NCBI GenBank assembly: GCA_020847395.1
Contig: JADLCD010000044.1
Location: 1-48,835, forward strand
DNA: 48,835 nt
Direction of reading: 5' to 3'
DNA from: Chitinophagaceae bacterium
GTDB taxonomy: Bacteria > Bacteroidota > Bacteroidia > Chitinophagales > Chitinophagaceae
How positions within the stretch are numbered: position 1 is the first letter of the stretch; every line of letters starts with the position of its first letter. Under the pieces are notes generated by a model. It was not told the origin of the DNA, did not search any database, and worked only from the letters and a program-made list of their open reading frames with translations. The translations under genes were made by a program, and so were the position numbers. This document shows positions 1-48,835 of the stretch, piece by piece.

Positions 1-419
1 TATCATACCTGAGGGAATATGCCATGAGCTTTATGCAGCAGGTGGGCGTTCACTGCAATATTACCGTAACAGAACCGGTAGAAAATGTACATATATCCAG
101 CGATGCAAGGCGGCATATTTTTCTTGCGGTAAAAGAATCACTGCACAATGCTATTAAACACGCCGCCCCTACCGTAGTAAATGTTGATTTCAACATTTCT
201 GATATGCTTGATATTACTATAGCCGACAATGGTAAGGGAATTGAAGAAGTTTCATTTGAGTCCCTGAAAGGAAATGGCATGCGCAATATGAAAAAAAGAA
301 TGGATTACCTCGGCGGTAATATTCATGTAAATAATATCAATGGCACATCCGTAGTATTCAGCATTCCCATTGCAAACCTGCTTATTAACAACGATAATAT
401 TACTCCGCTGTTTCCATAA
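1..419 (+). CDS. Sensor histidine kinase, C-terminal part (5' end outside window)
   Basis: The reading frame is open from base 3 and reads SYLREYA before the first internal ATG at 24, so this is the tail of a longer gene and not a 131-residue protein. It carries a GHKL/HATPase_c ATP-binding domain: an N box (KESLHNAIKHA), a G1 box (DNGKGI) and a G2-like glycine segment (GNGMRNMKKRMDYLGG), ending IPIANLL a short way before the stop. The upstream LREYA stretch resembles the segment between the HisKA_3 phosphoacceptor helix and the ATPase domain in NarX/DesK-like and two-component kinases of Bacteroidota. It would phosphorylate a LuxR-type response regulator that is not in the window. The sensor and dimerisation portions are not visible, so the signal is unknown. 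Confidence 0.88.
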   Translation, partial: SYLREYAMSFMQQVGVHCNITVTEPVENVHISSDARRHIFLAVKESLHNAIKHAAPTVVNVDFNISDMLDITIADNGKGIEEVSFESLKGNGMRNMKKRMDYLGGNIHVNNINGTSVVFSIPIANLLINNDNITPLFP

Positions 420-469
420 TTGATGCGAAAAGAGGCATTTCAATTTTTAAATATGTCGCCGTATAAGGC

Positions 470-504
470 GCAGCCCCCTCCCGCCCCGGGCGGGAGGAGG
501 CTGC
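470..504 (+). terminator. GC-rich 17-bp hairpin after the histidine kinase
   Basis: GCAGCCCCCTCCCGCCC (470-486) pairs with GGGCGGGAGGAGGCTGC (488-504) with one mismatch, forming a very stable stem 50 bp past the kinase stop. No clear T-run follows on the plus strand, so it could be a transcription terminator or a palindromic repeat element. It is placed where the kinase transcript would end. Confidence 0.5.
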
Positions 505-590
505 TTGATTACCGATGAGCAAAGGTTAATGCATGCTGCACCTTGCATACAGTCTTAAACTATCAAAAGATTGAAACACACACTGCCAAA

Positions 591-622
591 TGCACGAATA
601 AAATATCGAATAAATTCGTGCA
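591..622. repeat. Inverted repeat TGCACGAAT / ATTCGTGCA
   Basis: Perfect 9-bp arms (591-599 and 614-622) separated by 14 bases. The right arm overlaps the start of a dispersed ATTCGTG repeat that recurs at 17074. The function is unknown. Confidence 0.55.
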
Positions 623-635
623 TTCGTGGCGTTAA
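614..635 (+). repeat. Dispersed repeat copy 1 (ATTCGTG-ATTCGTGGC)
   Basis: This 22-bp segment matches 17074-17095 at 20 of 22 positions. Both copies sit in intergenic DNA shortly before a plus-strand gene. They contain a tandem ATTCGTG unit and end GTTAA or ATTAA. I read them as remnants of a dispersed intergenic repeat of the genome. Confidence 0.5.
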
Positions 636-640
636 ATACA

Positions 641-665
641 TTAGTCTACTTAAAAAGTAGACTAA
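641..665. promoter_or_regulatory. Perfect 11-bp-arm palindrome upstream of the sulfatase
   Basis: TTAGTCTACTT and AAGTAGACTAA flank a 3-base centre (AAA). The site ends 7 bp before a TATATTTG element (672-679) that fits the Bacteroidota -7 consensus, so it covers the expected -33 region. That placement is typical of an operator for a dimeric regulator. The cognate regulator is unknown; the site could alternatively form an RNA hairpin. Confidence 0.5.
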
Positions 666-671
666 CTATCA

Positions 672-679
672 TATATTTG
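672..679 (+). promoter_or_regulatory. Candidate -7 element (TATATTTG) for the sulfatase gene
   Basis: Matches the Bacteroidota housekeeping -7 motif TAnnTTTG and lies 69 bp before the sulfatase ATG. No good TTG-type -33 motif is visible at the usual spacing; that region is occupied by the 641-665 palindrome. Confidence 0.35.
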
Positions 680-748
680 CCGCTTAAATTCAGGTTTAAA
701 AAGCCTGGTAGTTTAATCTTTTATAAATTGCATTATTAAGCGTAAGAT

Positions 749-2290
749 ATGAGTATAAAATCCGGCTTTTTCATTGGGCTACTGTTTGTTTCAGGTATAT
801 ATTCAGCCTTGCAGGCGCAGATAACACAACAAAAATCTTCCAGGCCCAATATCATTTTTATTTTTTCTGACGATCATGCTTATCAAACTATAAGCGCTTA
901 TGGAAGTAAGCTGGCGCAAACGCCCAATATTGACAGGATTGCTAACTCCGGCGCAATATTCAAAAACACTTTTATCACCAATTCCATTTGCGGGCCAAGC
1001 AGGGCTTGTTTGCTTACCGGCAAATACAGCCATATTAACGGCTATAAACTCAATGAAAAAAGTTTTAATATCAACCAGCAAATTTTTCCTGAACTGCTGC
1101 AGCAAAACGGTTATCAAACCGCGTGGATTGGTAAAATGCATCTTGGTGCCATCCCGAATGGATTAGACTATTGCAATGTTTTACCGGGACAGGGCAGTTA
1201 TTATAATCCTGATTTTGTAAATGCAAAAAAGGATACTACCCGCTACGAGGGATATGTTACGGATATCACCACAGATTTATCTGTAAACTGGTTAAACAAC
1301 AGGGATAAAACAAAACCTTTTTTTCTTGTTGTGGGGCAAAAAGCAACACACAGGGAATGGTTTCCTGATATACAGGATTTAGGCATGTATGATAGTGTTA
1401 ATTTCCCGCTGCCACTCACTTTTTATGATGATTATGATGGAAGACTTGCCGCGCAAAAACAAGATATGACGATTGACAAAACCATGCGCTTAAAAGAAGA
1501 TCTGAAAGTGCATATTGATTATGAAAAAGACTGGCTCTTTAAACGCTTTACACCTGAGCAGCGAAAAGCATATTATGATTATTACGAAGGAAAAGTAAGT
1601 AAGGAATTTGATGAAAGAAAATTAAGCGGCAAAGCGTTGGTGGAATGGAAATACCAGCGCTACCTGAAAGATTACCTCGCTACCGCGCATTCATTAGACA
1701 GGAATATCGGCCGCATACTCGACTATGTTGATAAAAACGGGTTAGCTGAAAATACCATTATCATATACGCCTCTGACCAGGGATTTTATATGGGCGAACA
1801 TGGCTGGTTTGATAAACGTTTTATGTATGAGGAATCATTGAGAACCGCTTTTGTAATGCGCTACCCCGGCGTAATTAAACCCGGAACCGTTATTAATAAA
1901 TTTACGCTCGGCATTGACTGGGCGCCCACTATTCTTGATATTGCCGGCGTAAAAGTTCCGGCTGATATACAAGGGGTTTCTATTGTACCGTTATTATCCG
2001 CGCAGAACACGCAGCCGCAATGGCGCAAAGAAATGTATTATCATTATTATGAGTTTCCGCAGCCACACCATGTATACCCGCACTTTGGTATACGCACGGA
2101 AAAATATAAGCTGATACGTTTTTATGGTGGTATAGATTCGTGGGAATTGTTTGACCTGGAAAAAGACCCGCATGAGCTGCATAATATTTACAATGATAAA
2201 AAATATGCAAAGCTTATCAGCCGGTTAAAAACATCCCTGCAAAAACTTATTATTGCATACAAAGATGATGAGGCATTGAAATTGTTGTAA
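749..2290 (+). CDS. Arylsulfatase (type I, formylglycine-dependent), exported
   Basis: 513 residues with an N-terminal signal peptide (cleavage near LQAQ). The sulfatase (alkaline phosphatase superfamily) fold begins RPNIIFIFSDDHAYQT, with metal-binding Asp41-Asp42. The sulfatase signature is CGPSRACLLTGKY with Cys81 as the residue oxidised to formylglycine (C-x-P-S-R). A second metal/active-site region reads DQGFYMGEHGWFDKR, and the C-terminus has the short domain usual in mucin- and glycosaminoglycan-type sulfatases. It hydrolyses sulfate esters in the periplasm; the substrate cannot be told from sequence alone. The next gene, 17 bp downstream, encodes a formylglycine-generating enzyme that would activate Cys81, so the two are very probably co-transcribed and functionally matched. 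Confidence 0.93.
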   Translation: MSIKSGFFIGLLFVSGIYSALQAQITQQKSSRPNIIFIFSDDHAYQTISAYGSKLAQTPNIDRIANSGAIFKNTFITNSICGPSRACLLTGKYSHINGYKLNEKSFNINQQIFPELLQQNGYQTAWIGKMHLGAIPNGLDYCNVLPGQGSYYNPDFVNAKKDTTRYEGYVTDITTDLSVNWLNNRDKTKPFFLVVGQKATHREWFPDIQDLGMYDSVNFPLPLTFYDDYDGRLAAQKQDMTIDKTMRLKEDLKVHIDYEKDWLFKRFTPEQRKAYYDYYEGKVSKEFDERKLSGKALVEWKYQRYLKDYLATAHSLDRNIGRILDYVDKNGLAENTIIIYASDQGFYMGEHGWFDKRFMYEESLRTAFVMRYPGVIKPGTVINKFTLGIDWAPTILDIAGVKVPADIQGVSIVPLLSAQNTQPQWRKEMYYHYYEFPQPHHVYPHFGIRTEKYKLIRFYGGIDSWELFDLEKDPHELHNIYNDKKYAKLISRLKTSLQKLIIAYKDDEALKLL

Positions 2291-2307
2291 CATTAAATTT
2301 GAGATTA

Positions 2308-3396
2308 ATGAAAGCAGGAAACGTTTTTATATACCTGGTATTATTTATAGCTGCATATGCTTTATTATCGTGCAGGCAACAACTTAAAAAAATTGCTGAC
2401 GGCAATCACGTTAAAGACAGCATGGCTGACTGCGTTGCGCCGCCCTCCCGCCTTGCTGCTGTTATGCAAAACAACCAACCTGTAACCAGTGGCGGTGGAA
2501 AAGACAGCGTAAAAATGGTTTGGATACCCGGCGGTGAATTTGAAATGGGCAGCAATGCTTTTCCTGATGCGCAGCCCATACATAAAGTAAGCGTGAATGG
2601 CTTTTGGATGGATGAGCACGAAGTAACCAACGCCCAGTTTGCTGCTTTTGTAAAAGCAACAGGCTATAAAACCGTTGCTGAACGTCCTTTAAACCCGGCA
2701 GACTTTCCCGGTGTGCCGGCAGATAATCTGGTGCCGGGCTCTGCGGTATTTACACCTCCTGCTCACCAGGTTAGTCTTGAAAACCCTTTGCAATGGTGGC
2801 GCTATATACATTATGCCAATTGGCAGCAGCCGGAAGGCCCGGGCAGCTCCATTAAAAACCGGGTGAACGAACCGGTAGTGCATGTATGTTATGAAGATGC
2901 GGCAGCTTATGCTGCATGGGCAGGCAAGCGATTACCAACCGAAGCAGAATGGGAATTTGCAGCGCGTGGCGGAAAAAAAAATAGTGATTATTATTGGGGA
3001 AATGAATTAAAGCCCGGCGGTAAATGGGTTGCCAATATTTTCCAGGGGCATTTTCCCCAAGGCAATACTAAAGAAGATGGTTATGCAGGTGTTGCGCCTA
3101 TAAAAACATTTGCGCCTGATGATTACGGACTATATGATATGAATGGCAACGTATGGGAATGGTGTTCAGATTTTTATCGTCCTGATTATTACAAAACAAG
3201 TACTTCAGATAATCCCAAAGGTCCTTCAGATAGTTTTGACCCTGATGAACCGGGCGCCGTAAAACGCGTTCAGCGCGGCGGTTCATTTTTATGTAGTGAT
3301 GAATATTGTGTACGCTACAAAGCCGGCAGCCGCGGCAAAGGCGAAGTAAGCAGCGGCAGCAATAATTTAGGGTTTAGGTGTGTGAGGGATAAATGA
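2308..3396 (+). CDS. Formylglycine-generating enzyme (FGE/SUMF1 family) lipoprotein
   Basis: About 362 residues from the ATG at 2308; a TTG start at 2299 in the same frame would add three residues. The N-terminus is a lipoprotein signal with lipobox LLSC, so the enzyme is periplasmic or outer-membrane anchored like its substrate. The FGE-sulfatase fold spans most of the chain (MVWIPGGEFEMGSN, MDEHEVTNAQF, RLPTEAEWEFAARGG, DMNGNVWEWCSDFY). The C-terminal GGSFLCSDEYCVRYKAGSR keeps both active-site cysteines (about 329 and 334) that bind copper and oxidise the sulfatase cysteine in true FGEs. Many SUMF1 relatives lack these cysteines, so this one is likely a genuine FGE and not merely FGE-like. 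It lies directly downstream of a Cys-type sulfatase. Confidence 0.88.
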   Translation: MKAGNVFIYLVLFIAAYALLSCRQQLKKIADGNHVKDSMADCVAPPSRLAAVMQNNQPVTSGGGKDSVKMVWIPGGEFEMGSNAFPDAQPIHKVSVNGFWMDEHEVTNAQFAAFVKATGYKTVAERPLNPADFPGVPADNLVPGSAVFTPPAHQVSLENPLQWWRYIHYANWQQPEGPGSSIKNRVNEPVVHVCYEDAAAYAAWAGKRLPTEAEWEFAARGGKKNSDYYWGNELKPGGKWVANIFQGHFPQGNTKEDGYAGVAPIKTFAPDDYGLYDMNGNVWEWCSDFYRPDYYKTSTSDNPKGPSDSFDPDEPGAVKRVQRGGSFLCSDEYCVRYKAGSRGKGEVSSGSNNLGFRCVRDK

Positions 3397-3472
3397 GTTA
3401 TTTAAATAGTGTCATGTCAATCAAAAAGTGGCGGGGCACTGTCGTGAAATGTAACAAATTTGGCAGATTTAA

Positions 3473-3706
3473 AAATCCCTCCTGCTAACAGGCTGGAAAA
3501 TAAATATTCCGCAAACAAGAATTTCAGAAATTATAAAAGACAATAGGCGAATTACTGCTGATACAGCGCTCAGGTTAAGCAAATATTTTGGCAATAGTGC
3601 TAAATTCTGGCTTGGAATCCAAAACGATTTTGACATAGAAGAGGATATCTTAGCCAAGAGTGCAACAATTAAAACGATAAAATCAATCAGTACAAAAGTA
3701 GCATAA
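3473..3706 (+). pseudogene. higA: 5'-truncated HigA-type antitoxin remnant
   Basis: From 3491 the frame reads GWKINIPQTRISEIIKDNRR, ITADTALRLSKYFGNSAKFW and LGIQNDFDIEED and then stops at 3704-3706. This is the HTH recognition helix and the C-terminal half of the XRE/HigA addiction-module antitoxin family. The frame is closed by a stop at 3470-3472 and contains no ATG before the HTH, so the first roughly 35-40 residues of the family are missing. No HigB toxin gene precedes it. The TAA stop lies inside the first arm of an attC-like palindrome. I call it a degraded antitoxin gene; an unusual non-ATG start giving a short protein is possible but unlikely. Confidence 0.75.
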
Positions 3707-3794
3707 CGGCCTGCAATATTTCCGGCTGGCTGAATACGGATATACAATAAAAGATATTTTCAACTTTTGTATATTACATCGGCAGCCGTTAGGA
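3701..3794 (+). other. attC-like imperfect palindrome (possible integron cassette recombination site)
   Basis: GCATAACGGCCTGC (3701-3714) is complementary to GCAGCCGTTA (3782-3791), with one extra base in the left arm. Inside it TATACAA/TTGTATA and AAAAG/CTTTT can pair as a second stem. Overall length is 94 bp, within the range of attC sites. The right end GTTAGGA is one base off the R' core GTTRRRY, and the left end GCATAAC is one base off RYYYAAC. The stop codon of the preceding higA remnant sits inside the left arm, as is usual in compact cassettes. Antitoxin genes are common integron cargo. No integrase is visible, so the call is tentative. Confidence 0.42.
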
Positions 3795-3856
3795 GCTAAG
3801 CGTTTTTCAAATGCCGTGGCGAACACAAAGCTGTTGAACTTTAGCGGCGAATATAA

Positions 3857-4074
3857 ATGCGAAACTTCATAAATTTAATAACGTCAATATTTTTGGCAAT
3901 TTGCTTTTGCAATTCTGTATTTGGGCAGATTGATACTTCTTCCATGAATAAGATGAAATTATCAGAGCTGTAAAAAAATACTATGCTTCAACCAGAGATG
4001 CAGAGCATAAGCATGGTATGGATATACAAGGTAAAATATACTATAATGGGTATAGTATAACGCGTCATATCTGA
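3857..4074 (+). pseudogene. Frameshifted gene for a small secreted protein
   Basis: ATG at 3857 opens MRNFINLITSIFLAICFCNS then VFGQ, a clear signal peptide with a probable cleavage after FGQ, but the frame stops at 3971-3973 after 38 codons. Another frame takes over without a gap around 3945-3955 and reads DEIIRAVKKYYASTRDAEHK followed by HGMDIQGKIYYNGYSI, ending TGA at 4072-4074. The two halves read as one protein of about 72 residues broken by a single indel. I recognise no family. It follows the attC-like site, as a second cassette gene would. Confidence 0.55.
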
Positions 4075-4089
4075 ATGCTGAAAGCTATC

Positions 4090-5634
4090 TCAATACCCCT
4101 CCTGATCAAATCCCTCTTCCTCATCAAATGACGAACTTTCTCTTCCAATGTTTCCCATATTCAGCATGGAGCCCATCAGGTCTTTAAATTCTATTTTGCC
4201 ATTCAGTACTTTTTTGCTGATTAAAGAATAAGACGACAAACCATGCAATATCAACTCCATCAGCAATGCATTTTCTTTTTCATTAGCATGCGGAAAAGTT
4301 TTTTTAACCAGTGCATATAAGCCATCAACCTGGTAAAGCAGTTGTACTTTTTCCTTGTCTTTTACATTAAACAAAATGTCTAATGAGTTGCCTTTATCAA
4401 ACCAGTTGATGATAGGACGATATGGATTATTATTTTCTTCCTCCTTCTTTTGCGGTTTTCTTTTCTTTAATGCATCGGGATTGGGAAAGTATTGAATAAA
4501 CAAAGTACGTATAGACTTGTTCAACAAATTAAACGCAACCTGGTAAGGCCCTTCCTGTTCTCCTTCGTATACCAGCTCTACTTTCCCCGTTACTGAAGGA
4601 ATAATACCCGTAAGGTCAGATATCCAAACCTGTGTTTCTTTTTCTTTATTAATGATGGCTCTTCTTTCTGCGGCGCTCACAGCATTTTCAAAAGCCGCTA
4701 TCGGTAAACGTGCGGAAACGCCGCTTTTCTGGTCAACCAGTTCACTGGCCCTGGCTTCAAAAGCTACCTGTTCTATCATGCGTTTTACCAGGTCGCTGAT
4801 CTTTACTTTTTCTGTTTGCTCTTCAATAATATCGGCTTCCTGTTCTGTAATGGAAAGGGAATCCTCTATATTCTTTGGGTAATGTGTTAATATCTGGCTC
4901 TCAATGCGGTCTTTCAGCGGCGTTACTATTGAGCCCCTGTTCGTGTAATCTTCAGGGTTAGCAGTAAACACAAATAATATATCCAATGCAAGACGTAATT
5001 TAAATCCACGTATCTGTATATCGCCTTCCTGCAAAATATTAAACAACGCTACCTGTATTCTTGCCTGCAAATCGGGCAACTCATTAATTACAAAAATACC
5101 ACGGTTGCTTCTTGGTATAATACCATAGTGAATCACTCTTTCATCAGCAAAATTAAGTTTGAGATTTGCCGCTTTAATCGGGTCGATATCTCCAATCAAA
5201 TCTGCAACACTTACATCCGGTGTTGCCAGCTTTTCGCCATAGCGTGCGCTGCGATGCAGCCATTCAACCGGGGTGTTATCTCCCTTTTCAGCTATCAGGT
5301 CGATAGATGATTTTGACAGCGGGTGTAAAGGGTTATCATTGATTTCGCTGCCTGCAATTACAGGGATGTATTCCTCCAGCAAATCAATCATCTGTCGTGC
5401 CATACGCGTTTTTGCCTGGCCGCGTAACCCGAGAAACAAAATATTATGCCGTGATAGTAATGCCCTTTCCGTATCAGGAATTACACTGTCTTCATAACCC
5501 ACAATTCCCGGAAAAGTTGTTTCACCGTGCTGTAGTTTTTTTACCAGGTTGTTTCTTATTTCTTCTTTAACCGTTTTGCTCTTATACCCTGAAGCTTTTA
5601 ATTCGCCTAACGTGTTTATATTTTTAATATTCAT
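4090..5634 (-). CDS. MoxR/magnesium-chelatase-type AAA+ ATPase
   Basis: 514 residues. The AAA+ core shows a Walker A motif (GLRGQAKT, residues 69-76), Walker B (IFVINE, about 180-185) and sensor 1 (FTANPEDY, about 223-230), in the order seen in MoxR and BchI/ChlI ATPases. A charged stretch (KKRKPQKKEEENNN) separates the ATPase from a C-terminal helical region. The upstream gene on the same strand encodes a von Willebrand A protein. MoxR-type ATPases act with VWA partners as chaperone or metal-insertion machines; no chlorophyll, cobalamin or CO-dehydrogenase genes are nearby, so a general chaperone-like role is the safer reading. The client is unknown. Confidence 0.87.
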   Translation of the reverse strand: MNIKNINTLGELKASGYKSKTVKEEIRNNLVKKLQHGETTFPGIVGYEDSVIPDTERALLSRHNILFLGLRGQAKTRMARQMIDLLEEYIPVIAGSEINDNPLHPLSKSSIDLIAEKGDNTPVEWLHRSARYGEKLATPDVSVADLIGDIDPIKAANLKLNFADERVIHYGIIPRSNRGIFVINELPDLQARIQVALFNILQEGDIQIRGFKLRLALDILFVFTANPEDYTNRGSIVTPLKDRIESQILTHYPKNIEDSLSITEQEADIIEEQTEKVKISDLVKRMIEQVAFEARASELVDQKSGVSARLPIAAFENAVSAAERRAIINKEKETQVWISDLTGIIPSVTGKVELVYEGEQEGPYQVAFNLLNKSIRTLFIQYFPNPDALKKRKPQKKEEENNNPYRPIINWFDKGNSLDILFNVKDKEKVQLLYQVDGLYALVKKTFPHANEKENALLMELILHGLSSYSLISKKVLNGKIEFKDLMGSMLNMGNIGRESSSFDEEEGFDQEGY

Positions 5635-5664
5635 TGCTGTTTTCTTTGTACTGCTGTTTTAATA

Positions 5665-5692
5665 GTAGAGACAAGGCATGCCTTGTCTTTAC
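5665..5692. repeat. 28-bp palindromic repeat, copy A
   Basis: Runs from GTAGAGACAAGGC to GCCTTGTCTTTAC around a central AT. The inner 20 bp are a perfect palindrome. It differs from copy B (5713-5740) by two substitutions. Both lie between the VWA and AAA+ genes. Confidence 0.8.
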
Positions 5693-5712
5693 TGTTTATT
5701 TATTTTTTGTGG

Positions 5713-5740
5713 GTAGAGACAAGGCACGCCTTGTCTCTAC
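5713..5740. repeat. 28-bp palindromic repeat, copy B
   Basis: GTAGAGACAAGGC, two central bases, GCCTTGTCTCTAC: perfect 13-bp arms. It begins 20 bp after the end of copy A. Palindromes of this kind are REP-like intergenic elements and may also fold in the VWA-AAA+ transcript and modulate its stability or termination. Confidence 0.8.
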
Positions 5741-5766
5741 GCGTTCCACCCTACGCCCTACACCTC

Positions 5767-6864
5767 CTAATAAACCGTCTTCCTTTTACCGCTTTCAAAA
5801 TCCTTAAATATAAAAGAACCCAGGTCATCCAGCGAAGCAAAATATGCTTTGCCATGATTGGTTTCTGTAAACTCCTGCACAAATTTCTGCAGGTAAGGAT
5901 CAGTAGCAATCATAAAGGTGGTAATAGGGATTTTCAGCTTCTTGCACTGAGCCGCAAGATTAATGCAACGGTTGACTACTTTTCTATCAAGCCCAAAACT
6001 GTTTTTGTAATACTTCTTACCTATTTTTAAACAGGTGGGTTTACCATCTGTAATCATAAATATCTGTTTGTTCGGATTTTTTCTTCTCCGCAAAATATCC
6101 ATTGCCAGCTCCAAACCTGCTACAGTATTGGTATGGTAAGGCCCTACCTGCAGGTAAGCAATATCCTTTATTTCAATTGGCCAGGCATCATTACCAAATA
6201 CAACGATATCCAACGTGTCTTTAGGATATTTTGTAGTGATGAGCTCGCTCAATGCCATCGCTACTTTTTTTGCCGGTGTAATACGGTCTTCCCCGTATAA
6301 TATCATGGAATGAGAAATATCAATCATCAATACCGTTGATGTTTGCGATTTAAAATCTGTTTCCCTGATTTCAAGATCATCTTCATTCATATGCAAGCTA
6401 TCCACGCCGTGATTGATTTGAGCATTTCTTATTGAGCTTACAAAATCTATCTGCTCAAGCATATCACCAAACTGGTATGGGCGTGTTTCCGGTTTTATTT
6501 CATCTCCCTGCCCGGGCTTATAAGTGCGATGCTCACCCTGTTTTGTTTTTTTCAGCTTACCAAAAATTTCTTCCAGGCTTCTTTTACGAATACCTTTTTC
6601 TGTTTTAGGCGTAATATGAATTTCACCATTCTGTTTATTCTCGTCTATATATCCTTTTTCTTTCAATTCATCAATAAAATCGCCTAAACCATATTCATCA
6701 TTCGTAAACCCATATTGCTTATCTAACTGTGTTAACCAGTTTAATGCCTCGCTTACATCACCGCTGGTATATGTAAGCAATTGCATAAACAAATCGAGCA
6801 ATTGCTCAAATTTTGTTTTGCCTCCCTCATTGGGATCGTATAGTGAAAAATGGTATCCTAACAT
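5767..6864 (-). CDS. von Willebrand factor A domain protein, partner of the AAA+ ATPase
   Basis: 365 residues. The N-terminal roughly 170 residues are mainly helical and charged (NWLTQLDKQYGF, FIDELKEKGY, EEIFGKLKKTKQGEHRTY). The C-terminal half is a VWA domain with an intact MIDAS motif DISHS (residues 182-186), followed by VFGNDAWP and MITDGKPT segments that complete the metal site. No signal peptide, so it is cytoplasmic. It is transcribed first and the AAA+ gene follows after 132 bp holding two palindromes. VWA/MoxR pairs use the VWA protein to present clients to the ATPase ring. The specific client is not evident. Confidence 0.87.
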   Translation of the reverse strand: MLGYHFSLYDPNEGGKTKFEQLLDLFMQLLTYTSGDVSEALNWLTQLDKQYGFTNDEYGLGDFIDELKEKGYIDENKQNGEIHITPKTEKGIRKRSLEEIFGKLKKTKQGEHRTYKPGQGDEIKPETRPYQFGDMLEQIDFVSSIRNAQINHGVDSLHMNEDDLEIRETDFKSQTSTVLMIDISHSMILYGEDRITPAKKVAMALSELITTKYPKDTLDIVVFGNDAWPIEIKDIAYLQVGPYHTNTVAGLELAMDILRRRKNPNKQIFMITDGKPTCLKIGKKYYKNSFGLDRKVVNRCINLAAQCKKLKIPITTFMIATDPYLQKFVQEFTETNHGKAYFASLDDLGSFIFKDFESGKRKTVY

Positions 6865-6994
6865 ATGAACTCCTTCTTTAATTAAAAAACTGCAGGAGGT
6901 GCATTATTGAAGTGAAAATGGCAGGTAACCAAACAACCGTGAAGCAGATCAATATCTCTATCCTCCTTTACAACAATATGCAATTTAAGAATTT

Positions 6995-7645
6995 TTAAAT
7001 AACCAAAAGGTTGCGGCTAACAGTGCTGCTGAAGATGGTTTTTGTTTTGTTATTAAGCTTTACACTCATCGATTTATCAAATTCCTGTATTTCTTTTACT
7101 TCAATACCCGATCCAAGTTCCAGCCCCAGCGAATCGAGGAATTGCAGAAACGACGCATCATGATTTGCTACTCCTGTAAGCTTATATGTTTTATTAATTT
7201 GTCCTTCTGATAGCGGAAAGGATTTATATACAGGCAGTTTTCCCGCTGCATCCGGAATCGGTTCTCCATGCGGATCAAACTGCGGGTAGCCAAGCATTTC
7301 ATCAACGCGGTTAAAAAATCGCTCTGACTGTATATGCTCAATTTGTTCGGCAATATCATGCACCTCTTCCCAGCCCATGCCCATCACCTGCGATAAAAAT
7401 AATTCTGTAAGCCGGTGTTTGCGTAAAATATGCAGCGCCTGCTTCCTGCCTTTTTCAGTAAGCTCAATGGCTTTATATTTTTCGTGCCGGATAAACTTTT
7501 TCTCCGAGAGCTTTTTCATCATGCTGTTTACAGTCGGCATTTTAATATTAAGCGCCTCCGCGATATCCTTAACCGCAATCGCCGGTTTTTCCTCGGATAG
7601 CCTGTATAATACTTTAAGGTAGTTTTCTTCTGTAAGCGAGATCAT
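6995..7645 (-). CDS. DtxR/MntR-family metal-dependent transcriptional repressor
   Basis: 216 residues. An N-terminal winged helix (MISLTEENYLKVLYRLSE, then a recognition helix around MPTVNSMMKKLSEKKF) is followed by the DtxR dimerisation/metal-binding domain (RHRLTELFLSQVMGMGWEEV, then HDIAEQIEHI with typical His/Glu ligands) and a C-terminal FeoA/SH3-like domain (about 140-216). Members sense Fe(II) or Mn(II) and repress metal-uptake genes. It is divergent from a TonB-dependent receptor whose promoter holds a perfect GTTAGATT/AATCTAAC palindrome, the most obvious target. Whether it senses iron or manganese cannot be settled from sequence alone. Confidence 0.9.
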   Translation of the reverse strand: MISLTEENYLKVLYRLSEEKPAIAVKDIAEALNIKMPTVNSMMKKLSEKKFIRHEKYKAIELTEKGRKQALHILRKHRLTELFLSQVMGMGWEEVHDIAEQIEHIQSERFFNRVDEMLGYPQFDPHGEPIPDAAGKLPVYKSFPLSEGQINKTYKLTGVANHDASFLQFLDSLGLELGSGIEVKEIQEFDKSMSVKLNNKTKTIFSSTVSRNLLVI

Positions 7646-7758
7646 TATTAAAGGTAAAAGATTTTAGTTATTTCAAATAAAAGCAGATTTTAAATTTTTA
7701 TATACAAACAGATTGTTATTAGATGCAGGCAAAAATTAAGTAATATTTTTTATGTGAC

Positions 7759-7778
7759 CATCTGTATCAACACAGATG
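7759..7778. repeat. Small hairpin CATCTGT / ACAGATG between the regulator and the TonB receptor
   Basis: Seven-bp perfect arms around ATCAAC, in the 348-bp divergent region. No other gene-like content was found here: translations of this stretch give no recognisable protein. The rest of the spacer carries the operator and -7 element near 7950. Confidence 0.35.
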
Positions 7779-7948
7779 ATCGTTCCTTGCGACGCTCCGT
7801 TCATCTTTCAAATCTTTGTGCAGCTACAAATGAACTTCATTTCGATAAAATGCAGGAGGCTGAATGATGCAGGCTTAAAAGAAGTAACACTTGAGATACG
7901 AATCAGGGCGGAGATTTTCAATAACTGCATTGAAATAGCTTGTAAAAA

Positions 7949-7956
7949 TATATTTG
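7949..7956 (+). promoter_or_regulatory. Candidate -7 element (TATATTTG) of the TonB receptor gene
   Basis: Fits TAnnTTTG. Its last G is the first base of the perfect 16-bp palindrome that follows, so a protein bound to the palindrome would block the transcription start. A partial ATTG at 7929-7932 is closer than the usual -33 spacing, so only the -7 half is convincing. Confidence 0.45.
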
Positions 7957-7971
7957 TTAGATTAATCTAAC
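7956..7971. promoter_or_regulatory. Perfect 16-bp palindrome, probable DtxR/MntR-type operator
   Basis: GTTAGATTAATCTAAC is fully self-complementary and ends 22 bp before the receptor ATG at 7994. It shares the TTAG...CTAA layout of DtxR/IdeR boxes. The regulator gene of that family is the divergent neighbour. Assignment to that protein is inference. Confidence 0.62.
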
Positions 7972-7993
7972 TTATTAATTTTGCCAATATATT

Positions 7994-10261
7994 ATGAAAT
8001 GTATTGTAATCATAATTCTATTATTATTAAGTCATGGTATGGGCTACACGCAACCTGTACTTAGCGGGAATATAGTATCCGGCGGAAAGCCTGTACCTTT
8101 TGCTTCTGTACAAATTGCAGGGCGAGGTATAGTAAGCGATAGCACAGGTATTTTTAGATTTAGCAACATGCAGCACGGAGCGCATCTGCTAAAAGTTTCA
8201 GCATCAGGGTATATATCTTTATCCAGGCAAATACATATTGCCAATGATAGTATTATTTACGTTACACTTGAATTGCAACCGCTGCATAATGATCTCTCTG
8301 AAATTGTAGTTACAGGAACGATGAAAGAAGTAAGCAGAGCTGAAAGCCCGGTGCCAGTAGAAGTTATTACGCCGAAACTATTCCAGAAAAACCCTGTGCC
8401 CGGCTTGTTTGAAGCAATGAGTATGGTAAATGGCGTAAAGCCACAGTTAAATTGTAATATATGCAATACCGGCGATATACATATCAATGGCATGGAAGGG
8501 CCATATACTATGATATTGATTGACGGTATGCCGATTGTAAGTGCATTGTCAACGGTATATGGGCTCAGCGGTATTCCTAACAGTATAGTAGAAAGAATAG
8601 AAGTAGTGAAAGGCCCGGGCTCTTCTTTGTATGGCTCCGAAGCAATGGGCGGTATTATAAATGTAATTACAAAAAATCCATTAAAGGCGCCGTTGGTAAG
8701 TGCAGATGTATTTGCAAGTTCATGGCAGGAATATAGTGTAGATGCCGCCGTGAAATTTAAAACAGGGCCAGCCACCGGTTTACTGGGCATTAATTATTTT
8801 AATTATAATAACCCGGTTGATAATAATAAGGACGGATTTACAGATGTAACACTACAAAACCGCGTATCTGTTTTCAATAAATGGAATATTGAAAGAAAAG
8901 AAAACAGGCTGGCAAGCATAGCTGCAAGGTATGTATATGAAGACAGGTGGGGAGGAGAGATGCGATGGAACAAAACCTTTCGTGGAAGCGATAGTATTTA
9001 CGGAGAAAGCATTTATACAAAACGGTGGGAATTGATTGGCATGTATCAATTGCCAATAAAAGAAAAAATAGTAGCGCAGTTCTCGTTTAACAGGCATGAG
9101 CAAAATTCATGGTATGGAACAACACCATATATGGCTGAGCAACAGGTTTTGTTTGCGCAGTTGTATTGGGATAAACAGTTTGGTGAGCAACATAATTTTT
9201 TATTGGGCGGTTCTTACAGGTATACTTTGTATGACGATAATACACCCGGCACCGCATCTCCTGATGGCGTGAAAAACGCTCCTGCTCATACTCCGCTGCC
9301 CGGCATTTTTGTGCAGGATGAATGGAAGCTGGATAAAAGCCATACATTATTAATGGGCTACAGGTATGATTATGACCGTCATCACGGTAATGTACACTCG
9401 CCAAGAATTGCCTATAAATGGACGCCGTTTAAAAACAACACCATAAGAGCAAGTTTTGGAACAGGTTACCGCGTAGTAAATCTTTTTACAGAAGATCATG
9501 CTGCGCTTACGGGTGCACGTGAGGTAGTAATTGCCAAATCGTTAAATCCGGAAAGGTCTTACAATACTAACCTGAATTATACATTAAAAATCCCTATGCG
9601 TGATGCTTTTATAGGGTTGGATATAACCGGCTTCTATTCTTATTTCACTAATAAGATTGTGGGTGATTTTGATGCTGATCCCGATAAAATTATTTACGAT
9701 AACCTGGACGGGCATGCTATTTCAAAAGGAATTGCCTTAAACGCTGATGTAAATTTTTCATTCCCGCTTAAAATATTAGCAGGTATTACCTATATGAAAG
9801 TATACCAGGTAAAAGATAATGCTGCCACTGCAATGCAAAAAACAACACAGTTGCATGCACCGGAATGGTCAGGCAATTTAACCGCTACTTATACATTCCC
9901 ATTGCAATTTATACTTGATATAACCGGCAGGTGGGATGGACCGATGCGTTTACCGGTATTGCCCAATGATTATCGTCCTGAATATTCGCCCTGGTTTTGT
10001 ATTGCCAATGTGCAGCTCACTAAAAAAATTGCGGGTGGATTTGAAGCATATGCAGGTGTAAAGAACCTGTTCAACTTTATTCCTAAAGACCCGATCATGC
10101 GGCCTTTCGACCCTTTTGATAAAATGGTAAACGACCCTGTTAATAATCCTTATAGGTATACCTTTGATCCATCCTATAATTATGCGCCGCTGCAGGGTGT
10201 GAGGGGATTTGCGGGAATGAGATATAGTTGGGGAAAGAGAATAGTGAGTAGTAAGAAGTAA
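7994..10261 (+). CDS. TonB-dependent outer-membrane receptor (probable metal/siderophore uptake)
   Basis: 755 residues with a signal peptide (cleavage near GYTQ). A carboxypeptidase-regulatory-like beta-sandwich domain (about 22-95) precedes a TonB-box-like segment (SEIVVTGTM). The plug domain (about 115-230) contains NGMEGPYTMILIDGMPI and VERIEVVKGPGSSLYG, and a 22-strand-type barrel runs to the C-terminus (GVRGFAGMRYSWG). The plug carries a C-x-x-C pair (Cys154, Cys157; NCNICNTGD), seen in a subgroup of Bacteroidota receptors linked to metals. It is divergent from a DtxR/MntR regulator with a palindromic operator at its promoter. This supports iron or manganese chelate import, but the ligand is unproven. 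Confidence 0.9.
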   Translation: MKCIVIIILLLLSHGMGYTQPVLSGNIVSGGKPVPFASVQIAGRGIVSDSTGIFRFSNMQHGAHLLKVSASGYISLSRQIHIANDSIIYVTLELQPLHNDLSEIVVTGTMKEVSRAESPVPVEVITPKLFQKNPVPGLFEAMSMVNGVKPQLNCNICNTGDIHINGMEGPYTMILIDGMPIVSALSTVYGLSGIPNSIVERIEVVKGPGSSLYGSEAMGGIINVITKNPLKAPLVSADVFASSWQEYSVDAAVKFKTGPATGLLGINYFNYNNPVDNNKDGFTDVTLQNRVSVFNKWNIERKENRLASIAARYVYEDRWGGEMRWNKTFRGSDSIYGESIYTKRWELIGMYQLPIKEKIVAQFSFNRHEQNSWYGTTPYMAEQQVLFAQLYWDKQFGEQHNFLLGGSYRYTLYDDNTPGTASPDGVKNAPAHTPLPGIFVQDEWKLDKSHTLLMGYRYDYDRHHGNVHSPRIAYKWTPFKNNTIRASFGTGYRVVNLFTEDHAALTGAREVVIAKSLNPERSYNTNLNYTLKIPMRDAFIGLDITGFYSYFTNKIVGDFDADPDKIIYDNLDGHAISKGIALNADVNFSFPLKILAGITYMKVYQVKDNAATAMQKTTQLHAPEWSGNLTATYTFPLQFILDITGRWDGPMRLPVLPNDYRPEYSPWFCIANVQLTKKIAGGFEAYAGVKNLFNFIPKDPIMRPFDPFDKMVNDPVNNPYRYTFDPSYNYAPLQGVRGFAGMRYSWGKRIVSSKK

Positions 10262-10359
10262 GTGGTAAGTAGTAAGACAGTTACACGTTGCAGGTATTTA
10301 AACTAAAACCCTATTGTTGAATTTGCTTGTAACCTCCAACCTGCAATCCCTGGCTCTGC
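10262..10359. repeat. AGTAAG-rich junk between convergent genes
   Basis: Imperfect AGTAAG/AGTAAGTGG units continue from the last codons of the receptor (TAGTGAGTAGTAAGAAG) into the spacer. They are followed by a GTAACCTCCAACCTGCAA stretch whose complement resembles GGTTGCAGGTT at 21239. Simple-sequence and dispersed repeats only; no gene seen. Confidence 0.4.
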
Positions 10360-11385
10360 TTATTCCCCAATCAGCTTCCTGAATTTCGTGCTTGCAGTAT
10401 CTGCTATTGTTCCATCGGCTTTTTTATAGATAAAATACGCGCTCATATCATTTCTTTTTTCCACAAATTCTATTGCCCTTGTAAGCCCCATTGCTAATAA
10501 TACATTGTCGTAAGCATCGGCCGTCATTGCATCACTGGCAAAAACAGTTACGCTGATCAATTCATTTTGTATAGGGAAACCCGTTTTCGGGCTAATGGTA
10601 TGACTGAACTTTTTACCATTGCTTTCATGAAATTTGCGGTAGCTGCCTGATGTAGTAATAGCGCCATCTTCAAGCGTAATAATTTTTTGCAGTATGGAGG
10701 GGGTAGTTTCATCATAATCTCCGGGGGCTTCAATGCCAATTTTCATCTTTCCATTTTCCGGCAGTTTTCTTCCTTTAACACGTATCTCACCGCCAATTTC
10801 TACCAGGTAATTATGAATAGCATGTTGTTCAAAAAAGCCTGCAATCACATCTACACTATATCCCTGCGCTATACCGTTTACATCAACGGTTATGCATATT
10901 TTTTTTTTGGAGAGATAATTATTCCTGATAGCTATTTTATCTGAACCTATACATTTCAATATAGATTTTATTTTTGCAGAATCCGGGTATCGCTGAACGT
11001 CTTTTGTGCCAAATCCCCATGCCTGCACAAGGGGCATAACCGTTATATCAAATAACCCGCCGGAGGTTTTCCAAACATCTATTGATTTATTTATTACCGC
11101 TGTAAAATACTCATCTATCATTATGCCTTTTTTTGCCCGGTTAAAACGACTGATGAGTGAATAGTTTTTGTAAATGGAAAGTGAACTGTCTAACCGGCTG
11201 AGTATACTGTCTACCTGCACCTTTGTTATAGTACTATCTTCTGCATAATAAGTAATATGCCAGGTAGTGCCTTGCGCAAAGCCTGCAAGTTGAATTTTTT
11301 GAATATTATTTTTAGCGGAGAACGATGTCAGTAAAACGCATAACATCACTATGCTATGAAGCACTGATATTTTCAGTTTCATCAT
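10360..11385 (-). CDS. apbE: FAD:protein FMN transferase (ApbE family), exported
   Basis: 341 residues with a signal peptide. The ApbE fold is recognisable from GFAQGTTWHITYYAED at the start, DVNGIAQGYSVDVIAGFF, the glycine motif VEIGGEIRVKGRK, HTISPKTGFPI and the metal-binding DAMTADAYDNVLLAMG near the C-terminus. ApbE moves FMN from FAD onto a Ser/Thr of periplasmic flavoproteins. Its start codon overlaps the stop of the upstream esterase by one base, implying translational coupling, and it ends the five-gene run that begins with a GMC dehydrogenase. The flavinylated partner is not obvious among its neighbours. Confidence 0.9.
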   Translation of the reverse strand: MMKLKISVLHSIVMLCVLLTSFSAKNNIQKIQLAGFAQGTTWHITYYAEDSTITKVQVDSILSRLDSSLSIYKNYSLISRFNRAKKGIMIDEYFTAVINKSIDVWKTSGGLFDITVMPLVQAWGFGTKDVQRYPDSAKIKSILKCIGSDKIAIRNNYLSKKKICITVDVNGIAQGYSVDVIAGFFEQHAIHNYLVEIGGEIRVKGRKLPENGKMKIGIEAPGDYDETTPSILQKIITLEDGAITTSGSYRKFHESNGKKFSHTISPKTGFPIQNELISVTVFASDAMTADAYDNVLLAMGLTRAIEFVEKRNDMSAYFIYKKADGTIADTASTKFRKLIGE

Positions 11386-12266
11386 TACTTATGAAAACTT
11401 TCTCCTATAAATTTAAGGGCATCCGTAATGCCTGTGCGCCAGTACTCCCACGTATGCCCACCATCACGAACACGATATTCATGCTTAACCAGTTTTTTTC
11501 TTAGCGCTATATGCAACAGTGAATTTCCGTTAAACAAAAAATCATCATCACCGCAATCAATCCAATAGCGAACCTTATTCAGGTCGGCGCCATTTTTCTT
11601 TTCAACAATGCTTAAAACAGAATTATCATACCAGGCTTTATTCAGCCTGTCTTTCCCTTTTAAGTCTTTACCAAATAACGGCGCAAAGATGTTGTTCCAT
11701 TGCGATTCAGGCATTATTGTCATTTCTTCATCTCCAAAAATACCTGCGCTTAAAGGTGCAGCCGCTGCAAACAGTTCAGGATATTTCAATGCATATATCA
11801 TGGTGCCGTAGCCGCCCATTGATAAACCTGCAATGCCCCTGTATCTCTTTTCACTTTTAATCCGGTATTGTTTTTCTATACCCGGAATAAATTCTTTCAC
11901 AAAAAAATCTTCGTACTTTTCCTTACCATCAAACGAATTGATATACCAGCTTGAATCACCATTTGGCATTACGATAATCATCGGCGGAATGGTTCCATCC
12001 AGTATCGCTTTATCAGCATAGCGATTTATTTCGCCAAACTGAAGCCAGCCCGTATTATCATCAGTATAACCATGCAGCAGGTAAACCACAGGATAAGCTC
12101 TTTGTGAAAAATCGTAATCCGGCGGAAAGTATATACTGTATTTTACACTTCTGCCTAAAATTTTACTTCCTATAGTATTTTGCTCAATTACTTTACCCGT
12201 TTGCTGGGCAAATAAACTGCCTGCAAAAAGCAGGACTAAGTGTACCAGGATAATCTTCTTCATCAA
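11385..12266 (-). CDS. Exported esterase of the Esterase D/Fes-like alpha/beta-hydrolase family
   Basis: 293 residues with a signal peptide (cleavage near SLFAQQ). The putative-esterase fold shows VYLLHGYTDDNTGW (oxyanion region), the nucleophile elbow GLSMGGYG, an acid-containing DCGDDDFLF and the C-terminal histidine region DGGHTWEYW. Relatives include feruloyl/acetyl esterases, S-formylglutathione hydrolase and enterochelin-esterase-like enzymes. Export and the downstream coupled apbE gene place it in the periplasm. Substrate unknown: carbohydrate-ester removal or siderophore hydrolysis are both possible. Confidence 0.87.
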   Translation of the reverse strand: MMKKIILVHLVLLFAGSLFAQQTGKVIEQNTIGSKILGRSVKYSIYFPPDYDFSQRAYPVVYLLHGYTDDNTGWLQFGEINRYADKAILDGTIPPMIIVMPNGDSSWYINSFDGKEKYEDFFVKEFIPGIEKQYRIKSEKRYRGIAGLSMGGYGTMIYALKYPELFAAAAPLSAGIFGDEEMTIMPESQWNNIFAPLFGKDLKGKDRLNKAWYDNSVLSIVEKKNGADLNKVRYWIDCGDDDFLFNGNSLLHIALRKKLVKHEYRVRDGGHTWEYWRTGITDALKFIGESFHK

Positions 12267-12311
12267 ACTTAAAAATGAATATTATAATATAACTGCGTTT
12301 ATGCCATACCG

Positions 12312-12854
12312 TTATTTTGGCTGAAAGGTATAGCTTAATACCCTGTCATCATAGTTATTGAGCGTATACACTATCAGTGTGCCGTTACGCCTGTCGAAAG
12401 TATAGCGGTTTCTAAGCTGGTTGGTTTCTTTTTTGTTTGCCGGTTTAAACCATGCTTCCAACTGGCTACGGGAAGAATTGTAAATTTCAATCTTCCTTAC
12501 TTTACTTTCTTTAATTGATCTGTTTGTATTGTCAGGATTCCCGGAAACAGGTTCAAAAATAGATGGGCGATATAAGAAACTGCTAACGGTTTTACTGCTG
12601 TCAATATTAACCGTTAAAGTATCACCGAGGTAGCCGTATACATACCTGTCGCCTCTGTCGCTTATGCTGTTTTTAACGGGTTCGCCAAAAATTTTCACCA
12701 CATCGTCAGAAGTTGTAATTCCCTTTTCAATTTTGCGAACATCGCTTTCCAGGATGGGGTGATAAATAGCAAAAGGTGTGCTGGCAGGATTGTATTTTTT
12801 ACTGCAGGAAAAAAAAGCAATTACTGAAATAAACAGGAGCAGATGTTTTGCCAT
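12312..12854 (-). CDS. Lipoprotein with a SmpA/BamE-like domain, function unknown
   Basis: 180 residues. Lipoprotein signal with lipobox FFSC (Cys17). The region ESDVRKIEKGITTSDDVVKI followed by FGEPVKNSISDRGDRYVYGY has the two-helix-plus-strand look of SmpA/OmlA/BamE-like modules, which mediate protein contacts in the envelope. It then continues as a charged C-terminal part (SRSQLEAWFKPANKKETNQL). It sits 43 bp after the subunit-3 gene and 45 bp before the esterase, in the same-strand run. I assign no activity. Confidence 0.6.
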   Translation of the reverse strand: MAKHLLLFISVIAFFSCSKKYNPASTPFAIYHPILESDVRKIEKGITTSDDVVKIFGEPVKNSISDRGDRYVYGYLGDTLTVNIDSSKTVSSFLYRPSIFEPVSGNPDNTNRSIKESKVRKIEIYNSSRSQLEAWFKPANKKETNQLRNRYTFDRRNGTLIVYTLNNYDDRVLSYTFQPK

Positions 12855-12897
12855 AGAAAAATTTTAGTTACGCTATAAATATATAGTTAGTTAATGT

Positions 12898-13584
12898 TTA
12901 AGAAAAAGACACGCATTCTTTTAAATCCTTTTCTGAATAAGCAATGCCATATTGCTTCAATACATCATCAGGAACACCATTCCATTGATTGGGTTGATTG
13001 CCGGCGTAACCAATATCTTTTATTCCTATTTCAGCAGTATAAAACCCCGTACATACAAGGTCTCTCATTGTATTGAAAAAGGCTACGCCCTGCGACATGG
13101 AAGGCTTTGCTTTCCCGGGATATGCAATATCATCCACTATCTGTATTCTTTGTGTGTTATCGCAATCTTTAAAGTTTTTTTGAAAGCGCAACTGGCTTTC
13201 CCTGTCCAGCCATCTTAAACCACCGCGCATTGGAACCTGGTAATCGGGCATATCTTTTACAATAAACTCTATAAAGTCAGGAACTTTTGCGTCTGTGGCG
13301 CTGCCGCTTACTTCATCTTTAGGAATAATGATATCTGAAAGAATAGCGATGGTAGCCATTTCATGTTCTGTAAAAAAAGTATGCGAAATAACTTCTTTAT
13401 ACTGCTGAATTTCTGCCGGCTGTCTTGCAGGCCCGGCGGCGGCATCAACAGAGCCGGCTGCCGGAGTAGTTGAAGTTGTGCTGCTTTCCGGTGTTTTTTT
13501 ATCAGAAAGCTTACAGGCATCTAATAAAACGGAAGACGATAGTGAGCCTACACTTATAATCTTCAAATATTTTCTTCTATCCAT
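12898..13584 (-). CDS. Gluconate 2-dehydrogenase subunit 3-family protein
   Basis: 228 residues. The N-terminus MDRRKYLKIISVGSLSSSVL is Tat-like with a DAC possible lipobox. A low-complexity linker (SSTTSTTPAAGSVDAAAGPA) leads into the subunit-3 fold: FFTEHEMATIAILSDIIIPKD, then AKVPDFIEFIVKD and FFNTMRDLVCTGFYT, features shared by the small subunits of membrane-associated gluconate/sorbitol/fructose dehydrogenases. Such subunits chaperone or export the large GMC subunit. That partner gene lies 47 bp upstream. Confidence 0.87.
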   Translation of the reverse strand: MDRRKYLKIISVGSLSSSVLLDACKLSDKKTPESSTTSTTPAAGSVDAAAGPARQPAEIQQYKEVISHTFFTEHEMATIAILSDIIIPKDEVSGSATDAKVPDFIEFIVKDMPDYQVPMRGGLRWLDRESQLRFQKNFKDCDNTQRIQIVDDIAYPGKAKPSMSQGVAFFNTMRDLVCTGFYTAEIGIKDIGYAGNQPNQWNGVPDDVLKQYGIAYSEKDLKECVSFS

Positions 13585-13631
13585 TTTTAAATATTTTTAA
13601 AACGAACAATATTGTTTTGTTTGAAATGAGA

Positions 13632-15377
13632 TCAGAGATTTTGTTTTTTCATTTCTTCAATAATATATTCAGAAGCACGCATGGATAATGCAAGAATTGT
13701 CCAGGTAATATTCTTATCAGCCTGTGATGTAAATGCAGCGCCGTCAACCACAAATAAATTCTTGCACTCGTGTGCCTGGTTCCATTTATTTAATGCTGAT
13801 GTTTTAGGATCACTGCCCATTCTTGCCGTACCGCCTTCGTGAATGATTTTGCCCGGGCTTTCCAAACCATAATCGTTTTCAGGTCCTACATTACCTCCCC
13901 AGGTTATTACAGCTCCCATATTATGCATGATCTCCTTAAAGGTTTCAATCATGTGCTTTGCCTGTTTTTTCTCGTAGTCACTCCATTTTACATTAAAGCG
14001 TAAAACAGGTATACCGTATTTATCAACCACATTCGGATCTATTTCGCAACGGTTTTCAAATTTAGGTACAGCTTCACCACGCCCTGCCATACCTACGCCT
14101 GCACCATAAAAAAATCGTTGGTCTTCTTTAAGCGAAGCGCCATAGCCGCCTGCTTCTTTCTTTTTGCCGTTTACGGGGTAGTCGCCATTCTGGCTTTGTA
14201 TACCCATGCCAAAACCATAAGCCGGCATGCCCATGCCACCCCAATATTCAATATGATAGCCGCGCGGAAAATCAAGCTTTTTATTATCGCCCCACCAGGG
14301 TGAATACACGTGCATACCACCTACGCCATCTTCATTATATCTTTTTCTTCCAAAAAGTTTTGGCAGGTAACCACCAAGCGCGGAGCCTGTTGAATCGTGC
14401 AGGTAACGACCAACCACATCACTGGAATTAGAAATTCCGTTAGGATGCGCTTTTGATTTTGAATTAAGCATCAGGCGTGATGATTCGCAGGCGCTTGCTG
14501 CAAGAATTACAACCCTTGCATCAACCTGGTATTCATTCATATCTTCTTTGCTTACATAGGATACGCCAGTTGCTTTTCCATTTTCATCTGTAAGTACTTC
14601 ACGCGCCATTGCATTTGCTACAACATCAATATTACCTGTGGCTAAAGCAGGATTTACCAATACTGAGCCGGAAGAAAAATCTGCATAGAACTGGCAGGAT
14701 CTTCCGCATTGTCCGCAGAATACGCAATTACCTCTGTCTTTATTATCAGGCAATGGTTTGGTAAGCATGGAAAGACGACCGGGTATAACACGCACATTCG
14801 CTTTTGTTGCAGCATCTCTTATAAAAAGTTCGTGCAATCTCGGTTTGGGAGGAGGAAGAAAAAATCCGTCAGGGTCATTTTCAAGCCCTTCGTTAGTGCC
14901 GAATACACCAATCATTTTATCAACCCTGTCGTAAAATGGTTTGATATCATCATAACCGATAGGCCAATCTTCACCAAGCCCGTCAATACTTTTTCTTTTA
15001 AAATCTTTTGGTCCAAAGCGCAGGGAAATACGTCCCCAGTGATTGGTGCGACCGCCCATCATACGTGCACGAAACCAATCCCATTGTGTGCCGGAGGCTT
15101 TTGTATATGGCTCTCCGTCAATTTCCCATCCGCCATAGCAGGCATCAAAATCACCAAACGGACGTAAATTGGTACTTGCACCACGACGCGGAGATTCAAA
15201 CGGCCACTTAAATTGTGTAACATCTTTTTTAGGGTCAAACAAAACACCGGCCTCAAGCAAACAAACTTTTACACCTGCTTTTGCTAAAATATAGGCAGCC
15301 ATACCACCACCCGCACCAGATCCAACAATTACTACATCATACTTTTTAGCGCTTTTTTTAATCTGGAAATCTCCCAT
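13632..15377 (-). CDS. GMC-family oxidoreductase (dehydrogenase large subunit) with a ferredoxin-like cysteine motif
   Basis: 581 residues. The FAD-binding Rossmann start is VVIVGSGAGGGMAAYILAKA, with GGRTNHWGRISLRF for the flavin-proximal region and the C-terminal domain HEGGTARMGSDP...FVVDGAAFTSQADKNITWTI carrying the catalytic His/Asn segment. Between them lies NCVFCGQCGRSC: Cys218, 221, 224 and 228 form C-x2-C-x2-C-x3-C, the spacing of a ferredoxin iron-sulfur site. The related three-subunit fructose/gluconate dehydrogenases also carry an Fe-S cluster in the large subunit. No signal peptide; export probably depends on the Tat-like small subunit encoded next. No cytochrome subunit is visible. 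Substrate: a sugar or sugar acid is likely. Confidence 0.85.
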   Translation of the reverse strand: MGDFQIKKSAKKYDVVIVGSGAGGGMAAYILAKAGVKVCLLEAGVLFDPKKDVTQFKWPFESPRRGASTNLRPFGDFDACYGGWEIDGEPYTKASGTQWDWFRARMMGGRTNHWGRISLRFGPKDFKRKSIDGLGEDWPIGYDDIKPFYDRVDKMIGVFGTNEGLENDPDGFFLPPPKPRLHELFIRDAATKANVRVIPGRLSMLTKPLPDNKDRGNCVFCGQCGRSCQFYADFSSGSVLVNPALATGNIDVVANAMAREVLTDENGKATGVSYVSKEDMNEYQVDARVVILAASACESSRLMLNSKSKAHPNGISNSSDVVGRYLHDSTGSALGGYLPKLFGRKRYNEDGVGGMHVYSPWWGDNKKLDFPRGYHIEYWGGMGMPAYGFGMGIQSQNGDYPVNGKKKEAGGYGASLKEDQRFFYGAGVGMAGRGEAVPKFENRCEIDPNVVDKYGIPVLRFNVKWSDYEKKQAKHMIETFKEIMHNMGAVITWGGNVGPENDYGLESPGKIIHEGGTARMGSDPKTSALNKWNQAHECKNLFVVDGAAFTSQADKNITWTILALSMRASEYIIEEMKKQNL

Positions 15378-15488
15378 GTCGAAATAGAATTAAACGTTCT
15401 TTAAAAGTGTGCCTAAATGTAGTACATTATCAGGTAATGAAAACCAATCCGCCTGAAATTTTACCTGATATCAGAAATAATGATATTC

Positions 15489-15496
15489 TATATTTG
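15489..15496 (+). promoter_or_regulatory. Possible -7 element (TATATTTG) before the gluconokinase-like gene
   Basis: Fits TAnnTTTG but lies only 14 bp before the ATG at 15511, giving a very short leader, and lacks a clear -33 partner. It may be chance in AT-rich DNA. Confidence 0.25.
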
Positions 15497-15510
15497 AAAA
15501 AATATAATTG

Positions 15511-16989
15511 ATGGCAATAATTATTGGCGTTGATATTGGAACAACAAATATAAAACTTGTTGCAGGCGATGATAGTGGCGTGATCCTGCTGAATGAAAAT
15601 TATGCCTGCCCGGTAATACAGGTATCAGATAAAGAAATTGAGCAGGATCCTGCGCTCGTTTTACATTCTGTTAACAACCTGCTGAAAAAAGCGTTTTCCA
15701 TTTTACCTGTTTCAGAAATTAAGGGCGTTTGTTTTAGTTCGGCTATGCATAACATTATTGCGGTTGATGAAAATGGAGCACTGTTAACGAATGCTATTTT
15801 ATGGGGAGATACGAGGAGTGAGCAACAGGCAACAATAATTAAGGAACAGGCAGATGAAAAAGAGTTGTATCAATATACAGGTGTGCCTGTTCATCCTTCT
15901 TTGCCTTTGTGTAAAATACTTTGGCTGAAACAGGAAAAGCCGGAGATATTCAACCGTGCGCAAAAATTTATTTCCATTAAGGAATATCTTTTTTTTAAAT
16001 GGTTTGGCAAATATATAATCGACCATTCCATAGCCGGCGCAACGGGCATGCTTGATGTACACAACCTGCAATGGAGTAAAAAGGCAATGGATGTGATCGG
16101 AATAACGGAAAATAAGCTTTCTGCTATTGTGCCGGTTACACATATAGAAACTGATTTAGTTAAAACCTATGCTGACTTGTTTGGTTTGCAAAATCCTATT
16201 TCATTTATTGCGGGCTCAAGTGATGGTTGCTTAGCCAATATTGGCAGTGGTGTATTTGAAGAAAACGAAGCTACACTTACGATAGGTACCAGCGGAGCGG
16301 TTCGCATTACACGCTCTCAATCTGTATTAAATGAAAAGCCTGCATTGTTTTGCTACCCGGTATTAAAAAATTTGTATGTAAAAGGAGGCGCAGTAAATAA
16401 TGGTGGAAATACATTGCAGTGGTATGCGCAAAATTTTGCAGCGCATATTGAGGGTGATAGTTATGAAGCATTGGTAGAAAAAGCCGCATCCGTAAATGCA
16501 GGTGCGGATGGATTGATATTTCTGCCTTACCTGCAGGGCGAACGTGCGCCCATATGGAATGCCTCTGCGCGGGGCGTGTTTTTCGGGATAAACAGCCTGC
16601 ATAATAAAACGCATTTTTTGCGTGCGGTAATTGAGGGCATCTGTTTTGGTTTATACGATGTGTTTTGTGAAGTAGCAAAAAGTAATAAACATATCGATAC
16701 AATTTGCGTAAGCGGCGGTTTTACAAAATCCGATTTTTGGGTACAGATGATAGCGGATATTTTTAATAAAAAAGTTATAGTATCAGATGTTGCAGATGCA
16801 TCAGCTACAGGCGCTATTCAATTAGGGATGTATGCCACCGGCTTAATAAAAGAAATATCACACAACAAAGTACATGCAGGCAATAAAATATTTGAGCCGG
16901 TGATGGAGCGGCATAATATTTATAGTAAGCAGTTTGAAAAATTCTGTGCTTTGTATGAGTCATTGAAATCTCATTTTACAACTGAATAG
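15511..16989 (+). CDS. gntK: FGGY-family carbohydrate kinase, probable gluconokinase
   Basis: About 492 residues from the ATG at 15511; the codon before it is an in-frame TTG. The ATP-binding ribonuclease-H-like start is IIIGVDIGTTNIKLVAGDD. The substrate side reads SSAMHNIIAVDENGALLTNA then ILWGDTRS, and the C-terminal lobe has GTSGAVRITRS, the GGAVNNGGNTLQWY segment, the YLQGERAPIW motif and ICVSGGFTKSDFWVQM. The SSAMH motif and overall pattern are those of FGGY gluconate kinases, less so xylulokinases. It is divergent from a gluconate-dehydrogenase-like gene set, which supports a sugar-acid role. Exact sugar specificity is inference. Confidence 0.82.
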   Translation: MAIIIGVDIGTTNIKLVAGDDSGVILLNENYACPVIQVSDKEIEQDPALVLHSVNNLLKKAFSILPVSEIKGVCFSSAMHNIIAVDENGALLTNAILWGDTRSEQQATIIKEQADEKELYQYTGVPVHPSLPLCKILWLKQEKPEIFNRAQKFISIKEYLFFKWFGKYIIDHSIAGATGMLDVHNLQWSKKAMDVIGITENKLSAIVPVTHIETDLVKTYADLFGLQNPISFIAGSSDGCLANIGSGVFEENEATLTIGTSGAVRITRSQSVLNEKPALFCYPVLKNLYVKGGAVNNGGNTLQWYAQNFAAHIEGDSYEALVEKAASVNAGADGLIFLPYLQGERAPIWNASARGVFFGINSLHNKTHFLRAVIEGICFGLYDVFCEVAKSNKHIDTICVSGGFTKSDFWVQMIADIFNKKVIVSDVADASATGAIQLGMYATGLIKEISHNKVHAGNKIFEPVMERHNIYSKQFEKFCALYESLKSHFTTE

Positions 16990-17073
16990 CACACGGAATA
17001 TTTGTATGGTATGGAAACTTAAGGATTGTTCGTGTTGTACATTCCATACTTCATATTTTTGGCAATGAAAATA

Positions 17074-17095
17074 TTCGTGTATTCGTGGCATTAAT
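17074..17095 (+). repeat. Dispersed repeat copy 2 (ATTCGTG-ATTCGTGGC)
   Basis: Matches 614-635 at 20 of 22 bases. It lies 30 bp before the ATG of the DUF1801 gene. The 136-bp spacer also has an 8-bp inverted repeat (GTATGGAA at 17009, TTCCATAC at 17043). Confidence 0.5.
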
Positions 17096-17124
17096 CAGAG
17101 TATCTTTAAAACCAAATTAATGGT

Positions 17125-17742
17125 ATGCCAAAGACTGATAAACGTATTAACGCATATATTGCCAAAGCGCAACCATTTGCACAACCCATACTGCAACATA
17201 TAAGAACTATGGTGCATAAGGCTTGCCCTGCTGTTGAGGAAACAATTAAATGGGGCTTTCCGCATTTTGAATATAGTGGCGCTATATTATGCAGCATGGC
17301 TTCTTTTAAACAGCATTGCGCATTCGGCTTCTGGAAAGCATCGCTTATGAAAGACTCTGAGAAAATACTGCATGTGGGTGAAAAAGCATCAATGGGGCAT
17401 TTTAATAAAATTGTTTCCCTTAAAGATCTTCCTCCGGATAAAATATTTACAGCCTATATAAAGCAGGCGGCAAAGTTAAATGAAGATGGGGTTCAGCTTC
17501 CGCCTAAAGCTAAAACAACATCAGCAACACCTGTTGAAGTTCCTGTGGATGTGCAAAAAGCTTTGCAGAAAAATAAAAAAGCGCTGGAAGTTTTTAATGC
17601 CTTCGCGCCAAGCCACCGCAAAGAGTACCTGCAATGGATAACCGAAGCAAAAACTGAACCTACCCGCAACAAACGTATTGAAACAATGATAGAATGGTTG
17701 AAAGAAGGGAAATCAAGAAACTGGAAGTATGAGAAAAAATGA
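17125..17742 (+). CDS. DUF1801 plus YdeI/OmdA-domain protein
   Basis: 205 residues, no signal peptide. The N-terminal roughly 120 residues match the DUF1801 (frataxin-like fold) pattern: FAQPILQHIRTMVHKACPAV, then EETIKWGFPHFEY and FGFWKASL. After a PPKAKTTSATPVEVP linker the C-terminal roughly 60 residues (DVQKALQKNKKALEVFNAFA, then HRKEYLQWITEAKTEPTRNK) form the OmdA/YdeI bacteriocin-protection-like domain. Such two-domain proteins are common in Bacteroidota; their biochemical role is not established. It ends 16 bp from the convergent PKD gene. Confidence 0.82.
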   Translation: MPKTDKRINAYIAKAQPFAQPILQHIRTMVHKACPAVEETIKWGFPHFEYSGAILCSMASFKQHCAFGFWKASLMKDSEKILHVGEKASMGHFNKIVSLKDLPPDKIFTAYIKQAAKLNEDGVQLPPKAKTTSATPVEVPVDVQKALQKNKKALEVFNAFAPSHRKEYLQWITEAKTEPTRNKRIETMIEWLKEGKSRNWKYEKK

Positions 17743-17758
17743 ATGTATTAAAGAACTG

Positions 17759-20377
17759 TTACCGCATCAAAATCAATGTGCCTTTCTTTAATATTTTCTT
17801 TCCTAAATAATCTGTACCGCTTACCATCCATACAAAAGTATCAGAAGCCTGTTCTTTTCCATTATGCTTTCCATTCCATCCTTCCTCAGAATTTGTTGTT
17901 GAGAACATAAGCTGTCCCCAACGGTTAAAAATCCTTAAATAATCAAATTGTTTTATCCCTACAGGATAAGCATGAAATACATCATTAAGATAATCACCAT
18001 TTGGAGTAAATGCATCAGCAACAAATATGTCCGGCATTGTTCTGAATACACGTATATTAATGGTATCGTATGCAAAACATCCTTCAGGCGTACTTACTTT
18101 AACGCTGTATGTATGAAATTCTCCAACATCTGATTCAAATTGGGCAACAGGATCTGCAATAATTGTATCGTTTAAATAAGAACCGGGATTCCATTTATAA
18201 AATGCTGCGCCAGATGCCTGTAATTGCAAAGGTTGCCCGAGCACTACAACAGTATCATTTCCTGCAAAAGCAGGCACAGGAGGTATAACACGTACCAATA
18301 CATCTTTTACAGTAGGTTTAGGGCAACCCAATGTATCTGTTACGCTAACAGTGTAGGTAGTAGTAACAGTTGGGTTAACCAGGGGATCAGGTACTTTGAA
18401 ATTATTTATGGCAATAGCCGGTGTCCAGGTATAATAAGCTCCCCCGTTGGCAAACAATTGCACCTGGTCTCCATAGCATACGGAGGTATCTGCGCTAATA
18501 TGCACATCCGGATAAGGGATAGCCGTAATGATTATATTATCTGTTGCAAAACATTTGCCTATATACGCTGTAACAGTATATTGTGTAGTTTGATTTACGG
18601 GTGTGGCCAAAGGGTTTTTAACATAAGGATTATCCAAAGTTGCTACAGGAGTCCACACATATTTTAAACCATTGCTGAAAGGTTTTAGTTGAACAGTATC
18701 TGTTAAGCACATGGTAAGATCATCACCCACATTTAATGTAACAAAATTTACTACGTTAACACGAACTGTATCCGTTGAAGTGCAGCCGGGAACAGTCGTT
18801 AAGCTGACCGTATATGTAGTTGTTACATCAGGGCTTACATTAACAGACTTACCCGTAAGCGGATCAATATTATAGGCGGGAGACCATGTATACGTTCCTG
18901 GTGGGCCTGTTGCAGCAAGTGCAATAGTATCTATATCGCACATAAGGGTATCGTGTGGCACGGATAGCAAAGGCCTGTTTCGTACAACCAGGCTGGCATA
19001 GCTGGTTTTTTTACAACCTTTACTATTGGTAACGGTGAGCGCTACCTGGTATGTGCCTGAGTCAGCAAAAACATAAGAAGAATTTTGAAGTAAAGAAGTA
19101 TCATTACTGAGGGAACGGACTCCAAAATCCCATTTCCAGCTATCAACAATTCCATATTTTGTTTTAGTTGTATCAGTGAAATAGATCGGTACATTTTTAC
19201 ATCCTTCACTATACACAAAACCGGGAAAAAATCCGGGATATACTTTTGCAAGCGTAAAGGCTGTATCAGAACATTCTTCTCCCCTGTTGGTAATAAGCAT
19301 TATTCTGTAAGTGCCGGTATCAGCATAAGTATATGTTGGTCTGGCTACAGTTGATGTATCATTGGTAACACCCGGCACACCAAAATCCCAGTAATACGAC
19401 TTTATAAGATTACTGTTGCTTTTGTTCTGTAATGTAAGGGTAAAGCCGTCGCATGACATATATACAGGATCTAACGCAGCAGCAGCAATAGTACAGGCCG
19501 CTACTTTAATCTGTATATCTTTCCGGTGTATATTAATCAATATTCCTTTCCTGAATTCGTTTACGCACACCGTAATTACATATATTCCTGCGGCAGGCGC
19601 AATGCCGGTAATGATACCTGTTTTTGAATCTATAGTAACATTAGCTCCCATAGGAGCTGATGCTCCAAAACCAAATGAATAGGGCACAGGTGTATAGGGA
19701 GGCGCAAGAGCTATCTGCGGTTGAGGATTATTGGTGCTGCCGCCTGAATAAGCTGAACAAAACATATAAGAAAGAGAATCTCCGTCAGCATCGGTGGAAC
19801 TGAAATCATACAGAAAATAATTGTCTTCGCAAACAATGGTTGTATCTTTTGTAGCAAAAACAGGACTTGAATTTTTGGGCGCGTCTGCAGCAATATTCGT
19901 ACCCGGCACATCTGCTGTATAGGTGGCACCTACCTGACCGGAACCATTTATATTCGACATATTTTCAATACGGCAGCAACGCTGGTAAGCAATAGTATAA
20001 CCACCGGTTTCCGGCGCAAGGGTAACTGTAATGGAATAGGTTCCTACTTCATAACATACAGCCGGGGGATTATCAATACATTTTCCGGGATCCCTGAGGC
20101 TTAATGAATTCCTGTTTGTCATAGCAACCTCATAAGTTTTAAACAACTGTGTTCCCCCTGATGTTTTTTTATAAATAGAAATGAAGGCTGTTTGATCTAA
20201 CTGTGCGCCGTTTGAGAAACAATCCCGATATAGTTTCAATGTAATTTCATATTTGTAATCTGTGCCTGGCAAATATCTATACGATAATTCTCCACCTGTT
20301 ATATGCCGCGCTGAAAGCGCTGTTGCTATACACAGACAGAAAACTGATAATAACCAATATTTAGCTACATAAGACAT
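17759..20377 (-). CDS. PKD-repeat surface protein with gliding-motility/T9SS C-terminal domain
   Basis: 872 residues with a signal peptide (cleavage near LSARHI). The N-terminal module ITGGELSYRYLPGTDYKYEI then TLKLYRDCF is typical of large Bacteroidota adhesins. Next come at least two PKD domains with WDFG cores (YYWDFGVPGVTNDTS; WKWDFGVRSLSND). Then several beta-sandwich repeats of about 80 residues recur, each with WxP and TTTYTV/TTQYTV motifs. The C-terminus FVADAFTPNGDYLNDVFHAY then IFNRWGQLMFSTT and WNGKHNGKEQASDTF is the type-B gliding-motility-associated domain used for export by the type IX secretion system. It is presumably a secreted or cell-surface adhesin. It overlaps the upstream hydrolase gene by 17 bp. 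Confidence 0.9.
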   Translation of the reverse strand: MSYVAKYWLLSVFCLCIATALSARHITGGELSYRYLPGTDYKYEITLKLYRDCFSNGAQLDQTAFISIYKKTSGGTQLFKTYEVAMTNRNSLSLRDPGKCIDNPPAVCYEVGTYSITVTLAPETGGYTIAYQRCCRIENMSNINGSGQVGATYTADVPGTNIAADAPKNSSPVFATKDTTIVCEDNYFLYDFSSTDADGDSLSYMFCSAYSGGSTNNPQPQIALAPPYTPVPYSFGFGASAPMGANVTIDSKTGIITGIAPAAGIYVITVCVNEFRKGILINIHRKDIQIKVAACTIAAAALDPVYMSCDGFTLTLQNKSNSNLIKSYYWDFGVPGVTNDTSTVARPTYTYADTGTYRIMLITNRGEECSDTAFTLAKVYPGFFPGFVYSEGCKNVPIYFTDTTKTKYGIVDSWKWDFGVRSLSNDTSLLQNSSYVFADSGTYQVALTVTNSKGCKKTSYASLVVRNRPLLSVPHDTLMCDIDTIALAATGPPGTYTWSPAYNIDPLTGKSVNVSPDVTTTYTVSLTTVPGCTSTDTVRVNVVNFVTLNVGDDLTMCLTDTVQLKPFSNGLKYVWTPVATLDNPYVKNPLATPVNQTTQYTVTAYIGKCFATDNIIITAIPYPDVHISADTSVCYGDQVQLFANGGAYYTWTPAIAINNFKVPDPLVNPTVTTTYTVSVTDTLGCPKPTVKDVLVRVIPPVPAFAGNDTVVVLGQPLQLQASGAAFYKWNPGSYLNDTIIADPVAQFESDVGEFHTYSVKVSTPEGCFAYDTINIRVFRTMPDIFVADAFTPNGDYLNDVFHAYPVGIKQFDYLRIFNRWGQLMFSTTNSEEGWNGKHNGKEQASDTFVWMVSGTDYLGKKILKKGTLILMR

Positions 20378-21191
20378 TCAATGAATAATTGAGGAATTTC
20401 AACACGGTAGCATTGGCCTGGTTTTTCGCTTCCCACATGCCCATGTGAGCTATGTTGGGATAGATAGTAATGAGGGATTTACATGGAAGGTAACATTGAC
20501 TGAGGCTGTCTTGTAAATATACACTTTTATCATCCTCACCAATAATAAACAACACAGGTTTTGAAACTTTTTTAAGTATGTCAATTCGATCCGGCCTCTC
20601 CATCATCGCCTTGTAATATTGTACGAGTGCCGTAGCTGTAAAGTTGCCTGCGGCTTCTATAAGATGATCTACCTGTTCAGGATGAGATTGCTTAAAGGCA
20701 TCTCCAAACAAATTAGGAATAGATTGTTTTAAAAATTCGTGAGCGCCATGCTTTTGTATAAAAGCTATCCCTTTTCTGCGGGCTTCTTTTTTCTCTTCTG
20801 TATCTGCATATGCAGTGGAATGAAATAATCCAATACCATTTAATCTTTCCGGATACTTTTCCGCAAAAGCCAATGCAATATAACCGCCCATGCTGTGGCC
20901 AATCACTGCACAGCTTCCAATATCTTCTGCATCTATAATTTCTTTTATAATATCAGCATATACATCAATAAGCCTCGCATCTTCAATACCTGTCTCATCA
21001 ATTATATCAGATTTACCACTGCCGGGTATATCGGGAATAATGAGTGTAAAATCATTTTGAAGAAAGTGCTGCTGGTACTTCCATATGCTGCCATCTTCTG
21101 CAAAACCATGAATCAAAACAACATAAGGTCCTTTACCCGTTTTGCGATAATAGATATTGCAGTTATTATAATTGATATAGTGGCTATACAT
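20361..21191 (-). CDS. Alpha/beta-fold hydrolase
   Basis: About 276 residues from the ATG at 21191; the frame extends seven codons further to a TTG. It has the oxyanion motif LIHGFAEDGSIW, PDIPGSGKSD, nucleophile elbow VIGHSMGGYIALAF, a late acid in LFIIGEDDKSVYL and catalytic histidine IAHMGMWE. It is cytoplasmic, and of the lipase/peroxidase-like hydrolase group with no sure substrate. Its last 17 bp overlap the start of the PKD protein gene, so the two may be co-translated although no functional link is evident. Confidence 0.85.
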   Translation of the reverse strand: MYSHYINYNNCNIYYRKTGKGPYVVLIHGFAEDGSIWKYQQHFLQNDFTLIIPDIPGSGKSDIIDETGIEDARLIDVYADIIKEIIDAEDIGSCAVIGHSMGGYIALAFAEKYPERLNGIGLFHSTAYADTEEKKEARRKGIAFIQKHGAHEFLKQSIPNLFGDAFKQSHPEQVDHLIEAAGNFTATALVQYYKAMMERPDRIDILKKVSKPVLFIIGEDDKSVYLQDSLSQCYLPCKSLITIYPNIAHMGMWEAKNQANATVLKFLNYSLNVLCS

Positions 21192-21389
21192 TGGTAGTTG
21201 ATTAATGAGCAATCAGATACCGGCACAGGTTGTAAGCTACAGGTTGCAGGTTAGATGCATTTTTCACCATTGCCTGTTGCCCATTCAATTTACTGAAAAA
21301 TATTGTAAGCAGATATTACATTTTCTACATGGGGTGCATCCAACAGATTAATTTCATAGCCTGATGCGTATGCACATACCCGGAGTATA

Positions 21390-22532
21390 TCATTTCCTGT
21401 AAAAAGTAAAACTACGCCATGCTAGTAGTATTACAAGCGGAATAAGCCCGTTATTTAATTGCTGCGGTAGAAAAAACCAGGTGATTAAAAGTAATATATT
21501 GATAACAGCAACTACAAGCCAGTATTTTTTTATCCATTTTTTTTTGCTGCGTATAAAGAAAGCAGTTATCACATGAAATGGCAATGCCCATAATATATTA
21601 TAATTGTCTTTACACAATGCATGATCCGTAGCTGTCCACATTAAAATTAATAATACGCCCAGCAAGCCGGTTGTTACAAATAACAGAAAATCGAGCGAAA
21701 GCAGAATACCCTTCTTTTTAAGCGCTGCAAAAACAATGAACAACAATAATAATATTGAAAATGCAACAAAAGGTGTAAAAAAAGATTTATTACTTTCTGC
21801 CAATGATGACTGATATAATTCCGCTTTACTTTTTACGAGGTATTTTGATTGAAGATATATACTGTCAAAGCCTTTGGCAAGATAAACAGGCAGAAACATC
21901 GTTTGCTCATTCTGTGCTGTTTTATCCAACCGCGATCCCAATAAAATATCAATACCAAACTTACTCCAGTACATGCCTGTTCTGTTCAAGTCAACATGTA
22001 TCAGCTCCCGGAAAGTTTTTGGCTTGTTGAGTACCTGGTGCGTTACCAAACTACTATCTGAATATTTTTGTATAATATCCCTGATGCGGGTAGCACAGTT
22101 ATCAAATAAAAAATCATAGCGATAAAACCTGTTTTCCTCTTTTGCATTATTTATTAATGCTTTGTACAGTACCAGTTTTTCTTCTCCCGATAAATTCAAT
22201 ACCTGTTCCTGCACACTTCTTCTCTCTTCTATATAACTGCTTAAAAAAGACTCAAAGCTTTCCACCGAAAGATAATACTGCATCCGTTTGCCGCCTCTTA
22301 CAAACCTGATATAAAAATCAGGATCATAAAAATCAAAAGTGCCATAATTATAAACGCGGTCAGCATGTGTGGTGGTATCGGTAACACGTATAGCGCTATG
22401 TCCCCAAATGGAATACAGGTCTTCACCAGGCCCGCAGGTAATTAATGATATACGCAGGTGAGATGAATCTGTTTGTGCAAACGCCATCAAACCATTAAAT
22501 AGAAAAATGAAAATTGCAGCAACTTTCCTCAC
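21390..22532 (-). CDS. DUF4105 membrane protein (Lnb N-terminal periplasmic domain-like)
   Basis: I prefer the GTG at 22532, which gives a good signal peptide (RKVAAIFIFLFNGLMAFAQ) and about 380 residues; the frame is open to a GTG at 22601, inside the upstream gene. The mature N-terminal half (ISLITCGPGEDLYSIWGHSA, then TFDFYDPDFYIRF and FLFDNCATRIRDI) is the DUF4105 domain, which has conserved Cys and His resembling a papain/NlpC-like fold. The C-terminal third holds about five hydrophobic membrane segments. In Bacteroidota it is a common inner-membrane protein of unknown activity. Rhomboid precedes it on the same strand. Confidence 0.8.
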   Translation of the reverse strand: MRKVAAIFIFLFNGLMAFAQTDSSHLRISLITCGPGEDLYSIWGHSAIRVTDTTTHADRVYNYGTFDFYDPDFYIRFVRGGKRMQYYLSVESFESFLSSYIEERRSVQEQVLNLSGEEKLVLYKALINNAKEENRFYRYDFLFDNCATRIRDIIQKYSDSSLVTHQVLNKPKTFRELIHVDLNRTGMYWSKFGIDILLGSRLDKTAQNEQTMFLPVYLAKGFDSIYLQSKYLVKSKAELYQSSLAESNKSFFTPFVAFSILLLLFIVFAALKKKGILLSLDFLLFVTTGLLGVLLILMWTATDHALCKDNYNILWALPFHVITAFFIRSKKKWIKKYWLVVAVINILLLITWFFLPQQLNNGLIPLVILLAWRSFTFYRK

Positions 22533-22587
22533 AAATAAAATTTGCGCCAATTTCGGTAAAAATGACCAGATAAAAAGAGATAATATT

Positions 22588-23361
22588 TCATCGCCGCACA
22601 CGTGTTATATATGGCTCTCTGGCAACAGTTGTTTTTACAGGATCAAAAAACTTTATTAGTAAAAGACCTGCAATAAAGCCCCCGATATGTGCAGCATAGG
22701 CCACTCCCCCACCATCTTCTCCGCCAAGCATACCCAACCCGCTTATTACCTGGAAGGCAATCCATAAACCCAACGCAAGAACAGCAGGAATAGAAACCCT
22801 GAATATTAAAAGAAATGCAGTTACTCTTCTGGTAGGAAATAATAAGAGATATGCTCCTAACACACCGGAAATAGCACCGGAAGCACCAAGACTTGGCACC
22901 AACGAATTTTGATTAAGCATTAATGTAGAAAACACATGACTAAATGAAGCGATAACCCCGCAAAGCAGGTAAAATACAAGATACCGCAAATGCCCAATCC
23001 TGTTTTCAATATTATCGCCGAATATCCATAAGTACAGCATATTACCCGCAAGGTGCGCCCAGCCACCATGCATAAACATAGAAGTAAGTAAAGTGAAATA
23101 TACAGATACCGGCGTAGGCTGCAAGCCCGGCATTTCAAACTGTCGCCCCGTATTGGGATCAAAAATTAACTGCGGTTCTGTAATAATATCATTACCTGTA
23201 AGAATTTCTGCAGGCACTGTAGAAAAAGCGTACGTAAAATTAAGATTGGTTCCTCCGCCTTGTAAAAAAATAAACGCCAGGATATTCAGCGCTATCAACA
23301 GGTAATTTATATAAGGCGTTATTGTTCTGTCTGAATTATCATCACCAATAGGTAGGAGCAT
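22588..23361 (-). CDS. Rhomboid-family intramembrane serine protease
   Basis: 257 residues with six to seven membrane segments. The HGGWAHLAGNMLYLWIFGDN motif supplies Asn107 of the oxyanion hole. The catalytic Ser161 is in GASGAISG and His225 in AYAAHIGG, so the catalytic dyad is intact and this is likely an active protease and not a pseudoprotease. It resembles the secondary rhomboids with a long extracellular loop between the first two helices (about 45-85). It cleaves membrane proteins within the bilayer; substrates are unknown. It is followed by the DUF4105 gene 55 bp after its stop. Confidence 0.9.
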   Translation of the reverse strand: MLLPIGDDNSDRTITPYINYLLIALNILAFIFLQGGGTNLNFTYAFSTVPAEILTGNDIITEPQLIFDPNTGRQFEMPGLQPTPVSVYFTLLTSMFMHGGWAHLAGNMLYLWIFGDNIENRIGHLRYLVFYLLCGVIASFSHVFSTLMLNQNSLVPSLGASGAISGVLGAYLLLFPTRRVTAFLLIFRVSIPAVLALGLWIAFQVISGLGMLGGEDGGGVAYAAHIGGFIAGLLLIKFFDPVKTTVAREPYITRVRR

Positions 23362-23417
23362 AGCAACTATTTATCATGGAAAGATAATCAATTATGCATA
23401 CACCCTATAAGTCTATT

Positions 23418-23559
23418 TGTTCTTAGGGTGCATCCCAAATTTTCGCACCATTATTCCCCTCTCCACAGAGTGGCGAGGGGATAAAGCCTGCCTGCCGGTA
23501 AGCAGGGGGTGAGAGTAAAATAAATATGAAGCGAAAATTTGGGATGCACCCTGTTCTTA
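23418..23559. mobile_element. 126-bp MITE with 8-bp target-site duplication
   Basis: The terminal inverted repeats 23426-23446 (begins GGGTGCATCCC, ends TTTTCGC) and 23531-23551 are perfect 21-bp reverse complements. An identical 8-bp TGTTCTTA lies immediately outside each end (23418-23425 and 23552-23559), the mark of insertion. The 84-bp interior has its own imperfect hairpins, TCCCCTCTCCAC/GTGGCGAGGGGA and CCTGCC/GGCAGG-like segments, and encodes nothing. I know of no family name for it. The rest of the 23362-23729 spacer has only short repeat-like phrases (GCCTGAAAGGCT, ACCCTATACCCTACACC) and no gene. Confidence 0.88.
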
Positions 23560-23729
23560 CACCAGGGCAAAAGCATTAAAATTATTGAAGCCTGAAAGGC
23601 TGATATTATTATAAAATCATTTCATCCCTTTGGACTGCTAAAATTCTTTATAGTAGTTAATACAAATTTTTAATGCGCCTGCGCTAACCTTCTACAGTAA
23701 ACCCTGCACCCTATACCCTACACCTTTTT

Positions 23730-25070
23730 CTACAATACCTTCTTCGTATCTGTCATAAATACCCGCGTACTCACCGTGTAGGTTCCGCCATTAATATCTT
23801 TATATTTCAAATCAACATAAAAAGCACGGTATCCTGATGCAGGCAATGGTTCCATAACTTTTATCTTGCTTTTACCTGATATTTTCAAGTCTTTACTTGT
23901 CCATTTATCATTGCGAAAATCTGTATCAGGCGAGTCAGCTTGCCAAACGATTACATCTGTCAACTCATCTTTAGTAGATTTAATATTCAGCTTTACTGCT
24001 TTTTTAGCAACAGTAGTTGTCCAATCGCAAGCCGGGTAAGTTGCATTTTGCAAAGTTGTGCCAAAAAACGCGCTGAGCGCTTCTGTTGCCTGCTGCCCGC
24101 CACCAAGGTCATGACCTGCATTCGGCACATAGTGTAGCAAGTTTTTTCCGGGAATACTGTCAAGATAATTTTTGATATTATCCACCACCCAATATTCATC
24201 ATTAGTACCCATAAAAATGAGCTTGGGCATGGTTAACGTTTTTCTGTAGGAGTACGGATCAACCATTGTACTAACCGCCATACCGTTTTCTGTTTTAGCA
24301 GTTTGAGGTATACCAAGTTTTACATAATCTTCAATCTGCACACTATAGCCACCCAAGGCCTTAATCTGGTAATCAAGGCTAACGGGCATATTCAATACAT
24401 CAATTACCATTGGCGCAATAGCCTGTGCTCTTTTATCATTGGCGCCGGTGAGCCAGGTTGTCCAGCCTCTTTTTGAAGCGCCGGAAATTACAAACCTGTT
24501 TACCGGTTTATTTAATTCTTTGCTTGAAAATTGCTGTATAGCATCCATTGCTTTTACCGCGCTTTTAACCATGGGAAAGAGTAACGGCCATGAATAATCG
24601 CCGTCTTTCTTAAAGTTGTGCAGTGTAAAAGATATAAGTGCGTCTTCGGTAAGATCATCAAACAAAGGCTGGTTAGGCGTTTGCCTCAGTACCGCAACAA
24701 TCGCTTTATTTTTTTCTGCTACATGAGCCATTCTAATATTTTGCTTGTCATCACGTCCGCTCCAATTAGGCATTCCATCTTTTAAAGAACCGCCAGTAAT
24801 AAATAACAAAGCGCCGTCATATTTATTTTCTTTTGGAACGAGTAAGGTAAGCTGGTGCTTCCACACAATATCTCTCCACTTTTGTGAAGTGAGCAATAAT
24901 GCATATGCTTTTGTATCTCCAATATCATATGTATCTTTTACCTCCCAGCTAAAAGTATTATCGCCATTGTTAAGATAACTTTGTAATGCAGTTGCCGGCG
25001 TTATGGCAGCCTGCGCTAAAATCAACTGACTATATACTATTACCAATCCTGCTAACAAATATTTCTTCAT
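23730..25070 (-). CDS. PhoPQ-activated pathogenicity-related (PqaA-type) alpha/beta hydrolase, exported
   Basis: 446 residues with a signal peptide (cleavage near LILAQA). The PqaA family pattern is clear: VKDTYDIGDTKAYALLLTSQ, the GASKRGWTTWLTGANDKR nucleophile-elbow segment (GASKRG), then IKALGGYSVQIEDY and a histidine-bearing VPNAGHDLGGGQQATEALS. The family is named from a Salmonella gene but is widespread in environmental bacteria, and its name implies no virulence role here. It is the last gene of the unit that starts with a lipocalin-like protein and SusC/SusD, so it likely acts on material those proteins capture. Confidence 0.88.
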   Translation of the reverse strand: MKKYLLAGLVIVYSQLILAQAAITPATALQSYLNNGDNTFSWEVKDTYDIGDTKAYALLLTSQKWRDIVWKHQLTLLVPKENKYDGALLFITGGSLKDGMPNWSGRDDKQNIRMAHVAEKNKAIVAVLRQTPNQPLFDDLTEDALISFTLHNFKKDGDYSWPLLFPMVKSAVKAMDAIQQFSSKELNKPVNRFVISGASKRGWTTWLTGANDKRAQAIAPMVIDVLNMPVSLDYQIKALGGYSVQIEDYVKLGIPQTAKTENGMAVSTMVDPYSYRKTLTMPKLIFMGTNDEYWVVDNIKNYLDSIPGKNLLHYVPNAGHDLGGGQQATEALSAFFGTTLQNATYPACDWTTTVAKKAVKLNIKSTKDELTDVIVWQADSPDTDFRNDKWTSKDLKISGKSKIKVMEPLPASGYRAFYVDLKYKDINGGTYTVSTRVFMTDTKKVL

Positions 25071-25118
25071 GTGTATTTAGTTTATTTTATTTTTTTTGTT
25101 TGGGCTGATAGCGTACAA

Positions 25119-26393
25119 CTACTTCCCCTTTGGCGCCGGGTTTTCTTTCACCATTTTTAATGCTTCATCAATATATATTTCTCCGGTCATTTCGCCAAGG
25201 CTTGTGCGACTTACATACTCATATCTTTTAAAACTATTAAAGTCTACCTTGGTAAGCATATAACCAAAAGCGTCGTTTGTTAAGCCGAATAAAAATGGTT
25301 TTTGTGTTTTCATATTACGCTTTACATAGTAGCCGATATTAGGTAATGCTTCGCCGGGTATTGTTAATACCTGCGCATCGCCAATATTAAGTAAATTAAT
25401 TTGCGTAGTGGCAGAATCAACACTGCTGTTGTTTGCAGCAAGATTTAAAGGAGAGTGCGTTAAAATATATTTCATGATATCCGCATCAATAGGAAAGTTG
25501 ATTTTTTTTGAAGCGCAATAAATATCAGGGTTTTGCTGCACAGGCGCATCCTGCACAATACGCAAAGCTTCATCTGCCAGCAGCTCTCCTATACGAATGC
25601 ATTCTTTCCAATCATTTGCTTCTCCCCCGTTTTCAAGCCTGTTATCAGCAGTTACCATTCCCCCCTGCGCGCCATTCATAAAAATAGCTATACCGCCGCC
25701 TTTTGATTCAATCCTGCTGTATAAAGGCCCGCACAAATCAGGACTTAATATACCCTGATGCGATCCTATCACTTCCGGGTGAATGGCATAATTAACCAGG
25801 GTTGCAATTGGTTTGCCGCTGTTTTTTCCGCTTGTTGCAATAGCCTGTATAATACCACAGCGTGGATCAAACAATTGCGGCGCATAATAATTATAAGAAA
25901 TTTTTCCTTTGGCTTCGCCTACTGCAATTTTAAGAGCGGCAGGTTCAAGTTTACTTACAGCTTCATTTACCGCATCAGCAATTTGCTGCACACACCAGTT
26001 AAGGTATTTAAGGTCTGCATACGATTTTCCATTTTCATCAGGAAAACCATAAGCATCAGGTGCACTGTGCGTATGTGTAGCGCCTATTAAAATATTTTGC
26101 GGCGGTATGCCTTTAATTAAAGCCCTTGCTTTATTGCCTAACACTGAAGGCCACCCTAAGTTGTCAATATCTACAATGGCAATTCTTGTTTTTCCTTTTT
26201 CAAAAACTATTGCCCTTGCAAATAAATCACCTTGTTTTATGGTAGCAGGCTTTGGCGTACCAATGCCGCCGGAAACCGGCAGTAAAGGATCAGGAGTTAT
26301 GACCCTTACTGCGGCTGCGGCTTTTAAGGTTTGGGAACCAGCGTTGAAACCAAATACAAACAAAAACAAACAACTATAAACAAATGCTTTCAT
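25119..26393 (-). CDS. Neutral/alkaline ceramidase N-terminal-domain protein, exported
   Basis: 424 residues with a signal peptide (cleavage near GFNAGSQ). It carries the Ceramidase_alk N-terminal domain: DLFARAIVFEKGKTRIAIVD, the zinc-site histidine motif GATHTHSAPDAYG, and NYAIHPEVIG. The place of the classical nucleophile motif (N-x-GDVSPN) reads NGAQGGMVTADN, so the serine of true ceramidases is missing, and the C-terminal domain of full-length enzymes (650-700 residues) is absent. It lies between SusD and PqaA with gaps of 40 and 48 bp, in one apparent operon. A hydrolase of lipid or N-acyl material is plausible, but ceramidase activity should not be assumed. Confidence 0.85.
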   Translation of the reverse strand: MKAFVYSCLFLFVFGFNAGSQTLKAAAAVRVITPDPLLPVSGGIGTPKPATIKQGDLFARAIVFEKGKTRIAIVDIDNLGWPSVLGNKARALIKGIPPQNILIGATHTHSAPDAYGFPDENGKSYADLKYLNWCVQQIADAVNEAVSKLEPAALKIAVGEAKGKISYNYYAPQLFDPRCGIIQAIATSGKNSGKPIATLVNYAIHPEVIGSHQGILSPDLCGPLYSRIESKGGGIAIFMNGAQGGMVTADNRLENGGEANDWKECIRIGELLADEALRIVQDAPVQQNPDIYCASKKINFPIDADIMKYILTHSPLNLAANNSSVDSATTQINLLNIGDAQVLTIPGEALPNIGYYVKRNMKTQKPFLFGLTNDAFGYMLTKVDFNSFKRYEYVSRTSLGEMTGEIYIDEALKMVKENPAPKGK

Positions 26394-26433
26394 TATCGTT
26401 CATTAAAAAAATTTCATCTATATCCATTATATT

Positions 26434-28131
26434 TTACCAGGGTTTGCCCGTTCCCTGTATAACCCAGGGTTTTGACCACGGGCTGTTTTTCACCCCGTCT
26501 GATCCATCGGCAGATAAGGTGGTTGTTTCAAGCCTCTCTGAAGCGGCGCTGGTGTTTGCTGAATTAAGATTTCTTTCTTCCAACGGATAATAAAATCTTA
26601 CAGGAAGCTCAGGCGCAAGGCTGCGCCCTGCCACACCATGCAATTCAGGATAACCGGTTCTGCGCCAGTCAAACCAGGCCTCTGTTGCTGCTGCCCAGCT
26701 TGATATCCATTTTTGTGTAATAATCTGTTCCTGCGTGCCATCAAATTCAACTTCGGGCTGACTAATGTACGCTGCATATTGAGATGTTAATCCCCATGCG
26801 TCGAATGATGCTTTGATGGCGCTTTTGTAAAGCGTTTCTGCATCGCCGGCATTCCAGCCATATATTGCAGCAGCTTCGGCAAGAATAAAATTCACTTCGG
26901 CGGCAGTCATAATTTTAGCTTTTCTTCCATTAGCATTGCCGGCAGAAAAATCTGTATTTACCCATGATACATGTGGATTACGTGCAGCCTGTTCCGCAGT
27001 GGGACTTAGATTATACAATTGCGGAGCATTTAATGCCGTAGGTAATCCTACATAATGCGGATCCTGGTTTATATCATTAACAGTAAGATTTTTTGAAGAA
27101 AGATACCCGCTTGAAATAAAACGCACTCTTCTTAATTCGCCGTCCATCACGGTATCTTTTATAAAACTTTGACTGCCTGATAGTGTGGGATCAAGATAGA
27201 TAGATATCTCCACCCTGTTAGCCCATACTGTTATACGCGGATCGTTTAAACGCAGCAACTCCTTCACAAGTGTATTAGCCATTTTTATTCTCCGGTAATT
27301 GCTGCTGTCTGATTGTGGTACCGCATAAGAAGGCCAGGAATCCATATCACTGTTGCCGGGAAATACCATTCCTGCATCATCACCTGCACTTGTAATAACG
27401 GGGTAGGCAGATGGATCTCCTGCAATTTTTTCAATACCTGTTTTTGCAACATCAGGTTTTTTAACTGACAGGCGCATATAGTAACGCAACGCTAATGAGT
27501 TTGCCAGTTTCCTCCATTTTGTAATATCACCATTGTAAAAAATATCCGCACTCCCGATAGGAGGATCATTATATTCCGTTTTAGAAAGAAGCGTATTGGC
27601 TTTTTCAAGATTAGCAAGTATACTATCATAAATACTTTCCTGCTTATCAAATACAGGAAAAGTATTTTCATTGCCCCCTTCTTCTCCTTTCAACGCCTGT
27701 GAATAAGGCGCATCACCCCACAAGTCGGTAATCAAACCATACATCAGTGATTTCATAACAAGCGTTATACCCTGGTGCGCTTCGTAATTCTTTTCAATTG
27801 CTTTGTTATACACAAATTCATTATTCCTTAAAATATCATAATAACCGGTCCAACTATTGCTGTTTCCCCAATCGTAGTTATTATGACCGCCGGCCCAGCC
27901 ATCTTTTTGTGTATGCTGCATAACGCCGGCAATATCTCCATAGCCTAACGTAACAAACGATTTTGCAGACTCGGTTAATACGGTAGATAAAACAAGGTCC
28001 GGATTAGTTGTACCCGGATCAGCACCATTCGGATTTTCATTCAATTCCATCAGGTGCTTCCTGCACGAGAATATTACAGTTGAAAACAGTAACAAGAGTA
28101 TCGCAGTATATATTTTTCTATTAGTATTCAT
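26434..28131 (-). CDS. SusD/RagB-family outer-membrane lipoprotein (nutrient binding)
   Basis: 565 residues. Lipoprotein signal with lipobox IFSC (Cys23), anchoring it outside the outer membrane. The SusD-like tetratricopeptide fold begins MELNENPNGADPGTTNPDLV and proceeds through WTGYYDILRNNEFVYNKAIE, with C-terminal ESWFDWRRTGYPEL-like segment AATEAWFDWRRTGYPELHG. It pairs with the SusC gene that precedes it by 21 bp and would form the lid of the transporter. The ligand is unknown; the neighbours suggest lipid-like or acylated substrates, not classic starch. Confidence 0.92.
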   Translation of the reverse strand: MNTNRKIYTAILLLLFSTVIFSCRKHLMELNENPNGADPGTTNPDLVLSTVLTESAKSFVTLGYGDIAGVMQHTQKDGWAGGHNNYDWGNSNSWTGYYDILRNNEFVYNKAIEKNYEAHQGITLVMKSLMYGLITDLWGDAPYSQALKGEEGGNENTFPVFDKQESIYDSILANLEKANTLLSKTEYNDPPIGSADIFYNGDITKWRKLANSLALRYYMRLSVKKPDVAKTGIEKIAGDPSAYPVITSAGDDAGMVFPGNSDMDSWPSYAVPQSDSSNYRRIKMANTLVKELLRLNDPRITVWANRVEISIYLDPTLSGSQSFIKDTVMDGELRRVRFISSGYLSSKNLTVNDINQDPHYVGLPTALNAPQLYNLSPTAEQAARNPHVSWVNTDFSAGNANGRKAKIMTAAEVNFILAEAAAIYGWNAGDAETLYKSAIKASFDAWGLTSQYAAYISQPEVEFDGTQEQIITQKWISSWAAATEAWFDWRRTGYPELHGVAGRSLAPELPVRFYYPLEERNLNSANTSAASERLETTTLSADGSDGVKNSPWSKPWVIQGTGKPW

Positions 28132-28152
28132 AACACTTGATTATATGAATGC

Positions 28153-31100
28153 TTAAAAATTAATGTTTAATTTAACGCCTACAGGTATTGTCCAGGGTGT
28201 TACGTTGTAGCGCTCAATACCCTGCTTAAACTGTATGCCGCCCTGCACGCCGGTAGTTGGCTGAAATGCATTTTCAGGATCAATACCAATTTTAGCTTCT
28301 GTCCATAAAATAATATTTCTGCTGTAAACAGAAAAACTTACATCCTGCATTCTCATTGCTCTTGTAAGCGAAGAAGGTAATGCATAAGTTAAAGATATTT
28401 CCCGCAGCTTAATATATGAAGCAGAGAATAATGTAGGCTCCATAAAATCCCAGGGGTTACTTACTGCGTAAAGCATTGGTATTGTTTTATTGGGATTATT
28501 AGGATCATCCAAACCAAGAAGATTTTCGCCAAGATTTTCAGCATATCCTGTTGGGTTACCATTAGGATCCCAACCCGTTGCATATACGCCCGGCGCAAAC
28601 ATACCGCCATAAGGAAGATTGAAACCTGAAATGATAACGGGATAGCTGGTACGTTCAGGAGTAGGCCAGCCTACGCGCAAAAACCTGTTGCCATGTATTT
28701 TAATTAGCTCATCCTGGTGGTCAACAAGATAATCTCTAAGTTCTTTACCACTTTTGGTTCCGGGGTCAATGAAGTTGTTAAACTGTAATGAAGCTCTTCC
28801 ATCTTCAATACCATAACGGTAGGTTTGAGAAACAAATTTGCCACCATTTCTCCAGTCAAGCGTAAAGCTTAATGTCCAGTTTTTCCATGATACTGCCGAC
28901 TGGAAGCCCATTATAAAACGTGGATTGAAATTACCTACTTTGTTTCTTGAAGCAAGCGCATTCAGTGCATACCATTTAGCACCATCTTCATTACCATTAT
29001 CTACCACAGGCCATACGTAATAAGGAGAAGATTTATCTGTAACCGTACGAACTTTATTGCCATATATATCACCTACTTCTTCACCAAGAAAAGTATATGC
29101 GCCGCCTTTTGCATCTTCCCAATACTGAAAGTAGGGTTGCTCATCAGCAAGCGTCATAACTTTTGTTCTGTTTTTTGTCCAGTTTACATTTACATCCCAT
29201 CTCCAGTTTTTGGTTTGAACAGGAGTAGCACCCAATGAAAATTCCCAGCCACTGCTTCTCAATAATCCTGCATTAATATTTTTTGAGCTATAGCCGCTTG
29301 AAGGCGGAAGCCCTGTGCTGAATATCTGGTTTTCATTATCAACGCTGTAATATGTTCCTGCAAAACGGAGTTTGTTTTGAAACAGGTTCACATCAATTCC
29401 CCCTTCATACGAGGTAGCTAATTCAGGTTTGAGGTTAGCATTCAATAATGTTCCTGAAGTACTTAGTCTTGGCACATCGCCCCAGGTACCGGCATTGCCG
29501 AGCACTGCTAATAATTGGTATGGACTTGCATCATTACCTGCCTGTGCATAACCGCCCCTCAGTTTTATAAGATTAATATCAGGTGAATGAATATCGAGTA
29601 TTTCATTAATCAGCACACTCAAAGAAGCAGAAGGATAGAAATATCCTTTTGCCTCAGGCAATGTACTCGACCAGTCTGTACGCCCGCTTACATCAAGATA
29701 AACCATATCTTTAAATCCGAGTGTAGCCATTCCATATAAACTGTTAACTCCTTTTTTAAAAGTATAGTTGCTGAAATCAAGATTTGACGCAAGAATATTC
29801 TGCAGTGTAAATACGCCGGGTACAATTAAACCAGTTCCGTTTTTAGTGGCATTTCTTTCAGAACTACCGGTTTGATACCGGCTGTTGCCACCCGCAGAAA
29901 CAGATAAGCTGAAAGCACTAAAATCTTTTTTATACGTAGCAAGAAAATCAGCATTGCTTTCAAAATTTCGCATATTGGTAATACCAAATGCCCCACCGGG
30001 ATCTTCCGTATAACTGTTGGCGATAGTAGTTTGTCTTTTTTCATTCATATTATCCAGTCCATATCGCAGCATGAGACTGAATTGTTTTGATATCTGCCAA
30101 TCAGCTTTCAGGTTACCATATACCCTGTCTCTTACAAAAGAATTGTTTACTTCGTAAGCCAGGAAATAAGGATTATTGTATTCCCCGTTATATTGCGTGC
30201 GCTGTACCAGGCCTTCCTGCCCCGGTTCCCAATAATCTTTTAACTCATTTATATTAATATGCGGTGAAACATAATAAGCCCATTGCAAAGGATTGGCGCC
30301 ACGCTCACCGGCCGGGCGATTGTTAGACCTGTTACGGCTAAAATCAATATTGGTACTTAAGCGCAATTTATTGCTCAGCTTCAGGGTTGAGTTCAGGTTA
30401 ATGGTATTTCTGAATAAATCTGAATTAGGAATAATACCCTTGTTGCGCATATCAGATAAAGAGAGGCGATAATTGATATTGTCAGTATTATTTGCGATAG
30501 ATACACCATTTGTTGTAGTGATACCTGTCTGCACAAAATTCTTTATATTATTGGGGTGCGATACTAATGGTGTAGCAACCTGGTTGCCATTGTCATCAAC
30601 CGGGCTATTCCATTGAATAGCATTATAACCCTTATCCAGTTCTGGTCCGCCGCCACCACTTGAAGACTCATCAATAATTACATAATCGGGATTAAACCTC
30701 GGATCTTGAGCGCCAAGAGGATCAGTAAGAATATTACCGGAAACAGATACCGGTATGGCAGGAAATACACCGGATGCAAATTTTGACTGCCAGTTCAGGA
30801 ATTTATATGGTTTTTCAAAAACAGTGTTCGATATAATATTAACAGACATTTTTTTTACGCCCTTACCACTTTTAGTGGTGATTAACACAACGCCATTGCC
30901 TGCGCGGGAGCCGTATAAAGCAGCAGCACTTGGCCCTTTAAGAATAGATACACTCTCAATATCATCAGGGTTTAAACCGGAAATTGCATTGCCATAGTCA
31001 ACCCTGTTATCATTACCTACCTGGCTTACATTATTTAAAGTGTTTGCAAGCGGAACACCATCCACAACAAATAATGGTTGATTATCGCTGCTTAATGATT

Positions 31101-31659
31101 TTGCGCCACGAATAATCATACTTACCGAAGATCCCGCTGCGCCGGTTTGATTAATGGTTACACCTGCAACTTTACCAGACATTGCATTTAACACGTTCTC
31201 CTGTGCCACGCGGTTCATTTCTTTACCCGCCACTTCTTCAACAGAATAACCTAATGATTTTTTTGCGCGGGTAATACCGAGCGCCGTTACCACTACGCCT
31301 GAAAGTTCCTGGCTAACATTCTCAATAGTTACATCGATAGTAGTTTTTCCTGCCAGTGCAACTTCAATTGTTTTATATCCAATGGATGAAAACACCAATA
31401 CACTGCTGCTGTTTTTTACATTCAGGCTAAACCTTCCTGAACCATCAGTAGTTGTTGCATTAGAAGTGCCTTTTTCAGTAACCGTTACGCCCGCTACCGG
31501 GCCGTTATTATCATTTACAACTCCTCGTATTGCAACGTCAGCAAGTGAGGATCTTTTTTTTGAAGCATTAAAGGGAAGGTTTTCGGCAATTAATGCATTG
31601 GTTGCCGTAACCAGGAATATTACAAGTATATACCTGTATAAAAAACAGCTTTTACTCAT
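28153..31659 (-). CDS. SusC/RagA-family TonB-linked outer-membrane transporter
   Basis: 1168 residues with a signal peptide (cleavage near NALIAE). A carboxypeptidase-regulatory-like domain (about 42-120) is followed by a TonB-box-like LSGVVVTALGITRAKKSLGY, a plug (VLNAMSGKVAGVTINQTGAA, then SMIIRGAKSLSSDNQPLFVV and VSILKGPSAAALYGSRAGNG), and a long barrel ending VTPWTIPVGVKLNINF. There is no N-terminal STN signalling domain, so it is not of the type that transmits directly to an anti-sigma factor. Together with the next gene (SusD) it imports an oligomeric substrate across the outer membrane. An ECF sigma gene is close upstream. Confidence 0.94.
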   Translation of the reverse strand: MSKSCFLYRYILVIFLVTATNALIAENLPFNASKKRSSLADVAIRGVVNDNNGPVAGVTVTEKGTSNATTTDGSGRFSLNVKNSSSVLVFSSIGYKTIEVALAGKTTIDVTIENVSQELSGVVVTALGITRAKKSLGYSVEEVAGKEMNRVAQENVLNAMSGKVAGVTINQTGAAGSSVSMIIRGAKSLSSDNQPLFVVDGVPLANTLNNVSQVGNDNRVDYGNAISGLNPDDIESVSILKGPSAAALYGSRAGNGVVLITTKSGKGVKKMSVNIISNTVFEKPYKFLNWQSKFASGVFPAIPVSVSGNILTDPLGAQDPRFNPDYVIIDESSSGGGGPELDKGYNAIQWNSPVDDNGNQVATPLVSHPNNIKNFVQTGITTTNGVSIANNTDNINYRLSLSDMRNKGIIPNSDLFRNTINLNSTLKLSNKLRLSTNIDFSRNRSNNRPAGERGANPLQWAYYVSPHININELKDYWEPGQEGLVQRTQYNGEYNNPYFLAYEVNNSFVRDRVYGNLKADWQISKQFSLMLRYGLDNMNEKRQTTIANSYTEDPGGAFGITNMRNFESNADFLATYKKDFSAFSLSVSAGGNSRYQTGSSERNATKNGTGLIVPGVFTLQNILASNLDFSNYTFKKGVNSLYGMATLGFKDMVYLDVSGRTDWSSTLPEAKGYFYPSASLSVLINEILDIHSPDINLIKLRGGYAQAGNDASPYQLLAVLGNAGTWGDVPRLSTSGTLLNANLKPELATSYEGGIDVNLFQNKLRFAGTYYSVDNENQIFSTGLPPSSGYSSKNINAGLLRSSGWEFSLGATPVQTKNWRWDVNVNWTKNRTKVMTLADEQPYFQYWEDAKGGAYTFLGEEVGDIYGNKVRTVTDKSSPYYVWPVVDNGNEDGAKWYALNALASRNKVGNFNPRFIMGFQSAVSWKNWTLSFTLDWRNGGKFVSQTYRYGIEDGRASLQFNNFIDPGTKSGKELRDYLVDHQDELIKIHGNRFLRVGWPTPERTSYPVIISGFNLPYGGMFAPGVYATGWDPNGNPTGYAENLGENLLGLDDPNNPNKTIPMLYAVSNPWDFMEPTLFSASYIKLREISLTYALPSSLTRAMRMQDVSFSVYSRNIILWTEAKIGIDPENAFQPTTGVQGGIQFKQGIERYNVTPWTIPVGVKLNINF

Positions 31660-31700
31660 ATCAGTTTAATATTAAATTGGTAGAATAAATAAGTTTGAGA

Positions 31701-32234
31701 TTATTGCTTTTCAAGCAAAAGAAAAACGGGTATATCAGCCCCATCCGGAGGATCAGCTTCGTAAATATTAATAGTATAACTTAATGATCCGATCTTCAGG
31801 TTATTGGCATCAATAGACTCTATCCACAACGGAGTATCATTTTCGCCGGCTACCAAATGAAGCGCTGATCCGTAAGCCTGCATATTCCATTTCCCGGAAT
31901 TGCCGGCATGTGGTAAAATAAGATCAGTGCATCCGGTAATAGTATAACCACCCCCGGCATCAAAAGTGTACGTATTGGTTTTGGTACAATCAATTAACGG
32001 GCCTGATACCGGCAGATAAGACGTAATATTATACAGGCTAAATCCTACAGGCAATTTTTGCCCGGCAAACTTAATCGGATAACCTAATGCCAAATCTTTT
32101 TGTTTCCATGTACCTGTAAGGAAATTCTTTTTAATAGTCGCCAGGTCTTCTTTGACTTCTTCTTTTTTACACGATGTAAAAAAGAAAGCAGCCGCCATAA
32201 ATAGCAGAAAGAAATGATGCGTTGTTCTTTTCAT
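31701..32234 (-). CDS. Lipocalin-like lipoprotein at the head of the SusC/SusD operon
   Basis: About 177 residues from the ATG at 32234; the frame runs upstream to 32288, but only the internal start gives a proper lipoprotein signal (MKRTTHHFFLLF..FFFTSC). The mature chain starts with a Lys/Glu linker and then the GTWKQKDLALGYPIKFAGQK pattern of small lipocalin-like beta-barrel proteins. Two cysteines (IDCTKTNTY and TGCTDL) could form a disulfide. It is the first gene of the SusC-SusD-ceramidase-like-PqaA unit, 41 bp before SusC. A surface binding role for a small hydrophobic ligand is inference; I recognise no specific family. Confidence 0.65.
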   Translation of the reverse strand: MKRTTHHFFLLFMAAAFFFTSCKKEEVKEDLATIKKNFLTGTWKQKDLALGYPIKFAGQKLPVGFSLYNITSYLPVSGPLIDCTKTNTYTFDAGGGYTITGCTDLILPHAGNSGKWNMQAYGSALHLVAGENDTPLWIESIDANNLKIGSLSYTINIYEADPPDGADIPVFLLLEKQ

Positions 32235-32487
32235 ACGCGAACGGTTGGTTTTGGTTAAATACTTCAAGGATTTATTATGTTCAAACAAAATTCAATAATT
32301 GTTACGTAAGGCGTTTCCATGTTGGTGAAATTCATACAATCATAACACGAAACAATAACGATTAAATGACCTGCTACAAATAACAACACAATTAGTTTGC
32401 TCTGGTATCTCTTAATCCGGAACCGTTTTTCTTTCGCAATCGCTATCTAAAATCAGAACCCAATTTTATTCAAAATGCCAGTACTAA

Positions 32488-32527
32488 CAAATGTTAATTA
32501 TTACAAAAAGAATAGCAAAAATTATGA
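32488..32527. promoter_or_regulatory. 40-bp conserved element, copy A (upstream of the lipocalin-SusCD unit)
   Basis: 35 of 40 bases, with no gap, match 33337-33376. Shared blocks (plus strand) include AATGTTAA, TTACAAAAA, AATAGCA and AAATTATGA. It lies 254 bp upstream of the lipocalin-like ATG, between the sigma gene terminator and the operon. See copy B. Confidence 0.6.
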
Positions 32528-32531
32528 TGCC

Positions 32532-32558
32532 TTTGTCAATTATTATTTGATTGACAAA
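32532..32558. promoter_or_regulatory. Inverted repeat TTTGTCAAT-N9-ATTGACAAA
   Basis: Perfect 9-bp arms spaced by 9 bases, four bases from the end of conserved element copy A. The spacer could form a hairpin or hold a dimeric regulator. It has no counterpart next to copy B. Confidence 0.42.
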
Positions 32559-32584
32559 AAAATCCAGCTGTCGTTTTTAGCAGA

Positions 32585-32617
32585 AACTAAAAACCCGCCG
32601 GCATTAACCGGGCGGGC
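32585..32617 (-). terminator. Rho-independent terminator of the ECF sigma gene
   Basis: Read on the minus strand, GCCCGCCCGG, a short loop, then CCGGCGGG form a GC-rich stem (one bulge) directly followed by a T-rich run (TTTTTTAG). It lies 58 bp after the sigma stop codon, isolating the sigma gene from the downstream operon. Confidence 0.72.
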
Positions 32618-32674
32618 TACTTGTTATAAATATTCCAGGGAAATAAAATTAAAACAGCCATATCAGCAGTGCTG

Positions 32675-33238
32675 CTACTGCACAACCGGCTGCATTTGCT
32701 TTCTTAAATTAAGCATAGCCCGAAAAGCAAGATTATTTACCGACTGGTAGTTCATGCTTAGCTTAACTGCTATTTGCTCATAAGTAAGTCCTTCAAAAAA
32801 ACGCAAGCGAACCACTTGTTTCTGGCGTGATGTAAGTTGCGATAATGCTTTTTGCAAACGGCCTTTTTGCTCAGTAGCAAAATCTGCAGAAATAATAATC
32901 TGTTCAATATTATCATCATGCTCAGTGCCGTGATCGTTATCAGACAAAGCATTGATGATCATTTTGGTTTTTACCTTTTTGAGGATGATGCTCTTTAAAA
33001 CTTTTGCGAGATAGCTGTGGGAATGATTTACTTCTCCGATACTATTACGATAATGCCAAATTTCAATAAACACTTCCTGGAGTGCATCTTTGGCTAACTC
33101 CCTGTTATCAGTCATTTTAAAAGCCGTGTGAAACAGGCGATCAATATATGTGTCATACAGGTATCCCAGCGCTTCGGGGTTACCTTGTTTTAACTCTTTC
33201 CAGCAAGCAGCATCGCTATTAAATGTACGTTCTGGCAT
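32675..33238 (-). CDS. ECF-type RNA polymerase sigma factor
   Basis: 187 residues. Region 2: LGYLYDTYIDRLFHTAFKMT, then LAKDALQEVFIEIWHYRN. Region 4: LTSRQKQVVRLRFFEGLTYE, then QIAVKLSMNYQSVNNLAFRA. This is the Bacteroidota ECF class usually found with SusC/SusD loci and a FecR-like anti-sigma factor. Here no FecR/anti-sigma gene adjoins it, and SusC has no STN domain. A terminator follows, and a conserved 40-bp element stands upstream of both this gene and the lipocalin-SusCD unit, suggesting it controls both. How it is kept inactive is not visible in the window. Confidence 0.92.
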   Translation of the reverse strand: MPERTFNSDAACWKELKQGNPEALGYLYDTYIDRLFHTAFKMTDNRELAKDALQEVFIEIWHYRNSIGEVNHSHSYLAKVLKSIILKKVKTKMIINALSDNDHGTEHDDNIEQIIISADFATEQKGRLQKALSQLTSRQKQVVRLRFFEGLTYEQIAVKLSMNYQSVNNLAFRAMLNLRKQMQPVVQ

Positions 33239-33336
33239 AGAAAATAAGCAGTTTTTTGTTTATGGGTTTCTATCTTCTTTCCACAAAGTCAATCTAAATT
33301 TTCAGTATTCAAGATTATTCCAATTTCAAAAAACAG

Positions 33337-33376
33337 CCAATGTTAAATCTTACAAAAAAAATAGCATAAATTATGA
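33337..33376. promoter_or_regulatory. 40-bp conserved element, copy B (upstream of the ECF sigma gene)
   Basis: Ungapped 35/40 match to copy A at 32488-32527, 99 bp before the sigma start. The same orientation relative to the downstream gene in both cases argues for a shared promoter or regulator-binding segment, not a chance repeat. Confidence 0.6.
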
Positions 33377-33380
33377 AATG

Positions 33381-33407
33381 AAAAAAGAGGACTGTACGTG
33401 AGTCCTC
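33381..33407 (-). terminator. Terminator hairpin downstream of the small outer-membrane protein gene
   Basis: GAGGACT (33387-33393) and AGTCCTC (33401-33407) form a 7-bp stem with a 7-base loop. In minus orientation it is followed by a six-T run (33386-33381). It is 41 bp past the stop of the 33449-33994 gene and 4 bp before conserved element copy B. Confidence 0.65.
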
Positions 33408-33448
33408 CTTTAAGGGAATATTATTCTTATGTTATTATATCATTCTTT

Positions 33449-33994
33449 CTAAAAAGTATATCGAACAGATGCGCCTACATTACCAGCGTAAAACCTTGAG
33501 TAAGTATTAAAATAACTATACCCATAATAATCGGGACGCACAATAGCAATTGTTGGACGGAAATCAGCACTAACATTTAAAGGGATGTTGCCAAACTTAT
33601 AATCAACACCACCGGTTGGAAATACACCGAGCCCGAAACCAGCCAGATCTTTATTACTCGAAAAAGTATTATATGCAGTAACACCTCCGCCTACAAACCA
33701 ACGAAATCCCTCAATGTTACCAATTGGAAAATGATGCTGATATGATGCAGAAAATGAGAGATGAAACTGATTATAATTTGAATATACGGCTGCGTATGGT
33801 CTGAAACCAAGATTTAATTCGATAGCTCCCGGGTCAGTAACAAATGTTTTATAAGAAGCTGCGATTAAATCGTAATAACCGCCGCCGGCACGCAAACCTA
33901 TGCCATTTTTATAACTACTTCCATCCTGGGCACTTGCATTTGATAAACCAAATGAAGCAATAACAACAGATACATACATGAAAACTTTTTTCAT
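33449..33994 (-). CDS. Small outer-membrane beta-barrel protein, function unknown
   Basis: 181 residues with a signal peptide (cleavage near NASAQD). The mature chain is made of alternating hydrophobic/aromatic strands with Tyr, Gly and Phe repeats (GLRAGGGYYDLIAASYKTFV; FGLGVFPTGGVDYKFG) and ends RYTF with a terminal Phe, as usual for outer-membrane barrels of about eight strands. It resembles OmpW/PorT-like small barrels but has no motif tying it to a family. It has its own terminator and seems monocistronic. Confidence 0.7.
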   Translation of the reverse strand: MKKVFMYVSVVIASFGLSNASAQDGSSYKNGIGLRAGGGYYDLIAASYKTFVTDPGAIELNLGFRPYAAVYSNYNQFHLSFSASYQHHFPIGNIEGFRWFVGGGVTAYNTFSSNKDLAGFGLGVFPTGGVDYKFGNIPLNVSADFRPTIAIVRPDYYGYSYFNTYSRFYAGNVGASVRYTF

Positions 33995-34382
33995 AATTCA
34001 ATTTTTTAATAAGTCGAACAAAGTAAGAATACAAAAATACTATATAGCTTATTGTATGCCAAAATCATGGGTGTATTTCAAATTTTCGCATCCTGTAAAC
34101 ATTCATCCAATTCAAATCCTGATGCTGGCGGGATCGCAACAACGGCGAAAGTGTGTTGATTTTAATGTCAGCAAAATTCATTGGATTGGAGGCTTATTAC
34201 AAAGTAAACCAGTGAAACAAAAGGGGATATTACTTTCGTAACCTGAATTTTGTATTAAAATTACTTTCGTTCTTTGAACAGGAGAAACTACATTTATTAT
34301 TTGTATGCTTTTGTTGATTATCTGACGAAATACTACCATTTCACCCTATAAAAATTTAGTTTTGAAAACCCAATAATAGATT
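33995..34382. other. 388-bp spacer with a decayed MITE end
   Basis: 34069-34089 (GGGTGTATTTCAAATTTTCGC) matches 18 of 21 bases of the MITE terminal repeat found at 23426 but has no partner end nearby. Open frames in both strands continue through this stretch for up to about 60 codons but show no signal, family or sensible start, so I call no gene. Confidence 0.4.
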
Positions 34383-34883
34383 ATGATCAGTTTCAGAAAA
34401 TGTACAACCGCGGATATAGATATAATAAGAGAGCTTACTTTTAAAATATGGCCGGCAACCTATTCGGCAATACTAACACCTGAACAGATTGAATATATGC
34501 TGGAGATGATGTATAGCGAAACCGCACTGAAAGAACAATTGCAACAGAAGCGACACACATTTATTATACTATACCACAACGATGCGCCGGCAGGATTTGC
34601 CTCATACTCCGTTAAAGAACCCGGGAAAACCAATAGCTATAAACTGCACAAAATTTATGTATTACCCGGAAAACAAGGATTAGGGCTTGGCAAAAAAATA
34701 GTTGACCTTATTATTGGGGATATAATGCCTCAAGGCGCGAAAGCGCTGGAGTTAAATGTAAACCGTAATAATAAAGCCAGGGGCTTTTATGAAAGTTTGG
34801 GCTTTAGGGTAATAAAAGAGGAAGACATAGATATTGGCAATGGTTATTTTATGAATGACTTTGTAATGGAAAAAGTATTATAA
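34383..34883 (+). CDS. GNAT-family N-acetyltransferase
   Basis: 166 residues, cytoplasmic. The GNAT fold is visible as MISFRKCTTADIDIIRELTF, then LHKIYVLPGKQGLGLGKKIV (beta4 and the acetyl-CoA-binding Q-x-x-G-x-G/A loop) and ELNVNRNNKARGFYESLGFR, the acceptor-side motif of this superfamily. It transfers an acetyl group to an unknown amine. The last 6 bp overlap the convergent DUF4954 gene. Confidence 0.88.
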   Translation: MISFRKCTTADIDIIRELTFKIWPATYSAILTPEQIEYMLEMMYSETALKEQLQQKRHTFIILYHNDAPAGFASYSVKEPGKTNSYKLHKIYVLPGKQGLGLGKKIVDLIIGDIMPQGAKALELNVNRNNKARGFYESLGFRVIKEEDIDIGNGYFMNDFVMEKVL

Positions 34884-37088
34884 CCTGAAATCAGTTATAA
34901 TGCGGTTTACCATCTTTTTAAAATCTTTCAACTCTTTTTTCTGCAGGTTAATAAAACTATTATCCTCCAGTTTACCCCAAACTTTTTCCATTTCCGCGTT
35001 ATTATCAAATACCATAAGCCGGAAAGGATTGCTGTAATCTTTTTCCCGTGAATCGTATATTCCTTTGGTGAGCCATTCTTTTGTGCGGATAGCAGCCAAT
35101 AACAAATTTTTAAAACAGCCGGCATTAAATCCTTTACCGGGTATTCCTGATATTGCCGACCAGCCTGCCAGGGCATGTTCTAATTTATACGCATCATACA
35201 ATTCACCCTGCGTTGTATAAAACCGGTGTACATCATCCCAGCTTTTCACTTTTCCGGCATGTACCTGTTTCCTGAATTTTATTACCTCGGTAGCAGGAAT
35301 TAATTGCCCACCTACATTTAGCCAGTCTTTTATTTTACCTGTAAAGCTTAACTTCTTCCTGAGTGTTTGAAAGCTCCTGGTATTATTTGACTGTATATAA
35401 CTGATCACAAGCCCGGTAGTATAATATGATATAAGCTCAAGAAATATGCGGTATGCCTGCGGCACTTTTATAAGGAGTATTTTTCTATCACTGTTTTCAA
35501 ATCCTTCTCCTAAAATTTCCAATGTTTCAACAACAGGGTCATTCGCATCCAATAATTTTTTCCCTATTTTAATATACCCGACATCCTGCTTATTTGCCTG
35601 CCCTGTTTTTTTTGCATAGGCTTTACCGGTATATAAACATAAAAGCTCTATAGCCCTCAGCATTTCATTAATACTGTCAGGCGCTAACGCGTCAAACTCC
35701 AGCCTTTGTTCTTTTTCTATTCTTGCATCACGGTCGTTATACTTCCAGCCGTTTCTTGCTATGGCATATAAATTATACATAAACCAGTATGCCGGCATAA
35801 CCACCAACTGATCATTGGTTACATCATTACTAATCAAAGCAAAGGGAATAGGAATATTTAATTCGGCGGGGTAATCGCCTTTTGCCAGTATATTGAATGA
35901 AGCGAATTTTGAATTATGCTTAAGGCTTACACATAAGCCGGGCCAAAATCCTCTGCCTGCAATCAGTTCGCCATCCGGGCTTCTTGAATTATGATTGGAA
36001 CCAATTGTAGCTCCTGCCGCCATATTGCTTTGCCCCATCACCGTAGCTGCACATAAAAAAGAGTTATTATGGTGTTGCTCGTGAGAAGGAAATATCAATG
36101 AATTCAACACTTCACAACAGGATATGGTTGAGTTATTACCGAGGTAAGAATTGATCAGTCTTGCACCGTATTTTAATTGTGAGTGAGATGCCATTATGAA
36201 GCGGATAGCTTTTACACCATAAAATGATTTGCATCCCAATCCTATTACACCATTTACCATTTCGCAGCCTTCACCAATTTGCGAAGGCGCTTCGGGGGAA
36301 GAATTAACCGTAAGATTTTTTAATTTATTGGCTCCTTTTATATAGGCATCTGAGCCAATCCAAACATCTTTAATAATATTGGTATTCTTGATAATTGTCC
36401 TGTCTCCTATCTTACCATAATATCCTCTTTGCACATCATACTCCGCCTGTGTGAAAGCTTTGAATTTTTCAAGCATCACTTCATCATCCCTGTATTTAGA
36501 CCACAACCAGGCATCGCCGGGCAGCATTCTTGTAAAAGGAATTACTTTTCTGCCGGCATTTTCATTGCATATCTCCAGCCAGATACGAATACTTTCAGGC
36601 TCGCCATCTTTAATAATACCATTGCCAAATTTGGCAGTGCTTGTTGTTGCAAGTTCGCTGATGTTAACAAGTATTACTTCGCTTCCGATAATATAATGTG
36701 AGAGGTAGTTAACGTTATCTACAACAACATTATCGCCAAAATCACAACTTATGATTGTACTATTATACAGCCCAACCGGCATACGAAGATTATGATATTC
36801 AAGAAAACATGCTTCGAGCTTTCCTATCCGCACCAGTCCAAAAAACTTGCAGTTTTTTACAAGCTCAGGATTGAAAGCATCCGACACTAATATTTTATTC
36901 CAGTTATCAGAAGTATTCCTGTTGCGCACCAACACCTCAATTTCCCATGCAGTAAGTTCGCGATAACCAATGCCACTCCTGTTTTGAATATTCCGCAGGT
37001 GATATTCATCTGCTCCATCAGGAATATATTCCGGTGCAATAAAGTTATACCCAAGTGAGTCGATGCTCCTTTTTGTGATATGATTCAT
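34878..37088 (-). CDS. DUF4954-family protein
   Basis: 736 residues, no signal peptide. The central part (about 220-380) has hexapeptide-like left-handed beta-helix features (IGDRTIIKNTNIIKDVWIGS, then GEGCEMVNGVIGLGCKSFYG), with later conserved segments SLKHNSKFASFNILAKGDYP and ALISNDVTNDQLVVMPAYWF. These match the DUF4954 family common in Bacteroidota, which resembles nucleotidyl/acyltransferase scaffolds but has no established reaction. It stands alone; the neighbours give no clear pathway. Confidence 0.82.
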   Translation of the reverse strand: MNHITKRSIDSLGYNFIAPEYIPDGADEYHLRNIQNRSGIGYRELTAWEIEVLVRNRNTSDNWNKILVSDAFNPELVKNCKFFGLVRIGKLEACFLEYHNLRMPVGLYNSTIISCDFGDNVVVDNVNYLSHYIIGSEVILVNISELATTSTAKFGNGIIKDGEPESIRIWLEICNENAGRKVIPFTRMLPGDAWLWSKYRDDEVMLEKFKAFTQAEYDVQRGYYGKIGDRTIIKNTNIIKDVWIGSDAYIKGANKLKNLTVNSSPEAPSQIGEGCEMVNGVIGLGCKSFYGVKAIRFIMASHSQLKYGARLINSYLGNNSTISCCEVLNSLIFPSHEQHHNNSFLCAATVMGQSNMAAGATIGSNHNSRSPDGELIAGRGFWPGLCVSLKHNSKFASFNILAKGDYPAELNIPIPFALISNDVTNDQLVVMPAYWFMYNLYAIARNGWKYNDRDARIEKEQRLEFDALAPDSINEMLRAIELLCLYTGKAYAKKTGQANKQDVGYIKIGKKLLDANDPVVETLEILGEGFENSDRKILLIKVPQAYRIFLELISYYTTGLVISYIQSNNTRSFQTLRKKLSFTGKIKDWLNVGGQLIPATEVIKFRKQVHAGKVKSWDDVHRFYTTQGELYDAYKLEHALAGWSAISGIPGKGFNAGCFKNLLLAAIRTKEWLTKGIYDSREKDYSNPFRLMVFDNNAEMEKVWGKLEDNSFINLQKKELKDFKKMVNRIITDFRL

Positions 37089-37428
37089 AAGCGATTGTTG
37101 ATTTGAGATTCAATATTATTCAATTCAGCAAAAATAACTAATTGAAAAGTTGTGTATGATATACATTGAAATTAATGTAAAACCGATGGATAGGCGTTGG
37201 GGTGCATTCCAGGGTTGAAATAATTTAGTATAATTAAAACTATCCTTCATGGTTATTGTGGTAAATCTTTAGAGCAGCTTTGTGGTAAAAAATCTTCTAA
37301 AGCCAAAGCTATATCTTTTGTCAAAAAGGCCATCTTAGGTATATTCCGTTTTTTTGCAGGCATATTGCTCTTTTAATTTGAAATACGTTCTAATTTTTAG
37401 ATTTAATTAATTCCTGCTAAATTGCCAT
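37089..37428. other. 340-bp spacer without a supported gene
   Basis: AT-rich. A GGGTGCATTCC at 37200-37210 resembles the outer 11 bases of the MITE ends. A minus-strand frame at 37253-37363 begins MPAKKRNIPKMAFLT and ends after 36 residues; it has no family match I recognise and its upstream context is ordinary, so I do not call it. The Rrf2 promoter should lie at the right end, but I see no clear -7/-33 pair. Confidence 0.35.
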
Positions 37429-37833
37429 ATGCTTTCCAAAAAAACTCAATATGCATTTAAGGCGCTGATGTATATGGCGCAGGCTGAGAAAGACGGGCCT
37501 ATACTTATTGCCGAAATAGCCCGCAAGAAAAAAATACCGCTTAAATTCCTGGAGAATATCCTGCTGGAATTAAAAAATGTTGGCATTTTAGACAGCAAAA
37601 AAGGCAAAGGCGGTGGTTACTTTTTTAAAGAACGCCCTGCTGATATTACATTAGCCCGTATTATGCGCCTGCTGGATGGGCCTATAGCCCTGCTTCCCTG
37701 CGTAAGTCTTAATTTTTATGAACGATGTAAAAACTGTGATGAAAAAAACTGCGCCTTGCGGGATACACTTATACTGGCGCGTGACGCAACATTAAGAATA
37801 CTTGAAAAAAGGACGGTTGCAGATCTCGTATAA
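37429..37833 (+). CDS. Rrf2-family transcriptional regulator, possibly Fe-S-binding
   Basis: 134 residues. The winged-helix start MLSKKTQYAFKALMYMAQAE, then IAEIARKKKIPLKFLENILL and KGKGGGYFFKERP, is typical of Rrf2/IscR/NsrR. Four cysteines at 91, 100, 103 and 108 (C-x8-C-x2-C-x4-C) lie where IscR and NsrR hold an iron-sulfur cluster, though spacing differs from IscR. It may sense Fe-S status, nitric oxide or redox state. Its stop abuts that of the convergent esterase (1 bp apart). Targets are unknown. Confidence 0.88.
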   Translation: MLSKKTQYAFKALMYMAQAEKDGPILIAEIARKKKIPLKFLENILLELKNVGILDSKKGKGGGYFFKERPADITLARIMRLLDGPIALLPCVSLNFYERCKNCDEKNCALRDTLILARDATLRILEKRTVADLV

Positions 37834-38640
37834 TTAATATTTCTTTCCCCACCCCCACACTAAAAATGCAGGCATTGCTTTAGCCCAGGTTAGCACATCA
37901 TGTTTTCCGTCTGCCAATTCAAGGTATGCAATATCTTTTCCCGGGCTATAACCCTTCAATTGTAATTCCTTTATCAGCCCAAGCGTATCATCAATCGAAT
38001 CAATAATGCCGTTGTTATTACGGTCGGCAGTTTCATCCTGTGTGCCGGTTTCAAAAAAGAATTTAAGCCAGGGATAGTAGGAGCCCTTTCTTATCTGGGC
38101 ATGTATAATGCGGTCTGTTTCTTCTACATAACCATCATCCAGCGCTTTAGTTCTCCACCAGAGAGAGCCACTGAAAACACCCACGTTCACAAATTCAGCC
38201 GGGTGATTCCAAACAATATCAATAGCAGAAAGCCCGCCCAATGAAAAACCTGCAAAGGATTTATCTTTAAAAGATGCCACTCCGGTTTGTTTATGTATAA
38301 AAGGCAATAATTCACCGAAGATAAACCGGGTGTATAAAGCTGCCTTTGCGCCGCGACCTTTAAAGTCAGGAATATATGCAGTGCCGTATTCATTCCTGCG
38401 GTCTTCACCACAATGTATACCCACACATAATATTTCTTCTATCGCATTGGTTTTGTAAAGCCCCCCAAGTATTTCGGCGAGCCCGAGTGCTTCCATATCC
38501 TGCCCGTCATTAATCAATAACAAACTCGTTTTTCTTTCTGTAATATTATCAGGAAGAAAAAAATCTATCCTCACATCTCTTTTCAAAAAGGCAGATTGAA
38601 GGGTATAATTTTCTACAGGTATGGCTATATTATTTATCAT
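37834..38640 (-). CDS. Esterase-family alpha/beta hydrolase
   Basis: About 268 residues from the ATG at 38640; a longer frame to 38697 starts MRYIFIVIFPLYF but lacks a good start context. The fold is of the putative-esterase type: FFLPDNITERKTSLLLINDG, GLAEILGGLY, the nucleophile elbow FAGFSLGGLSAIDI, an EF-hand-like DRNNNGIIDSIDD acidic loop, and a C-terminal ADGKHDVLTWAKAMP that holds the likely catalytic His. No signal peptide, so it is cytoplasmic. It is divergent from the ATP-grasp/YbdK pair; predicted hydrolases often accompany such ligase pairs, so a shared pathway is possible. Confidence 0.82.
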   Translation of the reverse strand: MINNIAIPVENYTLQSAFLKRDVRIDFFLPDNITERKTSLLLINDGQDMEALGLAEILGGLYKTNAIEEILCVGIHCGEDRRNEYGTAYIPDFKGRGAKAALYTRFIFGELLPFIHKQTGVASFKDKSFAGFSLGGLSAIDIVWNHPAEFVNVGVFSGSLWWRTKALDDGYVEETDRIIHAQIRKGSYYPWLKFFFETGTQDETADRNNNGIIDSIDDTLGLIKELQLKGYSPGKDIAYLELADGKHDVLTWAKAMPAFLVWGWGKKY

Positions 38641-38823
38641 ATCAAAAATTACAAACTTAAAATATAACGGAAAGATCACAATAAAAATGTATCTCAACCG
38701 GAGAAATAAAGAATATCAGTGTTTAAAACAGATTTAATTGGGCAGAATTATTAATTGCTTACCTTACTATTTATTACCATTTGTTCTAACCAGCCCGCTT
38801 AAAAAACGGCTTAAATAGGAAAT

Positions 38824-39783
38824 ATGAAGAAAATAGGAATACTGCACGGAAAAGAAAGGTCTTTTCCCAAAGCATTTGTTGAAAGAATCAATAGCAAAAA
38901 CCCCGATGGCATAATTGCAGAACCGGTAAGTATAGATAAGGTGGTTCAGGGTGAATCGAGCGGCTATGCGGTTATTGTAGACCGTATATCGCAGGATGTG
39001 CCTTTTTACCGGGCGTTTCTTAAAAACGCGGCTATAAGCGGAACAGCGGTTATCAATAATCCTTTCTGGTGGAGCGCTGATGAAAAATTTTTTAATAATG
39101 CACTGGCTACAAAAATTGGTGTGCCGGTTCCAAAAACCGTTATTTTACCATCGAGAGAATTGCCCACAGATACATCAGATGAATCATTTTCCAATCTTGC
39201 TTACCCTTTAGACTGGGAAGGCATTTTTAAATACGTAGGTTTTCCGGCCTACATGAAACCTTTTGCCGGTGGCGGCTGGAAAAATGTTTACCGGCTCGAT
39301 AACATTGAAGATTTTTTTGATAAGCATGGCGAAACCGGTCAGTTGGTTATGTTGCTACAGGAAGAAATAGTTTTTGATGAATATTACCGCTGCTATTGTA
39401 TTGGGGGTAAATATGTGCGTATTATGCCTTATGAGCCAAGAAACCCGCATCACCTGCGCTACGAAAGCAGTTTCAGTCCATCACCTGAAAGATATAAGCA
39501 GATGGAAGAAATTGTTTTGCGCATCAATAAATATCTCGGCTACGATTTCAATACTGTTGAATTAGCGGTAAGAGATGGCGTTCCTTATGCAATAGATTTT
39601 TGTAATCCGGCACCGGATGCAGAACGTACAAGTGTGGGCGAAGAAAATTTTGAATGGGTAGTTGAAACCGCCGCCAATTATGCTATTGAACGGGCCACAC
39701 ATTACAAAGAAGGAATAGATAATCTTACCTGGGGTGAATATGTAAAAAGAAGTGTTGACAAATTACCCCTGAGTTATAAATAA
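38824..39783 (+). CDS. ATP-grasp-fold ligase-like protein
   Basis: 319 residues, cytoplasmic. The ATP-grasp core is indicated by the lysine-bearing AYMKPFAGGGWKNVYRLD (Lys145 and glycine-rich loop), a metal-binding acidic strand NTVELAVRDG and the terminal AIDFCNPAPD with Asp258 and Asn261, corresponding to the D-x-N Mg site. These align with carboxylate-amine/thiol ligases of the RimK/DdlA type but the overall family is not one I can name. It is followed after 47 bp by a YbdK-type ligase. Most plausible role: ATP-dependent ligation of an amino acid or acid in a small-molecule pathway. Substrate unknown. Confidence 0.78.
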   Translation: MKKIGILHGKERSFPKAFVERINSKNPDGIIAEPVSIDKVVQGESSGYAVIVDRISQDVPFYRAFLKNAAISGTAVINNPFWWSADEKFFNNALATKIGVPVPKTVILPSRELPTDTSDESFSNLAYPLDWEGIFKYVGFPAYMKPFAGGGWKNVYRLDNIEDFFDKHGETGQLVMLLQEEIVFDEYYRCYCIGGKYVRIMPYEPRNPHHLRYESSFSPSPERYKQMEEIVLRINKYLGYDFNTVELAVRDGVPYAIDFCNPAPDAERTSVGEENFEWVVETAANYAIERATHYKEGIDNLTWGEYVKRSVDKLPLSYK

Positions 39784-39830
39784 AAAGTTGTTGCCATCAA
39801 TCATAAACTAACTATAAAATAACGTACCAT

Positions 39831-40943
39831 ATGGCTAATCTGAATTATAAGCAATTTACGGTAGGTGTTGAGGAAGAATATATGGTTATTGACCCTAACA
39901 GCTTTGAGCTGAAAAGCCATGAGCAGAAAATTGTTTCCGAAGGCCAGAAGATGATTAAAGATAAAGTGAAGGCGGAAATGCACCAGGCTGTGGTAGAAGT
40001 AGGTACTGACATTTGCGAAGATGTAGACGCAGCGTATAAAGATGTGGCACTGTTGCGCAAAACAATATCAGAAATTGCAGGAGGGCTTGGGCTTGCAATG
40101 GGTGCAGCGGGCACTCATCCCTTCAGTGCATGGGAAAGCCAGTTGATAACAGATAATGTACGCTACCATGAAATAGTAAATGAAATGCAGGATGCTGCCA
40201 GGAGCAACCTTATTTTCGGTTTACACGTGCATGTTGGTATGGAAAGCAGGAAGATGGCGGTTCATATTGCAAACTCTGCAAGATATTTTCTGCCGCATGT
40301 TTTTGCATTAAGTACAAATTCACCTTTTTGGGAAGGCAGGTTTACCGGGTTTAAATCATTCCGGACAAAAGTGTTTGATAAGTTTCCCCGCACAGGCATA
40401 CCTGATTTTTTTGAAAGTATAGAAGCGTATGACAACTATGTTAACCTTCTTATTAAAACAAACTGTATTGATAATGCCAAAAAGATATGGTGGGATTTGA
40501 GGGTTCATCCGTTTTTTAATACCGTAGAATTTCGCATTTGCGATGTACCATTAACAGTTGATGAAACTATTGCAATTACTGCCCTGTTTCAGGCTATATG
40601 CGCCAAGCTATATAAGTTGCGCACAGAAAACATGAACTTTATTCAATACTCACGGGCATTGGTAAACGAAAATAAATGGCGCGCCAGCCGCTATGGTCTT
40701 GATGGTCATTTAATTGATTTTGGAAAAGAAGAAGAAGTAAATACCAGGGTATTGATTTATGAACTGCTGGATTTTGTGGATGATATTGTAGATAATTTAG
40801 GGTCGCGCCACCGGTTGGCTAATGTGCAAAGAATAATAGAGAAAGGTACCGGTGCAGACCGGCAGATTGAAGTATATAACAATACACAGCAATTGCCTGT
40901 GGTGGCCCAGTTTATAAACAGCCAGTTTCTTTCAGACTTATAG
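39831..40943 (+). CDS. ybdK: YbdK-type carboxylate-amine ligase (GCS2 family)
   Basis: 370 residues, cytoplasmic. Matches the glutamate-cysteine-ligase type 2 fold: VGVEEEYMVIDP (catalytic/metal glutamates 14-16), EMHQAVVEVGTDIC, AAGTHPFSAWESQ, FGLHVHVGME, WWDLRVHPFFNTVEFRICD and the C-terminal NKWRASRYGLDGHLIDFGKE. YbdK of E. coli has weak glutamate-cysteine ligase activity in vitro; the natural reaction is unsettled. It is preceded by an ATP-grasp protein gene (47-bp gap), an arrangement predicted in amidoligase surveys to make modified amino acids or short peptides. The last 6 bp overlap the convergent rmlD. Confidence 0.88.
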   Translation: MANLNYKQFTVGVEEEYMVIDPNSFELKSHEQKIVSEGQKMIKDKVKAEMHQAVVEVGTDICEDVDAAYKDVALLRKTISEIAGGLGLAMGAAGTHPFSAWESQLITDNVRYHEIVNEMQDAARSNLIFGLHVHVGMESRKMAVHIANSARYFLPHVFALSTNSPFWEGRFTGFKSFRTKVFDKFPRTGIPDFFESIEAYDNYVNLLIKTNCIDNAKKIWWDLRVHPFFNTVEFRICDVPLTVDETIAITALFQAICAKLYKLRTENMNFIQYSRALVNENKWRASRYGLDGHLIDFGKEEEVNTRVLIYELLDFVDDIVDNLGSRHRLANVQRIIEKGTGADRQIEVYNNTQQLPVVAQFINSQFLSDL

Positions 40944-41795
40944 TTTATTCAAGCATTTATCCAGGCTATCTTTCCAGTATGGAATAGTAATTTTGTAAGT
41001 GGTTTCTATTTTTGACGTATCCAGCACAGAAAACACTGGTCTTTTTGAAGGTGTGGGATAGTAAGAAGTGGGAATAGGATTTACTGTACAATTACTCTTT
41101 ATTTTCTGCTGAATGCCAACAGCAAAATCATACCAGCTTATAGTGCCTTTATTACTGTAATGATAAATGCCGGGTATCCATTGTTTATAAGCAATAATAT
41201 CAAGTATTGCCTGCGCAAGGTCAATAGCGTATGTTGGAGAGCCTTTCTGATCATTAACCACGCTGATTTCATTTTTTTGGTTCATCAGGTTGATCATCGT
41301 TTTCACAAAATTCTTTCCATGCAAACTATATACCCACGATGTACGGATGATTACTGATGCAGGATTGTTTTGCAAAGCAAGCTTCTCCCCTTCTGCCTTA
41401 GATGCGCCGTAGGCATTTACAGGCTCAACAGGGTCGTTTTCTTTATATGGCGAGGAAGCATTGCCATCAAAAACATAATCAGTAGAAATATGAATAAACT
41501 TTGTTTGATATTGTCTGCATAATAAAGCTAATTTACCCACTCCGCCCTCATTAATATTGTATGCGGTTTCTTTTTCTGTTTCAGCTTTATCAACAGCGGT
41601 ATATGCAGCACAGTTAATACAAAAATCAGGCTTTACAGATGACAATACATTTATCATTGTTTGTTCATCATCAAGCGCAAACTCCGGGCGGGAATAAAAA
41701 TAATAATCGAATGCAGTATACTGTGAAGATATTTCCCTGAGGGATTGCCCCAATTGACCTGATGAACCTGTAACTAATATCTTCAGCTTGCTCAT
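40938..41795 (-). CDS. rfbD: dTDP-4-dehydrorhamnose reductase
   Basis: 285 residues, SDR fold. It has the NAD(P)-binding VTGSSGQLGQSL near the N-terminus, the CINCAAYTAVDKAE segment, HISTDYVFDG and the catalytic YxxxK in AYGASKAEGEKL, with the SWVYSLHGKNFVKTM continuation of RmlD. It performs the last step, reducing dTDP-4-keto-L-rhamnose to dTDP-L-rhamnose. It is the last gene of the minus-strand sugar-nucleotide run, 2 bp after rmlC. Confidence 0.93.
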   Translation of the reverse strand: MSKLKILVTGSSGQLGQSLREISSQYTAFDYYFYSRPEFALDDEQTMINVLSSVKPDFCINCAAYTAVDKAETEKETAYNINEGGVGKLALLCRQYQTKFIHISTDYVFDGNASSPYKENDPVEPVNAYGASKAEGEKLALQNNPASVIIRTSWVYSLHGKNFVKTMINLMNQKNEISVVNDQKGSPTYAIDLAQAILDIIAYKQWIPGIYHYSNKGTISWYDFAVGIQQKIKSNCTVNPIPTSYYPTPSKRPVFSVLDTSKIETTYKITIPYWKDSLDKCLNKL

Positions 41796-41797
41796 TC

Positions 41798-42358
41798 TTA
41801 TCCTTCAAATATAAATTGAGTATTACAAACTTTCAATGAAGGGTGATTTAAATCTTTACCTGATATAATGCTTTTATCAAAAGGAATTTTCCAATCAATA
41901 TTCAAATCGGCATCGTTGTACATAATTCCCCCCTCTGCATTTTTATCATATAAATTATCGCATTTATACAACACTTTTGCTGTTTCGCTCAGCACAGAAA
42001 AACCATGAGCAAAACCTTTAGGAATTAATAATTGCAATTTATTTTCAGAAGAAAGCTCCACACCAAACCATTTACCAAATGTTGGCGAGCCCTTACGGAT
42101 ATCCACCGCAACATCATAAATTTTTCCTTCCAACACACGAATTAACTTGGCTTGTGCTTTAGGTGGATTTTGAAAATGCAAACCACGTATTACGCCAAAG
42201 CCTGAATACGATTCATTATCCTGCACCCAATTATTTATTAATCCTTCTGCCGCAAAAGTTTCCTTATTATAGCTTTCAAAAAAATATCCCCTGCTGTCTT
42301 CAAATACTTTTGGATGAAATAGCAATAACCCCGAAATATCTGTTTTACTAAATGGCAT
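41798..42358 (-). CDS. rfbC: dTDP-4-dehydrorhamnose 3,5-epimerase
   Basis: 186 residues, cupin fold. Characteristic segments: FHPKVFEDSRGYFFESYNKE, GVIRGLHFQNPPKAQAKLIR (active-site His), VLEGKIYDVAVDIRKGSPTF and LLIPKGFAHGFSVLSE. It epimerises C3 and C5 of dTDP-4-keto-6-deoxyglucose. It is between rmlB (33 bp upstream) and rmlD (2 bp downstream), with the pathway order B-C-D. Confidence 0.94.
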   Translation of the reverse strand: MPFSKTDISGLLLFHPKVFEDSRGYFFESYNKETFAAEGLINNWVQDNESYSGFGVIRGLHFQNPPKAQAKLIRVLEGKIYDVAVDIRKGSPTFGKWFGVELSSENKLQLLIPKGFAHGFSVLSETAKVLYKCDNLYDKNAEGGIMYNDADLNIDWKIPFDKSIISGKDLNHPSLKVCNTQFIFEG

Positions 42359-42391
42359 AGAATAAATACTGAAATAAATTATTAAAGTATG

Positions 42392-43459
42392 CTACCTTTT
42401 ATTATACTGATCTGAATAGTATTGCTGGTATTGCCCGGAAGTAACATGATTTACCCATGTTTCATTTTGCAAATACCAATCCACTGTTTTTCTTAATCCC
42501 TCTTCAAATTGAAGTGAAGGTTTCCACCCAAGTTCATTATTAAGTTTAGAGGCATCAATGGCATACCGCAAATCATGCCCCATACGGTCTTTTACATAAG
42601 TAATAAGTTTTTGAGAACTACCTTTTTCACGCCCAAGCTTTTCGTCCATTATATTGCAAAGCAAATGTACCAGGTCAATATTTTTCCATTCATTAAATCC
42701 TCCTATATTGTATTTTTCCCCTCTTTTTCCTTTATGAAAAATCAGGTCAATAGCTCTTGCGTGATCCTCCACCCACAGCCAATCCCTTACATTTTCTCCT
42801 TTTCCATAAACCGGCAAAGGTTTATTATTTTTAATGTTATTGATCATTAAAGGAATAAGCTTTTCAGGAAAGTGATGAGAGCCATAATTATTGGAACAAT
42901 TAGAAAGCACCACAGGCAGATGATAGGTATGGTGATAAGCCATTACCAGGTGATCTGAAGATGCTTTTGAAGCAGAATATGGCGATCTTGGATCATAAGG
43001 CGTTTCTTCCGTAAAGAAACCAGTTTCGCCTAATGAACCATATACTTCATCAGTAGATACGTGATAAAACAGGGTTGCATCATTTGACTTATCTTTCCAG
43101 TGCTTAAGGCAGGCATTCAATAAAATACCTGTTCCCAAAACATTCGTCTTTACAAAAGCCAGGGGGTCCATTATAGAGCGATCTACATGGCTTTCTGCAG
43201 CAAGATGAATAATAGCGTCAAACTTATATTTGGCAAAAAGTTCATCAATGGTATGCTCATTGCAGATATCTGCATGCTCAAACGCGTAATTAGGCTTGCT
43301 TTCTACGTCTCTCAAATTTTCAAGATTACCTGCATAAGTGAGTGCATCAATATTTACTATAAAGTATTCAGGATACTTGTTTACAAAAAGCCGTAAAACA
43401 TGAGACCCGATAAAACCTGCTCCTCCTGTTATTGCAATAACCTTACTGTATTTTTTCAT
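42392..43459 (-). CDS. rfbB: dTDP-glucose 4,6-dehydratase
   Basis: About 355 residues from the ATG at 43459, whose first base overlaps the stop codon of the upstream dehydrogenase gene (TAATG type); the frame extends four codons further to a TTG. SDR fold: ITGGAGFIGSHVLRLF, DALTYAGNLENLRD, HLAAESHVDRSI, STDEVYGSLGETGFFTE and the YxxxK in SPYSASKASSDHLV. NNYGSHHFPEKLIPLMI and NVRDWLWVEDHARAI are signature stretches of RmlB. It converts dTDP-glucose to the 4-keto-6-deoxy intermediate. The first enzyme of the pathway, RmlA, is absent from the window. Confidence 0.94.
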   Translation of the reverse strand: MKKYSKVIAITGGAGFIGSHVLRLFVNKYPEYFIVNIDALTYAGNLENLRDVESKPNYAFEHADICNEHTIDELFAKYKFDAIIHLAAESHVDRSIMDPLAFVKTNVLGTGILLNACLKHWKDKSNDATLFYHVSTDEVYGSLGETGFFTEETPYDPRSPYSASKASSDHLVMAYHHTYHLPVVLSNCSNNYGSHHFPEKLIPLMINNIKNNKPLPVYGKGENVRDWLWVEDHARAIDLIFHKGKRGEKYNIGGFNEWKNIDLVHLLCNIMDEKLGREKGSSQKLITYVKDRMGHDLRYAIDASKLNNELGWKPSLQFEEGLRKTVDWYLQNETWVNHVTSGQYQQYYSDQYNKR

Positions 43460-44754
43460 TACAGACTCCAATATTTCAATTTAGTTAATTTATTTCTGTA
43501 CAAACCTTTCAGGTCAGCGAAAATAGCATTAGGGTTTGTAATGGAAAGCAAATAGTCGTCTGTAAGATTTTTATATTCATTGTGCGATACGCCTAAAATT
43601 ACTGCGTCATAATTTTTGCCAATTGCCGGTGAAAGTGGAAATCCATATTCATGCTGCAATTCATCGTTATCTGCATGCGGATCAACAATATCAACATTTA
43701 AAGAGAAAGCTCTAAGCTCGCGAATCATATCTATTATTTTGGAATTCCTGATATCGCTTACGTTTTCTTTAAATGTTGCACCCATTACTAATACCCTTGC
43801 TCCTGTAGCTTCTTTCGCATTTTTTATGATATGTTGTACTACTTTTTTAGCAACATACAAAGGCATTTCATCATTTATAACTCTACCCGCAAGAATTACC
43901 CGTGACTCATACCCTAATTCGCTCGACTTGTAAGTAAGATAATATGGATCTACTCCTATACAGTGCCCACCAACCAAACCGGGTTGAAACTTCAAAAAAT
44001 TCCATTTCGTTCCTGCGGCTTCAAGTACTTCATATGTATTAATGCCTGCCATATCAAAAATAATAGAGAGCTCATTCATCAATGCAATGTTTAAGTCGCG
44101 TTGTGTATTCTCTATAATTTTGGCAGCTTCTGCAACTTTAATGGAAGAAGCTCTGTGAATGCCGGCTTTAACCACTACTTCGTAGATTTTAGCTATTTCT
44201 TCTGAAGACACAGCATCAGAACCTGACACAACCTTGATGATTTTTGCAAGGGTATGTTCTTTATCTCCGGGATTAATGCGTTCCGGCGAATAACCCAACT
44301 TAAAATCAACATTTATTTTAAGCCCGCTCAGTTCCTCAATAATAGGGAGGCAATCTTCCTCAGTACAACCAGGATATACTGTAGATTCATACACAACATA
44401 ATCACCCTTCTTTATTACTTTCCCTATTGTTTCAGAAGCTTTCTTTACAGGAATAAGATCGGGCACATTATGTTCGTCTACAGGAGTGGGAACCGCTACG
44501 ATGAAAAACTTAGCTTCTTTTAATTCATCGAGGGAGTTTGTAAAATGAATATCGCAGCCTTCAAATGCAGAAGATTCGAGTTCATTACTTGGATCTATTC
44601 CATTTCTCATCATATCAATACGCTTTGCATTGATATCAAAACCGATAACACTTACTTTTTTTGCAAATTCAAGAGCTATTGGAAGTCCAACGTATCCTAA
44701 ACCAATTACTGCTAATTTTGCCTTTTTGTTGATCACATCTTCGTATATAAGCAT
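43459..44754 (-). CDS. UDP-N-acetylhexosamine dehydrogenase (WbpO/TviB/WecC-like nucleotide sugar dehydrogenase)
   Basis: 431 residues. NAD-binding start LAVIGLGYVGLPIALEFAKK, then VAVPTPVDEHNVPDLIPVKK and YESTVYPGCTEEDCLPIIEE, which is the pattern of UDP-GalNAc/UDP-ManNAc 6-dehydrogenases and less like UDP-glucose dehydrogenase. The catalytic cysteine is in GGHCIGVDPYYLT, and C-terminal SDIRNSKIIDMIREL. It oxidises the C6 of a UDP-HexNAc to the uronic acid. It is separated by 2 bp from the UDP-xylose synthase gene upstream and overlaps rmlB downstream. Exact sugar not certain. Confidence 0.88.
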   Translation of the reverse strand: MLIYEDVINKKAKLAVIGLGYVGLPIALEFAKKVSVIGFDINAKRIDMMRNGIDPSNELESSAFEGCDIHFTNSLDELKEAKFFIVAVPTPVDEHNVPDLIPVKKASETIGKVIKKGDYVVYESTVYPGCTEEDCLPIIEELSGLKINVDFKLGYSPERINPGDKEHTLAKIIKVVSGSDAVSSEEIAKIYEVVVKAGIHRASSIKVAEAAKIIENTQRDLNIALMNELSIIFDMAGINTYEVLEAAGTKWNFLKFQPGLVGGHCIGVDPYYLTYKSSELGYESRVILAGRVINDEMPLYVAKKVVQHIIKNAKEATGARVLVMGATFKENVSDIRNSKIIDMIRELRAFSLNVDIVDPHADNDELQHEYGFPLSPAIGKNYDAVILGVSHNEYKNLTDDYLLSITNPNAIFADLKGLYRNKLTKLKYWSL

Positions 44755-44756
44755 AC

Positions 44757-45737
44757 TTATTGTTTTTTAAATTCCTTAGGTTGTTTGTATAGTTCTTCTT
44801 TGGGTAAGGATTTAAAATATTCGTAAGTTATTTTCAGCCCTTCGGCACGATTAACTTTGGGTTGCCAGCCAAGCAGATTTTTAGCTCTCATTATATCCGG
44901 CTGTCTTTGCTTCGGATCGTCAGTAGGTAACGGTTTATAAATAATTTTCTGATGGGTGCCTGTAAGTTTTATTATTTCTTCTGCAAATTCTTTCAGGCTG
45001 ATTTCATCCGGATTGCCAATATTCACCGGTTGCTCATACCCGCTGTATAATAGCCTGCAAATACCGTCTATCAAATCATCAACATAACAAAATGAACGTG
45101 TTTGAGAGCCATCTCCGAAAACAGTCAGGTCTTCTCCCCTTAATGCCTGCCCGATAAATGCAGGTAATGCTCTTCCATCATTTAAGCGCATCCGCGGGCC
45201 ATAAGTATTGAAAATGCGGACAATCCTTGTTTCTACGCCATGAAAAGTATGATAAGCCATGGTTATAGCTTCCTGAAATCTTTTAGCTTCATCATACACG
45301 CCACGCGGGCCTACAGGATTTACATTTCCCCAATAATCTTCATTTTGTGGATGCACAAGCGGATCTCCATACACTTCAGATGTTGAAGCAACCAATATGC
45401 GTGCTTTTTTTGCTTTGGCAAGACCAAGACAATTATGCGTTCCTAACGAACCAACCTTAAGTGTTTGAATAGGAATTTTTAAATAATCTATGGGGCTGGC
45501 CGGTGAAGCAAAATGCAGGATGTAATCCAACTCTCCCGGTATGTGAATAAACTTTGAAACATCATGATGATAAAATTCAAAGTTTTCCAAAGGAAACAAA
45601 TTCTCAATATTCCTGATGTCGCCGGTAATAAAATTGTCCATCCCTATTACATGGTAACCATCATTTATAAAACGATTACATAAATGAGACCCTAAAAAAC
45701 CTGCGGCGCCGGTTATTAAAACTCTTTTTCTGCTCAT
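44757..45737 (-). CDS. UDP-glucuronate decarboxylase (UDP-xylose synthase)
   Basis: About 326 residues from the ATG at 45737; an upstream GTG at 45767 lies inside ugd and is less likely. SDR fold: [20 protein letters not shown], then [15 protein letters not shown] and [33 protein letters not shown], the YxxxK of [12 protein letters not shown], and [14 protein letters not shown] that mark UXS/ArnA-type decarboxylases. It turns UDP-glucuronate, made by the ugd product encoded upstream, into UDP-xylose. It is 7 bp after the stop of ugd, so the two enzymes form a metabolic pair. Confidence 0.92.
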
Positions 45738-45744
45738 GTTATCT

Positions 45745-47106
45745 TTATTTAGGTAATATTGACGCACTGCGGCCTATGCTCTCATATTGAAATCCAAGAT
45801 CGCGAAGGGTTTGAACATCAAATAAGTTTCTGCCGTCAAAGATGGCTTTGCTTTTTAACAACTGCGCCATCCTTGAAAAATCCGGTGTCCGAAATTCATT
45901 CCACTCTGTAGCAATTATAAGTACATCAGCATCTATTAAGCAATCGTATTGGTTATCGGCATATTTAATTTTATCCCCAATTAGCCGCTTAACGTTCATC
46001 ATTGCTTCAGGATCATAAGCAGTAATAACTGCACCTTCATTTAATAGTTCATCAATAATATATAAAGCAGGGGCTTCCCGCACATCATCTGTATTGGGCT
46101 TAAATGCCAAACCCCATAAAGCAATTTTCTTTCCTTTTATATCATTATTAAAATATTGTTTGATTTTGGGAATAAGATGGAGTCTTTGCTTTTCATTAAC
46201 CGCCATCACTGCGTTTAAAATTTTGAAATCATATTCGGCTTCATCCGCACTATTAACAAGCGCATGAACATCTTTTGGAAAACAACTTCCGCCATATCCA
46301 ATCCCCGGAAATAAAAATCTTTTTCCTATTCTGTCGTCGCTTCCTATGCCTCTTCTCACCATATCTACGTCAGCATTTAATCTTTCACATAGCTGCGCTA
46401 TTTCGTTCATGAAAGATATTTTAGTTGCCAAAAAGGAGTTAGCGGCATATTTTGTAAGCTCAGCAGACCGAACATCCATAAAAATTATGGGATTGCCCTG
46501 TCTTACAAAAGGAGCATACAGATCCTGCATTATTTTTTTTGCCTTTTCTGAAGATGTTCCGATTACTACCCTGTCTGGTTTCATAAAATCATCCACAGCA
46601 ACGCCTTCGCGTAAAAATTCAGGATTTGACACTACATCAAATGCTCCTGCAGTACCCAGATCTTTACCAGCCGGCATTAGTTTTTTTGAACTTTCTATTA
46701 TTGCATTCGTTACTTTTTCGGCTGTGCCAACCGGTACGGTACTTTTATCTACAATTACTTTGTATTGATCAGGCTGTATAATTTTTCCTAATTCGCCGGC
46801 TACACCCAATACATATTTAAGATCTGCAGAACCGTCTTCACCGGGAGGAGTGGGCAATGCCAAAAAAATAATTTGAGCATCCTTTACTCCTTCAGCAAGT
46901 TGCGTAGTGAAATCAAGTCTTTTCTCTTTTAAATTTCTAAGAAAAATTTTTTCCAGTCCGGGTTCAAAAATGGTTATTTCACCATTTGATAGTTTATTTA
47001 CTTTATTAATGTCTATATCAATACAAGTAACAGTATTCCCGGTTTCTGCAAAACATGTTCCTGTAACTAATCCAACATAACCTGTGCCTACAATTGCTAT
47101 TTTCAT
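45745..47106 (-). CDS. ugd: UDP-glucose 6-dehydrogenase
   Basis: 453 residues. [20 protein letters not shown] at the N-terminus, then [20 protein letters not shown] and [14 protein letters not shown]; the catalytic cysteine is in [17 protein letters not shown], and the C-terminal domain has [20 protein letters not shown]. These are the standard signatures of Ugd. It oxidises UDP-glucose to UDP-glucuronate, feeding the UDP-xylose synthase next to it. It begins 4 bp after the aminotransferase stop. Confidence 0.95.
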
Positions 47107-47110
47107 GCTT

Positions 47111-48241
47111 TTATTTATTTATATACTCCAAAACTTTCGATGTGATAAAATCCAGTTGTTCCTCTTCCAGTTCGGTATGAATAGGAAGTGAAATAACTCT
47201 TTGAGTAAGCCAATCTGTTAAGGGCAGGTTGAAATCGTTGCCGCCAAACGAAGCAAACATTTTTTGGCGGTGGGCTGGTACAGGGTAATAGATCATAGAG
47301 GGAATATTATGGTCTGCAAGAAATTTATTTAAACCATTCCTGTCAACCCCTTCCAGTATAAGCGTATATTGATGAAATACATGATTGGTATAAGATGCTG
47401 TAAAAGGAGAAGTAATTTTTGCATTACCTGCAAATGCCCGGGAATAATATTGAGCTGCTTTTTGCCTTGCAGCAATATATTCATCCAGCTTAGGAAGTTT
47501 TACATTTAAAATTGCTGCCTGCAGTGTATCAAGCCTGGAATTGCACCCAACCACATCATGATAATACTTTACACTCTGACCATGGTTAGCAATCATTTTT
47601 AGCTGAACAGCTAATTTATCATCATTGGTAAAAATAGCGCCGCCATCTCCGTAACATCCAAGGTTTTTAGAAGGAAAAAAAGAAGTACATCCTATTGTGC
47701 CTATAGTTCCGGATTTCTTTTTAGTACCATCCGAAAAAGTGTAATCTGCACCTATTGCCTGAGCATTATCTTCAACTACAAATAAATTATGTTTACCTGC
47801 AATTTTCATAATCTCTTCCATATTGGCTGTTTGCCCATATAAGTGTACAGGAACAATTGCCTTTGTTTTACCGGTTATGGCTTTTTCAATAGCTGCCGGA
47901 TCAATACAAAAAGTTTTAGGATCAACCTCAACAAATACCGGTTTTAATTTAAGTAAGGCAATTACTTCGGTAGTGGCTATGTAGGTAAAAGATGGCGTTA
48001 TAACTTCATCGCCGGGTTGTAATCCTAAGGCCATCAATGCTATCTGAAGCGCATCTGTTCCATTGGCGCAAGGTATTACATGTTTAACATTAAGATACCC
48101 TGCCAGGTTTAGCCCAAAATCCTGAACAGGTTTACCGTTAATAAAAGCACAGCTATCCAATACACTGTGAATGGCAGCATCAACATCTGCTTTAATATGC
48201 TTGTACTGCTTTTGTAAATCAACCATCTGAATGGGAGTCAT
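47111..48241 (-). CDS. DegT/DnrJ/EryC1/StrS-family sugar aminotransferase
   Basis: About 376 residues from the ATG at 48241 (MTPIQMVDLQKQYKHIKADV); a TTG at 48301 in frame is unlikely. PLP-dependent fold: GTDALQIALMALGLQPGDEV, VEVDPKTFCIDPAAIEKAIT, AIVPVHLYGQTANMEEI, VEDNAQAIGADY, and the Schiff-base lysine in SFFPSKNLGCYGDGGAIF. Such enzymes aminate 4-keto or 3-keto nucleotide sugars (WecE, WbpE, ArnB types). It is the first gene of the sugar-nucleotide run. Its substrate is unclear since no UDP-4-keto-hexose-forming enzyme adjoins it except RmlB. Confidence 0.92.
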   Translation of the reverse strand: MTPIQMVDLQKQYKHIKADVDAAIHSVLDSCAFINGKPVQDFGLNLAGYLNVKHVIPCANGTDALQIALMALGLQPGDEVITPSFTYIATTEVIALLKLKPVFVEVDPKTFCIDPAAIEKAITGKTKAIVPVHLYGQTANMEEIMKIAGKHNLFVVEDNAQAIGADYTFSDGTKKKSGTIGTIGCTSFFPSKNLGCYGDGGAIFTNDDKLAVQLKMIANHGQSVKYYHDVVGCNSRLDTLQAAILNVKLPKLDEYIAARQKAAQYYSRAFAGNAKITSPFTASYTNHVFHQYTLILEGVDRNGLNKFLADHNIPSMIYYPVPAHRQKMFASFGGNDFNLPLTDWLTQRVISLPIHTELEEEQLDFITSKVLEYINK

Positions 48242-48338
48242 ATAAATGCGGTGTTTGGTAAAATGGCTGCAAAAATAGTAAAATATGCGTTGGTTATTCA
48301 ATACACGTTAGTTTTGTATCATATTTTAAATATTGATA

Positions 48339-48835
48339 GTGATTACTATATTTTATAACCTTTTTGTAAGAATTTACCATTTGTCTATTCAATTAGCTAC
48401 AATCTGGAATACAAAAGCCAGATTATGGGTTAATGGCAGGAAAAATTTATTCCCGTTGCTATATTCCAGATTGCAGAACTTACCCAATGATAAAACCATA
48501 AGGATATGGATGCATGCCTCATCTCTTGGAGAGTTTGAGCAGGGCAAACCTTTAATTGAGCATTTAAAGCATAGGTACCCCGATTGTTATATTATTATTA
48601 CTTTTTTTTCTCCGTCAGGCTACGAAATAGCAAAAAACTATAAAGGTGCAGATCTTATATGTTATTTGCCGATTGATACTTTAGCCAATGCCAGGAAATT
48701 CATTAGTTATATTCAGCCAACCCTGGTATTATGGATCAGGTATGAATTTTGGCTGAATTATCTTGAAGAACTAAAAAGAAGAAATATTCCTTTGTTACTC
48801 ATTTCAGCCAATCTCAGGAAAAAAGGAATATTTAA
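48339..48835 (+). CDS. waaA: Kdo transferase (3-deoxy-D-manno-octulosonate transferase), 3' end beyond window
   Basis: The frame runs from a GTG at 48339 (a TTG at 48333 is in frame; a stop lies at 48327) to the window edge without a stop. Translation gives ITIFYNLFVRIYHLSIQLAT at the start, an IWMHASSLGEFEQGKPLIEH motif (the G-E-x-x-x glycosyltransferase-30 signature of KdtA/WaaA with its catalytic Glu), FFSPSGYEIAKNY and LPIDTLANARKF, then WIRYEFWLNYLEEL. It transfers Kdo from CMP-Kdo to lipid A at the inner membrane. It is divergent from the aminotransferase gene. Confidence 0.9.
   Translation, partial: MITIFYNLFVRIYHLSIQLATIWNTKARLWVNGRKNLFPLLYSRLQNLPNDKTIRIWMHASSLGEFEQGKPLIEHLKHRYPDCYIIITFFSPSGYEIAKNYKGADLICYLPIDTLANARKFISYIQPTLVLWIRYEFWLNYLEELKRRNIPLLLISANLRKKGIF

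Follow-up and report, generated by a model that had tools for sequence, protein, structure and literature searches.

How did a short stretch of DNA with perfectly matching inverted ends come to lie between two genes of a Chitinophagaceae bacterium, and which enzyme moved it? The window analysed here, meaning the whole stretch of 48,835 bp, is the entire contig C45 of a 5.17 Mb genome in 190 contigs (hereafter the host). The sequence at 23418-23559 is a genuine, complete MITE, of a kind already known and of a new family. We put the probability at about 0.92 that it is a non-autonomous type II MITE moved in trans by an ISKra4-like DDE transposase of the Mutator superfamily.

Structure of the element

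The MITE itself is 126 bp long (23426-23551, plus strand) and lies between two identical copies of the 8-bp target-site duplication TGTTCTTA (23418-23425 and 23552-23559, both plus strand). Its left terminal inverted repeat of 21 bp, GGGTGCATCCCAAATTTTCGC (23426-23446, plus strand), has a perfect reverse complement at the right end (23531-23551, minus strand), and the interior between them measures 84 bp. A first-pass annotation had reported perfect 21-bp repeats, an 8-bp duplication and an 84-bp interior at these coordinates; on re-reading, all of this proved exact. Read directly on both strands, the window contains TGTTCTTA just twice in 48,835 bp (expected 2.1), each time abutting an element end; the count alone is unremarkable, and the evidence lies in the fact that both occurrences abut the element. 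For the 21-mer, the chance count in the window is 0.00 (mean of 100 shuffles). The window also holds, at 34069-34089, a lone end-like sequence, GGGTGTATTTCAAATTTTCGC, with 3 mismatches and without a recognised partner.

Inside the terminal repeats, an inner hairpin, CCCCTC...GAGGGG (23456-23480, no strand assigned), emerges from folding and from alignment alike; its inner 19 bp run the opposite way from those of the copies on host contigs C133, C52 and C111. A neighbouring 20-bp segment (23487-23506, plus strand) is missing from the 106-bp copies on C133 and C52 and occurs in a diverged form in a decayed copy on C2. A single strand of the whole element folds far better than shuffled sequences do (z -8.97, DNA parameters). 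Two of its six reading frames are free of stops, with 41-42 codons each, which in so short an element does not point to a gene. An Rfam scan of 23000-24000 returned nothing near threshold; the best match, MIR815, scored 19.8 bits against a threshold of 63 and was set aside as chance.

The element is intergenic, and both neighbouring genes lie on the minus strand. It sits 5' of a gene for a rhomboid-domain protein (PF01694; 22588-23361) and 3' of a gene for a PhoPQ_related family protein (PF10142; 23730-25070), the latter designation being the family's name only.

Copies of the element in the host genome

Further copies exist, as a genome-wide count proposed in the first-pass annotation established: the 21-mer occurs at 79 places in the host at no more than 3 mismatches, against 0 for the same sequence read backward, and a degenerate end, GGGTGCATYYMAAATTKTCGC, occurs at 87 places at no more than 1 mismatch. 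Pairing of ends at up to 6 mismatches was carried out on one stretch per place, that is, on 65 of 77 host stretches, the window counted and the overlapping stretches (L003, L004, L012, L043, L063, L070, L079 and L084-L088) left out; the analysis of contig ends used the same set. It yielded 24 elements of 83-674 bp, and a 25th paired element, on C52, was found through its similarity to the window element. Most ends in the examined host stretches had no recognised partner.

Exact target duplications flank 18 of the 25 paired elements, the window element included (8 bp long in 13 cases, 9 bp in 5), and the remaining 7 were kept in the set. Duplications were scored at both lengths, since a rule of 8 bp only misses the 9-bp cases. 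When left and right flanks were re-paired at random, 2000 shuffles gave 0 exact duplications. The duplicated 8-mers have a G+C content of 25% versus 39% in the surrounding stretches. Only 1 of 17 insertions falls inside an ORF of at least 100 aa, as compared to 74% for positions drawn at random from those stretches; this test covered 17 of the 18 duplication-bearing elements, one being left out for a flank below 500 bp.

The family includes different subfamilies. Eight pairs are exactly 110 bp long and, by eye, seem much closer to one another. At C60:327-376 (L005 327-376), exactly 8 bp (ATTTATTA) separates the ends of two elements that belong to different subfamilies and point apart, as if one element had inserted at the duplication of the other. 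Elements of about 600 bp (C71:28335-28932, and others on C177, C42 and C146) have internal repeats with further matches in other parts of the genome, which suggests nested or captured repeats.

Empty sites in related genomes

We queried 11 congeners with 17 joined flanks to find sites that lack the element. In congener G005 the junction was spanned by 4 of the 17 queries, cleanly by two of them. At the C133 site, G005 reads across without the element and has AAAATTTT once; at the C64 site, occupied in the host by a 110-bp copy, it likewise reads across and has TTTTCTTT once. The other two junctions (C52 and C158) are too diverged to be read, and the C52 query aligns across the join in six further congeners at 68-72%.

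For the window site, the two flanking genes are adjacent in nine of the 11 congeners, with a gap of 111-351 bp; this comparison leaves out G011, where the stretch compared does not show the second gene, and G007, where its match is on another contig. None of the nine syntenic gaps contains an end-like sequence at up to 5 mismatches, and the gaps are too diverged for the exact junction to be read. The expectation that empty sites in relatives would carry a single copy of the duplication thus holds for C133 and C64 in G005, while the window site offers nine end-free gaps with an unreadable junction. Where the first-pass annotation had named a lack of other copies and of empty sites as what would speak against it, we found many copies and two precise empty sites.

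Two further sites deserve mention. The rhomboid/PhoPQ_related gap of G009 (L133) contains a 21-mer that, judged by eye, departs from the end at 7 positions and adjoins sequence resembling the interior of another subfamily; judged from its sequence, this is perhaps the remnant of a separate, different insertion. A 110-bp MITE at host C63:18516-18625 (L162) and a 717-bp element on G005:C4 (L161) have related ends and sit at almost the same intergenic site, directly after a terminator-like hairpin; in these two species they are apparently independent insertions.

Age of the window copy

The copies on C133 and C52 are both 106 bp long, with duplications AAAATTTT and CTAATTAA, respectively. The C133 copy, which has 21-bp ends identical to those of the window copy, is the next best host match to the 126 bp, at 77%; with its hairpin turned, it differs at 4 of 106 aligned positions plus the 20-bp gap. 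The host assembly yielded no near-identical sister of the window copy. Recent movement had been proposed from the perfect repeats. The window copy has 0 differences in 29 compared bp (21 of the end and 8 of the duplication), which by the rule of three is compatible with up to ~10% divergence. Because the assembly holds no near-identical sister, and the nearest complete one has a turned hairpin, a 20-bp gap and four substitutions, the perfect ends are weak evidence of youth.

Autonomous relatives and the parent type

The first-pass annotation had suggested that the element could be used to find its parent, and it did lead to a parent type. When genome contigs were scanned for exact matches to the 21-mer, five stretches came up, and of these L032 alone has paired ends around a transposase. 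In the others, L033-L036 (L034 and L031 are one place), a search at 6 mismatches showed only short elements or single ends. L032, from a Chitinophagaceae metagenome-assembled genome, is a complete insertion sequence of 1267 bp with an 8-bp duplication, TTTTTAAA. Its left end is identical to that of the window element (21/21 bases) and its right end matches at 20/21. The full-length transposon sharing the terminal repeat and making 8-bp duplications, which the annotation had called for, therefore exists, in a genome of the same family; none was detected in the host assembly.

L032 has two ORFs around an A9C run, a short ORF A and a 338-codon ORF B. The best family for ORF B is NF033572 (ISKra4; E 2.2e-59, 201.7 bits against a curated NCBIfam cut-off of 205); ORF A joined to ORF B scores 203.8 bits (E 5e-60), just below that cut-off, and the transposase of a second relative, L038, scores 189.5 bits against the same model. 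The L032 transposase exceeds the cut-off of PF06782. On these profile scores its transposase appears closest to the ISKra4 family.

Five distinct insertion sequences combine two such ends with 8-bp duplications (L032, L039, L100, L101 and L113; L102 is L032 again and was counted once). L099 has both ends and no duplication, and L038 has one clear and one weak end and no duplication. These autonomous relatives are 1252-1276 bp long, and all seven have two ORFs around a conserved A9C run, located some 230-242 bp from the left end. Relative to ORF A, ORF B is in the +1 frame in 6 of the 7; in L039 the relation is -1 and ORF B itself is broken. The seven aligned transposases have in common the invariant acidic residues D106, D179 and E288 (L038 numbering), which would fit the predicted DDE catalytic residues.

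With L032, the window element has in common only 21-22 bp at the ends. Since its likeness to the autonomous element is confined to the ends, it is, on the strength of that comparison, a type II MITE as defined in PMC10969869, which describes type II prokaryotic MITEs as sharing only their ends with an autonomous element. Might it instead be a type I MITE, that is, a lost insertion sequence shortened by internal deletion, with a remnant of that parent as its interior? No parent was found in the host, hence the interior of the true parent is unavailable for comparison. However, the interior shares with the seven autonomous elements of the group only short words of 12-19 bp (best E 0.03), and the inner hairpin has a 26-bp match (92%) at two places on C100 that lie apart from any such element. 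We regard the type I origin as improbable. As to end types, that of the window's MITE type matches L032, whereas that of the 110-bp type matches L099.

Search for a transposase in the host and in related genomes

The transposase encoded elsewhere, to which the first-pass annotation ascribed the movement, has its counterpart only in other genomes. In the 190-contig host assembly, searches with the L032 protein, the L038 protein, the ISKra4 family model and a profile of the seven sequences detected no ISKra4-like transposase. The sole host match to the ISKra4 model, on C88 at E 3e-4, is an IS256 transposase. Elements at contig ends were also considered as halves of an autonomous element and rejected (tblastn of seven ORF pieces against the 65 host stretches, best E 0.60). 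The seven-sequence profile does find matches in five of the 11 congeners, the best at E 5e-186 and the weakest at a marginal 0.014. Repeated insertion sequences break assemblies, and accordingly several contigs from other members of the family show transposase pieces in their first 1-377 bases; the host contigs that end inside such elements carry no such pieces. We consider the absence of an ISKra4-like transposase from the host likely, not proven.

Could the parent be the IS256-family insertion sequence on C88 itself? Its transposase frame (L037 26-1222, 398 aa) is open and lies near the contig edge; IS256 also makes 8-9 bp duplications and is placed in the same superfamily in PMC3942029. Yet the 21-mer is not found at up to 7 mismatches in 1981 bp at C88, a span that includes about 760 bp past the stop codon and in which the left end may be cut by the contig edge. 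Moreover, the elements that do have the matching end carry ISKra4-like transposases, not IS256. A parent on C88 is thus very improbable.

In a survey of 294 genomes from the family, 15 gave a transposase match, fragments being counted as well, 35 had the ends and 10 had both. Ends are present in 10 of the 15 genomes with a transposase match versus 25 of the 279 without (odds ratio 20, P-value 3e-7, uncorrected for relatedness), a co-occurrence that is partly trivial because an insertion sequence carries its own ends. At least 5 ends are found in 12 genomes; 3 of these have a transposase match and 9 have none. Hence, the host is not the sole genome with ends and no detected enzyme. One might speculate that the host and its congeners harbour a varied, orphan community of MITEs without a resident transposase, re-mobilised only by a passing ISKra4-like insertion sequence, with MITE subfamilies matching different insertion-sequence lineages; we offer this scenario as doubtful.

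Proposed mechanism of movement

Under the preferred reading, an element moved in trans by an ISKra4-like transposase, the enzyme would recognise the 21-bp ends, and the 126-bp DNA would be inserted into AT-rich intergenic DNA through a staggered cut of 8-9 bp, the repair of which would produce the target duplication. We infer that a transposase of the L032 type, or of a lost relative, moved the window copy. The biochemical route sketched here is likewise a presumed one; for this superfamily, a circular intermediate has been suggested in the literature. An insertion sequence of this sort, missing from the present assembly, was probably resident in the host at one time or pays it visits. That the element is instead an immobile regulatory hairpin, a REP-like or terminator-like repeat, would agree with its strong folding and its position between two same-strand genes, but the exact duplications at 18 of 25 sites, the empty sites of two other copies in a relative and the syntenic gaps of nine congeners, free of end-like sequence, make this the least probable account and rule it out as a full one; an effect on the neighbouring genes is possible.

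Relation to known systems

The window element is short (126 bp), non-coding, bounded by inverted ends that match at 21/21 bp and flanked by a duplication, all features of type II MITEs. Like the type II prokaryotic MITEs treated in PMC10969869, it lacks a transposase, resembles its autonomous relative at the ends only and belongs to a family of many copies; it differs from them in its ISKra4-like parent type and in that no autonomous partner was detected in the same assembly. According to PMC3942029, elements of the superfamily have ends of 18-39 bp that carry a terminal C, their duplications measure 8 or 9 bp, and the ISKra4 family and the related two-ORF ISMich2 group belong to p-MULT 4 within the Mutator superfamily. 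The 21-bp ends with a terminal C and the 8-9 bp duplications found here fall within those published ranges, whereas the window element has no gene, unlike those insertion sequences (PMC3942029). The autonomous relatives resemble the ISMich2 group in having two ORFs (7/7). However, ISMich2 is described as needing a -1 frameshift between its ORFs (PMC3942029); since the relation is +1 in 6 of the 7 relatives, we did not file them under ISMich2.

Our literature search, which had most subscription journals outside its reach, found no paper on MITEs of ISKra4-type elements. Cardinium belongs to the same phylum as the host. Its MITECca01, as presented in PMC9769881, is like the host family an abundant, mostly intergenic bacterial MITE, but it is about 240 bp long, derives from the IS982 family and coexists with intact IS982 copies in the same genome, which sets it apart from the host family. 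The sections of PMC9208149 consulted describe no ISKra4-type MITE.

Significance

An abundant repeat family of the host's genus can now be assigned a parent type. The repeats may also explain part of the contig breaks in the draft, as 20 contig ends lie at a distance of a few hundred bases from such an end, either inside it or past it. Overall, the finding raises the question of how a MITE population this large persists without a detected resident transposase, and the system would allow a test of how long such a population lives after transposase loss.
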